Positions 1 through 53,350 of a stretch of DNA of 53,350 nucleotides are shown piece after piece. Origin of the DNA: a virus; the IMG/VR virus record IMGVR_UViG_3300045049_000093, positions 1 to 53,350 of that record. The stretch is one strand, 5' to 3'. Both the position numbers and the translations under genes were made by a program. The notes below the pieces were generated by a model. It was given only the letters and a program-made list of their open reading frames with translations. It was not told where the DNA came from and did no database searches. Position 1 is the first letter of the stretch; each line of letters begins with the position of its first letter.

Positions 1-219
1 GAAAGAACTGCTGGACCTAGCTACCCGGGAAAGGCACCTCACGAGAGGATTAATCCTCTTATACAAATCTGGTGTGAAGATGACGAGTGGTGGCATTGTG
101 TTGATGAGTTTGATGCTGCCCATCTACCGGATATTATAACTAATTTAATAAAAGCTGAAGATGTCGTAGAAATAGAATGGCCAAGTAAAGGTCTTCTTAA
201 AGAGGTTATAAAGAGATGA
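1..219 (+). CDS. C-terminal part of a small protein that continues across the window ends
   Basis: Frame 1 is open from the first base to a TGA at 217-219, giving 72 residues rich in Trp, Glu and Asp. The stop overlaps the ATG of the next gene (ATGA), the coupling used throughout the plus arm. Joined to the ATG at 53339-53341 the protein would be a complete 76-residue chain starting MALV. I recognise no family. A central stretch with two adjacent Trp and several acidic residues suggests a small soluble domain. Confidence is good that it is coding, low for function. Confidence 0.75.
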   Translation, partial: ERTAGPSYPGKAPHERINPLIQIWCEDDEWWHCVDEFDAAHLPDIITNLIKAEDVVEIEWPSKGLLKEVIKR

Positions 220-665
220 GAGTTCTAGTCTGTGGAGGTAGAGATTACGACGATGCAGATCTTCTTCGTCGATCTTTATGGCAACTCCATCTGCAGTCTT
301 TATTTGATTTAGTTATTCAAGGAGGAGCTAGGGGGGCGGATCAATTGGCTGAGCAATGGTGTATGGATCACGCCATCCCGTGTCTCTGCGTTCCTGCTCC
401 TTGGCCCACAAAAGGAAAATCCGCAGGGATCTTGCGAAACCTGCGGATGCTTGAATGGAAGCCAGATTTAGTAGTGGCCTTCCCAGGAGGGAATGGTACT
501 GCTCACATGATTAAGATTGCGGCGGACGCTGGAATACCGCTTTGGCAGCCTCAACAGCATGAGGAGCTACCTTCTCAACTGTCCGACCTGCTACGTATCC
601 CCCGAGACAGATTTTTACCAAGGAAAAGCAGTCATCAACCGTCTGCTGAGTCAAATGAGGACTAG
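216..665 (+). CDS. SLOG-superfamily protein (DUF2493 / YspA type)
   Basis: 149 residues. The Rossmann-like SLOG signature is clear: GGRDY at residues 7-11, GGARGAD at 36-42, RN at 74-75 and FPGGNGTAHM at 89-98. This family is predicted to bind nucleotides or nucleotide-derived ligands such as ADP-ribose, and is frequent in phages; the ligand and reaction here are unknown. The core ends near residue 110. The remaining tail of about 37 residues is hydrophilic and runs antiparallel through the end of the holin gene, which could mean a recently extended C-terminus. It is the last gene of the plus arm and is coupled to the upstream gene by ATGA. A NADAR gene at 45.2 kb belongs to the same ADP-ribose/NAD theme. 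Confidence 0.88.
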   Translation: MRVLVCGGRDYDDADLLRRSLWQLHLQSLFDLVIQGGARGADQLAEQWCMDHAIPCLCVPAPWPTKGKSAGILRNLRMLEWKPDLVVAFPGGNGTAHMIKIAADAGIPLWQPQQHEELPSQLSDLLRIPRDRFLPRKSSHQPSAESNED

Positions 666-951
666 AAAACCCAAACCAGTAAGCTCCTACCAGTCCGAGC
701 AGAAACAGAGCACTGATAGGTCTCCAGTTTCTCTGAAGCCAGGAACTTCCTGTCGCCTCTGCGGAAATGAGCTTAGTCTGACTGTCGAGCAGGGCTTGCT
801 CATAATTCGCTGCCTGGGTTGCGGCTTGCACCTGAGCGTTCAGGGCCGCTTGCTGAAGGGCCGCTTTCTGGTCTCCGGAGACCGTCAAATGATCGATGAT
901 ATCGCTTATTGGCTTAAAAATAGCCTCAATAGCGTCTAAAAAAACTGCCAT
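511..951 (-). CDS. holin of the three-TM gene-transfer-release type
   Basis: 146 residues. An N-terminal amphipathic, Ala/Gln-rich helical region is followed by the signature WLQRNWRPI at 71-79 and two clear membrane segments at about 79-95 and 107-122, then GGYVAGR. This matches the GTA-type 3TM holin family. It would permeabilise the inner membrane so that the lysozyme encoded just upstream reaches the wall. The ATG follows an AGGA ribosome site. It is the last gene of the minus arm, and its 3' end overlaps the tail of the convergent SLOG gene by 155 bases. Base composition is more GC-rich than in most of the window, like the lysozyme and tailspike tip, suggesting a shared origin for this lysis/adsorption cassette. 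Confidence 0.82.
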   Translation of the reverse strand: MAVFLDAIEAIFKPISDIIDHLTVSGDQKAALQQAALNAQVQAATQAANYEQALLDSQTKLISAEATGSSWLQRNWRPISALFLLGLVGAYWFGFSSPHLTQQTVDDCFSLVKICLGGYVAGRTVEKVAPHAVEAAKAVFQRPPQS

Positions 952-965
952 AGGAGAATCCTAGT

Positions 966-1463
966 ATGAATATTCGTTGTCAATGTGGGAACAAAGTTTG
1001 GAAGTCTATGCTTTACAAATTTTGCAAATATTGTGGGAAGCCTCTACAAAATACTGCTTTAGCTGCCTATACTGCCGCTTCTGATTATATTAGCCAGCTC
1101 GACAGCTCGGTGCCCCACTTGCCTGGCCCAGGCGCTGAGCAACATCTCATCAGCAGCGCCGTTATAGTCCCGCCTACTCAGGTACCCGATAAACTTGTGA
1201 AATTCCAGGAACTTATCGAGTCCCATATTAAATATCATATCAATAAGGACCGTCTGCCTTATAGGATCGAGTTCCAGATAAACGGGAACTTTTACGGCAT
1301 CGATCTGCGCCTGCGCGATGTCTTCAGCGAATATGGCATCAATCGTCTGCTCGGACAAACCACGATCGGTAAGGTTGTGCCCAATGCCGATGGTAATTTT
1401 TCCTACAGTATCTACATATGGACGATTCCGTCTCCCCTCAGTCCTAGAGAGACGGTCTTTTAG
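966..1463 (+). CDS. possible zinc-ribbon ORF, perhaps a remnant
   Basis: Between the holin start and the lysozyme end there is a plus-strand ATG preceded by AGGAG nine bases away. The first 30 residues contain CQC at 5-7 and CKYC at 20-23, a plausible zinc ribbon. The rest of the 165-residue frame lies antisense to lysozyme and looks like a shadow. I read it as either a very small zinc-ribbon protein with a meaningless extension, or the start of a plus-strand gene whose body was replaced when the GC-rich lysis cassette arrived. It may also be chance. Confidence 0.25.
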   Translation: MNIRCQCGNKVWKSMLYKFCKYCGKPLQNTALAAYTAASDYISQLDSSVPHLPGPGAEQHLISSAVIVPPTQVPDKLVKFQELIESHIKYHINKDRLPYRIEFQINGNFYGIDLRLRDVFSEYGINRLLGQTTIGKVVPNADGNFSYSIYIWTIPSPLSPRETVF

Positions 1464-1493
1464 GATTTTGAATTGGGCATCTGTTAATGTCAT
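1059..1493 (-). CDS. endolysin, T4-type lysozyme (GH24 muramidase)
   Basis: 144 residues from the ATG at 1493; a GTG at 1559 would add 22 residues but overlaps the tailspike stop and lacks a good ribosome site. The catalytic triad has exactly the spacing of T4 lysozyme E11-D20-T26: E19, D28 and T34, in the context TEG...YVDTVG..TIGIGHNL. The enzyme cleaves peptidoglycan between N-acetylmuramic acid and N-acetylglucosamine. No signal peptide is visible, so export would depend on the holin encoded next to it. It lies between tailspike and holin on the minus strand, a usual position for lysis genes in this type of phage. Confidence 0.92.
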   Translation of the reverse strand: MTLTDAQFKILKDRLSRTEGRRNRPYVDTVGKITIGIGHNLTDRGLSEQTIDAIFAEDIAQAQIDAVKVPVYLELDPIRQTVLIDMIFNMGLDKFLEFHKFIGYLSRRDYNGAADEMLLSAWARQVGHRAVELANIIRSGSIGS

Positions 1494-1539
1494 TATGAGT
1501 CTGCCTACCATATAATCGGGGCTGCACTTCGCGACCTGA

Positions 1540-3342
1540 TCATACTTGGTAGCTACCACTCACAATGATGGCGCCACTGGAGGCAAACGCCGATCCCTGT
1601 AGCGCCGCAGTCGTCGTCTGGATGTTGTAGATCGTTCCCGTCGTCGTATTATTTCCCAGGAAGACGCCCAACGTTCCAGCCGCAACCGTGAGACCCGAAA
1701 AATAACTCACGGTCAGACAGGCATCAGGTCCGCTATTTTTAGGTGCCACAGGGAAACCGGTAATACTGACGGCCCCCGTGGGAGAAGAAATGGCGCTCCA
1801 ATTGATCCGGAAATTGACCGTGACGACATTGCCGACTTGACTGTAGGTTGCGCCCTGAACGGTTTGCGTAATCGATCCGGAAGTACCGAAAGCAATCGCG
1901 GGTGAAAACCCGCTTTCGTTTGTTGGCCAACTCGACAACGCAGAGCCTGCAGGCAGATAGGCGCAACCGGTGCCTGTGAGCGTTACTGTACCGCCGCCCA
2001 AAGATTGGGGAGCTCGCACGATGACATCGTGTTCCGATGCGCAGGAGATAGCGGCGGTCACGATGCCGTTAAAATACGGTCGGTTGATATCCACCTGGTT
2101 CATTGAGCCGCCGCCGCGATCCTTTATACCGTTTGCGGCCGTGTTGATATAGATGGAGTCGATCCGGCCTCCGTTCAGATTATCTGACCGTAACGCATCC
2201 GGCGCGGTTCCTCCCAACACATACTCCATGTACATATTATCAATGGAGAATCCCAGCACATTGCTCATATAGAACTGAGGATTGCCGGTTGCACTCTGGC
2301 AATTGTTCTGCACCGTGCAATTGATCCAGCTCACCTGGTTCATGGTGATAGGCACACTGGTCGCCTGGACTCCGGCGTTGGCGTTATTGGAAATGACGCA
2401 ATCTTGAAAGCGCAGTGCAGAAGAGTAGTTCTGCGAGCCGAAATAGTTGAAATCCACTCCGACGTTGTTGGTGATCACCCCGAGTGTATTGCCCGCTGCG
2501 TTACCAAACTCGCACTTCTCGAAGGTAATCCAAGTCCCTCCCCCCATGCGAAGCGCGGTTGCCCATTTGCTAAATAGCACACCGACAATCTTGCTAAATC
2601 CCGAATTCCCGCTGATGTCCCCTAGAGTGAGTCCCACTCCTGTTTGCGAGGTTCCGATCACCTGCATGTAAGCAAGACCGGAGCGGCTGGAAGTAGAGTT
2701 GATCGTGAGGAAAGAGCCGGAACCGGTGTAATTCACGATCGTGCCATATCCTTGGCCCTGTAAAGTTGTATACGCCGGGATAGTGAAAGAGTTGCTAAAC
2801 TGCCAAGTGCCCAGACCTTGCAGTTGGATGACACCGCCGCCCTTGGAGCTCGCTACCGTAATAGCGTTGGATAAGGAAGTGTTGTTGATGGATGCGCTGC
2901 TGCTCGACGAGCCTCCATACCGCTCGAGCGTCAGCTCCGGATACGCATAGTTCGCGGGCGTTACGCTGGCTGCGATCTCAGCTGCCGTTTGTGGATATAA
3001 AGCAAGACCTACTTGAGCTTGAGTAGGCGGAGATATTGGAATATAAGGATCTATATCTTCGATAAGCGTACCTAAAGAAGTAAATAGCTTATATCTATAA
3101 GTAGTAGCTGGATTCAAATAAATGGCCTGGGGCATTTTTCCTGCTGCATTAGCAGTAGTGGCCCCTGTGCCCGGGGTTTGACTTAAAGGAGAAGTAAGAG
3201 CTCCATCCGCGTACACATTAGTAAGAGTGGTAGTACCAGTAAGATAAAACTGGTAGTAAGCTCCTGGCTGAATGGTGCCAATAGACGATAGTGGCTGAGC
3301 AATAGCCTCATTGAAAATAACGCCAGTAGGAGGTGAAGACAT
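1540..3342 (-). CDS. tailspike with parallel beta-helix (receptor-binding/depolymerase type)
   Basis: 600 residues. The first ~110 residues form a virion-anchoring domain of the kind that begins with a TGVIF..A..Q and ends in a Y.L.P.TTYRYKL segment, followed by a linker rich in AAEIAAS. From about residue 130 to 480 the chain has the short repeating strands (N.G, GV, SNNA turns) of a right-handed beta-helix. The C-terminal ~110 residues look like a trimerisation/tip domain. Such proteins bind and often cleave surface polysaccharide. The N-terminal codons are AT-rich like the rest of the phage. From about position 2990 leftwards the gene becomes clearly GC-rich, a mosaic exchange of the receptor-binding part. 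The start overlaps the stop of the upstream gene by one base. Confidence 0.85.
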   Translation of the reverse strand: MSSPPTGVIFNEAIAQPLSSIGTIQPGAYYQFYLTGTTTLTNVYADGALTSPLSQTPGTGATTANAAGKMPQAIYLNPATTYRYKLFTSLGTLIEDIDPYIPISPPTQAQVGLALYPQTAAEIAASVTPANYAYPELTLERYGGSSSSSASINNTSLSNAITVASSKGGGVIQLQGLGTWQFSNSFTIPAYTTLQGQGYGTIVNYTGSGSFLTINSTSSRSGLAYMQVIGTSQTGVGLTLGDISGNSGFSKIVGVLFSKWATALRMGGGTWITFEKCEFGNAAGNTLGVITNNVGVDFNYFGSQNYSSALRFQDCVISNNANAGVQATSVPITMNQVSWINCTVQNNCQSATGNPQFYMSNVLGFSIDNMYMEYVLGGTAPDALRSDNLNGGRIDSIYINTAANGIKDRGGGSMNQVDINRPYFNGIVTAAISCASEHDVIVRAPQSLGGGTVTLTGTGCAYLPAGSALSSWPTNESGFSPAIAFGTSGSITQTVQGATYSQVGNVVTVNFRINWSAISSPTGAVSITGFPVAPKNSGPDACLTVSYFSGLTVAAGTLGVFLGNNTTTGTIYNIQTTTAALQGSAFASSGAIIVSGSYQV

Positions 3343-5789
3343 TAACGATTCTCCGAAATTAGCTGAGCCAGATCTTTAGCATCAGGATCATTCATATTAT
3401 TTAATTGATTAATTAATACAGGTAGCATGGCTTTGGGGGCCTTAGTTGCTTGGGCTAGCCAACCTACTGTTTTAGGATTAGTTAATACTTTGGACATAAC
3501 TGGATTTAAAGATACGGCAGCAGCAGTCGCTGCCAGCCCACCAGCTGCAGCCAGATGATTTCCAGCCATCATATGTGCTCCAGCCTCAGCAGCACGTTCC
3601 GCCAATAAAGCAAATACGCCAGTCAACATAGTATGCTGAATAGAAGAAGCTTCTTTTCCTAGACCAGATTTTATGTACCCTTGTTTGTGTAAATTGGTGA
3701 GAGTATTAGCTAAAGAATCCAAACTAGTTCGTAGACTTCCAGGGGCGCCCCAACCAGTTTTAGTATTAAAGAGTAAATTCTTAGCTTCCGGGGACAACTG
3801 CTGCCATTGAGTCATGAACCTATTTGCATCAAAAGGAGCATCAGGAGCACCTCCCTGTCTGCCTAATCTATGAAGAACAGTAGCTCTAAATAGATTCTTC
3901 CCTTCATCATCCAGAGCATTAAATACAGGAGCTACTTTACTAGCACCTGCCTTAGTTCCATTTGTAGCTGCTAGAAATACTTGTTCAGGTCCACCAGCTT
4001 TGGTGATAGCATCTGTCAAGAACTTCTGAGTTTTAGCATTACTCTTAGCTATATTATTGAATAAATCAAAAGCTTGTCTGCCAGACTCCCCACCTGCTTG
4101 TTGTACTCCTGCTTTTAGATCTTCACTTATTGCACCGTAAAGCTGTTTAAGTTGACCTTTCTGGCTAGGATCTCGAACACTCCTAATACCATGTCCAATT
4201 TCTGTACGCATCTGACGAAGACTATCAAAAGTCCACGGAGTAGGTTTATTTAACTCCGGAGAAAATTGAGCATTATATTGAGATTGTTTGGGTTGAGTTA
4301 CTGGCTCTGTTTTTCCAGTTTTAGGGTCGTAAGTCCATTCTCCAGTAAATGAAGATTCCTGTCCTTGAGAAGGAGCCACCCCTGTAACTGAAGATTTAGG
4401 GGCAGTTACTGTATAGACTGGATTTTTAGGACTATCGCTAATCAAATTTCCAGTAGAAGGATTTACTTGAGCATTTGGATTTCTCTGTACTTGCCAGCCT
4501 TTTCTTCCTAGCTTTTCATATGCAGCAGCTTCTGCTGGACTCACGCTAACATCACTTACTAGATTCTTTCCTCTAGCAGCAGCTATCTGAGCTGCAGTTT
4601 CAAGGCGAGCAGTTCCCTCTCCAGTTCCTCTGGCCTGCTCTGCAGTGTCGGACCGAGTAACTTTTAAATTACCTTGAGAATCCTCAATGGCATGAGTCTC
4701 TCCGTTAGGGGATGAAATAAAGTGATACCCTTCTCCGTCCGTATTATACGAAGTGGGAATTTTAGGTTCCTGGGTTACGGCATTAGCAGCTTTGGCAACA
4801 GCCTTAGTTTTAGCTTTGGTTACTAAATTATCTACAGACTGGAGGCCCGTAGGTCCAGTTACTTTATTTATGGTATCTTCAAATTGTGGAGCAGCCATAG
4901 GAATGTGTTTTCCTCCAACAGCATCTTCCATGGCCTGTTTAGCTGCTTGCGTCTCATTGCCCGTAGCATGTAGCTGTCTCTCCACATTATCTTGAATGTT
5001 TTGACCGGCACCTGTTGCGGTTACTTTATTCTGGGAAGTATTCGGAGCTAATTTCTTAACGATATTATCTACTGATTCTTCTACCTGAGCATTTAGCCCA
5101 GGCCCACGAGTATTAGCCGTTGCCTTTCCAAATGGAAGTTTAGAAGTTACCGTCTCCGCTCCACGAACAAATGCGTTATCCGCAGCTTGTCCCGCTGAAA
5201 TATTTACACCGGCATTCTTAGCATCCTCTAAAGCTGTCTGCATAGCTTGCCGGCCCGCTTCTCCTTGTCGCACGATTCCACGTACTCCAGCAGCTAGTGC
5301 TGTAGGAGCGGCTAAAGGAGTAATACCTGCCAGGAATTGGCCCGTAGTACCGGCGCCCAATTCTTTAGCAGTTTGAGAAGCAGCACCCGACGCCATAGTA
5401 GGCAATAGCGAAGGTAGAGCTGCTTCCGGGCCAGCTAAAACAGCTGAAGGACCTGCCTCAATACCAGCACCTATGACTCTACCTACGGGGCCTTCATTCT
5501 TAGTAGGTCCTACAGCTTTCTTCGTAACGGCTGTGGCAATGTCCGCATTGTCTTCATCTCCACTAGGATGGAAAGCTAAATCCCACACTTGTCCAGGCAG
5601 GTCAGCAAGCTTACCTACTCCTACAGCAGCATGTTTAGCTAGATTACCAAAAATATTGTCTACCTCATCTGTAACCGGATGGGAGGATGTTTTAGGTTGA
5701 GTAGTCTCCTGGCTACCCTCCAATGTTTGGATAAGAGAGTTCGTAGAACTTACTGGGGTATCTAGAGTATCTATTAATGAATTAGCCAT
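3342..5789 (-). CDS. large internal virion / DNA-ejection protein with embedded GNAT-like segment
   Basis: 815 residues, mostly helical, Ala/Gly-rich, placed between the tailspike and other ejection-type genes, as P22 gp16/gp20-like proteins are. Residues 100-170 are hydrophobic and could contact the membrane. About residues 347-462 are different: a beta-rich stretch leads to ARGTGEGTARL (386-396), then a helix, strands around VSDVSVSP and EAAAYEKLGRKGW (420-432). This mirrors the acetyl-CoA loop and last helix of GNAT acetyltransferases. The flanks return to long helices with coiled-coil character (520-720). Virion role is inferred from position and composition; the GNAT resemblance is by eye. 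Confidence 0.6.
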   Translation of the reverse strand: MANSLIDTLDTPVSSTNSLIQTLEGSQETTQPKTSSHPVTDEVDNIFGNLAKHAAVGVGKLADLPGQVWDLAFHPSGDEDNADIATAVTKKAVGPTKNEGPVGRVIGAGIEAGPSAVLAGPEAALPSLLPTMASGAASQTAKELGAGTTGQFLAGITPLAAPTALAAGVRGIVRQGEAGRQAMQTALEDAKNAGVNISAGQAADNAFVRGAETVTSKLPFGKATANTRGPGLNAQVEESVDNIVKKLAPNTSQNKVTATGAGQNIQDNVERQLHATGNETQAAKQAMEDAVGGKHIPMAAPQFEDTINKVTGPTGLQSVDNLVTKAKTKAVAKAANAVTQEPKIPTSYNTDGEGYHFISSPNGETHAIEDSQGNLKVTRSDTAEQARGTGEGTARLETAAQIAAARGKNLVSDVSVSPAEAAAYEKLGRKGWQVQRNPNAQVNPSTGNLISDSPKNPVYTVTAPKSSVTGVAPSQGQESSFTGEWTYDPKTGKTEPVTQPKQSQYNAQFSPELNKPTPWTFDSLRQMRTEIGHGIRSVRDPSQKGQLKQLYGAISEDLKAGVQQAGGESGRQAFDLFNNIAKSNAKTQKFLTDAITKAGGPEQVFLAATNGTKAGASKVAPVFNALDDEGKNLFRATVLHRLGRQGGAPDAPFDANRFMTQWQQLSPEAKNLLFNTKTGWGAPGSLRTSLDSLANTLTNLHKQGYIKSGLGKEASSIQHTMLTGVFALLAERAAEAGAHMMAGNHLAAAGGLAATAAAVSLNPVMSKVLTNPKTVGWLAQATKAPKAMLPVLINQLNNMNDPDAKDLAQLISENR

Positions 5790-5792
5790 AAA

Positions 5793-7538
5793 TTACTGTA
5801 CAGTTGCTCCAGCTTCAATTAAGTGCTTAGCAAATGCCGACGGAGGAATATTATAGTGTCGAGCCGCTTCGTTAACCTCAGCTTGAGTAAAAGTCTTTCC
5901 ACTAGCCGCCGAGAAATTAGGAAGCTTTTGACGATATGGATTTGTCTTTTCTGTATCTACTTGATCTTGTCTAGGGAAAGCACGACCATAATTTGTATCG
6001 AAATTTTCTACAGCCTTTCCAGATGTAATAAGGGCGCTAGCAGTTCTTGCTTTATTTAGTTCATAATTAGCATCAGATGCTTGCCACTTTAACATCTGCT
6101 GAATAGCTTCCCGAGTCATATTTGGGTTAGCAGAAAGTTGTTCCATAATCAATCTAGATTCGTAAGCACCTAAACGAACCTGAGCACCTTCTTTATGGAA
6201 TTTACCGAGAAGGGTATTCATTTGGTCTGCATTCAAATATTTACTTAAAATCTGATAGGAGTCAGCCTCTCCTACTGGAGTGCCCAACCATTGATTCATG
6301 AAAGTCTTAACCTTTGCCCACTCTGAGGAGCCAGGCCCTAAAGTCGGATTACTCTGAAGAACTGAAGAAATACGCTTTACATCAGTCAGCTTATCCTGAG
6401 CCTGCTTAGTATTGAGACCCGCTTCTTGAGCCAACGCTGCTCTTTGTTCATTGTATTTCGAAGAGAGTTGAATGTCTTGAGCATTCAATTTCTGATTACT
6501 CTTTGGGGGGCCTGGGACATTTGGCTGAGATTTAACGAAATCAGATTGCTCCTGAGTTAAACCCGGAATAGTAGGACCGCCCTTTGCGGCAGGCGGAGTC
6601 TGCGCAGTACTAGCTACAATATTAGGATGTTGAGCATTAGGGGTTCCAGGAGGAGGATTGGAAAATTTAATAGATTTATTTCCAACGATATCATTATAAT
6701 TTCTAATACCTAAGTCTTTAGGTTTAATAGTAGTATCGCGATTATCAATAGTTACAGTTTGTGGAGTATTTAACCACTGCCCAAGTCCAATTTGTTCTCC
6801 TGCAGTAGGTCCAATCTTCGGAGCAAATATAGGAAATCCAGTTGTCTTGTCCCTATACTCATCTCCAGCTTGTTCTTTTTCTCTTCCGGTATATTGGTGA
6901 GAATACTTAGCAGCCGCCCTCACAGCATTAGCAGCCATCTCATCCTTTTCTTCTGGAGTCTTATCTGGCAAGCCTTGAATAGCTTTGCCAGTATTATAGA
7001 GAAAGGAGCCCGGCCTAGTACTTAGCAAAGACTGAAGATTCGGGTTTTTATCTGCTAAAGCGGAAGCTGTCTGGAAAATATCATTAGCTTCATTTTGATT
7101 TCTGGAAGTTTGAGCATTAACCATGAGTTTGCGCATTTCTTCTGCGCGCTGAGCTTCTGCAGGATTCACCCAGGCAGTAGCATTAATATATTGCTGAACT
7201 CCAGGAGGTCCCATGGGGTTAACGTAAAATTTCTTATTTAGAGTAGAAGCAATACCAGTTTCCGTAGGATCTGTACTAGAAGAATTTTCCCCTGATTGTT
7301 CATCTTGACCTGTCGGCATATCTTTCAGAGCTGCTAGTGCCTGCTGGATCATTTGAACTTCTAATCCAGCCTTTCTAGCTTGCATACCTACAAGACCTGT
7401 CTGTGCTCTTGCTAGATTAGTATTAGCCCCAGTAAGACCCGTCTGAGCTTGAGTAAGACCTATATTGGCTTGATTTTGTCCATAGCTCGAAAGGAGTTGA
7501 CCAAAATCTGGAATGCCTTGTGGAGAAATATCTGCCAT
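5793..7538 (-). CDS. internal virion / ejection-type protein
   Basis: 581 residues, not recognised as a family. The N-terminus has short near-repeats (QAQTGL, ARAQTGL) predicted to form a long helix. The middle is Pro/Gly/Asn-rich, and the C-terminal third is helical, ending in a globular segment (about 520-581). No signal peptide or clear membrane segment. It sits three bases from its upstream neighbour and four from the large ejection protein, so the three are one translation unit. Position and composition suggest a component of the ejection apparatus carried inside the capsid. Confidence 0.55.
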   Translation of the reverse strand: MADISPQGIPDFGQLLSSYGQNQANIGLTQAQTGLTGANTNLARAQTGLVGMQARKAGLEVQMIQQALAALKDMPTGQDEQSGENSSSTDPTETGIASTLNKKFYVNPMGPPGVQQYINATAWVNPAEAQRAEEMRKLMVNAQTSRNQNEANDIFQTASALADKNPNLQSLLSTRPGSFLYNTGKAIQGLPDKTPEEKDEMAANAVRAAAKYSHQYTGREKEQAGDEYRDKTTGFPIFAPKIGPTAGEQIGLGQWLNTPQTVTIDNRDTTIKPKDLGIRNYNDIVGNKSIKFSNPPPGTPNAQHPNIVASTAQTPPAAKGGPTIPGLTQEQSDFVKSQPNVPGPPKSNQKLNAQDIQLSSKYNEQRAALAQEAGLNTKQAQDKLTDVKRISSVLQSNPTLGPGSSEWAKVKTFMNQWLGTPVGEADSYQILSKYLNADQMNTLLGKFHKEGAQVRLGAYESRLIMEQLSANPNMTREAIQQMLKWQASDANYELNKARTASALITSGKAVENFDTNYGRAFPRQDQVDTEKTNPYRQKLPNFSAASGKTFTQAEVNEAARHYNIPPSAFAKHLIEAGATVQ

Positions 7539-7541
7539 ATT

Positions 7542-8633
7542 TTATGCTCTATAATTTGTCTTTTGCAGTAAAGGAGTGTTAGAAATGGAAGGGATGGAGG
7601 CTACTGGCTGTATGCTACTTCCGTTGTAGATATTCGAAAACGGAGAATCCCCTCCTATAGCTTTCCAGTTCTGAGCTGCAGTGCCATTTAAATATTGTCC
7701 CACCATTCCTTGTATTAATCCGTAGGTAGTAGCCTTATACGCATCTCCTACCTTGCTCCAATCCCCCATACCTTGCACCCAAGGCTGAATAACTTGACTA
7801 TACATGGCATTTGGATCGTTAGCTAATGAGGGGTTCTTCTGAATCGCTTGGTTCATTTTATCTACCATGGCATTGGTAAATTTTTGCTCTCCCATTCTTC
7901 CGAATTGACTGTATATGGGCAGAGTGGAATCGTGCCTATCGAATAATCCGGCAAGTCCTAGATATGGATTTTGGACGGAAGCTGCTACTGCCGGATTATT
8001 TCCAGACTTAGAAGTAGCGTCAATTACTTCCTGAACTCCATGACTCTCTGGGTCTACAGCACCGCCTCCGAAGGCGCTAGACAGAGCGCCTACTGCTCCT
8101 CCTATAACTCCTCCAATGACAGTTCCAATGCCAGGAACAATAGATCCTATTGCTGCTCCAGCTTCTGCACCATTCATTGCATCCGATCCAGTAGCCCCGG
8201 ACTTCCAATTATTGGCAAAATTATAGACAGCCAATGGGGCGGCTACATATCCTGCTCCTTGACCTATAATTCCTGAATATTGTCCGAAAGCTCCTGCCCT
8301 AGCCCCCAATTGTGCGGCATTAACTGCAGCACTAGTATCTCCAGCTACTCCGCCTTGTTTAAGCCCACTATAAATACCGAGAGCATTACCGGCACCACCA
8401 GCATAGTTATTTACTGTTCCGCTATTAGATCCGAAAGTATTAGTATTGCTTGCTAGTAATTTAGTACCCTGAATACCCGCATTAACGTAACCGGCGGGCT
8501 TGCCGGATGCTAGGGAAGATCCGATCCCAATAGCTCCTGCAGCTAATCCTAAACTAGTACCTAAATTAGAATTTGTACTACCACTACCTGACGCACCACC
8601 GGGGTTAGTGGACCCTGCCGATGGTGCTCCTAA
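7542..8633 (-). CDS. frameshift-dependent C-terminal half of an ejection-type protein
   Basis: This frame is open from 8672 to the stop at 7542 but has no ATG, GTG or TTG until a TTG at 8309, which has no ribosome site. The 108 codons before that TTG look coding: Gly/Ala-rich membrane-seeking segments of the same style as the rest. The ORF joins the preceding gene exactly at a -1 slippery heptamer. I therefore read it as the 363-residue extension of a 651-residue fusion. It contains glycine-zipper stretches (AGAAIGSIVPGIG, VIGGAVGAL) typical of ejected pore-forming virion proteins. Independent initiation at 8309 (255 residues) is possible but less likely. Confidence 0.7.
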   Translation of the reverse strand, partial: LGAPSAGSTNPGGASGSGSTNSNLGTSLGLAAGAIGIGSSLASGKPAGYVNAGIQGTKLLASNTNTFGSNSGTVNNYAGGAGNALGIYSGLKQGGVAGDTSAAVNAAQLGARAGAFGQYSGIIGQGAGYVAAPLAVYNFANNWKSGATGSDAMNGAEAGAAIGSIVPGIGTVIGGVIGGAVGALSSAFGGGAVDPESHGVQEVIDATSKSGNNPAVAASVQNPYLGLAGLFDRHDSTLPIYSQFGRMGEQKFTNAMVDKMNQAIQKNPSLANDPNAMYSQVIQPWVQGMGDWSKVGDAYKATTYGLIQGMVGQYLNGTAAQNWKAIGGDSPFSNIYNGSSIQPVASIPSISNTPLLQKTNYRA

Positions 8634-8639
8634 AAACCC
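8593..8639 (-). promoter_or_regulatory. programmed -1 ribosomal frameshift signal
   Basis: On the minus strand the heptamer GGGTTTT (8639-8633) lies in zero frame as G GGT TTT, directly followed by the TAG stop of the upstream gene. After a 5-base spacer comes a 10-bp stem, GCACCATCGG (8627-8618) with CCGGTGGTGC (8602-8593), including one G-U pair, around a 15-base loop. All elements of a classical X XXY YYZ frameshift site are present, and the -1 frame enters a start-less ORF. Confidence 0.8.
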
Positions 8640-9496
8640 GATGAATTGTCCGTGTAGTTGCCAGTGGTTGGGTCATATCCTGAATTGTTGGCAAAGTTAC
8701 TGAATGATGTATTTCCTAAATCGGAAGTTCCATCATAAGTTCCAGTAGTAGGATCATATCCTGTAGATCCTGCATAATTTGAGAATAAGCTGCTGTTACT
8801 AAAATTTCCTGTACCTGTGCTAGGATCGTAAGTACTGTATCCTCCACCTGTCATATTACCTACATTATTATTAGAACCGCCAGAGAATATACTCCCCCAT
8901 GGAACTTTTCCTAGAAGATTAGAAACTACACCAGATGTATTGGCAGCGCCTCCTGCACGAGCATTTCCTTGATTCTGCTGCAATTGACTGATATTTGCAC
9001 CAGTACCGTATATACCCGAGGCAAGTCCTGCATTACCTTGGGCACCCAATCCAGCAGCCTGCATCAATTGATTGATATAATTGTTATAATTCTGCGCAGC
9101 ATAGCCTGCATTATACTGACCAAGCATTGCCAGTTCATTTGGAGTATACAGAGAGCCATTAGCAGCCGCTGCTCTCTGTATTGCTTGATCCCCCTGCTGT
9201 ACAGCGAACTTATAGCCTGGGGAATTGTAGAAGACTGAATAGTTTGGTTGACCCGCTAAACCTAGCTGTGCTGCTAGATTAGTGTCTGCATAATTGCCTA
9301 GTCCTCTTTGAGTCCCATAAATACTGGACAGTTGTCCTTGAATTCCAGACTGAGTACCTATAGCATTTTGTTCAGCCCCTGTGAGAGCTCCAGTAGCATT
9401 ATTAGAACCCCAGTAGTTTATTCCTGCTTGGAGTCCTGCTCCAATTAGATTGCCCCAATTTACTTCTGTATTAGTAGCGGTATTAGGATCAGCCAT
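8630..9496 (-). CDS. ejection/tail-type virion protein, zero-frame product
   Basis: 288 residues when terminated at the TAG at 8632-8630, 651 when ribosomes slip. The N-terminal two thirds resemble P22-type internal or tail hub-associated proteins in being rich in Gly, Ala, Asn and Gln helices. The C-terminal third is a low-complexity region with two close copies of a GYDPTTG.Y unit (from about residue 250) and a third degenerate copy. No enzyme motif. The ATG at 9496 follows the 58-residue membrane protein gene by two bases. Function inferred from position only. Confidence 0.65.
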   Translation of the reverse strand: MADPNTATNTEVNWGNLIGAGLQAGINYWGSNNATGALTGAEQNAIGTQSGIQGQLSSIYGTQRGLGNYADTNLAAQLGLAGQPNYSVFYNSPGYKFAVQQGDQAIQRAAAANGSLYTPNELAMLGQYNAGYAAQNYNNYINQLMQAAGLGAQGNAGLASGIYGTGANISQLQQNQGNARAGGAANTSGVVSNLLGKVPWGSIFSGGSNNNVGNMTGGGYSTYDPSTGTGNFSNSSLFSNYAGSTGYDPTTGTYDGTSDLGNTSFSNFANNSGYDPTTGNYTDNSSGF

Positions 9497-9498
9497 AA

Positions 9499-9675
9499 TT
9501 AATTCTTATTCTTTATTTTAAAATATATAGTAATTAATCCTGCAGATATCGCTACTATATAAGAAATGGCAGCCAGCTCAGGCGCTGCTTTAACTAATAC
9601 TTCCATAAGTTTTCCAAATCCAAGAGCTACTGCAGTAGTAGCCAGAGACAACTCTGAAGAAGGATGATCTTGCAT
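9499..9675 (-). CDS. 58-residue single-TM protein, possible second holin
   Basis: ATG at 9675 with AGGA and 5 bases spacing. The protein has a short polar N-terminus, an amphipathic region (about 12-32), one hydrophobic segment (about 36-53) and a strongly basic tail KIKNKN. Size and layout fit a small holin or a pinholin-like or membrane-anchoring protein. It ends two bases before the next virion gene, so it is translated with the ejection protein genes rather than with the lysozyme. A virion-linked membrane role is equally possible. Confidence 0.65.
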   Translation of the reverse strand: MQDHPSSELSLATTAVALGFGKLMEVLVKAAPELAAISYIVAISAGLITIYFKIKNKN

Positions 9676-9682
9676 AATTATC

Positions 9683-10336
9683 CTATGTAAATACTACTGA
9701 ATAGGTAGTAGCACTTAAAAATAATGCTTGGGTATAGGGTGCCCCGCCGGACCAGAACCATCGAGCTACCCCATTAGAGAACGAGTATTGAGAGGAAGCT
9801 GATGTTCTAGATTTAGAACCCACTGTCATGGTATTCCATAAATTACTGCCTGGATCTGATATAGCAGAAATACTAAAAGTATCACCATAAGTACTGGCAA
9901 TAGTATCTACGGCAGAATACAATTGTTGAATAGAATAACCCTTAAAGGTAGTAGGACTTACAGATCCACTTGGAGTATCATTAATCGAAAAGCCGTAAGT
10001 AAAGTCTCCACCAAAAGCAAGTAGTTGAGCAGCATTAAGCGTAATAGTTGTAGCACTAGGGCCTGTTAAGGTTGCTGCTTGTCCAGATAAAGTAAATATA
10101 CCTGTTCCGGCTAACATTGAATTGGTATTCTTTGCTGCGAAAAGAGTCCCTATATCTACTCCACCACTTTGAATATTCAATGTTCCGTATGGAGTTCCGT
10201 GAGCTGCTCCTGCATACCTATTAGCTATATCTACCCCAGATACTTGAATATTTACATTAGCTATAGGAGTGAAAGCTCCTATTGGTAAGAGCAGATCATC
10301 TAAATCTGCACCGTTAGATCTAATACCACTAGCCAA
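9683..10336 (-). CDS. tail-associated beta-rich protein with GxFxLxGQxAxL motif
   Basis: 217 residues, no enzyme motif. Residues 78-91 carry a glycine-framed beta motif (GIFTLSGQAATL) that recurs in two other proteins of the structural arm (24.6-27.3 kb). The N-terminus overlaps the C-terminus of the S74 fibre gene by 8 bases. The C-terminal half is Ser/Thr-rich with aromatic residues, like small fibre or decoration domains. Probably a minor tail or fibre-associated component; family not recognised. Confidence 0.6.
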   Translation of the reverse strand: MASGIRSNGADLDDLLLPIGAFTPIANVNIQVSGVDIANRYAGAAHGTPYGTLNIQSGGVDIGTLFAAKNTNSMLAGTGIFTLSGQAATLTGPSATTITLNAAQLLAFGGDFTYGFSINDTPSGSVSPTTFKGYSIQQLYSAVDTIASTYGDTFSISAISDPGSNLWNTMTVGSKSRTSASSQYSFSNGVARWFWSGGAPYTQALFLSATTYSVVFT

Positions 10337-11132
10337 TTTTACTTTCCAGAATCTTTATTTTTTCTTTTAAAGACTTTACTTCCTCAATCAGTACAGCTAC
10401 AAGTCCATTATAATTTACAGATTCATGGATATCTTTAGCTACCAATTCTGGAGCTACCTTTTTCACATCTCTGGATAGAACTCCAATTGATGGCTGGTCA
10501 GAATCTTTCCATACGAATTTATACCCGTACAGTCCATCTAAAATTTCCGAAGAATTTTCTATACGACGGATTTTCTTTTTAAGCTTAGGGTCTGAGGTAG
10601 CATTTAAAGTAGTACCCTGAACAGTGCCAGTTACTGCTAAAGTACTGCCGTTCCAAGTTAAATTAGCAGAGCCAGCAAATGCTCCACCATTGTTAAACTG
10701 TACTTGGGTATTGGCTCCTCCGGGGACTCCGGGAGGAGCTGCAAATGTACCATCTGCTCTTAAATAATTTGTAGTTCCACCCCCACTGGCTGGAACTGAT
10801 CCTGAGAGAAGATTAGTAAAAGTATTTATTAAACTGGTTAACTGTACTTTATTTATTGAAACTGGTTCAGCAGTTGCATTACTTACATTACCTAGCACAG
10901 TATTTGTAGGTATAGGTGTTAAACCAATAACTGTAGCAGTTTGAGTACTGGTCTGATTTCCGCTTACATTGGTAAGTACTACTACTCCACCACTACTTAT
11001 AGCATTTCTTACATCTCCGCCTACCAAGAAATGAGTAATGAAATTCCTAAACCATTCTCTATCCCATTGCTCAGGAATACTGGTGACAGCAGGAGCCGAT
11101 ATGCCTTGTTTAACTGGTAAACGAACTACCAT
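10329..11132 (-). CDS. tail fibre with C-terminal S74 intramolecular chaperone
   Basis: 267 residues. The N-terminal ~50 residues contain a helical W..EWFRNF segment that probably attaches to the tail. The middle is Gly/Thr/Asn-rich fibre with the common NYLRADGTFAAP motif. From residue 179 a peptidase S74 domain begins (TSDPKLKKKI at 179-188, GVLSRDVKKVAPELV at 217-231, VNYNGLVAVLIEEV at 239-252). This ends in a coiled coil. S74 domains fold the trimer and then cut themselves off at the Ser of the SD pair. It overlaps the gp10-like gene by 7 bases. Confidence 0.88.
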   Translation of the reverse strand: MVVRLPVKQGISAPAVTSIPEQWDREWFRNFITHFLVGGDVRNAISSGGVVVLTNVSGNQTSTQTATVIGLTPIPTNTVLGNVSNATAEPVSINKVQLTSLINTFTNLLSGSVPASGGGTTNYLRADGTFAAPPGVPGGANTQVQFNNGGAFAGSANLTWNGSTLAVTGTVQGTTLNATSDPKLKKKIRRIENSSEILDGLYGYKFVWKDSDQPSIGVLSRDVKKVAPELVAKDIHESVNYNGLVAVLIEEVKSLKEKIKILESKIG

Positions 11133-12871
11133 TTATTCATCTCAATTTCTGAAGTTATTTGAACTGTGAATAATTGAGTAGGGTCGCTAGTAGAAAATTT
11201 GTAGACCCTATTTCTTGATTGCCCTAGATTGAACCACGTAGCCCTAGTATTGAAACTTCCAATAGTTCCAAGATTTCTACTAGGAAATCCACGGAAAGTA
11301 TTGGCAGCATCATCAGAGACCCATAGGGAAAGAGTAGCCCCAGTAAAAGCATCTTGTCCCGTGGAAATTACAATTTCTAAGCGTCTATGATTAATACGGT
11401 TATGATCTTTGTATATAGGTTGAGTAACCATCGTACAGACCATTGTATTTCCGTACTCAGTGAACGTGGAAGTATCTAGATATCCGATACCGCTGCCCTG
11501 GCTATCTCCTATGAACTGCTTGCCGAATAGATTATAATAGGACAATCCTCTCCAGTATCCTATATTGTATGACTCTATCTCGAACCACTCCTGGGTTAGG
11601 CAGTCATATGCGATGGTTCTGAAAGCTGCTGGCATTACATAGATCCATAGTGGATGTCCAGCAATGCTAGGTGTAAGTGCATATGAGCCTGTAAGATCGG
11701 CGTGCTCTAAAATAGCCTCTATACCACTATTGGATACTCTCTGGGGGGTTTGTCCGCTTTTACGTCGAACAGTTCGATCATTAGCAACCCAGAAAAGAGA
11801 TTGATCCTGTGTACCTATAGAATACGCAGCATTAGGATCACACCCGATTTCCATGAAGCTTTGAGGAGCTGTAGAAAAGGGAGTACCTACTGGATTGCCT
11901 ACGTTCAAATATCCTTCTGAGGTCTTAGTTCCGAATATAGTAATCTCCCTATGATCGCAACCCATACCTACGAATAAATCTGTACCAAATTCTCTAGGAA
12001 ATATAGCATTAGTATTAAAAGTAATCTGCCCTTGTCCTGATACTGCCTGTCCGTCGTCGTTATAAAAAAGACGACCACTCTGGGCTAGAAACACTATGTA
12101 ACTATCTACAAATTTAATGTCTACAGCGCCATAGGTAGTAAACAAAGATGCAGTTAATTGCTGAAATTTAGATTGAGGACTGCCGTAAGAAAAGGTTGCT
12201 CCAGTAGTGGTTCCTACTACCGTAGTTATCGCACCGCCACTCAAAGTGCCTAGCTTAAATGTACCTATTCCGTCTGTTGACAGAATTAGATATGTGGTAG
12301 GATTTGTGTATCCAGAAATGGAGCCTGTTCCTGAAAAGGTCCCGGAGATAGTAATCTGCATGCCTACTGATAAATTAGTAGTTGCGGAAGTAAAGGTAAA
12401 GGTTCCTGCGGTGTCTGTAATTACTGCTCCGGAAATAGTACTAACAGATGTAGGCGCATTAGGACAATAAGTGTAGCAAGTAGTGCTATTGGGAACTAGA
12501 ATAATTAGACAGGCAGTGTTGTCGGCCATTCTTACAAAAGAACTACCCGGAATACCAGTACCTAGCTGAGTAAGAGTTCCTGTAGAAGATACGCTATACA
12601 AAGTAGGTCCTATTACTGCGTACAGTACTCCTTGCATGGACCATATTCCACGTACGGCATTACTAGTACCATCCGTAGCAAATGAAGTAATGCCTGCCCA
12701 TCTTCGTAAGAACGAAGGAACAGATTCCTGAGGACTTCCGGATTTAAGTTCTAGAAGTACTGAATCTGCAGGTGCTGGCTCACTAAATACATTAACTAAT
12801 CTCTTACAGCTAGCTGCAGGATCGTTAGTAACGTAAGAGCCAATAGGCAGAGGTATAGAAATTGAAGCCAT
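11126..12871 (-). CDS. P22 gp10-like tail hub / packaged DNA stabilisation protein
   Basis: 581 residues; P22 gp10 is 472, so about 110 longer. The N-terminus (PIGSYVTNDPAASC..LVNVF) and the blade-like repeats (GIWSMQGVLYAVIGPTLY, then similar strands, and later VGMGCDHREITIFGTKTSEGY) match the phage stabilisation protein family, a beta-propeller-like hub that plugs the portal after packaging. An insert rich in Thr/Gly around residues 140-220 is a probable added Ig-like domain. It starts one base after a small ORF stop (TAAATG), next to gp4. Confidence 0.85.
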   Translation of the reverse strand: MASISIPLPIGSYVTNDPAASCKRLVNVFSEPAPADSVLLELKSGSPQESVPSFLRRWAGITSFATDGTSNAVRGIWSMQGVLYAVIGPTLYSVSSTGTLTQLGTGIPGSSFVRMADNTACLIILVPNSTTCYTYCPNAPTSVSTISGAVITDTAGTFTFTSATTNLSVGMQITISGTFSGTGSISGYTNPTTYLILSTDGIGTFKLGTLSGGAITTVVGTTTGATFSYGSPQSKFQQLTASLFTTYGAVDIKFVDSYIVFLAQSGRLFYNDDGQAVSGQGQITFNTNAIFPREFGTDLFVGMGCDHREITIFGTKTSEGYLNVGNPVGTPFSTAPQSFMEIGCDPNAAYSIGTQDQSLFWVANDRTVRRKSGQTPQRVSNSGIEAILEHADLTGSYALTPSIAGHPLWIYVMPAAFRTIAYDCLTQEWFEIESYNIGYWRGLSYYNLFGKQFIGDSQGSGIGYLDTSTFTEYGNTMVCTMVTQPIYKDHNRINHRRLEIVISTGQDAFTGATLSLWVSDDAANTFRGFPSRNLGTIGSFNTRATWFNLGQSRNRVYKFSTSDPTQLFTVQITSEIEMNKW

Positions 12872-12988
12872 TTAGATCCAGTTCGGGCCTTTTTGAAGAT
12901 TATCCTTTTCAGGAAGAATCTGAAGATTATAACGATAAGCTGTATGCCCTCTGATGCAGGGCTTTATATCCAATTGGGTCCTCCCCAT
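12872..12988 (-). CDS. possible 38-residue ORF between gp4 and gp10
   Basis: An ATG at 12988 lies inside the end of the gp4-like gene in another frame and opens 38 codons, ending TAA directly before the gp10 ATG. The last residues (GPNWI) echo the last residues of the gp4-like protein (GGPNWI). It fills an otherwise untranslated gap of about 90 bases and could couple translation. The ribosome site is weak. It may be a remnant of a duplicated gp4 C-terminus. Confidence 0.35.
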   Translation of the reverse strand: MGRTQLDIKPCIRGHTAYRYNLQILPEKDNLQKGPNWI

Positions 12989-13365
12989 GGACCGCCCTGT
13001 GATCTCGGGAGTTCGCTGAAATCAGCCTCACTGTAAAGTACGGAGCGCTTAACAAGCTGACGCTTAGCTTCAGCAATATCATCAATAAGTAAGGGACTTT
13101 GAATAGTAATGCCGTAATGGGCGGCTAACTGTCGAGCGAGTAGCAATTTAACCCCATGTACATCTTCTGGACGCAGGGGAGCTGTAGCCTGGAGACTGGT
13201 CTGTGTCCACCACCCTAATCTCATACCATCTGCAGCTTCATTCAAAAGATAATCGTTAAGAACAGTAAGACCTACTTGCCCTTGTTCATTGCTAGGGCTA
13301 GAGTTCTCATCTATTACGCCTAGTTTTTGATAGGCGAATGTGATAATTTCTAAATTACTTGCCAT
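12964..13365 (-). CDS. P22 gp4-like tail accessory / head completion protein
   Basis: 133 residues from the ATG at 13365, chosen because AAAGGA lies 7 bases upstream; an earlier in-frame ATG at 13404 adds 13 residues without support. The helical pattern FAYQKLGVID...LNDYLLNEAADGMRLGWW and LARQLAAHYG match the P22 tail accessory factor gp4 family, which binds below the portal and adapts it to gp10. No transglycosylase motif seen. Its place between coat and gp10 is the P22 order. Confidence 0.82.
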   Translation of the reverse strand: MASNLEIITFAYQKLGVIDENSSPSNEQGQVGLTVLNDYLLNEAADGMRLGWWTQTSLQATAPLRPEDVHGVKLLLARQLAAHYGITIQSPLLIDDIAEAKRQLVKRSVLYSEADFSELPRSQGGPWGGPNWI

Positions 13366-13465
13366 TACTGTTCCTTTAGAAAAGGTGAGGCAGTTACTCT
13401 CCACTTGCCCCTAAAGTCAATGTCCTCATGATAGAGGTTCCTAAAGTCTAGGGCCATTTACCTAG

Positions 13466-13492
13466 ACTAGACTGGGAGAAGGGCAGTCTAGT
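13466..13492 (-). repeat. 9-bp inverted repeat downstream of the decoration gene
   Basis: ACTAGACTG (13466-13474) and CAGTCTAGT (13484-13492) form a perfect 9-bp stem with a 9-base loop, a few bases after the stop of the 148-residue gene. There is no following run of T on either strand, so it is more likely an RNA-processing or stability hairpin that sets coat-level expression apart from gp4 than a Rho-independent terminator. Confidence 0.6.
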
Positions 13493-13500
13493 AAACCCTT

Positions 13501-13947
13501 TTAGGCAACCCTAATCCAAGTACGCGGACCAGCACCCTTAGTGTTGTCACCATTGAGAGTGTACTGATACCGATACGTCACACCGCTGGCGGTGGAAGTA
13601 CCAGACACTGCAGTACCCGCAATGTTGTCACTAACAGTAGATCCCTGAGTACCAGTAGAGCTGGAGCCGGAATAGTTCGTAGCCGCATTGATGGTCAACG
13701 CAGTAATAGTATTACCATTAACCGAGTTGCTCACCTCTGCAGTAGCACCATCCGGAGCATTTTGAGGAAGAGTCACAGTAAGCGCAGCTAGAGTGCCTCC
13801 GATATGGATAACAAGCTTGTTGTTGTTCATCTGGATCGTAGACCCAGTAACTAGACCACCAGTGACGCCTTGCAGCGCCACATTGGTGTAAAAGTCGAAC
13901 GGAGATCCAACCACATCTGCCTTACCATAACCAACTTGAGTAGTCAT
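13501..13947 (-). CDS. putative head decoration protein
   Basis: 148 residues directly downstream of the coat gene, beta-rich, Thr/Gly/Ser-rich, without Cys. It starts with an ATG after a short gap of 19 bases containing AGGAGC. GC content and codon use resemble the coat gene, suggesting high expression. The central ASNSVNGNTIT-like strands and Gly/Ser loops suit a small Ig-like or jelly-roll capsid protein. The decoration role is inferred from position; no family recognised. Confidence 0.6.
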   Translation of the reverse strand: MTTQVGYGKADVVGSPFDFYTNVALQGVTGGLVTGSTIQMNNNKLVIHIGGTLAALTVTLPQNAPDGATAEVSNSVNGNTITALTINAATNYSGSSSTGTQGSTVSDNIAGTAVSGTSTASGVTYRYQYTLNGDNTKGAGPRTWIRVA

Positions 13948-13966
13948 ATTAATATGCTCCTATTGA

Positions 13967-15229
13967 TTAGGCCGGCTGATGAATCAAGCGAACCGCCAGT
14001 TCGGGGTACGCAAGGACTTCACCAGAGATAGTGTCAAGACGGGCCGGCAAAAGATCGTTATTCGGGTCCCATTGCTGAGCAAACCGAATATTGTATCCTT
14101 CGAAAGACTCTTGAGCAGTGAACTTCACCAACTGGGACAGGTCGAGCATCGGAGGATTAGCAAACACAATCGCGTCTCGATACCAGCCGATAGATTGCTT
14201 GACTAGCTGACCAGAAATAGCCGCTGGAGCGGCCCCCATCACAGTGATAGCAGCACCGTTAGCCGGCACCGAGTCCACGTTCTGATAAGCGCCGCCAGTG
14301 ATGATGCCCGGAGAAATACTGACTGCGATAGCGCCAGCAGTATCCGAAATAGTCGTGTTAACCACGAACTGTTTCAGACGGCCCAAGGAAACCTTGGACT
14401 CCGGATCAACGTCGTTAACACCAGCAATCGTAATAACGTCGCCAGCATTCAAAGTCGTAGCACCAGAGTTCCAGCCATTGGTATTCAGAGTAGTAGACGA
14501 AACAAAAGCGTTGCCCGAACCACTATTACCCTGACCAGCGCCGTTGACAACCGGAGTACTACCAGTAACCGTACCCACCAAGTGAGCAGGAAGTTTGGTA
14601 TTACGGAAAGCAACGAAGCCAGCAACTTTGTCTGCAATTACACCCTCAAGCCATTCATCAGAGATGCTGGCTTCCGGATTAAACAAGCCCTTATTATCGA
14701 GAATGAACTCGTAAGAAGCCTGCGGATTAGCAGTAAGGGTCCGACGATCATCTTCCGGAGCCAAAGTTTCCGTGAGGAATCGCTCTGCCTGGAGGACGGT
14801 TTGGAAGCTCACAGGAGTATTGTACGCACCCACGAATTTCGGAACCTGGTTCACCAGAGAAGTGACGTCCAATTCTATAAGTGCAGCAACCTTAGCCATT
14901 GCTGGTTCAAGGACCTGCTCTTCGAAGTTGTTTAACTGCATCGCTCGCTCAACGGAGGTGAAGTTAATATCCACACCACGTTGGTTCGCAACACTGAGAG
15001 TAGCGTAACGCTGAACCGAGTTTTCCGCAGCCATCGTAGCGCCCTTGCGGCCGACATACTGGAACGGCAGCCGGATAGAGAGCTGCTGACCAAGGATGAC
15101 GCCCTGAATGGGGCCAGGAAGAAGGCTTTGATAATCTCGGTTAGTCCGCCCCGTCATATTGGCCTTAGCGTGAAGCAGCACAAGAGCCTTGCGCGCAACC
15201 CACTGGGCCGTTAGGAGTGAATTAGCCAT
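13967..15229 (-). CDS. major coat protein, P22 gp5-like (HK97 fold)
   Basis: 420 residues; P22 gp5 is 430. It shows the family's order of segments: an N-terminal helical scaffold-interacting region (MANSLLTAQWVARKALVLL), the RTNRDYQSLLPGPI and IRLPFQYVGRKG region, the ATLSVANQRGVDINFTSVERAM strand-helix segment, and a Gly/Thr-rich inserted domain about 225-330 followed by GWYRDAIVFANPPM. It is preceded by the scaffold gene and followed by the decoration gene, as in P22-type modules. GC content is higher than in neighbouring regulatory DNA, in keeping with strong expression. Confidence 0.92.
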   Translation of the reverse strand: MANSLLTAQWVARKALVLLHAKANMTGRTNRDYQSLLPGPIQGVILGQQLSIRLPFQYVGRKGATMAAENSVQRYATLSVANQRGVDINFTSVERAMQLNNFEEQVLEPAMAKVAALIELDVTSLVNQVPKFVGAYNTPVSFQTVLQAERFLTETLAPEDDRRTLTANPQASYEFILDNKGLFNPEASISDEWLEGVIADKVAGFVAFRNTKLPAHLVGTVTGSTPVVNGAGQGNSGSGNAFVSSTTLNTNGWNSGATTLNAGDVITIAGVNDVDPESKVSLGRLKQFVVNTTISDTAGAIAVSISPGIITGGAYQNVDSVPANGAAITVMGAAPAAISGQLVKQSIGWYRDAIVFANPPMLDLSQLVKFTAQESFEGYNIRFAQQWDPNNDLLPARLDTISGEVLAYPELAVRLIHQPA

Positions 15230-15236
15230 GATTTAA

Positions 15237-16331
15237 TTATCGCATTGCTCGACGAAGTGAGAGTCGAGCTTCTCGTTCTTTAATTTTCTTCGCCCTCTCA
15301 TTAGCAACCCACTCATCCATAGACATTACATGTTCATCCTTAGACGGAGGCGCACTGCCCTGGACAGGTTTCGGAGGAGGCGGAGCCTGAGTGACTTTAG
15401 CAACAGCCGGTTTAGCGGCAGGCTTAGTCGTTTTCGACGGTTCTTTAGACGTATTCACAGTTTCAGTTTTAGCTCTAACGAGTTGTTCTTCAAGTCTCCC
15501 AATTGCCGCTGCCTGGCTAACCGGCTCCATTCTGGAAATACGGATAGCAAGGTCTGGATTCTTAGCCAAATGGTACGCAATTGCTGGTCCGTTATCAGAC
15601 CGTACCACAACCTTAGCTGCTTCCTGTGAAAGGGAAGGCAAACTAGGATTAGAAATAACCAAATCAAAATCTGGAGCTGTTTTACGGAACTCCGCAGCCT
15701 TAGCTTCAAATGCCTGACGAGTAGCTACTTCGCTTTGGCGACTCTCAATCTGTTGGACTGCTGATTCGACTCGTTTATTTACCTGCCTCTGAATCCATTC
15801 GCTCTGCAATTTGCTGAGCTTATCTGGATCATACTCGGCACTTTCAAGAGTAGGCGGAGGATCATCATTATCTACCTTCTGAGTAGCCGCAGGCTGCGAT
15901 TCCTGCTGTTTAGCAACTGAGCCTTTACGCAGCTCATCTACTTGAGATAGAAGATATTCCCCGTACTTTCTAAGTGCATTTCGTTCTGCAACCAATTCTT
16001 CTATACGTTCCTGAGCCCTGCCGCGAGGTTTACCGTCATTAGTAGATTCCTCGGATTCGGGTGTGTTTTCGCCTTCAGGATTGGCGGATTCGGCAGCTAC
16101 CGGCTCTGCCTCTTGTTCGGTAGTAGAACCGTCATTATTGCCAGGTTCGGCTGGCTCCGCATTAACAGAAGCTGCAATGGCGGCATCAACTTCTGCTTCC
16201 TCGTTTTTAGCCTGTGGAGCGGCTTCCGGACTTTTCGCCTCCGGAGTAGCAAATAGAGTTTCCCTAGTATCTGGCACCTGCGCAGGTGTTTGGGACTCAT
16301 AAGATTTCAAATCATCACGTGTAAAAGCCAT
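15237..16331 (-). CDS. scaffolding protein
   Basis: 364 residues (P22 gp8 303). It is highly charged, with an acidic, Ala/Pro/Glu-rich N-terminal half (about 10-110), a coiled-coil middle (110-260) and a basic, helical C-terminus (EWVANERAKKIKEREARLSLRRAMR region) that in P22 binds the coat protein. It lies between portal and coat, the standard position. It would direct procapsid assembly and leave before or during packaging. No protease motif is present. Confidence 0.85.
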   Translation of the reverse strand: MAFTRDDLKSYESQTPAQVPDTRETLFATPEAKSPEAAPQAKNEEAEVDAAIAASVNAEPAEPGNNDGSTTEQEAEPVAAESANPEGENTPESEESTNDGKPRGRAQERIEELVAERNALRKYGEYLLSQVDELRKGSVAKQQESQPAATQKVDNDDPPPTLESAEYDPDKLSKLQSEWIQRQVNKRVESAVQQIESRQSEVATRQAFEAKAAEFRKTAPDFDLVISNPSLPSLSQEAAKVVVRSDNGPAIAYHLAKNPDLAIRISRMEPVSQAAAIGRLEEQLVRAKTETVNTSKEPSKTTKPAAKPAVAKVTQAPPPPKPVQGSAPPSKDEHVMSMDEWVANERAKKIKEREARLSLRRAMR

Positions 16332-16376
16332 ATTGTCTCCTAATACATCGGTTTACGACCGAAGGAACGATTGGAG

Positions 16377-18776
16377 TTAATCCGCCGTGTTATTACGGTC
16401 AGATTTCTTAGCTGGTTTCTTCGTAGCAGCAAGTTTTTTAGCTTGAGCTACTTTTGCTTCTCCTAATTCTTTAGCATGCTGTAAGCCCTGCTGATGTTTC
16501 TCGTGAGTTCTACGCATCTCTGCTTGGTGGGCTTCGTTTTGACGTTCCAGTTCTTTTCTATGAATTTCGTCCTGTCTAGCTTGATCAGCTTGATACTGTT
16601 GATGAGCTTGATGTAAATTCTGCAGATTGGATACATGCTGATTAGCCAAATCTTGCATATTGCTTTGAGCTTGATGTTGCAAATCTAATCCGGCAGCTTG
16701 AGCCTCTGCTTGTGCAGCCGCCTGAGTGCTGCCTAATTCCGCACCTGTTTTGAGATTAGCTAAATGTTTTCCCGCCGTCTCGTAGGTAAGTTTCTGGGCT
16801 TCAATAGGCAATAGCCCTGCTTTATGCTCAGTAATAGCCGCCTGTGCTTGATCTCTCTTGGCTAAAGCCTGTTCCCTCTGAAGTTGTGCTTGCTGCATAA
16901 GTTCTTGAGGGGTAGGTTGAGGATTAGGCATATTCTGCTTTTCTTGTTCAGTAGGCTGAATGATGCCCTGCTTGATAAGAGGGATACGGAGACGGCGAGT
17001 AAGCTCCTCAGCATCCGGAATATCTATGTTCTTAGCCAGTAAGTCCGGAGCCATCTGAGCGAGCATCGGAATAGCTTCTGCCGCATCGATAAGGGTAGCC
17101 AAGGCTTCCTGACGAGCAGTCTGATAGCTCGGGCCAATAGTAACTTTACAGGAATATGTACCTTTCTTAAGATCATGAATGATATCGCCGCTCATTGGAT
17201 CTTCGGCGTTGATCTCTACCATTTTCTCTACTTCATCATTACCTACAATTCGAATCACTCTTTGAGAATCGTAAATGGTAGGAATCATATCGATACCAAT
17301 TTCCCAGGTGAGCTGGAGGGCATCACTGAAGCCATCAATAAATTCAAAACTACCCAGATCAGATCTTCGAGTGTGCTGAACAAGCGCCTTGCCAGACACA
17401 CGGTTCATATCCTCGGCATTTCCAATCGCAGGATCAAAATATCCCGTAGTAGCTTGAATGTCTTGAGCTGCCTGTTGAGCAAGGGCAATAGAACCTTGCG
17501 GCATATCAATTGGAGGATTGCGAAAAGGCATACCATCAGCATTGATGGCATTCTTATCTACATTATAGGGAAGATAGGGGCGAGAACTAGTATTGCTCTG
17601 AGACCATTCCGCTTCATACCCCTTGATCATATTCTCGGTGACGAGATACGGGGCCTTGGGAATAAGGGCCGAACGTTCAATCATATCGCATACGCGACTG
17701 TTGTACGTCCTCTGAGCATCCTTAGCATGCCTAATTAAACTTTGAAGCTTCTTACGGCCTTCAATATTAATGTAACGACCCGGGACTCGTACAACTGGAA
17801 TACGGTTCCAATCGTAAAAAATAGGACCTTCAAGAATCTGTCCACCGTCGCACTTCACCCACATCACTCGCCATTTTTGAACAATACGAGTTTTAAGGAC
17901 TCGCTTATGGCCTTGAGCTGCAGTAAGTCCAGCCTCCTCGAACTGTTTCTCTACAGCTTTCTTTTCAGGAGTGTAGTCTTCTACACTACCATCTGAATAC
18001 ATAGCAATTTCCTTCTCAAAAGGAACTCGCTCCATGTATTCTACTACTCGGACTTCTTTATCGGTAAACCAGCCGTAGGAGTCTCGAGAAATATGGAAAG
18101 AAGTTTCGGAATCGGCATTAGGGAAGAGAGATCGATATTTCTCTTTCGATACCCGTTCTCCAATGATGCACCACATGGCATCGCCTGCGCATGCATCGGA
18201 GCATTCAGGGTCCCAAATAACTGTCTGAGGATTAGGGATATCTTTGATGCGGAGGACTTGATCAAAGCTATCATCAGATGCATACTCCGGCATCAATCTC
18301 CAGGCACCGAAGCCTCCGGCAACCGCGAATTTATATTGGTTTTTATAGATTGGATCTGCTCTAGACTCGTCTTCGATACTTCGCATAAGTCCCGCAAGGA
18401 CTTCCGCAGTTGCCTCATTGGCGGCATGGTTGGTAGGACGCACCTTTCCTGCAGGTCGAGTCTGTCGCATATCTGCAACAACGATGTTAACTGGTCCGAT
18501 AACTCGATTAAAAGTGTAATTGGGCTTTCCACGCCGTGCCTCTAGAACTACAGGGTCCCATTGACCCATACTCTCTGAATTGTAGACAAAATTAAGATCT
18601 TCGGAATGCATCCTCCGATTCTCTTCGAACGCACCTACTCCATCATCGTATCGATTACGAATACGACTAAGTAGATTATTTAAATCCTCTACTCCAAAAT
18701 CATCCGTATCAATTAGTTTCTCTCCAGACTTAATTGGAGAAAGGTTAGGAGGAGTCTTATCGGGACCTTGAGCCAT
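16377..18776 (-). CDS. portal protein, P22 gp1-like
   Basis: 799 residues (P22 gp1 725). N-terminal half has the P22-portal pattern: NRRMHSEDLNFVYNSESMGQW, ARRGKPNYTFNRV, DMRQTRP.GKVRP and the IPNPQTVIWDPECSD segment. The C-terminal ~200 residues are an Ala/Gln/His-rich long helix with repeated coiled-coil heptads, which would form the extended barrel that reaches into the capsid, and end in a basic tail. The portal is the dodecameric DNA entry and exit ring and docks the terminase. It starts one base after a small upstream gene. Confidence 0.92.
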   Translation of the reverse strand: MAQGPDKTPPNLSPIKSGEKLIDTDDFGVEDLNNLLSRIRNRYDDGVGAFEENRRMHSEDLNFVYNSESMGQWDPVVLEARRGKPNYTFNRVIGPVNIVVADMRQTRPAGKVRPTNHAANEATAEVLAGLMRSIEDESRADPIYKNQYKFAVAGGFGAWRLMPEYASDDSFDQVLRIKDIPNPQTVIWDPECSDACAGDAMWCIIGERVSKEKYRSLFPNADSETSFHISRDSYGWFTDKEVRVVEYMERVPFEKEIAMYSDGSVEDYTPEKKAVEKQFEEAGLTAAQGHKRVLKTRIVQKWRVMWVKCDGGQILEGPIFYDWNRIPVVRVPGRYINIEGRKKLQSLIRHAKDAQRTYNSRVCDMIERSALIPKAPYLVTENMIKGYEAEWSQSNTSSRPYLPYNVDKNAINADGMPFRNPPIDMPQGSIALAQQAAQDIQATTGYFDPAIGNAEDMNRVSGKALVQHTRRSDLGSFEFIDGFSDALQLTWEIGIDMIPTIYDSQRVIRIVGNDEVEKMVEINAEDPMSGDIIHDLKKGTYSCKVTIGPSYQTARQEALATLIDAAEAIPMLAQMAPDLLAKNIDIPDAEELTRRLRIPLIKQGIIQPTEQEKQNMPNPQPTPQELMQQAQLQREQALAKRDQAQAAITEHKAGLLPIEAQKLTYETAGKHLANLKTGAELGSTQAAAQAEAQAAGLDLQHQAQSNMQDLANQHVSNLQNLHQAHQQYQADQARQDEIHRKELERQNEAHQAEMRRTHEKHQQGLQHAKELGEAKVAQAKKLAATKKPAKKSDRNNTAD

Positions 18777-18777
18777 A

Positions 18778-18972
18778 TTATTCTACTACGTAACCAATAA
18801 CAGTCCGCTTTTGGCAGTCATCATTTATATCGTAATGATCGTGATGACGAAATACTGTGCAACCTTTTGATTTAAGAATATTTCCAGCTACAGATTCAGC
18901 CTCAAAATTAGGATCAGGAAGATTAAAAGTAACTATCCACTCTTCTTTGACTTTTAAAGCTAATTCATCCAT
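18778..18972 (-). CDS. small protein of unknown function
   Basis: 64 residues, mixed alpha/beta, with acidic N-terminus and a HHDHYD cluster in the middle. No family recognised. It starts on the last base of the upstream small gene's stop (one-base overlap) and ends one base before the portal start, so it is part of the portal translation unit. Confidence 0.6.
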   Translation of the reverse strand: MDELALKVKEEWIVTFNLPDPNFEAESVAGNILKSKGCTVFRHHDHYDINDDCQKRTVIGYVVE

Positions 18973-19169
18973 TACGTAGGCATCTCTTGAATAGTAACTT
19001 TACGATTCTCAGCAACCCAGACATCTGTATATTCTCCAGGCTTAATATATGTCGCAGTTCCTGGCTTAAACGTCTGTTTCTTAGTCTTAGGGTCAGTCTC
19101 GATAGTCTCTACATTGACCTTAATATGATTTCGTTGATTAGTATTTTTGATTGTGATATTAGTCGGCAT
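18972..19169 (-). CDS. small beta-rich protein of unknown function
   Basis: 65 residues from the ATG at 19169; GGAG lies 10 bases upstream, while the TTG six bases earlier has no advantage. Sequence such as ITIKNTNQRNHIKVNVETI and PGEYTDVWV.ENRKVTIQE suggests a single beta-sandwich. It overlaps the upstream gene by 11 bases and the downstream one by one. Function unknown; probably a structural accessory. Confidence 0.6.
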   Translation of the reverse strand: MPTNITIKNTNQRNHIKVNVETIETDPKTKKQTFKPGTATYIKPGEYTDVWVAENRKVTIQEMPT

Positions 19170-19386
19170 TAGCAATCTTCTCCAAAAGCTTAATGTATTT
19201 TTCTTTATAATCGTCGTCCAAACTGCAATCTATGGCCCCCACTTTTTTATCCAAAGCATCCAGCTTCTTAATAATCTCTAGCATCTGTTTGGCTAGATCA
19301 GGGTCTTTTTGAATAGTAGGGATTGGAATATAATTTGGATCTAAAGGATTAGTCCAACCACCAGTTACCATTGAAACTACGCACAT
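19159..19386 (-). CDS. small helical protein of unknown function
   Basis: 75 residues from the ATG at 19386 with an AAGAG ribosome site. A longer frame exists upstream but runs through the tRNA gene and is not credible. N-terminal Pro-rich stretch (NPLDPNYIPIPT) followed by two amphipathic helices (LAKQMLEIIKKLDALDKK and DDYKEKYIKLLEKIANA). It begins 18 bases after the tRNA 3' end. No family recognised. Confidence 0.6.
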   Translation of the reverse strand: MCVVSMVTGGWTNPLDPNYIPIPTIQKDPDLAKQMLEIIKKLDALDKKVGAIDCSLDDDYKEKYIKLLEKIANAD

Positions 19387-19403
19387 ATTTTTCTCTTTTA
19401 ATT

Positions 19404-19478
19404 TGGCTGTACAGCTAGGGATCGAACCTAGGACCCGCTCCTTAACAGGGAGCCGCTCTACCGCTGAGCTACTGCACA
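19404..19478 (-). tRNA. tRNA-Asn (anticodon GTT), CCA encoded
   Basis: A full cloverleaf can be folded by hand on the minus strand. The acceptor TGTGCAG pairs with CTGTACA (one G-U); the D arm is GCTC/GAGC; the anticodon stem GCTCC/GGAGC has loop CTGTTAA, giving anticodon GTT. The variable loop is five bases, the T arm CTAGG/CCTAG has loop TTCGATC, the discriminator is G, and CCA is encoded. It lies between the terminase nuclease gene and a small gene and is transcribed with them. It would supply Asn codons AAC/AAT, which are frequent in the beta-rich virion proteins here. Confidence 0.93.
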
Positions 19479-19534
19479 ATATACTGCACCAGTCGAAGTG
19501 ATCGTAATCACTGCAATCGCATATAATACAAATA

Positions 19535-20263
19535 TCAGCCAGCCCAGAAGTCTGGTGGGGACCAGTGGAACCATTGTTTACCATTATAGGTGGGCTCTAC
19601 CTTAGCTCTCTCAATTCCACTCATTACCAGATATCGGAGAGAGTCCATAAGGTGATCGTTCTTTTTAACGACTTGTCCTTTGTCGTCTCTTCGATAAAGT
19701 CTGTATTCTGCGAAGGTACTTGCACATCCTTTAAAGATTTTAAGTCTTCCTTGGCTGAGCATTTCCCAGACTCTGTAGATTCCTGCTTCTCGTGCATTAT
19801 CGGCAATCTCAATATCCAGCCCTAAACCTTGATATAAGGACAGCAATTGGGTTCCGTCCGATTGCATTCTTCCTCGTGCGGCAGGATCGATAACGCCAGG
19901 TATCCATTTTCCTCGGTTAAGGATGGCGGCAGCATGAACGGAGGGTTCTGCCTGTCCACGATAATATTCATCGTACACATACAGCGTACTCGTTTCTCGG
20001 TCATACGCTCCCCATAGCGCTGCTGTACGGTTCCAACCAACGTCCATCCCAAAGCACCTAGGCCAATGCTTGGGAATCTCAAATCCAGTTACTTCAATGT
20101 CCGAAGTAGGTACTTGATATATCGCTCCAGCGCCAAGTTGAGGAACTCCTTTTGTGCGGCTATCTCTCTGCCACGGAGGAATACTTGCAAGTATTGCTTC
20201 TTTAGTTTCTTTCGGTAAGTGCGGGACATCTTCCCATTCCACAAATGTACAGAATTTACTCAT
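19535..20263 (-). CDS. terminase large subunit, nuclease part (split gene)
   Basis: 242 residues forming only the RNase H-like nuclease of a terminase: GMDVGWNRTAALWGAY (first acidic residue D74), YDEYYR (E99), VIDPAARGR (D126) and KNDHLMDSLRYLV (D203/D207). The nuclease cuts concatemeric DNA at the start and end of packaging. In P22-type phages it is fused to the ATPase in one ~500-residue protein; here 266 + 242 residues add up to that length. The ATG overlaps the stop of the ATPase gene as TAATG, so reinitiation should give equal amounts. No intron or intein sequence lies between them. Confidence 0.88.
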   Translation of the reverse strand: MSKFCTFVEWEDVPHLPKETKEAILASIPPWQRDSRTKGVPQLGAGAIYQVPTSDIEVTGFEIPKHWPRCFGMDVGWNRTAALWGAYDRETSTLYVYDEYYRGQAEPSVHAAAILNRGKWIPGVIDPAARGRMQSDGTQLLSLYQGLGLDIEIADNAREAGIYRVWEMLSQGRLKIFKGCASTFAEYRLYRRDDKGQVVKKNDHLMDSLRYLVMSGIERAKVEPTYNGKQWFHWSPPDFWAG

Positions 20264-21063
20264 TAATGTTTGATTTTAAGATCGTCTTCAGTAGCTGGCA
20301 TATACTCAGGCATAAAAGATAGCATAAGATCGGTAAGACCAAGGAGAGGAGTAGCAGTGACGTAAATGATTCCATTAACAGTAAGAGTCCGAAGCAGACA
20401 TTCCGTATAAATATCCATAGGGCACTCTTCATCAAGGTGAATTACGTGCTGTGACGTACCTTGGAAAACTTCTCGACCCTGATCGTAAGACTTGAACTGG
20501 AGATTGCTGAGCCCTCCAGAAGCGTGCTTGACGTATACGTTCTCAATTGCATCAGACAGACCGTGCTTATTAGTCCACCTATGAATGAGCTCCCCAGGAA
20601 TAAGTCCTGTACCATAAGCTTCTGTGTTTCCGTAAGGGCCTATTAGCATTGACTGCATAATATCTCTTACGTTCTTAGCAGTATCTCCTGCCGTCCAAGC
20701 ACTTACTGGGTCTACGAACGTTTTTCCTTCCCACCAATCTGGGTATACACCTGTAAGATGGAGAACCATCTCATATCCACCTGCCAAACTCTTACCAGAA
20801 CGGTTCCCTCCTGCCAGAAGTCTCTCATTATGCATAGCGCCAGCTTTAAAATGGCGCATTTGTTTCGGATACTGAGCTCTAACTTCCGGTGTGCTGAATA
20901 GCTGGTCTATTTTCCTCCGACTCTTCCTCCGATCCACTTCTTCCAATAGCTCTAGGAGCTGCATTTGTTCCTGAGTCGTCAATTTCCCTGACTTCAACTG
21001 TGATTGGAACGATTCCGAGCTTATTGAGGAGATAAGAGAGCTTAGAGTTGAGCTGTTTGTCAC
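20263..21063 (-). CDS. terminase large subunit, ATPase part (split gene)
   Basis: Up to 266 residues. Walker A GGNRSGKS at 85-92, Walker B VIHLDEE at 207-213 and the coupling motif YVTATPL at 234-240 define the packaging ATPase. The chain stops in the linker before the nuclease. The GTG at 21063 gives the longest form and overlaps the small-subunit gene by 185 bases. An ATG at 20964 (residue 34) has AGGA four bases upstream and would give 233 residues and an 86-base overlap. I cannot decide between them from sequence alone. The ATPase drives DNA translocation through the portal. Confidence 0.88.
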   Translation of the reverse strand: MTNSSTLSSLISSISSESFQSQLKSGKLTTQEQMQLLELLEEVDRRKSRRKIDQLFSTPEVRAQYPKQMRHFKAGAMHNERLLAGGNRSGKSLAGGYEMVLHLTGVYPDWWEGKTFVDPVSAWTAGDTAKNVRDIMQSMLIGPYGNTEAYGTGLIPGELIHRWTNKHGLSDAIENVYVKHASGGLSNLQFKSYDQGREVFQGTSQHVIHLDEECPMDIYTECLLRTLTVNGIIYVTATPLLGLTDLMLSFMPEYMPATEDDLKIKH

Positions 21064-21976
21064 TTAATTTTTCCGTAACATTCATGTCTACCTTAATATT
21101 GTCCTTATATTCAGGTTTTTTGACACTTAGTATTTTAGTAAGTAGCTTATCATTTCCTGCTAAAGCTAATTGAATAGCTCTCTCTTCTAAGGCAAGATGA
21201 GCGAGAGGCTCTGCCTCTTTAACGCGCTCCGCAAATATAGGATTTCTAGATAACTCTTGGAAATACTCGAAGGGTGTAACGCCAATACTGTCACGAGCAG
21301 TAGCCAACTCCCCCGTATTGATAAAAACTTCGATAAGTTTGTCGTGCTTTTCTTTAGTCCAGACAAAAACTTCTGGATCTTTGAGTTTCTTTTCATTGAT
21401 TCTGTCTTGTAGAAGATCGTAAGCTTTCTTGAAAATATCAGAATGAGCTAAACGAGCGTCAATTTGTGCTTCAGTAACGTTTACAGCCTGGCATGCGGCT
21501 TTAAAATCTTTATGATATGCAAAAGCTTCTAGAAACCTCTTCTCCCAGGCATCTACTTGCTGCTGTTTTTCTATTTTTACGGTAACTCCCTTACCAAATT
21601 TACCTCCTTTACCTGGAAAACTGCTATTACGTATTCCAGTTTTCTCTCCTATAGTAGTCTTTCCCGACTTAAGTCGGAGGCAATCTACGCAAAGTCTATG
21701 ATTAGAAGTATATCTGGGAGCAACATGCCCATATCGGCAAGGAGTACTCTGGAAAAAATATCCCCACTTTCTGTATTTAGCCTCTTCTTGAGGTATCATT
21801 CTAGTGGGCATATGGTTATAGAGATCGGGACTTCCCTTACTATTGATGGGAGCAATAGCTTTAATCTCATCCAAAGTCAAATCTGGATAAATATTACTCG
21901 TTTCCTCCGAGGAAACTTCCGTGTCTATCTGTTCCTGCTGATTGTTGCCAGAGGAGAGCTTCTGCTTTTGAGTCAT
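20879..21976 (-). CDS. terminase small subunit, with N-terminal zinc-binding region
   Basis: 365 residues, long for a small terminase subunit. Residues 78-102 hold C80, H84, C96 and C99 (C-x3-H-x11-C-x2-C), a treble-clef-like zinc site seen at the start of several phage DNA-binding proteins. Residues ~145-200 (FKAACQAVNVTEAQIDARLAHSD) are a helix-turn-helix. Residues ~270-320 (ERAIQLALAGNDKLLTKIL.VKKPEYKD) are typical of P22-type TerS. It should recognise the packaging site and recruit the ATPase. Its last 62 codons overlap the ATPase gene in another frame. Confidence 0.72.
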   Translation of the reverse strand: MTQKQKLSSGNNQQEQIDTEVSSEETSNIYPDLTLDEIKAIAPINSKGSPDLYNHMPTRMIPQEEAKYRKWGYFFQSTPCRYGHVAPRYTSNHRLCVDCLRLKSGKTTIGEKTGIRNSSFPGKGGKFGKGVTVKIEKQQQVDAWEKRFLEAFAYHKDFKAACQAVNVTEAQIDARLAHSDIFKKAYDLLQDRINEKKLKDPEVFVWTKEKHDKLIEVFINTGELATARDSIGVTPFEYFQELSRNPIFAERVKEAEPLAHLALEERAIQLALAGNDKLLTKILSVKKPEYKDNIKVDMNVTEKLSDKQLNSKLSYLLNKLGIVPITVEVREIDDSGTNAAPRAIGRSGSEEESEENRPAIQHTGS

Positions 21977-22352
21977 TCGTAGTACCGTAGATAGCTCCAG
22001 CCTTTATCCAGACGAGCTTTTGTCCTTCGTATTCCCATTCAATCTGATTTCTCGGAGAGAATTCAACAACTTCTCCTGCTTTGACTGGCATAAGATGAAG
22101 TTTGCCGGATAGTTCCGGGCCGTCTTCGAAATAAAGACTACGTTGGGTGGACATGTGCCCTTCAAGGAGGTCAAATCGCACCCTCCTTCGTTTTCTCTTC
22201 CCAGGACCTACGGCCACTACTATTCCTTTCTGAAGCGTGACTCCTATCACGGCTAGAATAGGGTGCTCGTACTCTAACCTTTGTACGAGAACGTAGTCCT
22301 GTAGTGGTCTGACCGTCTGCGATACTTTCGTCAATTTCCCGTTCAATGTCAC
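21894..22352 (-). CDS. GroES-like cochaperonin, second copy
   Basis: 152 residues with GTG start. The 10-kDa chaperonin pattern is visible: VRPLQDYVLVQRLEYE at the N-terminus, KGIVVAVGPGK, then MPVKAGEVVEFS, and the final strand pair WEYEGQKLVWIKAGAIYG. A ~25-residue basic and acidic insertion lies between VAVGPGK and the second barrel half, and a 28-residue tail follows the fold. It would cap GroEL, perhaps to enlarge or retune the folding chamber for the coat protein. It overlaps the TerS start by 83 bases and follows the first GroES-like gene by 5 bases. Confidence 0.78.
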   Translation of the reverse strand: MTLNGKLTKVSQTVRPLQDYVLVQRLEYEHPILAVIGVTLQKGIVVAVGPGKRKRRRVRFDLLEGHMSTQRSLYFEDGPELSGKLHLMPVKAGEVVEFSPRNQIEWEYEGQKLVWIKAGAIYGTTNDSKAEALLWQQSAGTDRHGSFLGGNE

Positions 22353-22357
22353 GACTA

Positions 22358-22609
22358 TTAAGCCTCATATACGAAATCAATATCTTGTTCTTTTAGGATT
22401 CGGATTTCTTGTCCTGCATAGACTGAATCCATTCCAACTGCTGCCCCGAAGGATACTTTTGCTCCGACTGATAACCCGCGCACCTGCGGACCCACTGCCA
22501 GTACAATTCCCGAGAGCGATCTCTTCCAGTCGGGGAGTCGGATTGGTCCTTGGATTGGTTCTGGTTTGACAACGAGTAATTCTCCGATAAGATTAATAGG
22601 GAAAGACAT
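22358..22609 (-). CDS. GroES-like cochaperonin, first copy
   Basis: 83 residues, close to the minimal 10-kDa cochaperonin (GroES 97). NLIGELLVVKPEPI corresponds to the first strand, the QGPIRLPDWK segment sits where the GroEL-binding mobile loop is expected, and SGIVLAVGPQ, LSVGAKVSFGAAVGM and QEIRILKEQDIDFVYE complete the barrel. The roof hairpin is shortened. Phage cochaperonins (T4 gp31 type) help GroEL fold the major capsid protein. The gene lies in the packaging cluster next to its longer paralogue, so the two may form mixed heptamers. Confidence 0.85.
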   Translation of the reverse strand: MSFPINLIGELLVVKPEPIQGPIRLPDWKRSLSGIVLAVGPQVRGLSVGAKVSFGAAVGMDSVYAGQEIRILKEQDIDFVYEA

Positions 22610-22612
22610 AAT

Positions 22613-22990
22613 TTACAAAGAACCTGAAGGAGTCTGGATAGCCAAAAGTTCTAGAATAGCAACCTGCATTACAGTAGAAGTATCCGGAAGTACTGCTTTC
22701 ATCGAGATCTGAAAAATTTCACTGCCTTGCCAATTATGAGTCATCTGAAGAACAGAACCTGAAATCTGAAGAGTATAGGTGGATGAAGAAACTGTCTTGG
22801 GAGTAGAGGGGACTACATTTACTGCATTAGTAATATCGTCTATTTGGTAAGAAAAGGAAGTAGGAGTAACGGGAGTCCCTGTGTGGTCAAGAAATGTAAG
22901 ATCAATAAATACATCTGCTCCTTGGTAGGATCTGTAATCCACATATGATAGAATGGGCTGTCCACTTAGACCTCTATTATTAATAGGCAT
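22613..22990 (-). CDS. beta-sandwich virion protein, unknown
   Basis: 125 residues, beta-rich, with a conserved-looking opening (GQPILSYVDYRSYQGADVFIDLTFLDHTGTPV) like the N-terminal domains of baseplate or fibre proteins. No Cys, no enzyme motif. The ATG overlaps the stop of a possible 25-residue leader ORF (TAATG). Probably a minor structural or decoration protein. Confidence 0.55.
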   Translation of the reverse strand: MPINNRGLSGQPILSYVDYRSYQGADVFIDLTFLDHTGTPVTPTSFSYQIDDITNAVNVVPSTPKTVSSSTYTLQISGSVLQMTHNWQGSEIFQISMKAVLPDTSTVMQVAILELLAIQTPSGSL

Positions 22991-23067
22991 TATTGTCTCG
23001 GATACTGAGCATTAGGACGGATGAGAACCTGGATTTTACCTGCTCGAATATTGTTTACAACTATCAT
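22990..23067 (-). CDS. possible 25-residue coupled ORF
   Basis: ATG at 23067 to TAA at 22992-22990, whose last base is the first of the next ATG (TAATG). The peptide ends in a basic IQVLIRPNAQYPRQ segment. No strong ribosome site. It fills a 110-base gap and resembles a translation-coupling leader or a very small virion protein. Confidence 0.35.
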   Translation of the reverse strand: MIVVNNIRAGKIQVLIRPNAQYPRQ

Positions 23068-23103
23068 ATGCTGCGTAGATTGATAATTTTAATTAGAATT
23101 AAA

Positions 23104-23394
23104 TCAGTATTTGTGGGCATTTTTAATAGCGTGCTTCGCACGAGCATGAATTTGATTATGTTTACGAGTAGAAATCCGACCAGCAATCCAATCCCGAGTA
23201 GCATAATGCTTCTCTTCTTGCGCTGCCTTCGTAATCTTCATAGCTGGAGTAGGCTCTTTCAACTCATCGTCCAGCTCCCCTACTTGAGTATGCGAGCCTC
23301 CATGTGCGGACTTTTCCCCTTTACTCTTTTCTACTTTGTGCTTCTTGGCGGGCTTCTGATACCCTACTTCAAGACCTGCGAGAATACCTGGCAT
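23104..23394 (-). CDS. small basic protein of unknown function
   Basis: 96 residues, Lys/His-rich: an N-terminal KPAKKHKVEKSKGEKSAHGG stretch, an acidic middle and a C-terminal RDWIAGRISTRKHNQIHARAKH segment that looks like a folded helical motif. Proteins of this kind occur in the structural arms of other phages, but I cannot name a family. Nucleic-acid or capsid-interior binding is plausible from charge. It lies 10 bases from the phosphatase-fold gene. Confidence 0.55.
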   Translation of the reverse strand: MPGILAGLEVGYQKPAKKHKVEKSKGEKSAHGGSHTQVGELDDELKEPTPAMKITKAAQEEKHYATRDWIAGRISTRKHNQIHARAKHAIKNAHKY

Positions 23395-23404
23395 ATTTTA
23401 TCCT

Positions 23405-24028
23405 TTACGAGAAATATTCATCTTCTTTGCTTTTATGGCCAAAAACTACGTGGCCCATAGCAGTATCTTTATGAGGCCAGAGCATCAAGAGTCCGCCCTC
23501 ATCTAGATCGTATGTATCTTTATCTCCGGTAAATTCTCTACCAATTTCTCGGAGATTACTTCCGGAAGTGACTACCAAGACGCTCCCGTTCTGAGATTCT
23601 TTTAACTGATGTTTGAGCCAAGGAATAAATCTATCTTGAAATTGTTGCATGGATTCCCCGCCAAAAGGCTTCTCCGTGGGGTGGTCCATGTAATACTGCA
23701 CTACTGTTCTATTTGGTTTCTTCTTAGTACCCATCAGCATACCAAGATTCCAAGTTCGAGCTTCGTCTGCCACCTCTACATCAGGATGTGATAGGATTCC
23801 AGAAGCCATAATATGGGCAGTCTCGTAGGTACGTCTCAGACTAGGAGTATAAATGCAATCTATATTTGCAGCTTTTAAATACTGCTGAGCTTTAATGAGT
23901 CCTACTCTACCTTCATCGGAAAGAGGGAAGTCCAGCCAACCGTCTGATCTTTTCTCGTTGTCTAATGCTGTTCTGCCATGACGCATTACGTACACTACAC
24001 CATTTTGAATAGACGGTAGTAAAGGCAT
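23405..24028 (-). CDS. histidine phosphatase superfamily protein, second catalytic His replaced
   Basis: 207 residues with the phosphoglycerate-mutase fold pattern: MRHGRT (H17 is the phospho-accepting His), LRRTYETA at 64-71 and GGESMQQFQDRF at 123-134. The segment that normally reads (V/T)HG..IR is VVTSGSNLR at 152-160, so the second His is Ser155. This would weaken or change catalysis. Substrate unknown; a nucleotide, sugar phosphate or a binding-only role are all possible. It lies between small structural genes, 5 bases after a DUF3008-like gene, an odd location for an enzyme. Confidence 0.82.
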   Translation of the reverse strand: MPLLPSIQNGVVYVMRHGRTALDNEKRSDGWLDFPLSDEGRVGLIKAQQYLKAANIDCIYTPSLRRTYETAHIMASGILSHPDVEVADEARTWNLGMLMGTKKKPNRTVVQYYMDHPTEKPFGGESMQQFQDRFIPWLKHQLKESQNGSVLVVTSGSNLREIGREFTGDKDTYDLDEGGLLMLWPHKDTAMGHVVFGHKSKEDEYFS

Positions 24029-24033
24029 GTTTA

Positions 24034-24234
24034 TTAAGTTCTATACTCTGAGACGTTCGACTTAACATTATTACGAGCACGCTTGGCAGCAGCTCTCTTA
24101 GTAAGTCGCTTTGCTTTGTCAGCCTTAACAAATTCTTTAGCTACCTTCTTAGTAGGACCCTTGAACTTATCTGGATGCCATCCATGAGCTACAGCTCTCA
24201 TTAATTTCTCTTGAGCCTTGGATTTACTGGGCAT
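24034..24234 (-). CDS. small basic protein, DUF3008-like
   Basis: 66 residues beginning MPSKSKAQEKLMRAV, the opening of the DUF3008 family (small proteins of unknown function found in phages and bacteria). The rest is Lys/Arg-rich (TKKVAKEFVKADKAKRLTKRAAAKRARN), suggesting binding to nucleic acid or an acidic partner, possibly inside the capsid. It is five bases from the phosphatase-fold gene. Confidence 0.65.
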   Translation of the reverse strand: MPSKSKAQEKLMRAVAHGWHPDKFKGPTKKVAKEFVKADKAKRLTKRAAAKRARNNVKSNVSEYRT

Positions 24235-24241
24235 ATAAGTT

Positions 24242-24586
24242 TTAAGAAAACCAAATATTGTAATCTACTGTACTGGCCGGACCTGTGCCTCCGGTACGAG
24301 TAGTCGTTACAGCTATAACTATACCGTTAAGAAATCTAATGCCATCTGAAATACTTAGATTTGCAGCTCCATTAGCAGGTATACCAAAAGATAGTTTGGG
24401 AGCTGTAGTTCCCAACGTAATACTAGAAGCTGAATTTGCATCAAAAATCTGAAGATAGGCTTGAGATGCATTTGGGTTATCTACAAAATAACCACCCAAC
24501 CTTCCTGGGTTGATAGAAAGAACTGTTACAGTATTTCCAATTGAACCGTTAGCAGATTGTGGCCAACCGATATCTGATCCAGACAT
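24242..24586 (-). CDS. beta-rich virion protein
   Basis: 114 residues, Gly/Ser/Thr-rich beta protein (LGGYFVDNPNASQAYLQIFDAN, GIRFLNGIVIAVTTT). The pattern resembles small capsid decoration proteins found in tandem in marine and soil phages. No catalytic motif. Start ATG at 24586 follows AGGAAT. Role inferred from position among similar beta proteins. Confidence 0.55.
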   Translation of the reverse strand: MSGSDIGWPQSANGSIGNTVTVLSINPGRLGGYFVDNPNASQAYLQIFDANSASSITLGTTAPKLSFGIPANGAANLSISDGIRFLNGIVIAVTTTRTGGTGPASTVDYNIWFS

Positions 24587-24605
24587 TATTTGTATTCCTA
24601 TTTAA

Positions 24606-25493
24606 TTAAGAGCCGGCCCCAAGAAGGGCAAGGGAGCCTTTTCCACCAGAACCAGCTCCAGAATTTATAAGAGTAGCAGACTGACCATTTAGAGTGAATA
24701 TGCCGACTTGCCCTGGTACTATAACTCCATTGGTACTAGTGCCTCCTACAACGTTAAAGGCGCCTTGAGCACATAAAATAGTCTGGTTACCACTAGCTTG
24801 AGTGAGAGTAGCCGCCTGTCCAGCTAGAGAAAAAGATCCAAACTGTTCGGTGTCCCCGGGACCTATTGCAGCATTTTGACCAGCCAATGAGAAAGAACCA
24901 GTAGCCGCAGTAAGAGTACTAGTATTTACTCCAGTACCAGTAAATTGACTAAACTTTAACGAATTATTGTTAAAGGGATTTATCTGCGCTCCAGATGCTA
25001 GAGAAGTTTCTGAAGCGAATGTAGTCGTAGTATTGGCGCTAAAACTAAAATTAGCGTTCGAGTTCTGTTTACCGGTTATAGTAGCTACCCCACCAGAGAT
25101 AGATACAGTACATGTAAATACGTCATTAGTAGCTCTAGCTATAGTTACGCTAGAACTAATATTTGTATTGGTACCTCCTCCTGTACATGTACAGGCTATA
25201 ACAGAAAAAGCCCCAATTCTAATACCAATAATACCGCCAGCATTGGCACCTGAACGGACCAATGCTCCAATTACAAATTCATCTCCATTCGAGGCAGCTC
25301 CTGCCGCGACATTTATGGTAGTCGTAATCGTAGAACCATAAGTGGCATTATGGGCAAATGCACTCATAGTACCCGCCGCCGACGAAAATGCTCCAGTAGC
25401 ATCAGTCTGAATAGTACTGACTGGAATAATTACATTAGCAGGAGTCCAAGGATTATTTACTGTACCTGGGGTATTTAGTGTAAAATCCGCCAT
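24606..25493 (-). CDS. decoration/fibre-type protein with three GxFxLxGQxAxL repeats
   Basis: 295 residues. The N-terminal ~190 residues form a lectin-like beta-sandwich pattern (GDEFVIGALVR, GIIGIRIGAFSV). The C-terminal third holds three copies of a short motif at about residues 199-210, 219-231 and 264-276 (for example FSLAGQAATL and FTLNGQSATL), with Gly-rich spacers. The same motif occurs in the next gene and in the 10-kb tail gene. The tail ends GSLALLGAGS. Probably surface-exposed, carbohydrate-binding or decorative. The stop overlaps nothing; the start overlaps the upstream stop by one base. Confidence 0.6.
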   Translation of the reverse strand: MADFTLNTPGTVNNPWTPANVIIPVSTIQTDATGAFSSAAGTMSAFAHNATYGSTITTTINVAAGAASNGDEFVIGALVRSGANAGGIIGIRIGAFSVIACTCTGGGTNTNISSSVTIARATNDVFTCTVSISGGVATITGKQNSNANFSFSANTTTTFASETSLASGAQINPFNNNSLKFSQFTGTGVNTSTLTAATGSFSLAGQNAAIGPGDTEQFGSFSLAGQAATLTQASGNQTILCAQGAFNVVGGTSTNGVIVPGQVGIFTLNGQSATLINSGAGSGGKGSLALLGAGS

Positions 25494-27283
25494 TACGCCA
25501 CCTGATGCCCTACTGTTCCTATAGTAATACCGTGGGCGGTAGCATAAGAACTAAGAATAAATCCCGTATTAGGATCTACCACATTTGTTCTATTAGAATA
25601 AGAATCTACAATATCCCCATTCACATTCAATGTGACATTTGTAGCGCCATAATGAGTAGCATCATTCTCTACTCCATGTTCGCTGCAAATAAGATTTCCA
25701 ATAGAAGTGAGTGTATTAGTGAAACTTGCAGAACCACTTACCCACCGAGGACCGACTACCGTGTTTCTGTATTCCCAACCTGTCCAGCTTGCAAAAGTAG
25801 CATTTCCATATACTGTAGCAGATGGGAACGCACCATTATTGGGACCAATGGTATTAAACATTAAGTTCCAGCAAGTTTCGTTTTGATCAGGATTGTCTCC
25901 AGATCCTCCGTCTTGTCCTTGGTACATAACCACGCCACCTGTGCTAATTCCAGCAGCAGGAGATGAGAATGTACCACTCTGTACCCAAGCTTTATTATTT
26001 CGTACACTTCCTTTGGAATTATGTCCTTTAATAAATATACCAGATTGAATATTCTTGGGGTTAGAGAAGCCGGATACTGTGTTATTCTCCACTACAAATC
26101 CTCTCATCGAATACGCAATAAGTCCTCCTCCGGATTGCATATTTTGCATATTAGAGAGAGTATTTTTCACATAAGTGAAGTAATTGTGCATGGTGCTGGT
26201 GGCCGCAGGAAATACCCCTTGCCAGTTAGACCAGTTGCCATTAGTATTGAATCCGTTCATATTAGTGAACGTATTCTCGAAATATAAAGCCCTGTCTCCG
26301 TAATGGAAAATGTGAAATTGATCGTGATTGTTTCCACTATTAACAGTAGCCCAGTTAGATGGACTACCATTAAAAGTCAAATTACAAGCACTACATCCTC
26401 CGCTCCCTGCGCCACTAGATCCATTCATAAGGACCCACATATCTGTGCCGCTCCAGGCTCCAGAATAATCTATGGTAGCTGATTCTCCTTGATACCCAAT
26501 CCAAACTTTAGCTTTACTACTCAAATCTAGAATAGAAGACAGAACATTAAATGCGTAAGTCCCATTTCTAAAAATTAATTGTTTTCCGGCAGTTCCGGTT
26601 GCATTCGCAAAACCTGCTAAAGTTTTCCATGGAGCAGCAAACGATCCGTTATTAGAGTCATTCCCATTAACGGCATCCAAATAAATGAACTTAGTAGAAT
26701 CAGTATGATCCGCAACAACTAGAGTCCAGGTAACCGAATACTGTCCAGAAGAATCTGCAGAACCCGTAGTTCTGCCAAAATCTTGAGTAGTAACCTGTAC
26801 TTGAATAGTATATGTACCAATTACTGGATTAGTCCAACTGAGAATACCGTAATCCGTATCTCCATAGTGCTGGCCAATGGACATGCCCGCCGGTCCTTGA
26901 AGAAGAGTATACTGAAAAGGCCAAGCTCCTCCATAAACTGCTATTGGTATTCTCCAGCCAATGCCGTCTGGAGCTAGACGTGCTCTCTCCCAACTATTCG
27001 GATTACCTCCAGCTAGTCCTCCTGCATCATTATCCGGCCTAGGATGTACAATAATAGGAGATATCTGGGCCTGGACGTAGTGTCCTGTGGCGAGCTGCCA
27101 GGTAGCATTCGTAGCTAAGGTAGATGTCTGTCCAGCTAACGAAAAAGTACCTGATCCTGCACTCATAATATTGGCAGTAGTACTCGGCAGAGAGGCTGGT
27201 CCTCCCATAGCCGAGAACACCCCAGTAGTTGCGTACAAGGTGGCAGGGTTCTGATTAAACCCTATATTTAACGAGTAACTCAT
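25493..27283 (-). CDS. second parallel beta-helix protein, with repeat motifs
   Basis: 596 residues. Residues 20-31 and 43-56 carry GxFxLxGQ-like motifs, then an Ig-like domain (about 80-190). From KFIYLDAVNGNDSNNGSFAAPWKTL (about 197) a right-handed beta-helix of the DUF1565/pectate-lyase type runs to about 560, with the usual N-rich turns (VRNNKAW, VENNTVSG). It lacks the head-binding domain of the 3.3-kb tailspike. It could be a capsid fibre, an adhesin or an accessory depolymerase. Substrate and location are unknown. Confidence 0.65.
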   Translation of the reverse strand: MSYSLNIGFNQNPATLYATTGVFSAMGGPASLPSTTANIMSAGSGTFSLAGQTSTLATNATWQLATGHYVQAQISPIIVHPRPDNDAGGLAGGNPNSWERARLAPDGIGWRIPIAVYGGAWPFQYTLLQGPAGMSIGQHYGDTDYGILSWTNPVIGTYTIQVQVTTQDFGRTTGSADSSGQYSVTWTLVVADHTDSTKFIYLDAVNGNDSNNGSFAAPWKTLAGFANATGTAGKQLIFRNGTYAFNVLSSILDLSSKAKVWIGYQGESATIDYSGAWSGTDMWVLMNGSSGAGSGGCSACNLTFNGSPSNWATVNSGNNHDQFHIFHYGDRALYFENTFTNMNGFNTNGNWSNWQGVFPAATSTMHNYFTYVKNTLSNMQNMQSGGGLIAYSMRGFVVENNTVSGFSNPKNIQSGIFIKGHNSKGSVRNNKAWVQSGTFSSPAAGISTGGVVMYQGQDGGSGDNPDQNETCWNLMFNTIGPNNGAFPSATVYGNATFASWTGWEYRNTVVGPRWVSGSASFTNTLTSIGNLICSEHGVENDATHYGATNVTLNVNGDIVDSYSNRTNVVDPNTGFILSSYATAHGITIGTVGHQVA

Positions 27284-27295
27284 CTCTAGCTAAAA

Positions 27296-27718
27296 TTAGC
27301 TGAGCTGAAGAACACCGTTAGTACCATCTAAGGAAACGGTAAAAGTATTACCCGAAGAAAGGGTAACTGCTGAACCGAAATCCCACCATCCAACTAGATT
27401 TCCACTAGCTGCCGTAGAATTGTAGATAACTACATATCGAAATGTAGAGAATGCTCCTGAACTTGTCCAAGTAGGATTAGCAGCAGAAGCAATATACTTG
27501 TATAGACCACTAGACTGGGAACTAGAGGTAAGCGTCAAAGACGCTCCGCCAGCAGTATAGCCAGCGCCTGCAGCGATCTCTGTGATGTCTGCTTTAACCG
27601 CATTTGTAGCTACTGGAGCGGTATTGGTGAGCATCACCTTGAAGGTGTCACTGCCAAAATTATGGACCTTGTTGGCGAGATCCGCTACAAAAGCATTAAA
27701 TTTATTAAATGTTGCCAT
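27296..27718 (-). CDS. phage structural protein, decoration-type
   Basis: 140 residues. The opening FNKFNAFVADLANKVHNFGSDTFKVMLTNTAP and the middle ADITEIAAGAGYTAGG are shared by a widespread group of phage virion proteins found in many soil and marine phages; the exact location in the particle is unknown to me. Beta-rich, no Cys. It lies 12 bases from the beta-helix gene. Confidence 0.7.
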   Translation of the reverse strand: MATFNKFNAFVADLANKVHNFGSDTFKVMLTNTAPVATNAVKADITEIAAGAGYTAGGASLTLTSSSQSSGLYKYIASAANPTWTSSGAFSTFRYVVIYNSTAASGNLVGWWDFGSAVTLSSGNTFTVSLDGTNGVLQLS

Positions 27719-27735
27719 TATAAATATCCTGTAGA

Positions 27736-27927
27736 TTACTCTTTAGAAATTTCGATAATCTCTTCACGTCTAACCATGGAGATTATTTTCTCCGTAAGAG
27801 CAATCTCCTTACGGATATAGTCAAGTTTAAATTTCAACTGAGCCAGATACTGTGAATACCTGGCTAGTTCTTCTTGTTTTCTTCTCTTCTGATCTATAAG
27901 ATCTTTGAGAAGGATGATATTAGACAT
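27736..27927 (-). CDS. small coiled-coil protein
   Basis: 63 residues, almost entirely one charged helix with heptad pattern (DLIDQKRRKQEELARYSQYLAQLKFKLDY followed by IRKEIALTEKIISM). The ATG at 27927 is 6 bases after the previous stop. Function unknown; could be an assembly or capsid-interior peptide. Confidence 0.6.
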   Translation of the reverse strand: MSNIILLKDLIDQKRRKQEELARYSQYLAQLKFKLDYIRKEIALTEKIISMVRREEIIEISKE

Positions 27928-27933
27928 TAGCCC

Positions 27934-28110
27934 TTATAGGCCCGGCAAGCCGCCCTTCTTGGGACTATTGATGGATTTAGCTGCGCGAGCTAGCTCAGCA
28001 CTGCCACCTCCATCACACTTACCGCCAGTGTCAATTGTCTTCGGCGTGCCGTGACGGACAACCTTACCCTGATTAGTGGGCACCCCTTTACCTTTATGAA
28101 CTTTAGCCAT
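27934..28110 (-). CDS. 58-residue basic Gly-rich protein
   Basis: ATG at 28110 with AGAGGA upstream, TAA at 27936-27934. The peptide is basic and glycine-rich (KGKGVPTNQGKVVRHG, then CDGGGS and KSINSPKKGGLPGL). Codons are G/C-richer than in its neighbours, suggesting high expression. It looks like an unstructured structural-arm peptide; no family recognised. Confidence 0.65.
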   Translation of the reverse strand: MAKVHKGKGVPTNQGKVVRHGTPKTIDTGGKCDGGGSAELARAAKSINSPKKGGLPGL

Positions 28111-28127
28111 TTTAATTAATCCTCTTA

Positions 28128-28562
28128 TTAAGTAACCGCAGATCCGCCTAGGTCCTGAAAAGTCACCGTGGCTGGACCTGTAATAGAAACCATGTACTGA
28201 CGCTCCACCCCTGTAGCGATCGTAGCAGTACCTGTAATAGTAACTCCAGTACCTGCAGTTAGAGTAAGAGTACTAGCATTAGTATTACGAACGTAAGTAG
28301 TAAAAGAAAGTCCATTGATATTTGGAACAGAAGATCCTTTAATTACCGTCTGAATAGCATTCGCTACCTGAGCGATAATATTCGCTGCGCTGTCTGTAGT
28401 GAGCGCTGTAGCTCCGGAAGTAGTGACATAGTTCTCGCTAGCTCCTGCCAAATTGGAGGCCGCTAGAGTGCCCGAAGCCTGAGAGGTAGATGTAAACTGG
28501 ATTTCCGGAAGAATAGAAGCTGCATTATAGAAATCGTCTCGAAAGACGCCCAAAGTAGTCAT
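28128..28562 (-). CDS. beta-rich virion protein
   Basis: 144 residues, Thr/Ala/Gly-rich, with FTTYVRNTNASTLTLTAGTGVTITGTATI, a pattern of repeated short strands common in phage capsid decoration proteins. N-terminus VFRDDFYNAASILPEI is hydrophilic. No enzyme motif. It lies 14 bases from the HTH gene downstream of its promoter-proximal side. Confidence 0.6.
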   Translation of the reverse strand: MTTLGVFRDDFYNAASILPEIQFTSTSQASGTLAASNLAGASENYVTTSGATALTTDSAANIIAQVANAIQTVIKGSSVPNINGLSFTTYVRNTNASTLTLTAGTGVTITGTATIATGVERQYMVSITGPATVTFQDLGGSAVT

Positions 28563-28575
28563 ATCTTATAACCTT

Positions 28576-28773
28576 TTAGTTAATCTTTTTGCGTCGTTCC
28601 AAAAACGACTTAATTTTCGGAAGAGATTGATTGACCTCATCCGCATACCATAGAATCTCTCCTCCAATCTGAACTGGGAGAGGAACTTTCTTTTCACGGA
28701 GCAGATAGCCTAGGAAGCCTTGACTAACCCCGTAAATATTTGCTAATTGTTCTCGGGTAATCGTAGGATACAT
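28576..28773 (-). CDS. small winged-HTH / AlpA-like DNA-binding protein
   Basis: 65 residues from the ATG at 28773, chosen because AAGGTG lies 5 bases upstream; a longer frame to 28824 reads through a hairpin. TREQLANIYGVSQGFLGYLLREKKVP is a MerR/excisionase-type helix-turn-helix, followed by a wing (VQIGGEILWYADEVNQSLPKIKSFL). With no integrase in the window, a role as excisionase is unlikely; I expect a regulator of the structural arm or of the 28.8-29.4 kb control region. Confidence 0.75.
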   Translation of the reverse strand: MYPTITREQLANIYGVSQGFLGYLLREKKVPLPVQIGGEILWYADEVNQSLPKIKSFLERRKKIN

Positions 28774-28797
28774 ATTACACCTTGATATGGTCGGGGC

Positions 28798-28817
28798 GGA
28801 TAGTATGGTAACTATCC
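28798..28817 (-). repeat. 7-bp hairpin upstream of the HTH gene
   Basis: GGATAGT (28798-28804) and ACTATCC (28811-28817) around ATGGTA. It lies 25-45 bases upstream of the HTH start, where an operator or RNA leader hairpin would act. Confidence 0.5.
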
Positions 28818-28858
28818 TGTCCAAGAGTAGGATTGCTTGCCCCGGAAGACTAGTTAAT

Positions 28859-28890
28859 GCCTAATAGTCTCTTGAAGAAAGCTATTAGGC
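28859..28890 (-). repeat. 9-bp hairpin over the stop of the 28.9-kb gene
   Basis: GCCTAATAG (28859-28867) and CTATTAGGC (28882-28890). The stem includes the TAA stop of the gene upstream in transcription. There is no T run after it on the minus strand, so it is probably an RNA stability or partial attenuation element between the first gene of the arm and the HTH gene. Confidence 0.55.
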
Positions 28891-29259
28891 TGCCGTAAAA
28901 CCCGTAGGGGCTGCCGGCTGCGCTACTGGCACAGGAATAGAGAAGGGAACTTCCGCAGTAAAAGGACTAGTAGAAGTAACCCCATTAAGCATATCTGTCT
29001 GGTCTAGAGCTGCCCAATAATTGCCTGGAGGTAGTTTAAGCCTTCCTTGGAAATCTTGGACTGTCTCGGTAGACTGTGTTCCATTAACTACTACGAACCA
29101 CTGGTAATTGCCTGGACTATGAGTAGCATCCCCATCTAAACGAACTCCAATGGTAGAACCTGATTGGTACTGTCCTTCTGGAAGAGGATTACCGTTTACA
29201 TCCGTAGTACTAGGTGTCCAGGTGAAACCTTTAAGGAGGGGAGGGAAAACTGTAGACAT
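28885..29259 (-). CDS. Ig-like virion protein, first gene of the structural arm
   Basis: 124 residues from the ATG at 29259 (AGG seven bases upstream); an earlier ATG at 29307 adds 16 residues that look untranslated. PLLKGFTWTPSTTDVNGNPLPEGQ, GNYQWFVVVNGTQSTETV and LPPGNYWAALDQTD suggest one Ig/fibronectin-like domain, followed by a Pro-rich tail (VPVAQPAAPTGF). Probably a decoration or fibre protein. It is the promoter-proximal gene of the long minus-strand arm. Confidence 0.6.
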   Translation of the reverse strand: MSTVFPPLLKGFTWTPSTTDVNGNPLPEGQYQSGSTIGVRLDGDATHSPGNYQWFVVVNGTQSTETVQDFQGRLKLPPGNYWAALDQTDMLNGVTSTSPFTAEVPFSIPVPVAQPAAPTGFTAA

Positions 29260-29405
29260 ATTAGACCTATTATCGAGAAAGGAATTTAGAAAGAAAAAGT
29301 GCGGCATCGGATTTTGTATCCCGTAGTGCCGCCCTACGGTGTCCTTATCCTGAGTACTCTTGGCGAGAGTCTCGACGGGATCAGGGATAGGTAGGTAATT
29401 TACAT

Positions 29406-29440
29406 TTACAGATTAATATTTATAGTTTTAATATCTGTAA
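29406..29440. promoter_or_regulatory. palindrome, candidate operator
   Basis: TTACAGAT (29406-29413) and ATCTGTAA (29433-29440) are perfect inverted copies 19 bases apart, within AT-rich DNA about 150 bases upstream of the first gene of the structural arm. A further TTTACAG occurs at 29462. The spacing suits binding of a dimeric regulator at half-sites on one DNA face. No convincing sigma70 promoter is visible beside it. Confidence 0.4.
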
Positions 29441-29606
29441 TTTGGTAATCTATAACTTACGTTTACAGTAGATAGAGTACCCCTTAAGTCCATTATGCTT
29501 CTTATTTTGCTCATATAGTGTTATGACTATATTTCACAAAATTATTTAACTTTACTATCGTAAACTTAAATATCAGAATCATAATGTCCTTAGACAACTC
29601 AAACTT

Positions 29607-29637
29607 AAAAAAGTTCCCTAAAGAAAGTGAACTTTTT
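29607..29637 (-). terminator. intrinsic terminator, minus strand
   Basis: On the minus strand AAAAAGTTC pairs with GAACTTTTT (29608-29616 with 29629-29637) and six T follow, ending at 29607. The stem is AT-rich but the T run is clear. It would end transcripts coming from the 30-31.7 kb minus genes and from the candidate small RNA. Confidence 0.6.
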
Positions 29638-29830
29638 AATAAGTCATTGTATTTGTTCATAAAATAGTTTTCACTATTTTCTTCACAAATACGATTACAA
29701 TACCCCTCCTCGCTCCATCCGTCGCTTTAGGCATCCTTGCCTAAGAGGGGTATACTCATATTTCGCTACGCTGCCATCCTTGGCAGCCGACTTTCGTCGG
29801 GTACACAGCTTCGCTTTAGCATCCCATCCG
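29638..29830 (-). ncRNA. candidate structured RNA with GGA-loop hairpins (CsrA/RsmA-sponge-like)
   Basis: No gene fits here. Read on the minus strand there are, in order: a CCGAC-GAAA-GTCGG hairpin (29800-29787); GCTGCCA-AGGA-TGGCAGC (29787-29770); a two-part stem ATACCCCTC/GAGGGGTAT (29753-29745 with 29708-29700) enclosing TTAGGCA-AGGA-TGCCTAA (29744-29727); AAAATAGT-GAAA-ACTATTTT (29680-29661); and the terminator. Two loops are GNRA, which argues for RNA from this strand. CAAGGATG occurs in both AGGA loops and matches the core of the CsrA-binding consensus (CARGGAUG). Further GGA motifs lie in between. No dedicated promoter is evident; it may be the 3' end of the early minus transcript. Confidence 0.5.
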
Positions 29831-30092
29831 GACAGTCATCTATAAAGAGAATTACACCTGACCCCGTAGGGAAAATGTCTGCCCTTCCTATCTTCGTTCC
29901 GTAACTTTACGAATATCCCCATCCTGTAAAGGGTTTTTACACCTCGGGATATGGATCTGTGGGGTACCATAACCTTTTGATTTATTAGGGGTTTTGGGTT
30001 CCTATCGCAGGAATATAGAAAACGGTCCATATGCTGCGCAGCGTCAGCGTAGCCGTACCTATGACAGATATATCAGATATTGACAAAGCATT
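29831..30092. other. intergenic, no supported gene
   Basis: A 64-codon minus frame (29836-30030) has no convincing ribosome site or family resemblance. The DNA instead holds inverted repeats: ATATCCC/GGGATAT (29913-29919, 29946-29952) enclosing TGTAAA/TTTACA (29925-29930, 29936-29941). Probably a continuation of the structured 3' region. Confidence 0.4.
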
Positions 30093-30134
30093 GGGGCTGT
30101 GGTACAGCCCCGCAATAGCCGCAGAGCACAGCCC
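30093..30134. repeat. competing hairpins sharing GGGCTGT arms
   Basis: GGGGCTGT (30093-30100) pairs perfectly with ACAGCCCC (30104-30111), loop GGT. A second copy of the arm, CACAGCCC (30127-30134), pairs equally with GGGCTGTG (30094-30101). On either strand the two hairpins exclude each other, as in an attenuator. It lies just after the last small gene of the early minus group. Confidence 0.5.
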
Positions 30135-30140
30135 TATAGT

Positions 30141-30215
30141 CTATTTACCCTCCATATAAGCCCTGATAATGGCATAGAATATCGGCCACAACGCCAACGT
30201 TAAAATAAAGACCAT
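30141..30215 (-). CDS. 24-residue membrane peptide
   Basis: ATG at 30215, TAG at 30143-30141, GGAG 11 bases upstream. The peptide is one hydrophobic helix (VFILTLALWPIFYAIIRAY) and a short charged end. It overlaps the upstream 47-residue gene by 16 bases. Small toxic membrane peptides are common in early phage operons; function unknown. Confidence 0.45.
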   Translation of the reverse strand: MVFILTLALWPIFYAIIRAYMEGK

Positions 30216-30343
30216 TTGCGTGATGTCTCCATAATTACCACAGGACGGGCCGCATAAAGAGCTGCCATAGCTAAACCCTCCGAATATCTAGAGAGCAAAG
30301 CTATAGATGCCTCTACTGCCTGCTTAATATCGTCACGAACCAT
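30200..30343 (-). CDS. 47-residue protein of unknown function
   Basis: ATG at 30343 with AGGAGG and 10 bases spacing; TAA at 30202-30200. Helical with an Ala-rich middle (IKQAVEASIALLSRYSEGLAMAALYAA). Belongs to a run of eight small minus-strand genes with strong ribosome sites, typical of early host-takeover genes. No family recognised. Confidence 0.6.
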   Translation of the reverse strand: MVRDDIKQAVEASIALLSRYSEGLAMAALYAARPVVIMETSRKWSLF

Positions 30344-30357
30344 AATAACAAAGCCTC

Positions 30358-30510
30358 CTATATTGGCAAAGGATTAACGGATGGACAAACCAAAGGGATA
30401 ACAGAGAGCTGCTGATCCCCCGCTAGGTTGCTACCGGCTAGCCATTCAAGGGCTGCCTCGGCACTAGGGAATGGCCCGAAAGCCTTACCCAGAGAAACCA
30501 CAACACACAT
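30358..30510 (-). CDS. 50-residue protein of unknown function
   Basis: ATG at 30510 with GGAG 9 bases upstream; TAG at 30360-30358. The pattern GKAFGPFPSAEAALEWL resembles a small ferredoxin-like module found in short phage proteins (strand, turn, helix). Two Cys residues, at positions 2 and 42. Function unknown. Confidence 0.6.
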   Translation of the reverse strand: MCVVVSLGKAFGPFPSAEAALEWLAGSNLAGDQQLSVIPLVCPSVNPLPI

Positions 30511-30536
30511 CTCACAAAACTCCTACGTAAATAACC

Positions 30537-30569
30537 GAGGGCTGCAGTATCTCCCGATAGGCAACCCTC
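30537..30569 (-). repeat. two-tier hairpin between small early genes
   Basis: On the minus strand GAGGGTTGC pairs with GCAGCCCTC (one G-U) and encloses TATC-GGGA-GATA. It sits between the stop of the 57-residue gene and the start of the 50-residue gene. Without a T run, it may be an RNA-processing or stability element. Confidence 0.5.
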
Positions 30570-30582
30570 AGTAAAGCTCTTT

Positions 30583-30756
30583 TTATCGCCTCACTCCACG
30601 CACCTTATGGTGCTGACGTGTGGTAAGAGTTCTATCGACCCGGGAGAGATGGTGCATAGTGGCAATACTGTAAATACTGCCCTTACGCATCCGCTCCCGC
30701 CAAGCCCGAATAGCCTCTTTCTTCGAGCTATGGTCCAGAGTAAGCAACGGATACAT
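30583..30756 (-). CDS. 57-residue basic protein
   Basis: ATG at 30756 with AGAGGT nine bases upstream; an upstream frame to 30831 lies over the end of the preceding gene and is less likely. Strongly basic with His clusters (AIRAWRERMRKG, HHLSRVDRTLTTRQHHKVRGVRR). Nucleic-acid or host RNA polymerase/ribosome binding is possible from charge alone. Confidence 0.55.
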   Translation of the reverse strand: MYPLLTLDHSSKKEAIRAWRERMRKGSIYSIATMHHLSRVDRTLTTRQHHKVRGVRR

Positions 30757-30773
30757 GTGCGATCTACCTCTCA

Positions 30774-30971
30774 CTATCCAAATAAAGACCAGACCAATAC
30801 AGCTAGTCCTATCAGGCACCCCACTAAACACGCTAGGGCTCGTTTAGAGACGATATCGTGCTTGGTAGGTCCGTAGTCATGGTATAGACCAAAATGACCG
30901 TCGTATCGCCCACTACGGGGCGTATATCGAGGCGTATCGTCTATCCAGGGAGGCTTCTTGCAGTTAGGCAT
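30774..30971 (-). CDS. 65-residue C-tail-anchored membrane protein
   Basis: ATG at 30971 with GGAGG 10 bases upstream. The N-terminal 40 residues are polar with Tyr/His/Pro (PPWIDDTPRYTPRSGRYDGHFG); the C-terminus is one membrane helix (LACLVGCLIGLAVLVWSLFG). It overlaps the upstream gene by 8 bases. Could be a superinfection-exclusion or host membrane-targeted early protein; inference only. Confidence 0.62.
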   Translation of the reverse strand: MPNCKKPPWIDDTPRYTPRSGRYDGHFGLYHDYGPTKHDIVSKRALACLVGCLIGLAVLVWSLFG

Positions 30972-31164
30972 AGTAATATTCCTCCGTATCACTAGGCAGG
31001 GTCCGGCAGACCATATCAATGATCGCCTGAGCCTCAGCACTCATAATGATCATGCCCACCTCTGCACTGACTAGAAGTAAGGCCACAACCGTTACAAGCT
31101 CTATCGCGTCCATGCATAGCCGGGTGCGAAGCTCTCCTTTCCACGTCCATTCGACTAGATACAT
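30964..31164 (-). CDS. 66-residue protein with hydrophobic segment
   Basis: ATG at 31164 with AGAGGG nine bases upstream. N-terminus MYLVEWTWKGELRTRLC is polar, then a hydrophobic stretch (AIELVTVVALLLVSAEVGMIIM) and an acidic tail ending EEYYYA. Probably inner-membrane associated. The stop overlaps the start of the next gene. Confidence 0.6.
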   Translation of the reverse strand: MYLVEWTWKGELRTRLCMDAIELVTVVALLLVSAEVGMIIMSAEAQAIIDMVCRTLPSDTEEYYYA

Positions 31165-31252
31165 GTCTGAAAACCCTCTCGGGTTAGGCGCAAGAGTGCG
31201 CCCTAAAGCACACACCCGATGTGCGATATGTGCTTATAGGCTAGTCTTCAGC

Positions 31253-31429
31253 CTAAAGCCTAGGATCGTCCGGTAAACCATACTTGACGCCAATAACAAT
31301 ACGGTCAACGGGCGGTTCATACAGCTTATCCTTCAACGATCCTATGCTCTCCATGACTGTATCCCATCGCATGTATTCCTCCTTTTCTTCTTCTCCATCT
31401 TTGTACACAAGCGTAACAACGAAATACAT
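31253..31429 (-). CDS. 58-residue protein of unknown function
   Basis: ATG at 31429 with AGAGGG seven bases upstream; TAG at 31255-31253. Starts MYFVVTLVYKDGEEEKEEYM and ends DRIVIGVKYGLPDDPRL, a compact alpha/beta pattern with acidic helix. Member of the early minus group. Followed on the minus strand by a 90-base gap without a gene. Confidence 0.6.
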   Translation of the reverse strand: MYFVVTLVYKDGEEEKEEYMRWDTVMESIGSLKDKLYEPPVDRIVIGVKYGLPDDPRL

Positions 31430-31496
31430 AAATCACCCTCTCTATGTAAGCTTTAGCTTACTTGTAGCCTATACCAAATAGCACCCCTCTAATAGT

Positions 31497-31697
31497 TTAC
31501 TTCAATCGAACCGTTACGTACTTAACCCGTCTTTCCTTCTCAATCAGGTAATTCGCCATATCCCTAGCATTAAGACCTACCTTAAAAAGCATAGCTTCGT
31601 GCTCTTTCTCCGTCCAATTACCCTTTATTTTTGGATTGTAAAATACCTCGACATATCCTCTTTTGCCTTTGAATTGCTTACCGTGAATGAGAAACAC
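31497..31697 (-). CDS. 66-residue protein, first gene of the early minus group
   Basis: GTG at 31697 with a strong GGAGG seven bases upstream. MFLIHGKQFKGKRGYVEVFYNP followed by a helical segment (TEKEHEAMLFKVGLNARDMANYLIEKERR) and YVTVRLK gives a basic alpha/beta protein. It is the first gene downstream of the consensus promoter at 31.87 kb. Confidence 0.62.
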   Translation of the reverse strand: MFLIHGKQFKGKRGYVEVFYNPKIKGNWTEKEHEAMLFKVGLNARDMANYLIEKERRVKYVTVRLK

Positions 31698-32166
31698 GTT
31701 TAAACCCTCCTGTGGGGCGCTATGCGCTATAGGCTACCGAGTGTCTTGTCACGTGATGACTCTCACTCACCTAGTACCTTTAACTCCGTCGTGAGTTCTG
31801 CGACTAGGGACAGTACGAAGACTTATACTCGCACCTATCCGCGCGTGCAAGTACTATTTCGTTATTCTATTATGGCATAGTTTTTGCTTAGTTGTCAAAT
31901 TACAACAAAACTACTATGCAATGCTCGTGCCAAAATATAGAAAACCGCGATCTATTTTTATTGGTATGAAGGTACAGGGTACGTATCTAAATGGCATAAG
32001 GAGCGTTATAGAACGATTTCTGAGTATCTATACAGTACACACCTACCATAGGTCCGTTGTATATACGTAGCCTATGCGTTGCATGAGAGAAATCGTTAAC
32101 CGTTGTACAATATAGACATCAACCCATATACTACGTATACATAACTGTATGATAAATAAGGGAAAT
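31698..32166. other. intergenic promoter region without genes
   Basis: About 470 bases without a supported gene on either strand. It holds the divergent promoter of the early minus group and several short palindromes such as CGCGCG and ACTACGTA. Frames of up to 76 codons on the minus strand here lack ribosome sites and family resemblance. Confidence 0.5.
31869..31898 (-). promoter_or_regulatory. sigma70 promoter for the early minus genes
   Basis: On the minus strand TTGACA (31898-31893), 18 bases, CATAAT (31874-31869). The -35 is perfect and the -10 matches five of six. A start near 31862 would give a 165-base leader before the GTG at 31697. Confidence 0.8.
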
Positions 32167-32195
32167 TTGACAAACCGCATGTATAGGCGTAAAAT
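32167..32195 (+). promoter_or_regulatory. sigma70 promoter for the first plus gene
   Basis: TTGACA (32167-32172), 17 bases, TAAAAT (32190-32195). Start expected near 32202, leaving a leader of about 220 bases before 32421. It points away from the 31.87-kb promoter. Confidence 0.85.
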
Positions 32196-32244
32196 ACTTG
32201 CATACTGTGAGAAACGAGAATAAGCTCTTTCACATAGAGTAAAC

Positions 32245-32316
32245 ATGAACGGCAGCGCAGGGCTGCTAGGCAATAGTAAGATGCACGGACTAGCTTCCTA
32301 TCTTACTTGCGCTTGA
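32245..32316 (+). CDS. possible 23-residue leader peptide
   Basis: ATG at 32245 opens 23 codons to a TGA at 32314-32316 in the leader of the first plus gene. The AGTAAGAT/ATCTTACT hairpin (about 32275-32311) lies inside it. The ribosome site is weak (AGAG). It could act as an attenuation peptide or be chance. Confidence 0.25.
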   Translation: MNGSAGLLGNSKMHGLASYLTCA

Positions 32317-32346
32317 ACGATAGTTTTTTAACAATCAGACTTGCAC

Positions 32347-32389
32347 CGTATCGGCTAACAAGCTAGTACGGTTGTACTGGCCCGATACG
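32347..32389 (+). promoter_or_regulatory. structured 5' leader hairpin
   Basis: CGTATCGG (32347-32354) pairs with CCGATACG (32382-32389) and encloses AGTAC-GGTT-GTACT (32365-32378). CAC and GTG extend the outer stem across one bulged base. It ends 31 bases before the ATG at 32421, close enough to influence initiation or transcript stability. Confidence 0.55.
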
Positions 32390-32420
32390 TGAGGTAAGTC
32401 TTTACTTTGGAGTAATTGAC

Positions 32421-33344
32421 ATGTCCACGAATCAGCAAGTATCGAATGCGGTGCAAAACACACTCAAGCCAACCGAGGTAACCGTTACCGAGGACCAGCT
32501 TGCGCCGGACTTGAAGAAGAAAGCCTGCAAAGCAATCGATGAGGCTTATGATATTCAATGGCGCAAGGGCGGCGTGGAGGATACTAAGAAAATCCTCGAA
32601 GGTTTGCAGGGTAAGATCGGCGAGAAAGTTTATACCGTCGCCAAGCTTGCTTGCGAACAGGCAAAGAATAATTTCCCGATCGCTCGGGCAATGTTTTTAG
32701 CCTTGTGTGCGGTGGCTGAAAAGCACATCAAAAACACACACACGGAAGCCAAAGGAGAAGAAGTTTCGGTTGGTAAGCTCATCCCGCAATGGAGCGCCTA
32801 TAAGGCCGACATTGCCAAAGGACTGGAGCGTGGAATTGATCCGCAATCGCGTGGAGAGGGCGGAAGCCTGAAATACGCGACAGCGGCTCAGTACCGTGAA
32901 GCTTCGAGAACCGGCAATGGAGGCTCTACAGGGAGCCAGGCTGGACAACAGAGAGCAAATACCAATGGCTCCGTTGTCCTGCAACTTGTGGAGCGTGGCT
33001 GGAATGCCACACTGTCCGCAGCAATGCAGGTATTGTCCGAAAAGTTGAATGCATTGTCTGTTGATGAGCAGGCAGCTTGGGCACCTCGCGTTCTGGCCTT
33101 GGCCGGAGAGGTGGATCAAAGGCTTACTGAACTCAAGGCGTCCAAAGAACAGAATGCGTCCGTGGTTGAGCAGGTAGCAAAAGAGATGGGCGCTCAGGAT
33201 ATCGATGCAGACACTAGAGCAGCTATGCAAGCTGCCATCGATAGCGCTAAGACTCCGGAAGAAGGCAAAACGGTTGCCACGGAGTTGCTGCGAGCCAAGC
33301 GAGGTAAAGATCAGGCCAAGCGCGGCGGAAGTCGAGCGGCTTAA
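32421..33344 (+). CDS. abundant-looking early protein of unknown function
   Basis: 307 residues, Ala/Lys/Glu-rich, mainly helical, with a Gly/Ser/Gln linker near residue 165-180 (GNGGSTGSQAGQQRAN) separating two helical domains and a basic end (RAKRGKDQAKRGGSRAA). No membrane segment or enzyme motif; family not recognised. Codons are far more GC-rich and regular than in its neighbours. With its own consensus promoter, structured leader, GGAG ribosome site and strong terminator it should be made in large amounts. Possibly a DNA-coating or host-takeover protein. Confidence 0.75.
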   Translation: MSTNQQVSNAVQNTLKPTEVTVTEDQLAPDLKKKACKAIDEAYDIQWRKGGVEDTKKILEGLQGKIGEKVYTVAKLACEQAKNNFPIARAMFLALCAVAEKHIKNTHTEAKGEEVSVGKLIPQWSAYKADIAKGLERGIDPQSRGEGGSLKYATAAQYREASRTGNGGSTGSQAGQQRANTNGSVVLQLVERGWNATLSAAMQVLSEKLNALSVDEQAAWAPRVLALAGEVDQRLTELKASKEQNASVVEQVAKEMGAQDIDADTRAAMQAAIDSAKTPEEGKTVATELLRAKRGKDQAKRGGSRAA

Positions 33345-33374
33345 CGGGTTGAGGAGTGCGTTTTGCACACTAGG

Positions 33375-33411
33375 CGGGCGTGAGCACATTGGTGCAACGC
33401 CCGTTCTTTTT
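33375..33411 (+). terminator. intrinsic terminator 1
   Basis: CGGGCGT (33375-33381) and ACGCCCG (33397-33403) enclose GCAC-ATTG-GTGC; the run TTCTTTTT follows. Strong GC-rich stem directly after the 307-residue gene. Confidence 0.9.
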
Positions 33412-33427
33412 ATATAAGAGGTTTTTG

Positions 33428-33544
33428 ATGACTCCACGGTTGCAGAGGATTTTAGATCGTATATTGGCGGTAATAGCGATATTAAGCATGCCAATAATTG
33501 GCATGTTTCTTTACATGTGCATGCATCCGCCAATATCTCATTGA
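33428..33544 (+). CDS. 38-residue membrane peptide
   Basis: ATG at 33428 with AAGAGG six bases upstream. MTPRLQRILDR is a basic amphipathic start, then a hydrophobic segment (ILAVIAILSMPIIGMFLYM) and a CMHPPISH end. The palindrome CATGCCAA/TTGGCATG (33487-33505) lies inside the gene. It sits between two terminators, so expression relies on read-through or a local promoter I cannot see. Confidence 0.5.
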   Translation: MTPRLQRILDRILAVIAILSMPIIGMFLYMCMHPPISH

Positions 33545-33553
33545 GGAAAATCG

Positions 33554-33607
33554 AAGCCAAGTAAGCTATGCAGCAACGCTGTATGGCCTACTTGGCTTTT
33601 CTTTTTT
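33554..33607 (+). terminator. intrinsic terminator 2
   Basis: AAGCCAAGTA (33554-33563) pairs with TACTTGGCTT (33589-33598), with an inner CAGC/GCTG stem, followed by TTCTTTTTT. Confidence 0.88.
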
Positions 33608-33619
33608 GTTTTAATTCCT

Positions 33620-33648
33620 GCCTAGGCAACTACTGCCTAGGCTTTTTT
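33620..33648 (+). terminator. intrinsic terminator 3
   Basis: GCCTAGGCA (33620-33628), loop ACTAC, TGCCTAGGC (33634-33642), then six T. The stem may work on both strands because a T run also precedes it on the complementary side only weakly. Confidence 0.9.
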
Positions 33649-33676
33649 ATTGCCTTAAAATTTCTCGCGCGCACAT

Positions 33677-33692
33677 CCGTTCTTTTTATATA
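33677..33692 (+). repeat. 16-base direct repeat of the terminator-1 tail
   Basis: CCGTTCTTTTTATATA occurs here and at 33401-33416. The first copy is the end of terminator 1; the second lies before the 69-residue HTH gene. This suggests duplication and rearrangement in the terminator block, or a shared upstream element. Confidence 0.5.
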
Positions 33693-33727
33693 GACAATTT
33701 TGCGCTAATCGAAAAGAGGTAAGCTCA

Positions 33728-33937
33728 ATGAAACAATCGCAGCCCAGAAATTCAAGAGTAGGCATGCGTGGCGGAAGTTTCAGGAAGCCAGTTCCAGAAA
33801 AAAGTGAATTAGTTTCTATGTTGAAAGCACACAGTATGAAAAAAGTTTGCCAATACTATGGAGTCACAGCCCCGACTGTTTACAAATGGATGAGAGAGTT
33901 AAGCATTCCCCTACAGGGCAAAAAGGTGGACAGATGA
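33728..33937 (+). CDS. small helix-turn-helix DNA-binding protein
   Basis: 69 residues. Residues ~25-60 (KSELVSMLKAHSMKKVCQYYGVTAPTVYKWMRELSI) are a classic HTH of the resolvase/transposase/sigma-4 type, preceded by a basic disordered tail (NSRVGMRGGSFRKP). Good AGAGG ribosome site. It probably regulates promoters in the 29-35 kb control region. Its stop overlaps the next start (ATGA). Confidence 0.8.
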   Translation: MKQSQPRNSRVGMRGGSFRKPVPEKSELVSMLKAHSMKKVCQYYGVTAPTVYKWMRELSIPLQGKKVDR

Positions 33938-34353
33938 GCATGTATAAGCCAGGAGATTTAGTTTGGCTGCAGGTTCTATCAGGAGAAATACCTGCTGTAA
34001 TAACTCGTGTTTGCGAAGAAATGAGTTTATGCAAAGAACATAAACTTCCAGCATATGAACTGGATGTTCGTGAATTGGCTACGATAGCGTGTGAAATTCT
34101 TATTCGTCCTAGGAGGGATGATTATCAGCAACACGAAAAGCTCGGATCGGTTGAGACTGTTCGCAGCCTTATGAAAAAAAGAAGGTGCGATTCTGGTGAG
34201 TGCATGAGAAAACACATAGATTGCCTAATTCTTTTCTTTAATAGAATTAGACGTACTCACTGGAGACGGTGGTTAAGAGCAATCACAGGACAGAAATGTG
34301 TTGGATGCGGAAAACCGGTTTGGAAGCTAATACTGTTAGGAGGCTGTAAGTGA
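33934..34353 (+). CDS. 139-residue protein with N-terminal SH3/KOW-like start
   Basis: Starts MSMYKPGDLVWLQVLSGEIPAVITRV, an SH3-like barrel opening of the kind found in nucleic-acid or protein-binding domains. The C-terminal third is basic with a CVGCGKPVW knuckle and a final GGCK, which could bind one zinc. No known family. Coupled to the HTH gene by ATGA and to the next gene by four overlapping bases. Confidence 0.55.
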   Translation: MSMYKPGDLVWLQVLSGEIPAVITRVCEEMSLCKEHKLPAYELDVRELATIACEILIRPRRDDYQQHEKLGSVETVRSLMKKRRCDSGECMRKHIDCLILFFNRIRRTHWRRWLRAITGQKCVGCGKPVWKLILLGGCK

Positions 34354-34622
34354 AACCTAAGCGCTACTGTGTGCAGCTCTCCGACGGTCGATGGGTTAAA
34401 CGCACTTCGCATTTTGGGTACAGTCACGGTTCCGTCGTTCTAACTAGCGATCCAGAGGAGCGTCGTTGGTGGAGTAGAGAACGTGACGCTAGATCTGCCT
34501 CTCGTACTCTTAATGGCCGTATTGAGAGCCGTTCTAAATGGAACATTCCTGGGTTGATAGAAATAGAATTAAAGAGACTTGGGTTGACCGCAATACATGT
34601 GCCAGATGACGTAAGTACTTGA
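34350..34622 (+). CDS. 90-residue basic protein of unknown function
   Basis: GTG start with AGGAGG six bases upstream, overlapping the preceding stop. RYCVQLSDGRWVKRTSHFG begins a beta-hairpin; WWSRERDARSASRTLNGRIESRSKW is a charged helix. No family recognised. It ends six bases before the perfect promoter at 34.63 kb. Confidence 0.6.
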   Translation: MKPKRYCVQLSDGRWVKRTSHFGYSHGSVVLTSDPEERRWWSRERDARSASRTLNGRIESRSKWNIPGLIEIELKRLGLTAIHVPDDVST

Positions 34623-34627
34623 AATAC

Positions 34628-34656
34628 TTGACAAATGGCGCAGTCTTTGCTATAAT
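34628..34656 (+). promoter_or_regulatory. perfect consensus sigma70 promoter
   Basis: TTGACA (34628-34633), exactly 17 bases, TATAAT (34651-34656). Start expected near 34663. No better match to consensus exists in the window, and no long gene follows it before a terminator. Confidence 0.93.
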
Positions 34657-34662
34657 ATACCT

Positions 34663-34913
34663 GTAAAATGAGAAATCGGTAGCGGCGGCCAAGATGCAAA
34701 ATGATGTTCGTAATAAGGAGGTGTGCCATGACGTGAAACTTGTTTAGCTTGCCTAACTTTACTTTTTCTCACCACACATTAAGAAAGTAAGGTAAGCCGC
34801 GTTATTGCCCAACGTCGAACCAATATGGTTTATGCGGGCCTCACTCCCCCGCATAGAGGACGTTACGCTAGATTGGAAGCCGGGACAGAGTAGCTGACTG
34901 TCCCGGTTTTCTT
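34663..34913 (+). ncRNA. about 250-nt structured noncoding RNA
   Basis: It lies between a perfect promoter and a strong terminator and has no ORF above 17 codons. Hand folding gives a helix ACTTTACTTT/AAAGTAAGGT (34756-34765 with 34784-34793, one G-U). Next is a three-way junction closed by GCGT/ACGC and AACGTC/GACGTT (34811-34816 with 34859-34864), with arms AACCA-ATA-TGGTT (34818-34830) and TATGCGGG/CCCGCATA (34831-34838 with 34848-34855). Then comes the terminator hairpin. An AAGGAGGTG site followed by ATG ACG TGA sits near 34716-34735. A regulatory RNA made early and strongly by host polymerase is the simplest reading. Confidence 0.75.
34880..34913 (+). terminator. intrinsic terminator of the noncoding RNA
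   Basis: CCGGGACAG (34880-34888), loop of nine, CTGTCCCGG (34898-34906), then TTTTCTT. Perfect GC-rich stem. Confidence 0.93.
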
Positions 34914-34971
34914 ATAATCAAAATCGGCTTGGGCTTTGCAATAAGGGTCATTGTTACCCAAGGGCGGGTAT

Positions 34972-35469
34972 ATGCGTTCATCTGGCGGGAAGACTCGCTT
35001 GGATGTTCCTGGGTTCTCTTTCGGTGTTAAGACCGGAGAATTCGTTGATGTTCCTAGAATATTTGGTGGTCGTGGTGCAAAACGTAAAAGCGGTAAACCG
35101 CATACATATTCTGAACTGGCAAGTCGTGCTCCATCTAGGAGTGTCGCTATTGCCAGCGCCATCGCTCGTCATGAATACAATAAAGGCAAGCGATTTCGCT
35201 TAAAGCAGAAAAAACAACCTAAAACTAATCACATTGCCGCGTACTGCTTGCGGCGCTACCTAGAACTATCAGGTTTAAAAACCTACAACTTCGCTTATGC
35301 GGAGAATCCGGAATTAATTATTCCGAAACCAAAAATAGTTTACGAGGTAACTGACGGTTTACTGCCGTGGGTTACTTTTACTAGTTCGAGAGAAGCTATG
35401 CTTATGTGCGCTACTCTCGCACGATTTGGAATTGCTGCATACTTTAATAGCAGGAAAATTTACCCGTAG
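34972..35469 (+). CDS. 165-residue basic protein of unknown function
   Basis: From the ATG at 34972 (GGGCGGG upstream); a TTG at 34951 would add seven residues. First half is basic and Gly/Ser/Arg-rich (RSSGGKTRL, GGRGAKRKSGKPHTYSELASRAPSRS, KGKRFRLKQKKQPK); the second half is a folded alpha/beta domain ending in AMLMCATLARFGIAAYFNSRKI. Looks like a nucleic-acid-binding tail plus a small globular domain. It is followed by a strong terminator. Confidence 0.6.
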   Translation: MRSSGGKTRLDVPGFSFGVKTGEFVDVPRIFGGRGAKRKSGKPHTYSELASRAPSRSVAIASAIARHEYNKGKRFRLKQKKQPKTNHIAAYCLRRYLELSGLKTYNFAYAENPELIIPKPKIVYEVTDGLLPWVTFTSSREAMLMCATLARFGIAAYFNSRKIYP

Positions 35470-35488
35470 CTGCACTGAGCTACCTCCA

Positions 35489-35541
35489 CCCTCCTTAAAG
35501 GAGGGAATTTTATCCAGGGCGCCCTAGGCCCTGGATTTTTT
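35489..35541 (+). terminator. double hairpin terminator
   Basis: CCCTCC-TTAAA-GGAGGG (35489-35505), then ATCCAGGGC (35512-35520) with GCCCTGGAT (35528-35536) and a run of six T (35536-35541). Confidence 0.88.
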
Positions 35542-35582
35542 ATGTCTAAATGGCAGAGGTTAAGATTGTAAAGGGTTAAATT

Positions 35583-35804
35583 ATGAATTTCATTTGGACT
35601 CTTGTTTGTCTCTCAGCCGGATTCCTTTTTGCTGTAGCTTGGCTGTCTCCAGATCCACATGAACGTAGGTGTAACGCACCCGTTCATTTTTATTATTACG
35701 AGGTTAAACCCCACAATGAACCCCGCCAAAGACCAGAACAGACTTATCGAAAAGAAGTCCGTGGAACAATGGAAGAAAGATTTATTGGAGGAACTACAAC
35801 TTGA
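35583..35804 (+). CDS. 73-residue protein with N-terminal membrane segment
   Basis: ATG with AGGG seven bases upstream. FIWTLVCLSAGFLFAVAWL is a signal anchor; the rest is polar with His/Tyr/Arg and no second segment. It overlaps the next ORF out of phase for 89 bases, an arrangement reminiscent of nested spanin genes, but neither product has the lipobox expected for an outer-membrane partner. Function unknown. Confidence 0.5.
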   Translation: MNFIWTLVCLSAGFLFAVAWLSPDPHERRCNAPVHFYYYEVKPHNEPRQRPEQTYRKEVRGTMEERFIGGTTT

Positions 35805-35859
35805 TGCACCGGAAGGGGAGCCCGGTTTTACAGTTCCCTATTTAGACGATTATCTATAG
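35716..35859 (+). CDS. 47-residue acidic protein overlapping the upstream gene
   Basis: ATG at 35716 (GAGG further upstream), in another frame than the membrane protein. NRLIEKKSVEQWKKDLLEELQLDAPEGEPGF is an amphipathic helix with an acidic tail ending YLDDYL. It ends 12 bases before the secreted-protein gene. Either it or the 73-residue gene could be the real one; both are plausible. Confidence 0.4.
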   Translation: MNPAKDQNRLIEKKSVEQWKKDLLEELQLDAPEGEPGFTVPYLDDYL

Positions 35860-35871
35860 GAGTAATCTAAA

Positions 35872-36261
35872 GTGATTAAGAAGTTTTTAATTATCGCAGC
35901 CTGCTTGTTTGGTTTTTCAGTAGCAGCCCAAGCAGAGATTATCACTTTGAGTTCCGAAGGGTGTGCTCCAACTCGTATCTGTTTTAACGTACCGAACAAT
36001 GAAGGACTCGATATTACTATCACAAATGTAAATCCTACTTTCTATGGTAGATTGGTGATTTATATTGGTAATGATATGTACGACTCAGGACTGTATGCTT
36101 TTCCAAATCTTTCCGATGCAGTGATCTACGATTCCAATGGCAATCCTCTGCATGTCTCAATCAGTTTTACGGTTGTACGTGGCCCATGTGTACGAGAGGG
36201 CCGTGCAACAGTCTGCCCTCAGTACGTAACGCTAAATGGAGGAACGTTAACTAGGCCGTAA
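35872..36261 (+). CDS. secreted periplasmic protein with disulfide potential
   Basis: 129 residues, GTG start after AGGAG. A clear Sec signal peptide (MIKKFLIIAACLFGFSVA, cleavage after AQA at about residue 21) precedes a beta-rich mature domain with four Cys (CAPTRIC and the pair in GPCVREGRATVC), suited to two disulfides in the periplasm. No enzyme motif. Such exported phage proteins often change the host envelope, for example by blocking receptors or inhibiting lysozyme. It is followed by its own terminator. Confidence 0.75.
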   Translation: MIKKFLIIAACLFGFSVAAQAEIITLSSEGCAPTRICFNVPNNEGLDITITNVNPTFYGRLVIYIGNDMYDSGLYAFPNLSDAVIYDSNGNPLHVSISFTVVRGPCVREGRATVCPQYVTLNGGTLTRP

Positions 36262-36284
36262 CAGTTCTATAATTTATCTAATAG

Positions 36285-36310
36285 CCCGGATGCCTGTGGT
36301 CCGGGTTTTT
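36285..36310 (+). terminator. intrinsic terminator
   Basis: CCCGGA (36285-36290) and TCCGGG (36300-36305) followed by five T. It separates the secreted-protein gene from the amidoligase operon. Confidence 0.82.
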
Positions 36311-36329
36311 CTTTGCCTAAAGGAAACGT

Positions 36330-36575
36330 ATGCCCAAGCTTAAAAAGCAAGCCAAACACGAAATCCGGACAATAGTTACTACTAAAGGAGGGAATACAGT
36401 GACTGGTGCCTGTATCACAGTACTGTCTCATTTGCTGCCCGGCGCCAAAGCTCTGTGCAATAGAATTCAAGATGGATTGGATAAAGAAGCAATAGCAGCT
36501 CGGGTGTATTTATTTACTGACAACATCCCTGTTTACGCTGCGTACGGTATTGAAGAGAAGCGCAACCATGGCTGA
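36330..36575 (+). CDS. 81-residue protein, first gene of the amidoligase operon
   Basis: ATG with AAGGA seven bases upstream. Alpha/beta pattern (HEIRTIVTTKGGNTVTGACITVLSHLLPGAKALCNRI and RVYLFTDNIPVYAAYGIEE). No family recognised. The stop overlaps the ATG of the first amidoligase by 8 bases, so the two are co-translated; it could be a partner or inhibitor of that enzyme. Confidence 0.6.
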   Translation: MPKLKKQAKHEIRTIVTTKGGNTVTGACITVLSHLLPGAKALCNRIQDGLDKEAIAARVYLFTDNIPVYAAYGIEEKRNHG

Positions 36576-37479
36576 TAAAGATTTTGGCCCCCGTATTGGA
36601 GCTGACCCAGAAGTATTTGTACAAAATAAAGAGGGGATAATTGTCCCTATTTGTGGACACATTGGGGGTACTAAAGAAAAACCAATTGAAATTACTCAGG
36701 ACATCATTAATCTATATGGCCCGGAAAATGGAGCCAGGCGCGGTGTGGTGGCTCAAGGCATTTATGCCATGCAGGAAGATAATGTAATGCTGGAGTTCAA
36801 TATTCCAGCATATACAGAATCTGGAAGGTTCGTGGAGTCCATTAGTAGAGTTCTAGGTTATCTGGAAGCTTCTGTATTGGCTCCCAAAGAACTATCCATT
36901 CGATATGGGGTAGTGGACAATGCGTTCAAATCGGAACTTCTCGAAAGTTTCATGCAATCCAGCACCATCGGCTGTAATCCTGATTTTAACGCCTATGCCA
37001 CCGATGGACGATTCCAAAGGAAAGCATTTTCAGCAATGGATTTCGGCAACCGACGCTTCTGTGGTGGGCATATACACGTACAGTACAACCAGGAGCACGT
37101 GCCGCCTCATATTTTTGCACAGTTCATGGATGTCGTGGCCTGCCTTCCCTATCTCTCTCACGACAAGCAGCGTGGACGTAGATTGTTCTATGGTCAGCCT
37201 GGCCTTTTCCGAATTAAAGATTACGGTATCGAATACCGAACACTCTCCAATTTCTGGTTACATCCGAAATTTCGGGAAAGGTATTTGCAAGGGTTGGCAG
37301 AGAATGTGCTTCGCTTAGCACATTATGCTAATAGCGATCCAGATGTGCTGAAGAAATATTATTCCCGCATAGATTGGGATAAAGTTCAACAGTTTATCAA
37401 GAACGAAGATTCGAAAAAGTCCATTAAATTGTGTCGTGAAATTCAAGATCAAACGGGAATGATTCTAAACATACCATAA
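36568..37479 (+). CDS. COOH-NH2 ligase, phage phiEco32-like type 2 (glutamine-synthetase fold)
   Basis: 303 residues from the ATG at 36568; an ATG at 36550 would add six. The family signature is clear: GADPEVF at 11-17, QEDNVMLEFNIP at 69-80, GCNPDFNAY at 135-143, GGHIHV at 166-171 and YGIEYRTLSNFWL at 219-231. These acidic and His residues are the metal/ATP-binding positions of the glutamine-synthetase-like amidoligase fold, which joins a carboxyl group to an amine with ATP. Substrate unknown. It is the first of at least six enzyme genes in a coupled operon. Confidence 0.88.
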   Translation: MADKDFGPRIGADPEVFVQNKEGIIVPICGHIGGTKEKPIEITQDIINLYGPENGARRGVVAQGIYAMQEDNVMLEFNIPAYTESGRFVESISRVLGYLEASVLAPKELSIRYGVVDNAFKSELLESFMQSSTIGCNPDFNAYATDGRFQRKAFSAMDFGNRRFCGGHIHVQYNQEHVPPHIFAQFMDVVACLPYLSHDKQRGRRLFYGQPGLFRIKDYGIEYRTLSNFWLHPKFRERYLQGLAENVLRLAHYANSDPDVLKKYYSRIDWDKVQQFIKNEDSKKSIKLCREIQDQTGMILNIP

Positions 37480-37480
37480 A

Positions 37481-38155
37481 ATGAAGAAACGACAGTGCGA
37501 TGTGGAGAATATCTCGGACTTCACTCGCTATTATAATAATTCATGGGTAGGATGGCGTGAAAACAACGGCAACGTCACTCCAATTCTAATAGGCAGCCAG
37601 CCTGCCTCCGAGTATGTATCTATTAAACGTCTTACCAGACAAGGCGATATTTTCCAAAATGGTCCATGGCTTCCTGTGAAAATGGATGCAATTAAAGATT
37701 TTGTTGATTTTGGAAGACCGCCTATAGGTATGATGCAAAATAACGGTACTATAGTATTTATGTCTTATTCCACACCTCGACAACCCCACAAGGGATTACG
37801 AACAAGAGAGGTTGGAATAAATCACTTCAACTCCAAAGATATTGCCAAAAAAGTAAACGTACCTATCCCTAGAACTGAGACCAGACTGGATTGGGTTTGG
37901 TATGCGTTTAATCCAGAATATACATCAATTGAAGAAGGATTTAAGCTTCTGGAGAATGGGGAGAAAGTAGGAGTTCCTATCAGTAGAATTCTTGGAATGT
38001 ATTCTGTCCCGGATCGAATACATCCGTATTTAGCGTATAAGAGGTGGACGGTAGGTTACGTAGTTAGTCCTACAGATATCAGACTACACAATGCATACGA
38101 AGAATATAAAGATTACATCCAGAACAAAACTGGAGTTGAGGTAACACTCATATGA
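37481..38155 (+). CDS. 224-residue amidoligase-operon protein
   Basis: No named family. Alpha/beta sequence with TRYYNNSWVGWRENNGNVTPILIGSQPA at the start, a conserved-looking RTREVGINHFNSK, and WVWYAFNPEY. The pattern EGFKLLENGEKVGVPIS..LG suggests a small binding domain. It starts one base after the first amidoligase stop and shares ATGA with the second amidoligase, placing it between two ligases; a peptide-carrier or substrate-binding role is possible. Confidence 0.65.
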   Translation: MKKRQCDVENISDFTRYYNNSWVGWRENNGNVTPILIGSQPASEYVSIKRLTRQGDIFQNGPWLPVKMDAIKDFVDFGRPPIGMMQNNGTIVFMSYSTPRQPHKGLRTREVGINHFNSKDIAKKVNVPIPRTETRLDWVWYAFNPEYTSIEEGFKLLENGEKVGVPISRILGMYSVPDRIHPYLAYKRWTVGYVVSPTDIRLHNAYEEYKDYIQNKTGVEVTLI

Positions 38156-39435
38156 GTCTGGCTCGGGTCCTCGGAAAACAAAGAGGACGACAATCTTTTA
38201 ATCCCGATAGTCGATGGGTACTTCCCAGTGATTTTATGGGATGGGAATTCGAGTACGAAGGAGTTTCTAACAAGGAACTACCTAATCATACGTTTGCGGA
38301 TTTCTGGGAATATCACGAAGAAAGAAGTCTCTACGACAGAGGCGCTGAATATGTTTTTGCGACGCCACTTTTTGGTGCGGACGCTTACAATGCTCTTGCT
38401 TGGCTCGTAGATCACGCCAAGAAACAAGGATGGAGGTGTACTAAGAGAACAGGAATCCATGTACACCAAGATGTACGTGATCTTGAAGTTCCACAATTGG
38501 CTGGATTGTGTATCCTGTACGCAGCCTTGGAACCACTAATCTATAGGTGGATCGGAGATGGTAGGGATACTTCTCACTTCTGTATTCCACTATACAATGC
38601 GGATGAGACCCTTGTAGATGTATGTAAAATCATTAAATCTGCAATAGCGGACGATAAATCCGGAGGAAATCTTACTCTAGCTTTGTCCGATAGCTATAAA
38701 AGATATGCAGGGTTCAACCTGCAATCTTTGTCCAAATTTGGCTCTATAGAATATCGTCACATGCAGACAACTCATGATCTAGATAGGATCATTAATTGGG
38801 GGAATATAATTCTATCTTTAAAGGCCGCTGCCCGTAAGCTTCCGCAAAGCGACGGAGCAGTAGTACGCATGCTAGAAAGGATGGATATTTACGATGTATT
38901 GCATTATGTATTTCCTCCTCACATTGTAACGCTACTGCAGACTCCAGACGCTTACTCTCAGTTTGTAGAAGATGGACTTTCTTCAGCAAGAGATATCGCA
39001 GTTCACGGATGCAGCACTAAAATTGACTGGGTACGATCTTTTGGCCCTAAAGGAGAAAACAGAGGATTTAAAATATGGGTATCTGCCAACAAGACGGAAA
39101 AGGAAAAGAAAATTCAAGACTGGATTGACGATGTAGAAAGAGATGATGATGGTGATGGTGACGGAGAAAATGTGAATCAGGAGGCTAGGGATGAAGGAGA
39201 ATTGTTCCGAGATTTCCATTTTGAACATGTCGCCGTCCCAGGTGCTGAGGCAATAAATCGCCCTCCTGGGAATAGAGTAAATCCCCCTCCTGGGATCGAT
39301 GAAATGTTAGCAAGATTTAATGATGCATTGATCAGACCTAACCAAAGATGGATAGTACAACCTATCCCTCAACCTCAAGGAGCTGGTGCTGTAGTAGCTG
39401 AGGGTGTAGTCCCTCCAGTTACTCCTCGACGATAA
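38152..39435 (+). CDS. Amidoligase_2 family enzyme
   Basis: 427 residues. Signature of the putative amidoligase family: FMGWEFE at 28-34, RGAEYVF at 63-69, RTGIHVH at 99-105, RYAGFNL at 184-190 and GSIEYRHMQTT at 197-207 followed by NW at 215-216. This is a second, different branch of glutamine-synthetase-like amide ligases. After residue ~335 follows an acidic DDDGDGDG stretch and a Pro-rich tail with two near-copies of RPPGNRVNPPPG, probably disordered and maybe itself a modification target. ATGA coupling to the upstream gene. Confidence 0.85.
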   Translation: MSLARVLGKQRGRQSFNPDSRWVLPSDFMGWEFEYEGVSNKELPNHTFADFWEYHEERSLYDRGAEYVFATPLFGADAYNALAWLVDHAKKQGWRCTKRTGIHVHQDVRDLEVPQLAGLCILYAALEPLIYRWIGDGRDTSHFCIPLYNADETLVDVCKIIKSAIADDKSGGNLTLALSDSYKRYAGFNLQSLSKFGSIEYRHMQTTHDLDRIINWGNIILSLKAAARKLPQSDGAVVRMLERMDIYDVLHYVFPPHIVTLLQTPDAYSQFVEDGLSSARDIAVHGCSTKIDWVRSFGPKGENRGFKIWVSANKTEKEKKIQDWIDDVERDDDGDGDGENVNQEARDEGELFRDFHFEHVAVPGAEAINRPPGNRVNPPPGIDEMLARFNDALIRPNQRWIVQPIPQPQGAGAVVAEGVVPPVTPRR

Positions 39436-39454
39436 TTCGATAATTCGATAATTA
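39431..39454 (+). repeat. three tandem GATAATT(C/A) units
   Basis: GATAATTC, GATAATTC, GATAATTA in a row at the stop of the Amidoligase_2 gene, followed by the leader AAATAGGATAATAATT of the next gene. A similar ATAGGATAATTAT leader precedes the genes at 46280 (plus) and 9675 (minus), so it appears to be a favoured ribosome-site context. Confidence 0.6.
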
Positions 39455-39477
39455 TAAAAATAGGATAATAATTACAA

Positions 39478-41088
39478 ATGTGTGGAATTCTTGGTTTCGC
39501 GTCTACAGAGGGAATGAAAAATCGTTCTCTCAAACAAAATTTCTTTGGTACTGGTTTTCCTATGATCGCAGCAGATCGGGGGCAAGACAGTTCAGGATTA
39601 GCTCTTATAGAGAATGCTAATTCTACTCCTATAATTTACAAACGAGCACTTCGTGGGGCAGACTTCATCGACCTGAAGCCTACGATGAGGTACATGAATG
39701 ACATTGAAAAGTATGCCGTTGCTATCGGGCACGTACGATCTGCTACAGCGTCCCGTGGCAATATCACTGACTACAACGCCCACCCATTCCAATACGGTCA
39801 CATTACACTCGTCCATAATGGCCATATTCGTAATGCAAATTCCTTACCAGACTCCAAAGATGCCCAGTCTTCAGTAGATTCAGCTATGGTTGCTTTCTCC
39901 ATGGCTAAAAATGGAGAGAAGGAGACATTAGAGGCGGTAGAAGGGGGGTTCGTATTCGTCTGGTGGAATTCTAAGACTAAAACTCTGAACATTGCCAGGA
40001 ACGAAGAGCGGCCTATTCATATGGCCTATATTGACGGTGAGAATTCTCTTTTCTGGGCTTCAGAATTGACACATTTGGGCCATCTATTGAGGTACGCAAA
40101 TATTGATGAAGATGAGAACAAAGGAGGGTTTTTACATCCTGAACCATCTCATTGGTATGTCTATGATCTCAAGGATTTGAGGAGTTTTGAAAAACGCCCT
40201 TTTGTGAAGCGCCAGGGACGGCGCAATCATGGGACTACGGGCCAGGTGCATGGCAGCGTGAACGCCCATACAACGGGCCATACGGAATTAGACAAAATAT
40301 GGGAGGAAGAGGTCGCAGCCTGGCAAGAGTATCAGAATCAACAATCATCGATGCCAGGGAATATTTCGAAGGAGGAAACCACGGAATCTGCGACGTCTGA
40401 TTCCGATGAACTTACGGAAATTCGAGACAAGCTTCGGCATCAACGATCCAAAGATGCTAAAAAAGCTGGAGTACCTACTTCTCGGAAAGGACTGGAGAAA
40501 GCTAAACAGAAGCTTAGGAATATGGGCATTCAATTTCAAGAATGCCGTCTTTGTTACCCTACTTCTTGGTCTAAATACCATAATCAGCCGAATAGGGGCT
40601 CCATGATTGCAAGGATGCGTAAGGGAGGTTATTTCGTAGAGATTGTAGATACTACTATGGAGCAGTACCAAAGAGCCACAGATGACGGAGCAGTAATTGT
40701 GGAATGTGTGAATGTACGCAACGGAGCACGTGGATACGTGCATGTAGTAGGAATAATGGCTACACATCAAAATGAGACTTATCACAGAATTAAAAATAAA
40801 TATAAAGAAAGCGCAACAGTGGACAAGGAGGCTACGAAGTCTGCTCTAGGAGCTCCTCCTTTAGATTATAACGGCCCATCTGGTCAAAAAATATCTCTAG
40901 CAAAATTTAAGGAACTCACTGTTTCAGGCTGTTCCAATTGCGCTGAAATAATTGAGCCTATAACCCATGAATTTGTTGTGTGGGTAGGAGGCGGGCAGCC
41001 CTTATGCGCAAATTGCTCTACTAACCCTTCAGTACTGGAAAGCGTTGGTTTTCCAGACCACCTGAAACAGCAACAACAGATGCATTAA
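39478..41088 (+). CDS. class II glutamine amidotransferase with C-terminal zinc ribbon
   Basis: 536 residues. MCGILGF places the nucleophile Cys2; RGQDSSG at 34-40, GHVRSAT at 84-90, AHPF at 101-104, HNGHI at 113-117 and D134 complete the Ntn-hydrolase glutaminase. It releases ammonia from glutamine. No asparagine-synthetase or sugar-isomerase domain follows; instead there is a linker, a C356/C359 pair and a C485-C488/C510-C513 zinc ribbon, perhaps for docking a partner or nucleic acid. In this operon the ammonia or glutamyl group probably feeds an amide-forming ligase. Confidence 0.88.
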   Translation: MCGILGFASTEGMKNRSLKQNFFGTGFPMIAADRGQDSSGLALIENANSTPIIYKRALRGADFIDLKPTMRYMNDIEKYAVAIGHVRSATASRGNITDYNAHPFQYGHITLVHNGHIRNANSLPDSKDAQSSVDSAMVAFSMAKNGEKETLEAVEGGFVFVWWNSKTKTLNIARNEERPIHMAYIDGENSLFWASELTHLGHLLRYANIDEDENKGGFLHPEPSHWYVYDLKDLRSFEKRPFVKRQGRRNHGTTGQVHGSVNAHTTGHTELDKIWEEEVAAWQEYQNQQSSMPGNISKEETTESATSDSDELTEIRDKLRHQRSKDAKKAGVPTSRKGLEKAKQKLRNMGIQFQECRLCYPTSWSKYHNQPNRGSMIARMRKGGYFVEIVDTTMEQYQRATDDGAVIVECVNVRNGARGYVHVVGIMATHQNETYHRIKNKYKESATVDKEATKSALGAPPLDYNGPSGQKISLAKFKELTVSGCSNCAEIIEPITHEFVVWVGGGQPLCANCSTNPSVLESVGFPDHLKQQQQMH

Positions 41089-41089
41089 T

Positions 41090-41947
41090 ATGAATGACCA
41101 GCTACAACTTAATAGTAAAGTTCGAAGATTGGAGCCTCAAAATATTTTCGTTTATGGGACATTGAAAGAAGGCTATCCCAATCATTACGCATATTTACAG
41201 GGAGCTAAAAAGCTAGGAATGGCAAAGCTAGAAGGAATAATGTTCCACCTTGGCGGTTTTCCTGCTATCAATCTCTCAGAGCCTTTATCCACTATTCATG
41301 GAGAGGTTTACCAAGTAGATTGGGATGATATTTTAGCAATGGATATGCTTGAAGGAGTGGATAGAGGATTTTATGATAGAATTGAGGTCAAAATTCCTCA
41401 GTACACAAAAGCATGGACTTATATCATGCCCTATCAACGAGTCATGGCTCACGGATACGATGAGGTTATTCCTAGCGGGCTATGGAGGGGACGTGATACC
41501 CCGAAAGTGAAATGGGCTGGATGGAATAAAGGTTTCGAAATTGGTACCTTCGAAACTTCTCCGGAGTCCTCAGACGAGATTAGAATCGGAAATGGAAGTT
41601 CCGAATTTATCCTGAAAAAGAATGTACATAAAGGGACTTACGAGATAACGAATAAGAAAACTGGAGAAATCATAGGAGCTGGTTATAAACATCTTGGAGA
41701 TCGTATTAGTCAAGACGGGGCTCGTAAACCTATTATCCGTCTTCCTGCTAAGACTGTGGAAAATAAAACTGTAGATGATTTAGTAAAAGCACAAGTCACA
41801 GCCAATCATTACAATCCTCCTCCACGAACTACTCCACGTCCAGTCACAGATAAAGACTATCCTGTCGTAGTTAGTAACCCTCCTCCAGTAGAAGAAAAGA
41901 TTCCTAATATTGCTCGACTTCTTGGTATGAAGGTCAAGCAAGCATGA
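41090..41947 (+). CDS. gamma-glutamylcyclotransferase-fold (AIG2/GGCT-like) protein
   Basis: 285 residues. The fold's substrate loop YGTLKEG is at 22-28 and the catalytic Glu at 88 in DMLEGVDRGFYDR; both are conserved. Enzymes of this fold cut gamma-glutamyl amines, releasing 5-oxoproline, or edit gamma-glutamyl links. Residues ~150-285 form an added domain (EIRIGNGSSEFILKKNVHKGTYEI) plus a Pro-rich linker, unknown. It starts one base after the amidotransferase stop. In context it could trim or recycle gamma-glutamyl conjugates made by the ligases. Confidence 0.85.
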   Translation: MNDQLQLNSKVRRLEPQNIFVYGTLKEGYPNHYAYLQGAKKLGMAKLEGIMFHLGGFPAINLSEPLSTIHGEVYQVDWDDILAMDMLEGVDRGFYDRIEVKIPQYTKAWTYIMPYQRVMAHGYDEVIPSGLWRGRDTPKVKWAGWNKGFEIGTFETSPESSDEIRIGNGSSEFILKKNVHKGTYEITNKKTGEIIGAGYKHLGDRISQDGARKPIIRLPAKTVENKTVDDLVKAQVTANHYNPPPRTTPRPVTDKDYPVVVSNPPPVEEKIPNIARLLGMKVKQA

Positions 41948-42066
41948 ACGGAAAGGCTTTTGCTTATAGGATTTGGAAAATCCACGTAATAGGATGTTTA
42001 ACCAGTTCTTGCGATAAATGCTTATATAACTGGTCTATAGGAAATTTGAGAGGCTACGTGGGATGA
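41944..42066 (+). CDS. 40-residue Cys-containing peptide
   Basis: ATG at 41944 overlaps the stop of the GGCT gene (ATGA), and the stop at 42064-42066 overlaps the next ATG at 42063 in the same way. It holds a CLTSSCDKC cluster and aromatic residues (YNW, AYRIWK). Its placement between enzyme genes with perfect coupling makes it a candidate substrate peptide for the ligases as well as a small metal-binding protein. Confidence 0.6.
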   Translation: MNGKAFAYRIWKIHVIGCLTSSCDKCLYNWSIGNLRGYVG

Positions 42067-42365
42067 GATTCTCAAATGAGTACGGATTCTGTGAAATTAA
42101 CTCCATCCCAGGCTGTACGCAGCTTGCTATCTTCAACCATGCCTTTATCTACAAGGAACATAGAGGAAAGGGTCATGGCCTGGATAATCACAAATTACGG
42201 CTTAAAAGAGCCAAGCAAATGGGCTACGATTGCGCGATGTGTACGGTTAGAGCCGGCAATGAAGCTCAAATTGCTATACTCAGATCAAATGGATGGACCA
42301 GAGTATTTGAGTTCCATAACACAGAGACAGAGCACGATGTCCAAGTGTGGATGAGAAAGCTATGA
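42063..42365 (+). CDS. GNAT-family N-acetyltransferase
   Basis: 100 residues, a minimal GNAT. The acyl-CoA pyrophosphate loop is HRGKGHG at 33-39, followed by a helix (DNHKLRLKRAKQMGY), a strand (CAMCTVRAGNE) and the terminal AQIAILRSNGW at 68-78. It would acetylate an amine, or transfer another acyl or aminoacyl group, as GNAT relatives do in peptide-ligation operons. ATGA coupling on both sides ties it to the ATP-grasp gene. Confidence 0.85.
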   Translation: MRFSNEYGFCEINSIPGCTQLAIFNHAFIYKEHRGKGHGLDNHKLRLKRAKQMGYDCAMCTVRAGNEAQIAILRSNGWTRVFEFHNTETEHDVQVWMRKL

Positions 42366-43252
42366 AGCAAGATAAATTCCAGCATTATGATGTGGTGATC
42401 TATGCAGCTAGAGATTCTAATGGCGCCCGACGACTCGCTACCGCTCTTGGCAGTCGTAGGTGGCGAGACGATTTGCCTGAGAGGTATACAAGGCGCCGCC
42501 CTTACTTCCGAGGGAATCCTAGTCCACTGGTGGTTAACTGGGGATCATCTACACATCCGAAGTGGCTCGAAGACCCTAGATTTCGACTTGAGCCAGTGTT
42601 CCTTAACCATGGTGACCGTGTTAAAGAGGCAATTGACAAACTTGCTTTCTTTCGGAAAGCATCCAAAATTGATGGGATACCTCTGCTCCGCTGGACGACA
42701 GAGAGAAGCCAGGCTGAAGCTTGGATCGGAAAAGGCAAATCAGTTATCGCGAGAACCACTCTTCGAGGGTCCTCTGGAGAGGGAATAGTTCTTATCAATC
42801 CAGGGAAGGAACTCATCGAAGCTCCTCTCTATACCAGATATTACCCAAAGACCCACGAATTCCGAGTTCATGTATTCGATGGGAGAGTGATCGATTTTAC
42901 TCAGAAACGGTTCAAAGGAGGTAAAGATGCACGATCAATTGCTGGCGAGCGTACTATTGTTCGGTCTCACAGTAACGGTTGGGTTCATACTCATGGGGAT
43001 CTGGAACTCATTGAAGATGGACTTACGTCCGTTTCAAAGACTTGTTGTAATCTTATTTCTGAGCTTGGCCTTGTATTCGGTGCTGTGGATGTCATGGCCA
43101 TTCTTGAGCCACCCGATGCCGACTGTAAAAGGAGATTGCGTAATTACGTTATCTGCGAGGTGAATACGGGTCCTGGACTAGAAAATACCCAGACCATTGA
43201 AGCTTATAAAACAGCTATTCTTTCTATGAAGACGAGTTCTTTGAAACCATGA
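42362..43252 (+). CDS. ATP-grasp ligase (RimK-like)
   Basis: 296 residues from the ATG at 42362, which overlaps the GNAT stop as ATGA; a GTG at 42347 would add five. LVVNWGSS at 56-63 resembles the pre-ATP-grasp domain; VIARTTLRGSSGEGIVLI at 128-145 is the ATP-clamp loop; YYPKTHEFRVHVFDGRVIDFTQKR at 160-183 is the second lobe; FGAVDVMAI at 239-247 and CEVNTGPGLENTQT at 265-278 hold the metal-binding Asp, Glu and Asn. Such enzymes form amide bonds through an acyl phosphate. It supplies a third, unrelated ligase to the operon. Confidence 0.88.
   Translation: MKQDKFQHYDVVIYAARDSNGARRLATALGSRRWRDDLPERYTRRRPYFRGNPSPLVVNWGSSTHPKWLEDPRFRLEPVFLNHGDRVKEAIDKLAFFRKASKIDGIPLLRWTTERSQAEAWIGKGKSVIARTTLRGSSGEGIVLINPGKELIEAPLYTRYYPKTHEFRVHVFDGRVIDFTQKRFKGGKDARSIAGERTIVRSHSNGWVHTHGDLELIEDGLTSVSKTCCNLISELGLVFGAVDVMAILEPPDADCKRRLRNYVICEVNTGPGLENTQTIEAYKTAILSMKTSSLKP
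42927..43163 (+). CDS. possible nested two-TM protein inside the ATP-grasp gene
   Basis: In the +1 frame of the ATP-grasp gene an ATG at 42927 is preceded by AAAGGAGGT, a near-perfect ribosome site with 4-5 bases spacing. The 78 residues form two hydrophobic segments (LLASVLLFGLTVTVGFILMGI and LVVILFLSLALYSVLWMSWPF) with basic residues between and after. This is the layout of a small holin or inner-membrane protein. The match could be a by-product of the coding sequence. Confidence 0.35.
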   Translation: MHDQLLASVLLFGLTVTVGFILMGIWNSLKMDLRPFQRLVVILFLSLALYSVLWMSWPFLSHPMPTVKGDCVITLSAR

Positions 43253-44052
43253 ATTATCCCAAAATTGTAGATAATAATATTTGGATTGAATTTCCAAAAC
43301 TTAAAAGAGAGGGGCATTTCTTAGCTTCAGCACTGGTTGGTGGGGTCTCTTTAGGATGTCACGCAGGATCTATTACTGGTGTAAGTATAAATTCTGGTAT
43401 GAACAAATGGATTAAATCCACAGATCCTAATTACGTAATACCATATACGTTTAATTCGTATTCGGGCTGTTATATACCTCCGACGGAAGAAGTATTGAAA
43501 ATACAGAAAATATTGGACGAAAGATCTAATGAAATAGTTGGAGATGTATTCTTCAAAAAATTGGTGGATAATTGTAATGCTGCAATATACGTACTTAGTG
43601 ATGCAATTAACTATAAGTCCACGGCTAGGGCAGGAGGTGTCACTTTTGAAGAAAAGAAGAAGTCTCTGAATTCTGCTGGTAGAGCATGTTTTGAATACAA
43701 AACGAGCGATTTCGCTAAATATCTGATAAAGAATAAAATCGGATATGTAATGGAATCTCCAATTGTACAGAATCGTAATCACGTAACTTACGGGAATTAT
43801 TCGCTCAATCAATTATGGATTTGGGTACCTGAGCACAGTCTTAGACGTGCCATATTAGTGGAAGGACATCATGGAAAGGAAAAATTTCCTACTAGGGAAG
43901 AATGGGAGAAGGAGATAGGACTGGATTTTAGTCTTGCTAGTAAATATGTGCCAAGTGTACCTCCCAACACGACTATTGAGAAACTTGCTTTTGATGATGG
44001 CAGATATCCTGATAACGTAAAATTCAAAGAAGAAAAGAGTAAACCAGCATGA
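43249..44052 (+). CDS. 267-residue protein of the amidoligase operon
   Basis: Family not recognised. The middle (NAAIYVLSDAINYKSTARAGGVTFEEKKKSLNSAGRACFEYKTSDFAKYLI) is helical; the region LWIWVPEHSLRRAILVEGHHG could be a beta-hairpin with a His pair, and TREEWEKEIG opens the C-terminal helix. ATGA coupling to the ATP-grasp gene and to the next gene indicates shared function, perhaps the protein or peptide that is modified. Confidence 0.6.
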   Translation: MNYPKIVDNNIWIEFPKLKREGHFLASALVGGVSLGCHAGSITGVSINSGMNKWIKSTDPNYVIPYTFNSYSGCYIPPTEEVLKIQKILDERSNEIVGDVFFKKLVDNCNAAIYVLSDAINYKSTARAGGVTFEEKKKSLNSAGRACFEYKTSDFAKYLIKNKIGYVMESPIVQNRNHVTYGNYSLNQLWIWVPEHSLRRAILVEGHHGKEKFPTREEWEKEIGLDFSLASKYVPSVPPNTTIEKLAFDDGRYPDNVKFKEEKSKPA

Positions 44053-44258
44053 AGATTCGTTTTACGGGTGAGTTAGAATTTACAGAGAGTCCAGATGACA
44101 AAGGAAGCGTGGATGTGTGGCTCTGCAATAGCTTAGGAGCAGTAAATCACCTAGAAACAGATGAAGCTTTTGATAAGCTTAAATTGAAGTGGGTAGAAGT
44201 TCGTCCTCGTGGTCGTCCTAAAAAGGTGAAAGACAATGACCAAAATAGTGAAGTGTGA
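44049..44258 (+). CDS. 69-residue protein with basic tail
   Basis: ATGA overlap with the upstream gene. A beta-rich start (MKIRFTGELEFTES) and a C-terminal RPRGRPKKVKDND, an AT-hook-like basic motif suggesting contact with DNA or RNA minor groove. Function unknown. Confidence 0.6.
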   Translation: MKIRFTGELEFTESPDDKGSVDVWLCNSLGAVNHLETDEAFDKLKLKWVEVRPRGRPKKVKDNDQNSEV

Positions 44259-44373
44259 TTGCAAGAATAGCTATCAAGACCAGAAGTACGGGCAAGGTAT
44301 GCGTGTGATGAATATGGCACTGAAGCCGCCATCTTGGCGATGCACAGTCTGTGGGAAAACTCATCCACGGTAG
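44236..44373 (+). CDS. 45-residue zinc-ribbon protein
   Basis: ATG at 44236 with AAGGTG eight bases upstream. CDC at 7-9 and CTVC at about 36-39 form a small zinc ribbon around a basic, Met-rich loop (KYGQGMRVMNMA). Similar tiny zinc ribbons occur in many phages without known function. It overlaps the AT-hook-like gene by 23 bases and ends the coupled operon. Confidence 0.7.
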   Translation: MTKIVKCDCKNSYQDQKYGQGMRVMNMALKPPSWRCTVCGKTHPR

Positions 44374-44432
44374 AGGAACTTTTGACGATTTCAGTTGTCT
44401 AAGACATTCTTATTTCTTCTATATGTGAGTAC

Positions 44433-44783
44433 ATGGATGTACGAACAATGGTTACCAAATTTCATATTTGGTATATGACAGTCGTAGTACAGGGAGTACG
44501 AAGACTGTATGGAGCGTTACACTGTATGCCTAAGTTCGATCATAGATTCGATAATCAGGTACAGAACAAGAAAGACCTAAGATTTACTACCCAGGAGGAT
44601 GCAGAAGATTACGCTATAGGTCAGTACAGTATGTACTGTGTACCACAAATTGTGTACAATACTGCTTGGGAGTTATACGTAGTCCGAGAAGAGGGGGATG
44701 AAGAGGCGGAAAATAACTGCTCATATGAGCAAGATCCGTGGATTGAAGTGGCCAGGATCAATTCCATGCCAGGGGAAGGATAG
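44433..44783 (+). CDS. 116-residue protein of unknown function
   Basis: ATG at 44433, about 60 bases after the previous gene, with the recurring element AGTTGTCTAAG upstream. N-terminus is basic and aromatic (FHIWYMTVVVQGVRRLYGALH); the middle has RFTTQEDAEDYAIGQYS; the tail is acidic (REEGDEEAENN). No family recognised. Confidence 0.55.
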   Translation: MDVRTMVTKFHIWYMTVVVQGVRRLYGALHCMPKFDHRFDNQVQNKKDLRFTTQEDAEDYAIGQYSMYCVPQIVYNTAWELYVVREEGDEEAENNCSYEQDPWIEVARINSMPGEG

Positions 44784-44838
44784 TAATCTTGATATCGAAA
44801 ATCACGGACCTATCCAACTTTCACGAAAGGAACGGGCT

Positions 44839-45228
44839 ATGACAGGTGAGCATATGAAAACCGAGGCGCACTCATCGGATCGGGACTTCACAGACAAGAA
44901 ACGCCTTGACTGGCTGGAGAAGCAGGCGTTGCACCCTGACGGCATTGTCTTACATGACGGCAATAAGGTTGTCGTACAGCGGTTTCGCAAGAAACCAGTA
45001 GTAATTGAGGCCATGCAATATACGGCCGAGAGTTGCCGCCGTATCTGCGAATGGGCAGGTCTTGAACATGGCGCTTATAACGAGAGCTGCGGCGTATTCC
45101 CGTTGATCATTCCAACTCTCGAAGGCCCTCATAACGCCAATCCCGGCGACTGGATCATCAAGGGCGTGAAGGGTGAGTTCTATCCCTGTAAGCCTGACAT
45201 CTTCGAGGCGACGTATGAGCCAGCGTGA
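44839..45228 (+). CDS. phage protein with PGDWIIKGVKGEFYPCKPDIF domain
   Basis: 129 residues from the ATG at 44839 (AAAGGA eight bases upstream); frames further upstream overlap the previous gene. Residues 15-40 (DFTDKKRLDWLEKQALHPDGIVL) are a short helical module. From QRFRKKPVVIEAMQYT to the end is a domain common in phages, with the conserved PGDWI..G..GEFYPCKPDIFEATY end. Its biochemical role is unknown. It is the first gene of a GC-rich cassette. Confidence 0.7.
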   Translation: MTGEHMKTEAHSSDRDFTDKKRLDWLEKQALHPDGIVLHDGNKVVVQRFRKKPVVIEAMQYTAESCRRICEWAGLEHGAYNESCGVFPLIIPTLEGPHNANPGDWIIKGVKGEFYPCKPDIFEATYEPA

Positions 45229-45706
45229 CCCGTTGTCCAAGGAAAACCGCCTCACTCTCGACACTGACAGTCGGGTGTTCTTTTACGAGCAAGACCATTA
45301 CTACCTATCGAATTTCTCCCCTTTCCGCCTGAGCTGGAAGGGGCAGGACTTCGATACGTCAGAGCATGTGTACCACTGGGAGAAGTTTCCGCACGATCAA
45401 TTCATCCAGCGGGACATTCGTACGGCCCGATCCGCGCACGATGCATTCAAGATCGCGGAGGTGTATCGGAAAGTCCGCCGTGCCGACTGGGACGAAGTCA
45501 AGGTCGACATCATGCGCGCCATCCTGTGCGCCAAGGTGAGCCAGCACGAGTATGTCCGTCGCAAGCTTCTCGAAACTGGCGATCGTGCGCTCATCGAGAA
45601 TTCCTGGCGGGACGATTACTGGGGATGGGGACCTAACCGAGATGGACGCAACATGCTCGGTGTCTTGTGGCAGCAGGTACGCCGCGAACTGAGGGCTCAA
45701 TCATGA
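45215..45706 (+). CDS. NADAR-family protein (YbiA-like)
   Basis: 163 residues from the ATG at 45215. The family pattern is complete: YLSNFSPF at 30-37, a Glu at 50 in SEHVYHWEKF, AFKIAEVYRKVRRADWDEVKVDIM at 77-100, TGDRALIENS at 121-130, DDYWGWG at 133-139 and GRNMLGVLW at 144-152. NADAR proteins are N-glycosidases or ADP-ribose-processing enzymes; some remove ADP-ribose from guanine in DNA and so reverse DarT-type toxins. Here it may protect phage DNA or process NAD derivatives. Overlaps genes on both sides. Confidence 0.9.
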   Translation: MSQRDPLSKENRLTLDTDSRVFFYEQDHYYLSNFSPFRLSWKGQDFDTSEHVYHWEKFPHDQFIQRDIRTARSAHDAFKIAEVYRKVRRADWDEVKVDIMRAILCAKVSQHEYVRRKLLETGDRALIENSWRDDYWGWGPNRDGRNMLGVLWQQVRRELRAQS

Positions 45707-46254
45707 GTGAAGCTCCGACCGAGAATCTGCACGGCCGCCATTGCTCGAAGTGTTTCTATGTCTGTCTGGACGATTGGAAGTTCTGTCCGATGTGCGGCAA
45801 CACGGATCGCTATGGCGATCGGTTTCGCTGTTACGCGCATCCGCAGCCCGGCGCACAGCCAGAAAGGTCCGAGAATCTGCACCGCTGTCCAGGCTGCAAG
45901 AATCAATTTGTCCAGCCATTCGTCTGCACGACCTGCGGTGCGCAGAAGCTGTACGACGAGACTGTGAGGCAACAGGCCCTAGAGATTGAGCGCTTGCGCA
46001 ATCACATCTTCAACGGCCAAGGGCTCATGCAGCACTACCTCGACCAGTTCGGCTCGGCGGATGGGCATCCGCCGAGCAGCGCTGTCGAGACGGCAGCGCT
46101 CCAGACGCCGGTCTTGCGGTTACGAGTTATTGAGGGTCGCGGCAGCATCGATGAGCCTGATAGTGTTCATGTCATGCGATGGTACGGACATCTCCCTTAC
46201 GGCGACCATGATCTGTACTGCATGCGACCTGTCGAAACGACTAACGCCACTTAA
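45703..46254 (+). CDS. multi-zinc-ribbon protein
   Basis: 183 residues, ATGA coupling to NADAR. Pairs CSKC (14-17) and CPMC (28-31), then CPGC and CTTC, make two zinc ribbons. A helical segment (QQALEIERLRNHIFNGQGLMQHYLDQF) and a beta-rich C-terminal domain follow. GC-rich like the two genes before it. Probably nucleic-acid or protein binding; role with NADAR is inference. Confidence 0.65.
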   Translation: MSEAPTENLHGRHCSKCFYVCLDDWKFCPMCGNTDRYGDRFRCYAHPQPGAQPERSENLHRCPGCKNQFVQPFVCTTCGAQKLYDETVRQQALEIERLRNHIFNGQGLMQHYLDQFGSADGHPPSSAVETAALQTPVLRLRVIEGRGSIDEPDSVHVMRWYGHLPYGDHDLYCMRPVETTNAT

Positions 46255-46279
46255 TTATAAATAAAATAGGATAATTATA

Positions 46280-46549
46280 ATGATTACACTCAGTGACCGT
46301 TACGGTGATATTAATCTGGAAGATATTGAGGAATTTGAAGGTCTTGAAGCGGACGACGAACGAGAAATCGATTTTGAAAAAACATTCCAAAGAGGCGAGG
46401 CACGTTCATTTGAAGAAGACTTTGGATACCAGCTTGACTCGACTTTGGCCAGTATGGAAGAACAAGAACCCGAATGGGACGAATTCAACGACGCAGCCCA
46501 AGAACAGGAAGACTACGAATCCTGGCAACGACAACGAACTGAAGAGTGA
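46280..46549 (+). CDS. strongly acidic protein, candidate DNA mimic
   Basis: 89 residues with 32 Asp/Glu and only about seven basic residues, spread evenly along the chain and interspersed with aromatic residues. It follows an ATAGGATAATTAT leader. Such charge density in a small early or replication-region phage protein is typical of DNA mimics that block restriction enzymes or nucleoid proteins, and also of simple scaffold-like peptides. No sequence family recognised. Confidence 0.65.
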   Translation: MITLSDRYGDINLEDIEEFEGLEADDEREIDFEKTFQRGEARSFEEDFGYQLDSTLASMEEQEPEWDEFNDAAQEQEDYESWQRQRTEE

Positions 46550-46552
46550 TAT

Positions 46553-46870
46553 ATGAGACTCCTAGCACGAGATCTGAAGAAAGCTCTTGATGTAGTAGCA
46601 GACGAGGCTGAAATCATCCTCATAGGAGATTCCGGAGAAGATTACGAAATTCTTTCTGTTCTTAGGATGGACAAACCGAGCCCACAGGTGTGGATTACTT
46701 TCGGCGATCCTTCTGTAGATTTTGGTCCGGACGATGGCGACGAGGATGAAGATTGGAAAGGAGATCCTACCGTAGGAGATATGTGTGCTCTTCCGGAAGT
46801 ATCTGGAGATTCTGTTCCTCTAGAAGACGTATGTGAGATTCATGGTCGTGGTAAAAGCAAGAGGGCCTAA
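46553..46870 (+). CDS. 105-residue protein of unknown function
   Basis: The N-terminus MRLLARDLKKALDVVADEAEIILIGDSGEDYEILSV is a small alpha/beta module; the centre is acidic (GPDDGDEDEDW). Overlaps the primase start by about 30-38 bases. No family recognised; position suggests a replication accessory. Confidence 0.55.
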   Translation: MRLLARDLKKALDVVADEAEIILIGDSGEDYEILSVLRMDKPSPQVWITFGDPSVDFGPDDGDEDEDWKGDPTVGDMCALPEVSGDSVPLEDVCEIHGRGKSKRA

Positions 46871-47708
46871 AGATGACTTCATCCAGCTCAGCCATATCGC
46901 TGCAGAATTACCGACAGGGACGACAGACAACAAAGCCGTATGTCCTTTTTGCAGAGGCGGTACAAATGGAGATAACGGGTTCTCCATTACCCGTATCTCA
47001 GAATCTGAAGCCGCATACTGTTGTCATAGAGCCTCTTGTGGTAGAGCTGGACGAATTACTGTGTGGGGTTTTAGGCTTGACAGCACCAAAAGCAATAATT
47101 CTACCGATATTCGGGCAAAAGAATTTACTCCAAGATTGTATACTGGTGCCACTGGACAACTGGATTCGGAGTGGAATTCCGAAATACTCGGCAGATACGG
47201 TCTCCAATCTGACGAATCGGATTGGGCGGGTTGGCGTATGGATCTTGAAACTAAGCGTCTTGTCTGTCCAATCTTCAGCCCCACTGGCATGGTACGAGGC
47301 TTCGAAACACGAATATCAAAATTACAGCGGTCCGTGGCCGGATTGGCAAAGAAATCACCAAAGACTTCTCGCTATCGCCAAGTTGAAGGAGTTTGGGTGG
47401 CGTGGTATCGCAGAATTAAAGCCGGCGCAGTGTTGGTCGTGGAAGACGTTATTTCAGCTCTTAAAGCATCACGTCATATACAGGCGTGCTCTCTCATGGG
47501 CTCGCACATGGATGAAGATAGTTTACTGGAAATTATTCAAGTAGCCGCTGAAGAGCCTATATTCTTGGCTCTTGATAAAGACGCTACTCATAAAGCCGAA
47601 AAGTTCATTCAAAAATATAGATTTGTTGCTCCGAACTTACGATTCTGTCCGTTGTCTAAGGATCTTAAGTATCTTTCTGATCAAGAAATAGAGAGTTTAA
47701 TATGCTAG
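46833..47708 (+). CDS. DNA primase, zinc-finger plus Toprim
   Basis: 291 residues from the GTG at 46833; the ATG at 46842 (GTGAG four bases upstream) would shorten it by three. Zinc-binding domain: CPFC at 37-40 and CCHRASC at 63-69. Toprim core: VLVVEDVISA at 200-209 with the catalytic Glu, and LALDKDAT at 246-252 with the Asp pair. T7-type primases look like this, here without a fused helicase; the helicase is encoded 1.3 kb downstream. It would make RNA primers for the phage polymerase. Confidence 0.88.
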   Translation: MRFMVVVKARGPKDDFIQLSHIAAELPTGTTDNKAVCPFCRGGTNGDNGFSITRISESEAAYCCHRASCGRAGRITVWGFRLDSTKSNNSTDIRAKEFTPRLYTGATGQLDSEWNSEILGRYGLQSDESDWAGWRMDLETKRLVCPIFSPTGMVRGFETRISKLQRSVAGLAKKSPKTSRYRQVEGVWVAWYRRIKAGAVLVVEDVISALKASRHIQACSLMGSHMDEDSLLEIIQVAAEEPIFLALDKDATHKAEKFIQKYRFVAPNLRFCPLSKDLKYLSDQEIESLIC

Positions 47709-48139
47709 TACCATTCATTTCATGTTTAGAAGGGACTTCCTGCTGCGGTATGGGAGAACTGCATGGATTTTACGAAGACGAGCGCAGCGAAGAATGGGTA
47801 GAAAAACAGCATATTAAAGATGAGCATTTATGGATGTATGGATTGAAATATGCTGTGAAACGGGCATATCTGGATGCGGTACTTGTCTTTTCTGGGGCAA
47901 CGTTCCAGAAACGAGAACATCCGACCTATAATCCATTTACATTTGCTGAATGGTTGGAAAAAGAAGGAGAAATAATTGTAAAGACAAAATCAGTTAGAAA
48001 TAATAATAGCGGTCACAACATTACTTGTTTTATGTGGACGCCTTCGAAGAAATTTCGTCCTCGCTATAGAAAATATTATAATAAGGCGCGAGAACTTGAG
48101 CTTAGATTCAACGCACAGGACCTTTTCTCTTTCTACTAA
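47702..48139 (+). CDS. 145-residue protein of unknown function
   Basis: ATG inside the last codons of the primase with GAGAG upstream. Starts with a Cys-rich SCLEGTSCCGMGELHGFYE segment; middle is aromatic and charged; C-terminus is strongly basic (KKFRPRYRKYYNKARELE). Probable nucleic-acid interaction from charge. No family recognised. Confidence 0.55.
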   Translation: MLVPFISCLEGTSCCGMGELHGFYEDERSEEWVEKQHIKDEHLWMYGLKYAVKRAYLDAVLVFSGATFQKREHPTYNPFTFAEWLEKEGEIIVKTKSVRNNNSGHNITCFMWTPSKKFRPRYRKYYNKARELELRFNAQDLFSFY

Positions 48140-48368
48140 AGATTATTCGGAATATTGGGGAGTCCAGGTTTTACTCGTACGTATTTTAAAGACCTTGGGA
48201 ATCAAGGTCGATATACGAGATCGACTCCCCTTATTTCGTTTGTGGAATATAGTCAATTCTAGAATGACAGGGGCTAAGAAGCATAATATTCTTCAACTCA
48301 TACAAAGTTTGGTGCATATGAGACAGAAAAATATGGAGCCTCCTAATGATGGTAAGAGATACGTATAA
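48096..48368 (+). CDS. 90-residue protein of unknown function
   Basis: TTG start at 48096, the only available start near the coding-like region, overlapping the previous gene by 44 bases. The segment GVQVLLVRILKTLGIKVDIRDRLPLFRLWNIVNSRMTGAKKHNILQLIQSLVHMRQ resembles the small helical phage proteins that follow replication genes. Ends with TAATG coupling to the next gene. Confidence 0.5.
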   Translation: MSLDSTHRTFSLSTKDYSEYWGVQVLLVRILKTLGIKVDIRDRLPLFRLWNIVNSRMTGAKKHNILQLIQSLVHMRQKNMEPPNDGKRYV

Positions 48369-48685
48369 TGATTACAAGAACTAATGAAGAAATAGAGCAG
48401 AAAGTACGTGAAATTTGGCAGACTGGGGGAAACTCTTGGGATAAATTGAATATAAATATTAATCAAGGAAGGGATTGTTATTTTATTCAAATTTCAAAAA
48501 TGTACGAATCGCCTGGAGTAACATTTAAACAGCTAAATGAACTAGCTAAATTTTTTGATACTTTGAACGTAGAGACAGAATCAGAGTTCTCTCATGGAGG
48601 ATGCGAGACTTGCGATTACGGATCTCAGTACGGTTTCATATTGAAAATATCTGAAGGCGATAAATTTAAGGAATTAACAGAATGA
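48368..48685 (+). CDS. 105-residue protein with CETC motif
   Basis: ATG shares one base with the upstream stop. FKQLNELAKFFDTLNVETESEF precedes HGGCETCDYGSQYGFIL, a small cysteine pair before a beta strand, a pattern found in phage anti-restriction and immunity-type proteins but not diagnostic. ATGA coupling to the next gene. Confidence 0.55.
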   Translation: MITRTNEEIEQKVREIWQTGGNSWDKLNININQGRDCYFIQISKMYESPGVTFKQLNELAKFFDTLNVETESEFSHGGCETCDYGSQYGFILKISEGDKFKELTE

Positions 48686-49059
48686 AATACACACCGGATT
48701 CTTGGGTTATCGTTAAAATTATCACTCCTGATGAAATTCTTTATAAAGTTTTGGGGGGATGGAGAGGCGGATATTTGGACGGAGATTATTGGAGACTTAA
48801 CTCTGGCATAACAGAAGCTGAACGTACTAGACACAATTCTATTTATTTTTCTGGATATAGTGGAAGTCTTTATGACTGCTATATAAATCGATACGGATTT
48901 ATTCTTCTGACTCATGATGTATATTCTAGACTGGAATTGCAAATTAAAGAGAAAGGACTAAAAATAGAACTTCTAGATAAAGCTGAAGCAGTTTCTCTAA
49001 ACTGGATTAAGAATAATAATGAACGAACGGAAGATTCTGAGCGCATTCGTAAAGAATAA
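48682..49059 (+). CDS. 125-residue protein of unknown function
   Basis: WVIVKIITPDEILYKVLGGWRGGYLDGDYWRLNSGI opens a beta-rich domain common in small phage proteins; then YGFILLTHDVYSRLELQI and a polar tail. It overlaps the helicase gene by 41 bases. No family recognised. Confidence 0.55.
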   Translation: MKYTPDSWVIVKIITPDEILYKVLGGWRGGYLDGDYWRLNSGITEAERTRHNSIYFSGYSGSLYDCYINRYGFILLTHDVYSRLELQIKEKGLKIELLDKAEAVSLNWIKNNNERTEDSERIRKE

Positions 49060-50266
49060 AGAGAGCTATCTAGAAGGAAAAGAACTTCTAGATCGTTCTC
49101 AATTTGATTCTATTACTCTTCATTTGATTGATTTAGTAGGAGAGTACTATGCCGCCGACCCGCAAGCTACTTATGCAGATGTGGAAATCATTGCCGATCG
49201 ATTCGCAAGACAGCAACCATCTGAGAAACTTGCGAATACTGTTAAGTCAATCCTCACCCAACTTCCTGAAGTATCTGGAAACAATATACGGAAAGAACTC
49301 CGAGAGATCAAAGCTTACAATCTCGGTCTTAAACTCTCGACAGCTTTTGCTAAAGGTCAGTCCGGACCCGAAACAAGCGCACTCATTCGGGATTATCTCA
49401 ACCTTACCGAAGGTGTTCAGGAAGATGGATCGAGTGACGAAGAGCCAGTCGAGTTTACCGTGGAGTCGTTGGTTAGGAAGTCGTTTCAAAAAGACGGCCT
49501 CATCAAACTTCTTCCCAAATCTTTAACGGAGCACTTAGATGGCGGATGTAGGCCAGGTCACCACATCTTGGTCTTTGCCCCTACCGAAATGGGCAAAACC
49601 TTGGTTGTCATTAACATGGTCGCGGGTTTTACCTTACAGGGTCTTAGGACTCTGTACGTTGGAAATGAAGATCCTGTGGCTGACCTTCAGATGCGGTATG
49701 TTACGCGACTTGTCGGCCGTCCCAAGGGAGATATTCTTCAATATCCGGATAAAGCTCAGGCTCTCCTAGTAAAGAGGAACTATAAGAATGTCATATTTGC
49801 TCCGTTGGCTCCTGGGAATTTCGCTAAAATCAGAAGCTTATGCGAGAAATTCAAGCCACATGTCGTTGTCTTGGATCAGCTTAGGAATATCGATGTTCAG
49901 TCTGAAAATCGCACACAAGCTTTGGAGAAAGCTGCTACGGAGGCGCGCAATCTCGCGAAGTCTTTGGACGTACTCGTTATCAGCGTTTCGCAGGCTGCAG
50001 ATTCTGCGTCAGGCAAGAGAATACTTTCTCGTGGAGACGTGGATTCGTCCAACATCGGTATTCCGGGTCAGATGGATGTAATGATTGGACTTGGAGCTGA
50101 TGAGGATGATGAGAAGCAAGGAAGAAGGTGGTTTTCGTTTCCGAAAAACAAGATATCTGGTAATCATGATCCTATTATGATTCAGATTAATCCCTTAATT
50201 AGTGCCGTAGTGGAAGCAGCTAATGACGAAACCTTTAGTGGAACTCAGCGATCAAGAGCTGCGTAA
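49019..50266 (+). CDS. replicative DNA helicase (DnaB/RecA-fold)
   Basis: 415 residues. An N-terminal helical domain (1-130) precedes the RecA-like core: Walker A APTEMGKT at 187-194 (Ala at the first, usually Gly, position), GNEDPV at 215-220, Walker B HVVVLDQ at 281-287 and ISVSQAADSASG near 325. This is the pattern of DnaB-type phage helicases. It unwinds DNA ahead of the polymerase and would work with the separately encoded primase. Its 3' end overlaps a coiled-coil gene by 44 bases. Confidence 0.85.
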   Translation: MNERKILSAFVKNKESYLEGKELLDRSQFDSITLHLIDLVGEYYAADPQATYADVEIIADRFARQQPSEKLANTVKSILTQLPEVSGNNIRKELREIKAYNLGLKLSTAFAKGQSGPETSALIRDYLNLTEGVQEDGSSDEEPVEFTVESLVRKSFQKDGLIKLLPKSLTEHLDGGCRPGHHILVFAPTEMGKTLVVINMVAGFTLQGLRTLYVGNEDPVADLQMRYVTRLVGRPKGDILQYPDKAQALLVKRNYKNVIFAPLAPGNFAKIRSLCEKFKPHVVVLDQLRNIDVQSENRTQALEKAATEARNLAKSLDVLVISVSQAADSASGKRILSRGDVDSSNIGIPGQMDVMIGLGADEDDEKQGRRWFSFPKNKISGNHDPIMIQINPLISAVVEAANDETFSGTQRSRAA

Positions 50267-50492
50267 GAAGACTCACGCAGGTTATGGGGACGGTTATTCT
50301 GATGTAAAGCCAGCTATAGAAGAACTCTGGCGACGATACAATAATAAGAAGGCCGCCTTCAATGAAATTGGAGAGCGGCTCGCGGATGCAAGAAAAGAAT
50401 GCGAGAATCTTCAAAAGAGGTTGGATATTGTAGAAAGTCTATCGGACCATTACTACTCCGAGATTACGAGACTACGTTACCGAAGTTCTTAA
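50223..50492 (+). CDS. 89-residue coiled-coil protein
   Basis: ATG at 50223 inside the end of the helicase gene. VELSDQELRKKTHAGYGDGYSDVKPAIEELWRRYNN then a heptad-rich helix (AFNEIGERLADARKECENLQKRLDIVESL). Its end overlaps the polymerase gene by up to 94 bases. Possibly a helicase-polymerase coupling factor, from position only. Confidence 0.6.
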   Translation: MTKPLVELSDQELRKKTHAGYGDGYSDVKPAIEELWRRYNNKKAAFNEIGERLADARKECENLQKRLDIVESLSDHYYSEITRLRYRSS

Positions 50493-52384
50493 CTAATTTA
50501 GATCCGAGGATTTATGAGTCAGAAAACTACGTCGTCCTTGACTTTGAGACTACGAATCTGGACAAAGGGTTCGCAGGTAACCCAGGCAATAGAATCGTTC
50601 TTGCAACTTGGATTTACGGCCAAGGTCACCGTGGATACAACGATAGCGAGGCTGGAACCAGAAAGGGATGCAGTATACACAGTGGTATTAACTACAAATT
50701 CGGAAACGAGTTTGAACAGGGAGAGCTGGTCGAGGCTGTTCAGTCTGCTGACTTCATTGTCGCCCATTTCGCTAAGTTTGAGCTTCAGTGGCTTGTCCGA
50801 GCAGGAGTGGACATCTCCCGTGTCCTCCCTTGGGACACTGTTCTTGGCGAATACGTACTTGCAGGAAATAGAAGAAGGGCTTTCGATCTCGATTCCGTCG
50901 CATCCCGACGAGGTATCGGAAATGGAAAAGAAAGCCTTGTCTCGGCTCTCATATCTGGCGGGATATGCACGTCAGAGATCCCAGAATCATGGCTCGTAGA
51001 ATACGGATGTCAAGATACTTGGCTATGTTCGGAGATTTTTCTACAACAGCGTTCGGAGCTTCACAGCCAAGGATTGTTGCCAGTGATGTACACAAGGTGC
51101 ATCACTACCCCCGTCCTTGCGGATATCGAACTAAACGGTCTCCAACTAGACGAACAGAGAGTAAAGGAAGAGTATGAAGCAACGCAAACCTTATATGATG
51201 GAGCAAGCAGAGAGTTATCTAGGAGAACTGGAGGGATTAACCTTAACTCTTCTAAACAGGTTGCAGTGTACCTCTACGATACTCTCGGCTTTGAAGAGTT
51301 GTCCCGAAATGGCAAACCAGACCGAAATCCGGGTGGCGGGCGTCGTACGGACGGTGAGACAATTGCAAGACTCCGTGCTAAGACTCCAGAGCAGAGTGCA
51401 TTTGCTGAAATATTCGGAAAATATACCAAAGTCCAGTATCGATACGAACTCCTAGGAAAGCTTCTAGCCTGCTGTAAAGAGAAGGGAGGAGTTCTATATG
51501 CCTCCATCAACCAAGCTGTCACCCAGACACATAGACTTGCTAGTAGTGGTAAAGAATATAAAGTACAGATCCAGAACATCGCTAGGGAGCTTAAGAAACT
51601 ATTTAAGGCGAGAAATTCTGGCTGGCTGGTCGGAGAGGCTGACGGGGCTCAATTGGAATTCCGGGTGGCTGCGCATCTTGGCCGCGACCCTGTTGCATTG
51701 GCCGATATTCGTAATCCTGAGTTCGATGCTCACTACCAGACTGCGGAGATTATTTATAAGACGGTAAAAGCCCTTATATCGAAGGCTCAAAGGTCTGCTG
51801 TAAAGCCTCATACCTTTAAGCCTTTGTACGGAGGAATGAGCGGTACTCCAGAAGAAAGGGCATATTATAAATTCTTTCAGGAGAAATATAATGGCATTTA
51901 TCAAGTGCAAGAAGGCTGGTCGTACGATGTACTTAGAGACAAGAAACTTAAAACCGAATGGGGTCTTGTCTTCTATTGGCCGGATACGAAACTTGAGGTC
52001 AGTGCGAAGGGGGGCAAAGGTTATATTAAAAATCGTACATCCATCTTTAACTATCCGGTGCAATCGCTCGCAACTGCTGAAATCATCCCCATCGCCCTGG
52101 TCTACACTTGGCACTACTTTAAGGCTTTGGGACTCAGAGGCTTCTTGGTCAATACAGTGCATGATTCAGTCATAGCAGAACTTCCGCCCGAGGAAGAGGA
52201 GATATTCCGTGACATATGCGAATACACGTTTACTGATCGAGTGTATCGGTATCTTTATCGAGTTTATGGTATTCGTTTTACTGTGCCTTTGGGTACTGAA
52301 ACCAAAGTGGGGTCGCACTGGTCAGAAGGTGCGGAGCGCAAATACGACCTCGATCCCGACGAGTACTTCCGAGCAGCAGCTTAA
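50399..52384 (+). CDS. family A DNA polymerase with 3'-5' exonuclease
   Basis: 661 residues with the ATG at 50399, the only ATG before the exonuclease; the first ~35 residues overlap the previous gene, so a non-ATG start nearer 50490 is possible. Exonuclease motif I is LDFETT at 47-52, motif II near HFAKFE (123-128). Polymerase motif A is EADGAQLEFRVA at 413-424, motif B lies at 465-478 (R465, K469, F473, YG), and motif C is VHDSV at 587-591. It replicates the genome with the primase and helicase encoded just upstream. Confidence 0.92.
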   Translation: MRESSKEVGYCRKSIGPLLLRDYETTLPKFLTNLDPRIYESENYVVLDFETTNLDKGFAGNPGNRIVLATWIYGQGHRGYNDSEAGTRKGCSIHSGINYKFGNEFEQGELVEAVQSADFIVAHFAKFELQWLVRAGVDISRVLPWDTVLGEYVLAGNRRRAFDLDSVASRRGIGNGKESLVSALISGGICTSEIPESWLVEYGCQDTWLCSEIFLQQRSELHSQGLLPVMYTRCITTPVLADIELNGLQLDEQRVKEEYEATQTLYDGASRELSRRTGGINLNSSKQVAVYLYDTLGFEELSRNGKPDRNPGGGRRTDGETIARLRAKTPEQSAFAEIFGKYTKVQYRYELLGKLLACCKEKGGVLYASINQAVTQTHRLASSGKEYKVQIQNIARELKKLFKARNSGWLVGEADGAQLEFRVAAHLGRDPVALADIRNPEFDAHYQTAEIIYKTVKALISKAQRSAVKPHTFKPLYGGMSGTPEERAYYKFFQEKYNGIYQVQEGWSYDVLRDKKLKTEWGLVFYWPDTKLEVSAKGGKGYIKNRTSIFNYPVQSLATAEIIPIALVYTWHYFKALGLRGFLVNTVHDSVIAELPPEEEEIFRDICEYTFTDRVYRYLYRVYGIRFTVPLGTETKVGSHWSEGAERKYDLDPDEYFRAAA

Positions 52385-52562
52385 GACTGCTCAAAGTATT
52401 ATAGACAGAAATGCTAGTCTTATTCTTATGTATAGAGAAAGGAATCAAAATCTTCATGATGAGATTAAGAAACTGAATAAAGCTCTAATTAGGAGAAATA
52501 AAACTATAAACGGTCTTAGGAAGTACAGGAGAGAACATCCGGATACAGCAAATCATGAGTGA
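52209..52562 (+). CDS. membrane-anchored coiled-coil protein overlapping the polymerase
   Basis: 117 residues, GTG at 52209 with AGAGGAG 8 bases upstream, in another frame than the last 176 bases of the polymerase. One membrane helix (LLIECIGIFIEFMVFVLLCLWVL) is followed by a long charged helix (LILMYRERNQNLHDEIKKLNKALIRRNKTINGLR). This is the topology of an inner-membrane spanin (Rz) although no partner is seen. A shorter form from the ATG at 52428 would keep only the helix. Confidence 0.5.
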   Translation: MTYANTRLLIECIGIFIEFMVFVLLCLWVLKPKWGRTGQKVRSANTTSIPTSTSEQQLKTAQSIIDRNASLILMYRERNQNLHDEIKKLNKALIRRNKTINGLRKYRREHPDTANHE

Positions 52563-52845
52563 TCAAGAGACAATCCTGTTGATTAATGGAAAGCATTATA
52601 AACTGGAAGAGCCTACTCCGTGGGGAGATGTAGTAGACGGCCCATCGTTGCATGAAGTAGAATTTCATCGCCATTCATTTGTCAGTGGAGACGGGGGATG
52701 GGATGCTTGGGACCCAGTGGATGATGCTGTAGTTCTCTGTGGAAAGTGCAATGGAGACACTTTTAAGGTTTCTTCCTGTAATTCTAATTATGAGACATGG
52801 GCGTATTGTTCATGTGGTAACAAATTTACTCTTCACACTGGTTGA
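52555..52845 (+). CDS. 96-residue protein with C-terminal zinc ribbon
   Basis: ATG overlaps the upstream stop. ILLINGKHYKLEEP opens the chain; VLCGKCNGDTFKVSSCNSNYETWAYCSCGNKF provides C-x2-C and C-x-C pairs for one zinc. No known family. Confidence 0.65.
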   Translation: MSDQETILLINGKHYKLEEPTPWGDVVDGPSLHEVEFHRHSFVSGDGGWDAWDPVDDAVVLCGKCNGDTFKVSSCNSNYETWAYCSCGNKFTLHTG

Positions 52846-52881
52846 ACTTTTCTGAATCCTAGTTGTCTAAGGATATTGAAT

Positions 52882-53085
52882 ATGGCTAAAACTAAATCGA
52901 GTGTTTCTACTAAAGATATTCTGAAAGCGTTACGAACCGAATTGGCTGCTAAAAGGAAGGCTTTGGCTCTTCTAGAAAAAGATGCCAATAAGGCACAAGA
53001 GCAGGTTAATAAAAGAATTAATGAAGTATATAAGTTGCGAGATAAAGTAGAAAAGTTAGAGGATGTTATTGACTCTCTAAAATAA
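52882..53085 (+). CDS. 67-residue coiled-coil protein
   Basis: ATG at 52882 with AAGGA nine bases upstream, inside the recurring element AGTTGTCTAAGGATATT. Basic start (AKTKSSVSTKD) then an uninterrupted amphipathic helix (LRTELAAKRKALALLEKDANKAQEQV..). Function unknown. Confidence 0.65.
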   Translation: MAKTKSSVSTKDILKALRTELAAKRKALALLEKDANKAQEQVNKRINEVYKLRDKVEKLEDVIDSLK

Positions 53086-53086
53086 T

Positions 53087-53332
53087 GTGAAAAATAAAAA
53101 ACCTAGTATAGTAGAGATAGAATGGGGAGATGCTTGGGGACTTAATGGATGGCAATCTCTTCAAAGGCTAGACGAAGAACATAAACCGTTACCAGTAGTT
53201 TCTGTGGGATTTCTATTTAAGAAGAATAGGCAAGGAGTAACACTAGTAGCAGGTATAGCAGAAGACGGGACTCCTCTAGCGGCACAATTCATCCCGAATG
53301 GGATGATTAAGAAAATAAAAAAGGTGAAGTAA
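53087..53332 (+). CDS. 81-residue protein of unknown function
   Basis: GTG one base after the previous stop, without a clear ribosome site, so probably coupled. SIVEIEWGDAWGLNGWQSLQRLDEEHKPLPVVSVGFLF and VTLVAGIAEDGTPLAAQFIPNGMI give a small beta-barrel-like pattern. The phrase VEIEW also occurs in the gene across the junction. Confidence 0.6.
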   Translation: MKNKKPSIVEIEWGDAWGLNGWQSLQRLDEEHKPLPVVSVGFLFKKNRQGVTLVAGIAEDGTPLAAQFIPNGMIKKIKKVK

Positions 53333-53338
53333 TTATAT

Positions 53339-53350
53339 ATGGCATTAGTT
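53339..53350 (+). CDS. start of the gene that continues at position 1
   Basis: ATG GCA TTA GTT reaches the last base exactly in the frame that is open at position 1, so the product would be a 76-residue protein. It follows the preceding stop by six bases. Confidence 0.65.

Follow-up and report, generated by a model that had tools for sequence, protein, structure and literature searches.

What is made from a perfect phage promoter when the 250 nucleotides that follow it contain no gene of meaningful length and end in a strong terminator? This question is raised by positions 34628-34913 of the window, i.e., the whole stretch of 53,350 nucleotides that was analysed (IMG/VR virus record IMGVR_UViG_3300045049_000093), where the initial annotation had proposed a dedicated regulatory RNA of the phage. 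In the account given here, this supposed novel regulatory RNA is replaced by a testable layout, which is formed by a promoter signature, a slot for small open reading frames (ORFs), and a cluster of terminators.

Extent and Predicted Fold of the RNA

Based on the positions of the promoter and the terminator, the predicted transcript of approximately 250 nt extends on the plus strand from its presumed start to the end of the terminator (34663-34913). As had been pointed out from the letters of the sequence, no gene of meaningful length lies before the terminator: the longest forward ORF that is wholly contained in the leader has 30 aa. The strong terminator itself is also present (34875-34913, plus strand), in the form of an intrinsic terminator with a hairpin of 13-14 bp, of about -20.6 kcal/mol, and a U-rich tail, UUUUCUU, and it is located between the promoter at 34628 and the first gene (34972-35469).

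The description of the locus as a structured RNA stands only in part, given that the fold of the full leader is exceptional in relation to its shuffles (z -3.52) but becomes ordinary when the terminator hairpin is left out (z -1.07), with 33 of 200 shuffles being equally stable. The remaining predicted elements include a long hairpin (34718-34816, plus strand), with an inner arm that pairs 34747-34764 with 34781-34797 and pair probabilities mostly of 0.77-1.0, and the three-way junction reported previously (34811-34864, plus strand), in which the two arms have predicted pair probabilities of 0.62-0.98 and the closing helix, AACGTC/GACGTT, reaches just 0.12-0.16. As an isolated module of 54 nt, which was picked post hoc for the shuffle comparison, the junction is more stable than 99.2% of the shuffles (8 of 1000 were as stable) and ranks in the top 1.5% of the 54-nt windows of the genome. 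Given that 274 of these 17,766 windows fold equally well, and that helices of 5 bp or longer that abut each other were seen in 44 of 300 shuffled leaders, the earlier statement that the arrangement is unlikely by chance was too strong.

The search for similar RNAs gave only chance matches for the leader DNA in phages and plasmids, and no match to the arm patterns of the junction, which were looked for in viral and genome contigs. The Rfam search suggested in the initial annotation, which was run with covariance models at gathering and relaxed thresholds, returned nothing credible for the leader, and no known class was matched above its gathering score. The sequence of the leader and its three stems are also absent from three relatives that have the same promoter (the viral contigs L002, L005, and L126), which are distant, with about half of the residues identical and none close in the comparison, so that a young, lineage-specific RNA could have been missed. 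Within its own genome, the longest complement of the leader RNA has 13 nt.

A Promoter Conserved Together with a Downstream Gene

The promoter (34628-34656, plus strand) is of the sigma70 type, TTGACA-17-TATAAT with an extended -10 (TGC), and is syntenic in four related phages. It deserves the name of perfect that it had been given, as it matches the consensus at 12 of 12 positions, is the sole 12/12 promoter within 26-45 kb, and is the single exact match to TTGACA-N(16-18)-TATAAT in the 53,350 bases of the virus record. Searches of the whole records of L002, L005, and L126 also returned one perfect match apiece, and in each of the four phages it lies upstream of the gene found at 34972 in the window or its homologue, at a distance of approximately 290-700 nt; a fifth relative, a fragment without the region of this gene, contains no such match. 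One perfect promoter per genome, constantly upstream of the same gene, thus points to the conserved promoter of the transcription unit of that gene.

This downstream gene (34972-35469, plus strand), which the 34628 promoter must serve, was overlooked in the initial annotation, and no promoter-like site with a match of at least 9/12 is found on the plus strand between 34913 and 34972. Its product of 165 aa has a conserved DVPGFSxGxKTGE motif and homologues with 47-55% identity in L002 (60,967 bases), L005 (57,673 bases), and L126 (61,285 bases). No match to this protein was found in Pfam or PHROG, or in a protein search of bacterial genomes, and its predicted structure, of low confidence (pLDDT 60), has no fold match. 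The unit is closed by a further terminator (35512-35541, plus strand), with counterparts in L002 and L126 that lie 62-64 nt past the homologue, which places a terminator 62-67 nt past the gene in three of the four phages. The sequestration of the Shine-Dalgarno (SD) sequence of this gene was considered as well, with accessibility being among the lower ranks in the four phages (5th of 23, 2nd of 13, 1st of 9, and 1st of 14), and was dropped at a combined p of only 0.036.

The conservation extends beyond the -10 element to the first 17 transcribed bases, which form a +1 box (34663-34679, plus strand; GTAAAATGAGAAATCGG in the window, consensus GTAMARTGRRAAWTHGG) that starts 6 nt past the -10 and is kept in the window, L002, L005, and L126. 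The other plus-strand early promoter, at 32167, shares the box in part, 6-7 nt from the -10, as do the matching promoters of L002 and L126 (combined p of about 1e-5, offset-corrected); the L005 counterpart of the 32167 promoter is a weak fit. The perfect -35 and -10 elements and the fixed +1 box provide a promoter signature by which early units can be recognised in an undescribed phage group. The supposition that the RNA would be early and abundant comes from the promoter alone.

Given the conservation of the promoter, the +1 box, and the downstream gene in four phages, and the presence of the RNA and its stems in no relative, the 250 nt probably form the 5' leader of the DVPGF-family gene and its transcription unit, and contain a terminator that would act prematurely, in the manner of an attenuator. 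Host sigma70 polymerase would start at about 34663, from one of the two plus-strand promoters that share the box (32167 and 34628), and would transcribe a leader carrying a very short translated ORF. A fraction of the polymerase would then terminate at 34913, releasing the leader RNA of approximately 250 nt, and the rest would read through into the 34972-35469 gene and stop at about 35541, with the terminator at 34913 setting, and perhaps regulating, the expression of this gene.

On the other hand, the same features may be read as a dedicated, stand-alone small RNA with targets in the phage or the host, on which it would act in trans, with other transcripts providing for the expression of the downstream gene. 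The perfect promoter, discrete length, strong terminator, and several stable helices all agree with such an RNA, which would look identical in a single genome, and the release of a short, terminated RNA is plausible in itself. The comparison of genomes argues against a dedicated regulatory RNA, however, given that the promoter is conserved together with the gene, while the RNA was found neither in the relatives nor in the searched collections, and has no Rfam match. The lack of conservation of the RNA next to a conserved promoter-gene pair makes this reading less likely, its structure without the terminator is within the range of the shuffles, and its best complement in its own genome has just the 13 nt noted above; overall, we consider it unlikely.

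The Premature Terminator and Its Possible Counterpart

The leader with an attenuator-like terminator, which is the reading preferred here, has to accommodate a terminator that looks strong and the lack of a significant antiterminator helix. In truncated transcripts, the 5' arm of the terminator is predicted to pair with 34677-34690, at the 5' end of the leader, and the gain is matched by 49 of 300 shuffled leaders, so that this candidate antiterminator is not beyond chance.

No canonical terminator of comparable strength was found in the leaders of L002, L005, and L126. L002 and L126 share a hairpin of a non-terminator type, which covaries through compensatory changes and is followed by CUUAUAA, preceding the start codon by 59 nt in L002 and 47 nt in L126. 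When a covariance model of this hairpin was applied to the leader of the window, the best match was the terminator hairpin, which has the same CUUAUAA and lies 54 nt before the start. Given the weak score (10.2 bits, with E 0.021 in 401 nt and E 5 in 94 kb), the homology of the two hairpins is suggestive only, and the terminator of the window may be the counterpart of the conserved hairpin. The strong plus-strand terminators of the window, five in number, are all located within 33.6-36.3 kb, which makes it plausible that this region is controlled through termination.

A Slot for Small ORFs and a Two-Codon ORF

Between the +1 box and the downstream gene, the four phages differ in content, with two small ORFs in L002 (78 and 64 aa), one of 50 aa in L005, one of six codons with an ordinary SD (-9.3 kcal/mol) in L126, and one of two codons in the window. 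The leader region reads as a slot into which small ORFs are swapped.

Small ORFs at the same place in L002 and L005, an unconserved leader sequence, and a fold that is ordinary without the terminator would also be expected if the slot were neutral, i.e., if a small first gene had been lost from the window and an unselected leader were left, with a terminator arisen by chance. In the window, however, neither the strong SD nor the terminator is disrupted, and the search for coding remnants of the small ORFs of the relatives in the window leader found no detectable similarity, which makes such a decayed slot distinctly improbable.

The two-codon ORF, which had been missed in the initial annotation, lies with its SD at 34714-34736 (plus strand). 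It consists of AUG ACG UGA, with the AUG at 34728, and would encode fMet-Thr-stop. The SD, UAAGGAGGUG, has a 10-nt core that occurs once in 53 kb and a predicted duplex of -16.1 kcal/mol, compared with -10.4 kcal/mol for the best among 47 scored genes. The SD is predicted to be partly open and the start codon paired (unpaired 0.03-0.09).

The lambda bar minigenes are ORFs of the AUG-AUA-stop type, the toxicity of which appears under a limiting supply of peptidyl-tRNA hydrolase (PMC8012679). This precedent, together with an SD that exceeds those of all 47 scored genes and stands directly 5' of the AUG, raises the possibility of a minigene RNA in the window, the ribosome-binding site and two codons of which would capture ribosomes and, through the drop-off of peptidyl-tRNA, slow early host translation. 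The window resembles the bar minigenes in having a two-codon ORF with a ribosome-binding site, here an unusually strong one, but differs in the second codon, which is ACG and not AUA, and in the start codon, which is predicted to be buried in a helix. Given also that the exact SD-minigene pattern has no match in viral contigs, and that, among the relatives, only L126 has a very short ORF, with six codons and an ordinary SD, a minigene function is very unlikely. Somewhat less probable still is the combination of the two roles, in which an abundant early leader RNA, a by-product of attenuation, would also work as a ribosome-capturing minigene RNA through its perfect match to the anti-SD and its two-codon ORF. 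The two-codon ORF and its outsized SD nevertheless offer a cheap test case for minigene-like capture of ribosomes by a phage.

Comparison with Known Systems

Attenuated mRNA leaders have the order seen in the window, i.e., a promoter, a leader with a short ORF, an intrinsic terminator, and then the gene. The window differs from them in being without an identified antiterminator or effector, and in a terminator that is not conserved as such in the relatives. Similarly, in the account of Sy et al. (2020) given in PMC12197685, StxS is a small phage RNA that arises from the early termination of a phage transcript, and the terminator ahead of the phage gene in the window would likewise release a short leader RNA, although the phage and the sequence are unrelated and the RNA of the window is a predicted one.

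The put RNA of phage HK022, of about 70 nt and two stem-loops, is antiterminating (PMC9378689), and shows, by way of precedent, that an RNA made early by a phage can act on polymerase. By its described features it resembles the leader of the window as a structured RNA from early phage promoters that stands ahead of several terminators, but it antiterminates, whereas the leader of the window ends in a terminator. Considered as a whole, the leader is a useful rather than an extraordinary regulatory element, well placed in an undescribed phage group.

Observations on the Neighbouring Region

Past the 32421 gene, at 33551-33642 of the window, two terminators stand in tandem, both of them very strong (-29.9 and -17.0 kcal/mol). 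The leader of the same gene contains a boxA-like element at 32324-32338 (TTTTTTAACAATCAG), which has the form CTCTTTAACAATCAG in L002, CACTTTAACAATCAG in L126, and TTCTTTAACAAAC in L005 and a further relative, L133. It resembles the boxA of bacterial rRNA that is bound by NusB-S10, and could possibly serve in Nus-dependent antitermination or as a decoy site.

Divergent promoters on the minus strand share a downstream motif, CCTAGTCGC...ACTCACGACGGAG (with the variant CCTACTCGCTGGCCCTCACGACGGAG in L126), which is located at about 31780-31898 in the window, 200-346 in L002, and 640-765 in L126. Between the two plus-strand promoters, a gene pair is present in L002 (3020-5316), L126 (3334-5708), and L127 (2430-4755), and, judging from its sequence alone, reads like a ribose-phosphate pyrophosphokinase and a nicotinamide phosphoribosyltransferase, i.e., NAD salvage; in the window, three other small genes replace this pair.

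Finally, models of defence systems gave no match to the neighbouring genes, and a cluster of COOH-NH2 ligase or amidoligase and glutamine amidotransferase-like genes, at 36571-41088 of the window, is conserved in the phage group.

Follow-up and report, generated by a model that had tools for sequence, protein, structure and literature searches.

The window analysed here is the whole of IMG/VR record IMGVR_UViG_3300045049_000093 (53,350 bases), and it derives from a tailed phage, since profile searches recognize a portal, a major head protein and a terminase among its products. Its replication block comprises a primase, a helicase and a family A-like DNA polymerase. The large terminase is encoded as two abutting ORFs on the minus strand (19535-21063; Terminase_6N at 20263-21063 and Terminase_6C at 19535-20263), and a tRNA-Asn(gtt) is found by this split terminase at 19404-19478. 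The region of interest, positions 36568-44373, consists of eleven tightly coupled ORFs (g1 to g11), all on the plus strand, in the place where the initial annotation had put an amidoligase operon. The genes are intact and form an operon-like run: the ATGA overlaps between stop and start that had been claimed for most of them are seen at 6 of the 10 junctions (g2/g3, g5/g6, g6/g7, g7/g8, g8/g9 and g9/g10, with g7/g8 presuming that g8 starts at ATG 42362), while g1/g2 and g4/g5 are spaced by 1 base each, g3/g4 by 42 bases, and g10/g11 overlap by 23 bases. A terminator-like hairpin (36283..36307, plus strand) stands immediately 5' of the module; it is one of three strong hairpins of this kind in the early region, the others being at 33620 and 35512. 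The early region also holds two extended -10 sigma-70 promoters on the plus strand, a perfect one (12/12) at 34628-34656 and one with 11/12 matches at 32167-32195.

The first gene, g1 (36568..37479, plus strand), encodes a COOH-NH2 ligase with a glutamine-synthetase (GS) fold, which we propose to be a gamma-glutamyl ligase. It matches PF14395 (E = 1.1e-7) and phrog_3815 (1.1e-46), and its catalytic signatures (D13/E15, E76, GGHIH and EYR) are intact and invariant in alignments with the named phages and with 70 loci. The AF2 model (pLDDT 91) displays the GS fold together with these signatures; its best PDB matches in a fold search are glutamine synthetases, YbdK and gamma-glutamylmethylamide synthetase, with modest Foldseek TM-scores of ~0.4. 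These relatives came from the fold search alone, sequence profiles of g1 having found no relative in the PDB. Solved members of the GS fold activate the gamma-carboxyl of glutamate, and the predicted fold and active-site pattern of g1 fit a putative gamma-glutamyl ligase of the Puu type.

Three further enzymes are encoded by g3, g4 and g8, all on the plus strand. The product of g3 (38152..39435) is an Amidoligase_2 enzyme, again a GS-like ligase, recognized by Pfam (PF12224, 2.7e-6) and PHROG (phrog_7469, 2.6e-41), in which the ExExE, HxH and ExR signatures are intact and invariant in the alignment; its acidic, Pro-rich C-terminal tail is not conserved. The product of g4 (39478..41088) is a class II glutamine amidotransferase identified by Pfam (GATase_6, 1.5e-18) and PHROG, with Cys2 as the nucleophile, a C-terminal tail carrying two CxxC motifs, and intact, invariant Cys2, GHxRxAT, AHPF and HNG signatures in the alignment. 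For g8 (42362..43252) we take the ATG that overlaps the g7 stop as the start, the mechanically called ORF beginning at GTG 42347. It encodes a RimK-like ATP-grasp ligase: the Pfam HMM search gives no match, but it matches phrog_2599 (3e-59), and its profile A2 finds RimK among the PDB entries (3e-7).

Between g4 and g8 lies g5 (41090..41947, plus strand), a GGCT-fold gamma-glutamyl(amine) cyclotransferase (GGACT, PF06094, 3.6e-20) with a C-terminal extension of ~150 residues and with Glu88 conserved and intact in the alignment. The families assigned at the outset therefore hold up in HMM searches, directly for the COOH-NH2 ligase, Amidoligase_2, the class II GATase and GGCT, and by way of PHROG and RimK rather than Pfam for the ATP-grasp ligase; the catalytic residues first judged intact by eye prove invariant in the alignments of g1, g3, g4 and g5. 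The GNAT call is weaker. The small protein encoded by g7 (42063..42365, plus strand) scores below the Pfam cut-off (E 0.034, 14.9 bits against 20.7) and only weakly as an acetyltransferase in PHROG (8e-4).

The remaining ORFs, all on the plus strand, were assessed with iterative profiles, one per window gene, run over 160 loci collected from IMG/VR with g8 or g1 as the seed. The 40-residue g6 (41944..42066) has no homologue in any of them and is doubtful as a functional part. The 267-residue g9 (43249..44052) is confined to the closest phages (3 of the 44 g1-seeded loci that are 18 kb or longer), g10 (44049..44258, 69 residues) has no relatives among the 160 loci, and homologues of the 45-residue, Cys-rich g11 (44236..44373) occur in 8 scattered loci. 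GNAT homologues are found in ~15 of the 160 loci at shifting positions, and a capping step by g7 as part of the core logic was rejected for this reason; g7 is better described as an accessory. Also rejected, for lack of conservation, were the three targets of modification that had been suggested, namely the Cys-containing peptide g6, g9 and the Pro-rich tail of g3. This bears on a possible role of the module in protein tagging, in which amino acids would be added to a host or phage protein for takeover or protection, much as S6 is modified by RimK: RimK and alpha-L-glutamate ligases are the nearest PDB entries to g8, and protein modification reportedly figures in Iyer-type predictions, but the neighbourhood offers no conserved candidate target, and we consider this possibility unlikely.

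In the IMG/VR loci the core of the module consists of g1, g2, g3, g4 and g8, which is also the commonest gene order. Co-occurrence of the module genes is far above chance, and they are associated across phages rather than scattered; among the g1-seeded loci that are 18 kb or longer, all 44 have g3, g4 and g8, while 32 have GGCT and 7 have GNAT. The module is also widespread: relatives of g3 and g8 occur in 324 and 308 GenBank phage records, respectively, and those of g8 and g1 in more than 500 IMG/VR stretches each. The presence of all six enzymes had been regarded as unusually complete, but five of these genes are the ordinary core of a published cassette and the GNAT lies outside it; on this point and on the targets the initial annotation was overstated, while its locations and enzyme families hold. 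Since g3, g4 and g8 persist in some loci without g1, g2 or a gamma-glutamyl remover (see below), these three represent the minimal core. One lineage (L033, L048, L051, L055, L057, L079 and L080) carries only a long Amidoligase_2 (~520 aa), a short class II GATase without the zinc tail, and the ATP-grasp ligase, and is possibly the minimal form of the system.

The core gene that had been missed is g2 (37481..38155, plus strand), a protein without assigned function (phrog_4877/phrog_11055) which, from PHROG, locus profiles and an AF2 model, we propose to be a non-catalytic partner. A single-sequence search of IMG/VR with g2 returned no relatives, but profiles built from its neighbours did find them. 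The gene is present in 24 of the 44 long g1-seeded loci, accompanies g1 in every lineage of the g8 tree except one, and has an equivalent between g1 and g3, or close to that site, in the named phages used for comparison. Its model is confident (pLDDT 92.5), and the fold search gives no PDB match at E<=0.001, with only a slight resemblance to beta-barrels; as a core gene, g2 merits a structure. The two-CxxC tail of g4 is frequent in company with g2 (66 of 80 long copies with both g1 and g2) and rare in the g1 lineage that lacks it (2 of 25 long copies). There may thus be a link between g2 and the GATase tail, although few lineages stand behind these counts.

The combination of enzymes is not new, as the same set has been published in phiEco32-, LUZ24-, RIO-1- and PA11-like podoviruses, where 'peptidoglycan modification' is its predicted role. 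Descriptions of this cassette reportedly follow Iyer 2009 and Hardies 2013. It is described for UFV-P2 and further LUZ24-like phages (PMC3890496), for TC6/PA11 (PMC6209634), for U17 (PMC11945000) and for HP1, there under the name 'peptidoglycan modification cassette' (PMC5498523), and in the literature on cassette phages we found no tested activity for any of its members. In the window, as in the phiEco32/LUZ24/RIO-1-type cassette, the PF14395 and PF12224 ligases, the class II GATase, the ATP-grasp ligase and GGCT are clustered on one strand; the order g1-g2-g3-g4-g8 is that of the named phages, whereas the position of GGCT differs. The early strand of UFV-P2 (ORF21-29, PMC3890496) carries, one after another and ahead of primase/helicase as in the window, the genes for the COOH-NH2 ligase, g2, Amidoligase_2, GATase II, ATP-grasp and GGCT, but the proteins are only ~16-35% identical to ours, and the window differs in having GGCT between the GATase and the ATP-grasp ligase with a C-terminal extension, in having the GNAT and g9 as extras, and in being without an HNH insert. 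The RIO-1/PSA-HP1 'peptidoglycan modification cassette', to the extent that Hardies 2013 is relayed in PMC5498523, has the same enzymes including a 'gamma-glutamyl amidoligase' and GGCT; in RIO-1, GGCT and the GATase lead the cassette, and the amidoligase and ATP-grasp genes overlap. PA11/TC6 (Zobellviridae; PMC6209634) share g1, g2, g3, GATase II and ATP-grasp, but have a Peptidase_C26 annotated as glutamine amidotransferase, and no GGCT was detected in the stretch examined. The link to phiEco32 that had been suspected is borne out, phages of this type (e.g. KarlSchell_Bas89) having the full set of g1-g4, g8 and GGCT in the same core order; they differ in their inserted HNH endonucleases, in the placement of GGCT after the ATP-grasp ligase, and in long extra tails on the ATP-grasp ligase and GATase. 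Megablast of the region against the named phages gave no match.

The module adjoins replication genes, and amino-acid-bearing bases exist in other phages; both points can be counted in favour of a modification of phage DNA bases. However, 11 of the 16 restriction enzymes tried on the genomic DNA of U17, which is LUZ24-like and has the module, were able to cut it (PMC11945000), and because of this a DNA target appears highly improbable.

What is added to the known cassette, besides g2 as a core gene, is a regularity in the enzymes that accompany g1. The gene adjoining the module in TC6, CW02, T5S1 and QDWS535 encodes a Peptidase_C26 of the PuuD/gamma-glutamyl hydrolase family, with an invariant Cys-His-Glu triad in the alignment and with Lin1909 and PuuD as PDB matches of its profile. 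Relatives without GGCT nearly always have such a C26 gene beside the module, while a search of the window finds no C26, GGCT being there instead. In the 76 non-redundant loci that bear g1, 23 have both removers, 24 GGCT only and 28 C26 only, so that at least one is present in 75; the sole locus with neither (L158) is on a 22-kb fragment (Fisher p 9e-6 for the alternation). State changes on the g8 tree number 12 for GGCT and 11 for C26. When independent evolution is simulated on this tree with matched margins, 12 loci on average are left with neither remover, and none of 700 runs falls to 1 or fewer; if the margins are not matched, p is ~0.013. Conversely, g1, g2, g3, g4 and g8 are present in each of the 71 loci that were seeded with C26 and extend far enough downstream.

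A remover is found in only 1 of 14 loci without g1. Mere truncation of these loci was rejected as an explanation with whole contigs: g1 was held elsewhere in 3 of 15 and absent from 12 (a 16th, L158, served as g1-positive check), and these 12 have C26 in none and GGCT in 1. Since g1 was lost in only about three independent events on the tree, the link between g1 and a remover rests mainly on the GGCT/C26 alternation; for a sign test, the tree yields too few independent pairs of g1 and remover to give significance. The two removers are not strictly interchangeable, as 23 of the 76 loci keep both, and both families also contain members with other or unassigned activities. One or the other of two unrelated enzymes is retained alongside g1, and both are missing where g1 is; the simplest reading is that g1 makes a gamma-glutamyl amide which they cleave. 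The pattern thus suggests that g1 attaches a gamma-glutamyl group that GGCT or C26 would take off again, and lends support to the earlier proposal of ligases building gamma-linked amides with the GGCT-fold enzyme as editor. The C26 genes at L003:3847-4467, L004:235-882, L007:4384-4998 and L005:2535-2993, whose annotations read glutamine amidotransferase or peptidase, are on these sequence grounds probably gamma-glutamyl hydrolases tied to the module, and such annotations in these phages can be re-labelled in this sense. As far as the descriptions of the cassette that follow Iyer 2009 and Hardies 2013 show, the alternation is new.

The same kinds of enzymes are known to be paired elsewhere, a GS-type ligase with a C26 enzyme in PuuA/PuuD and an ATP-grasp ligase with GGCT in BtrJ/BtrG. 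In the polyamine route and in the butirosin step a ligase adds a gamma-glutamyl group that the C26 or GGCT-fold enzyme removes; to us this is an analogy only. Taken literally, and with the match of the C26 profile to PuuD, it would have the module make or remodel a polyamine-like or antibiotic-like small molecule via gamma-glutamylated intermediates. However, no oxidase, dehydrogenase or carrier protein (such as those of the Puu and butirosin pathways) was recognized in the module, nor by eye among the enriched neighbouring families, which were HMM-scanned in part, and no acyl carrier domain was found among the module proteins scanned with Pfam and PHROG; we regard a small-molecule product as decidedly improbable.

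The conserved block thus comprises three ligases (g1 and g3 of the glutamine-synthetase type, g8 a RimK-like ATP-grasp enzyme), the glutaminase g4 and the GGCT-fold g5, the catalytic signatures being intact in all five including g8, together with the partner g2, whose fold is unmatched. Our preferred reading, to which we assign a probability of slightly under one half, is that the module makes and edits unusual amide bonds in the course of host takeover by the phage, with g1 as the enzyme that adds gamma-glutamyl and GGCT or C26 as the one that takes it off. In this scheme g4 would release ammonia and glutamate from glutamine, and g3 and g8 would perform the main ligation (amidation and amino-acid addition), a role assigned to them because some phages retain both, together with g4, when all the rest is missing. 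With g2, g1 would link the gamma-carboxyl of a glutamate to an amine on the substrate or on an intermediate, and the GGCT-fold enzyme of the window, or the PuuD-type C26 hydrolase of its relatives, would take the glutamate off as a deprotection, an edit or a reversal. The most economical substrate is that of the published guess, peptidoglycan side chains or cell-wall peptides. More tentatively, there may be a viral protect-and-release cycle, in which g1 and g2 install gamma-glutamyl on an intermediate of g3, g4 and g8 that GGCT or C26 must then remove; if true, this would be a pathway logic that we have not found recorded in the cassette literature.

In the published reading, the ligases would build three unusual side-chain linkages in peptidoglycan, blocking superinfection or preparing lysis, and GGCT and the GATase would degrade or recycle rather than protect and deprotect. 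This account, put forward for phages of the phiEco32 and RIO-1 types and taken up again in PMC5498523, PMC11945000 and PMC10580990, agrees with the expression of the cassette immediately on infection in the RIO-1-like HP1 (PMC7082346), but by itself it leaves unexplained why a gamma-glutamyl remover accompanies g1 and is missing when g1 is, and we find it rather doubtful as it stands. For the making and editing of amide bonds, the alternation renders the product of g1 directly testable, as a gamma-glutamyl amide cleaved by both enzymes, in a cassette that is widespread and immediately expressed in at least one phage.

Two other genes of this phage encode domains related to nucleotide derivatives: close 3' of the module a NADAR-domain protein, an ADP-ribose-related domain (45173-45706, plus strand; PF08719, 3e-31), and at 216-665 (plus strand) a YspA/YAcAr protein of the SLOG family (PF10686, 3.5e-14).
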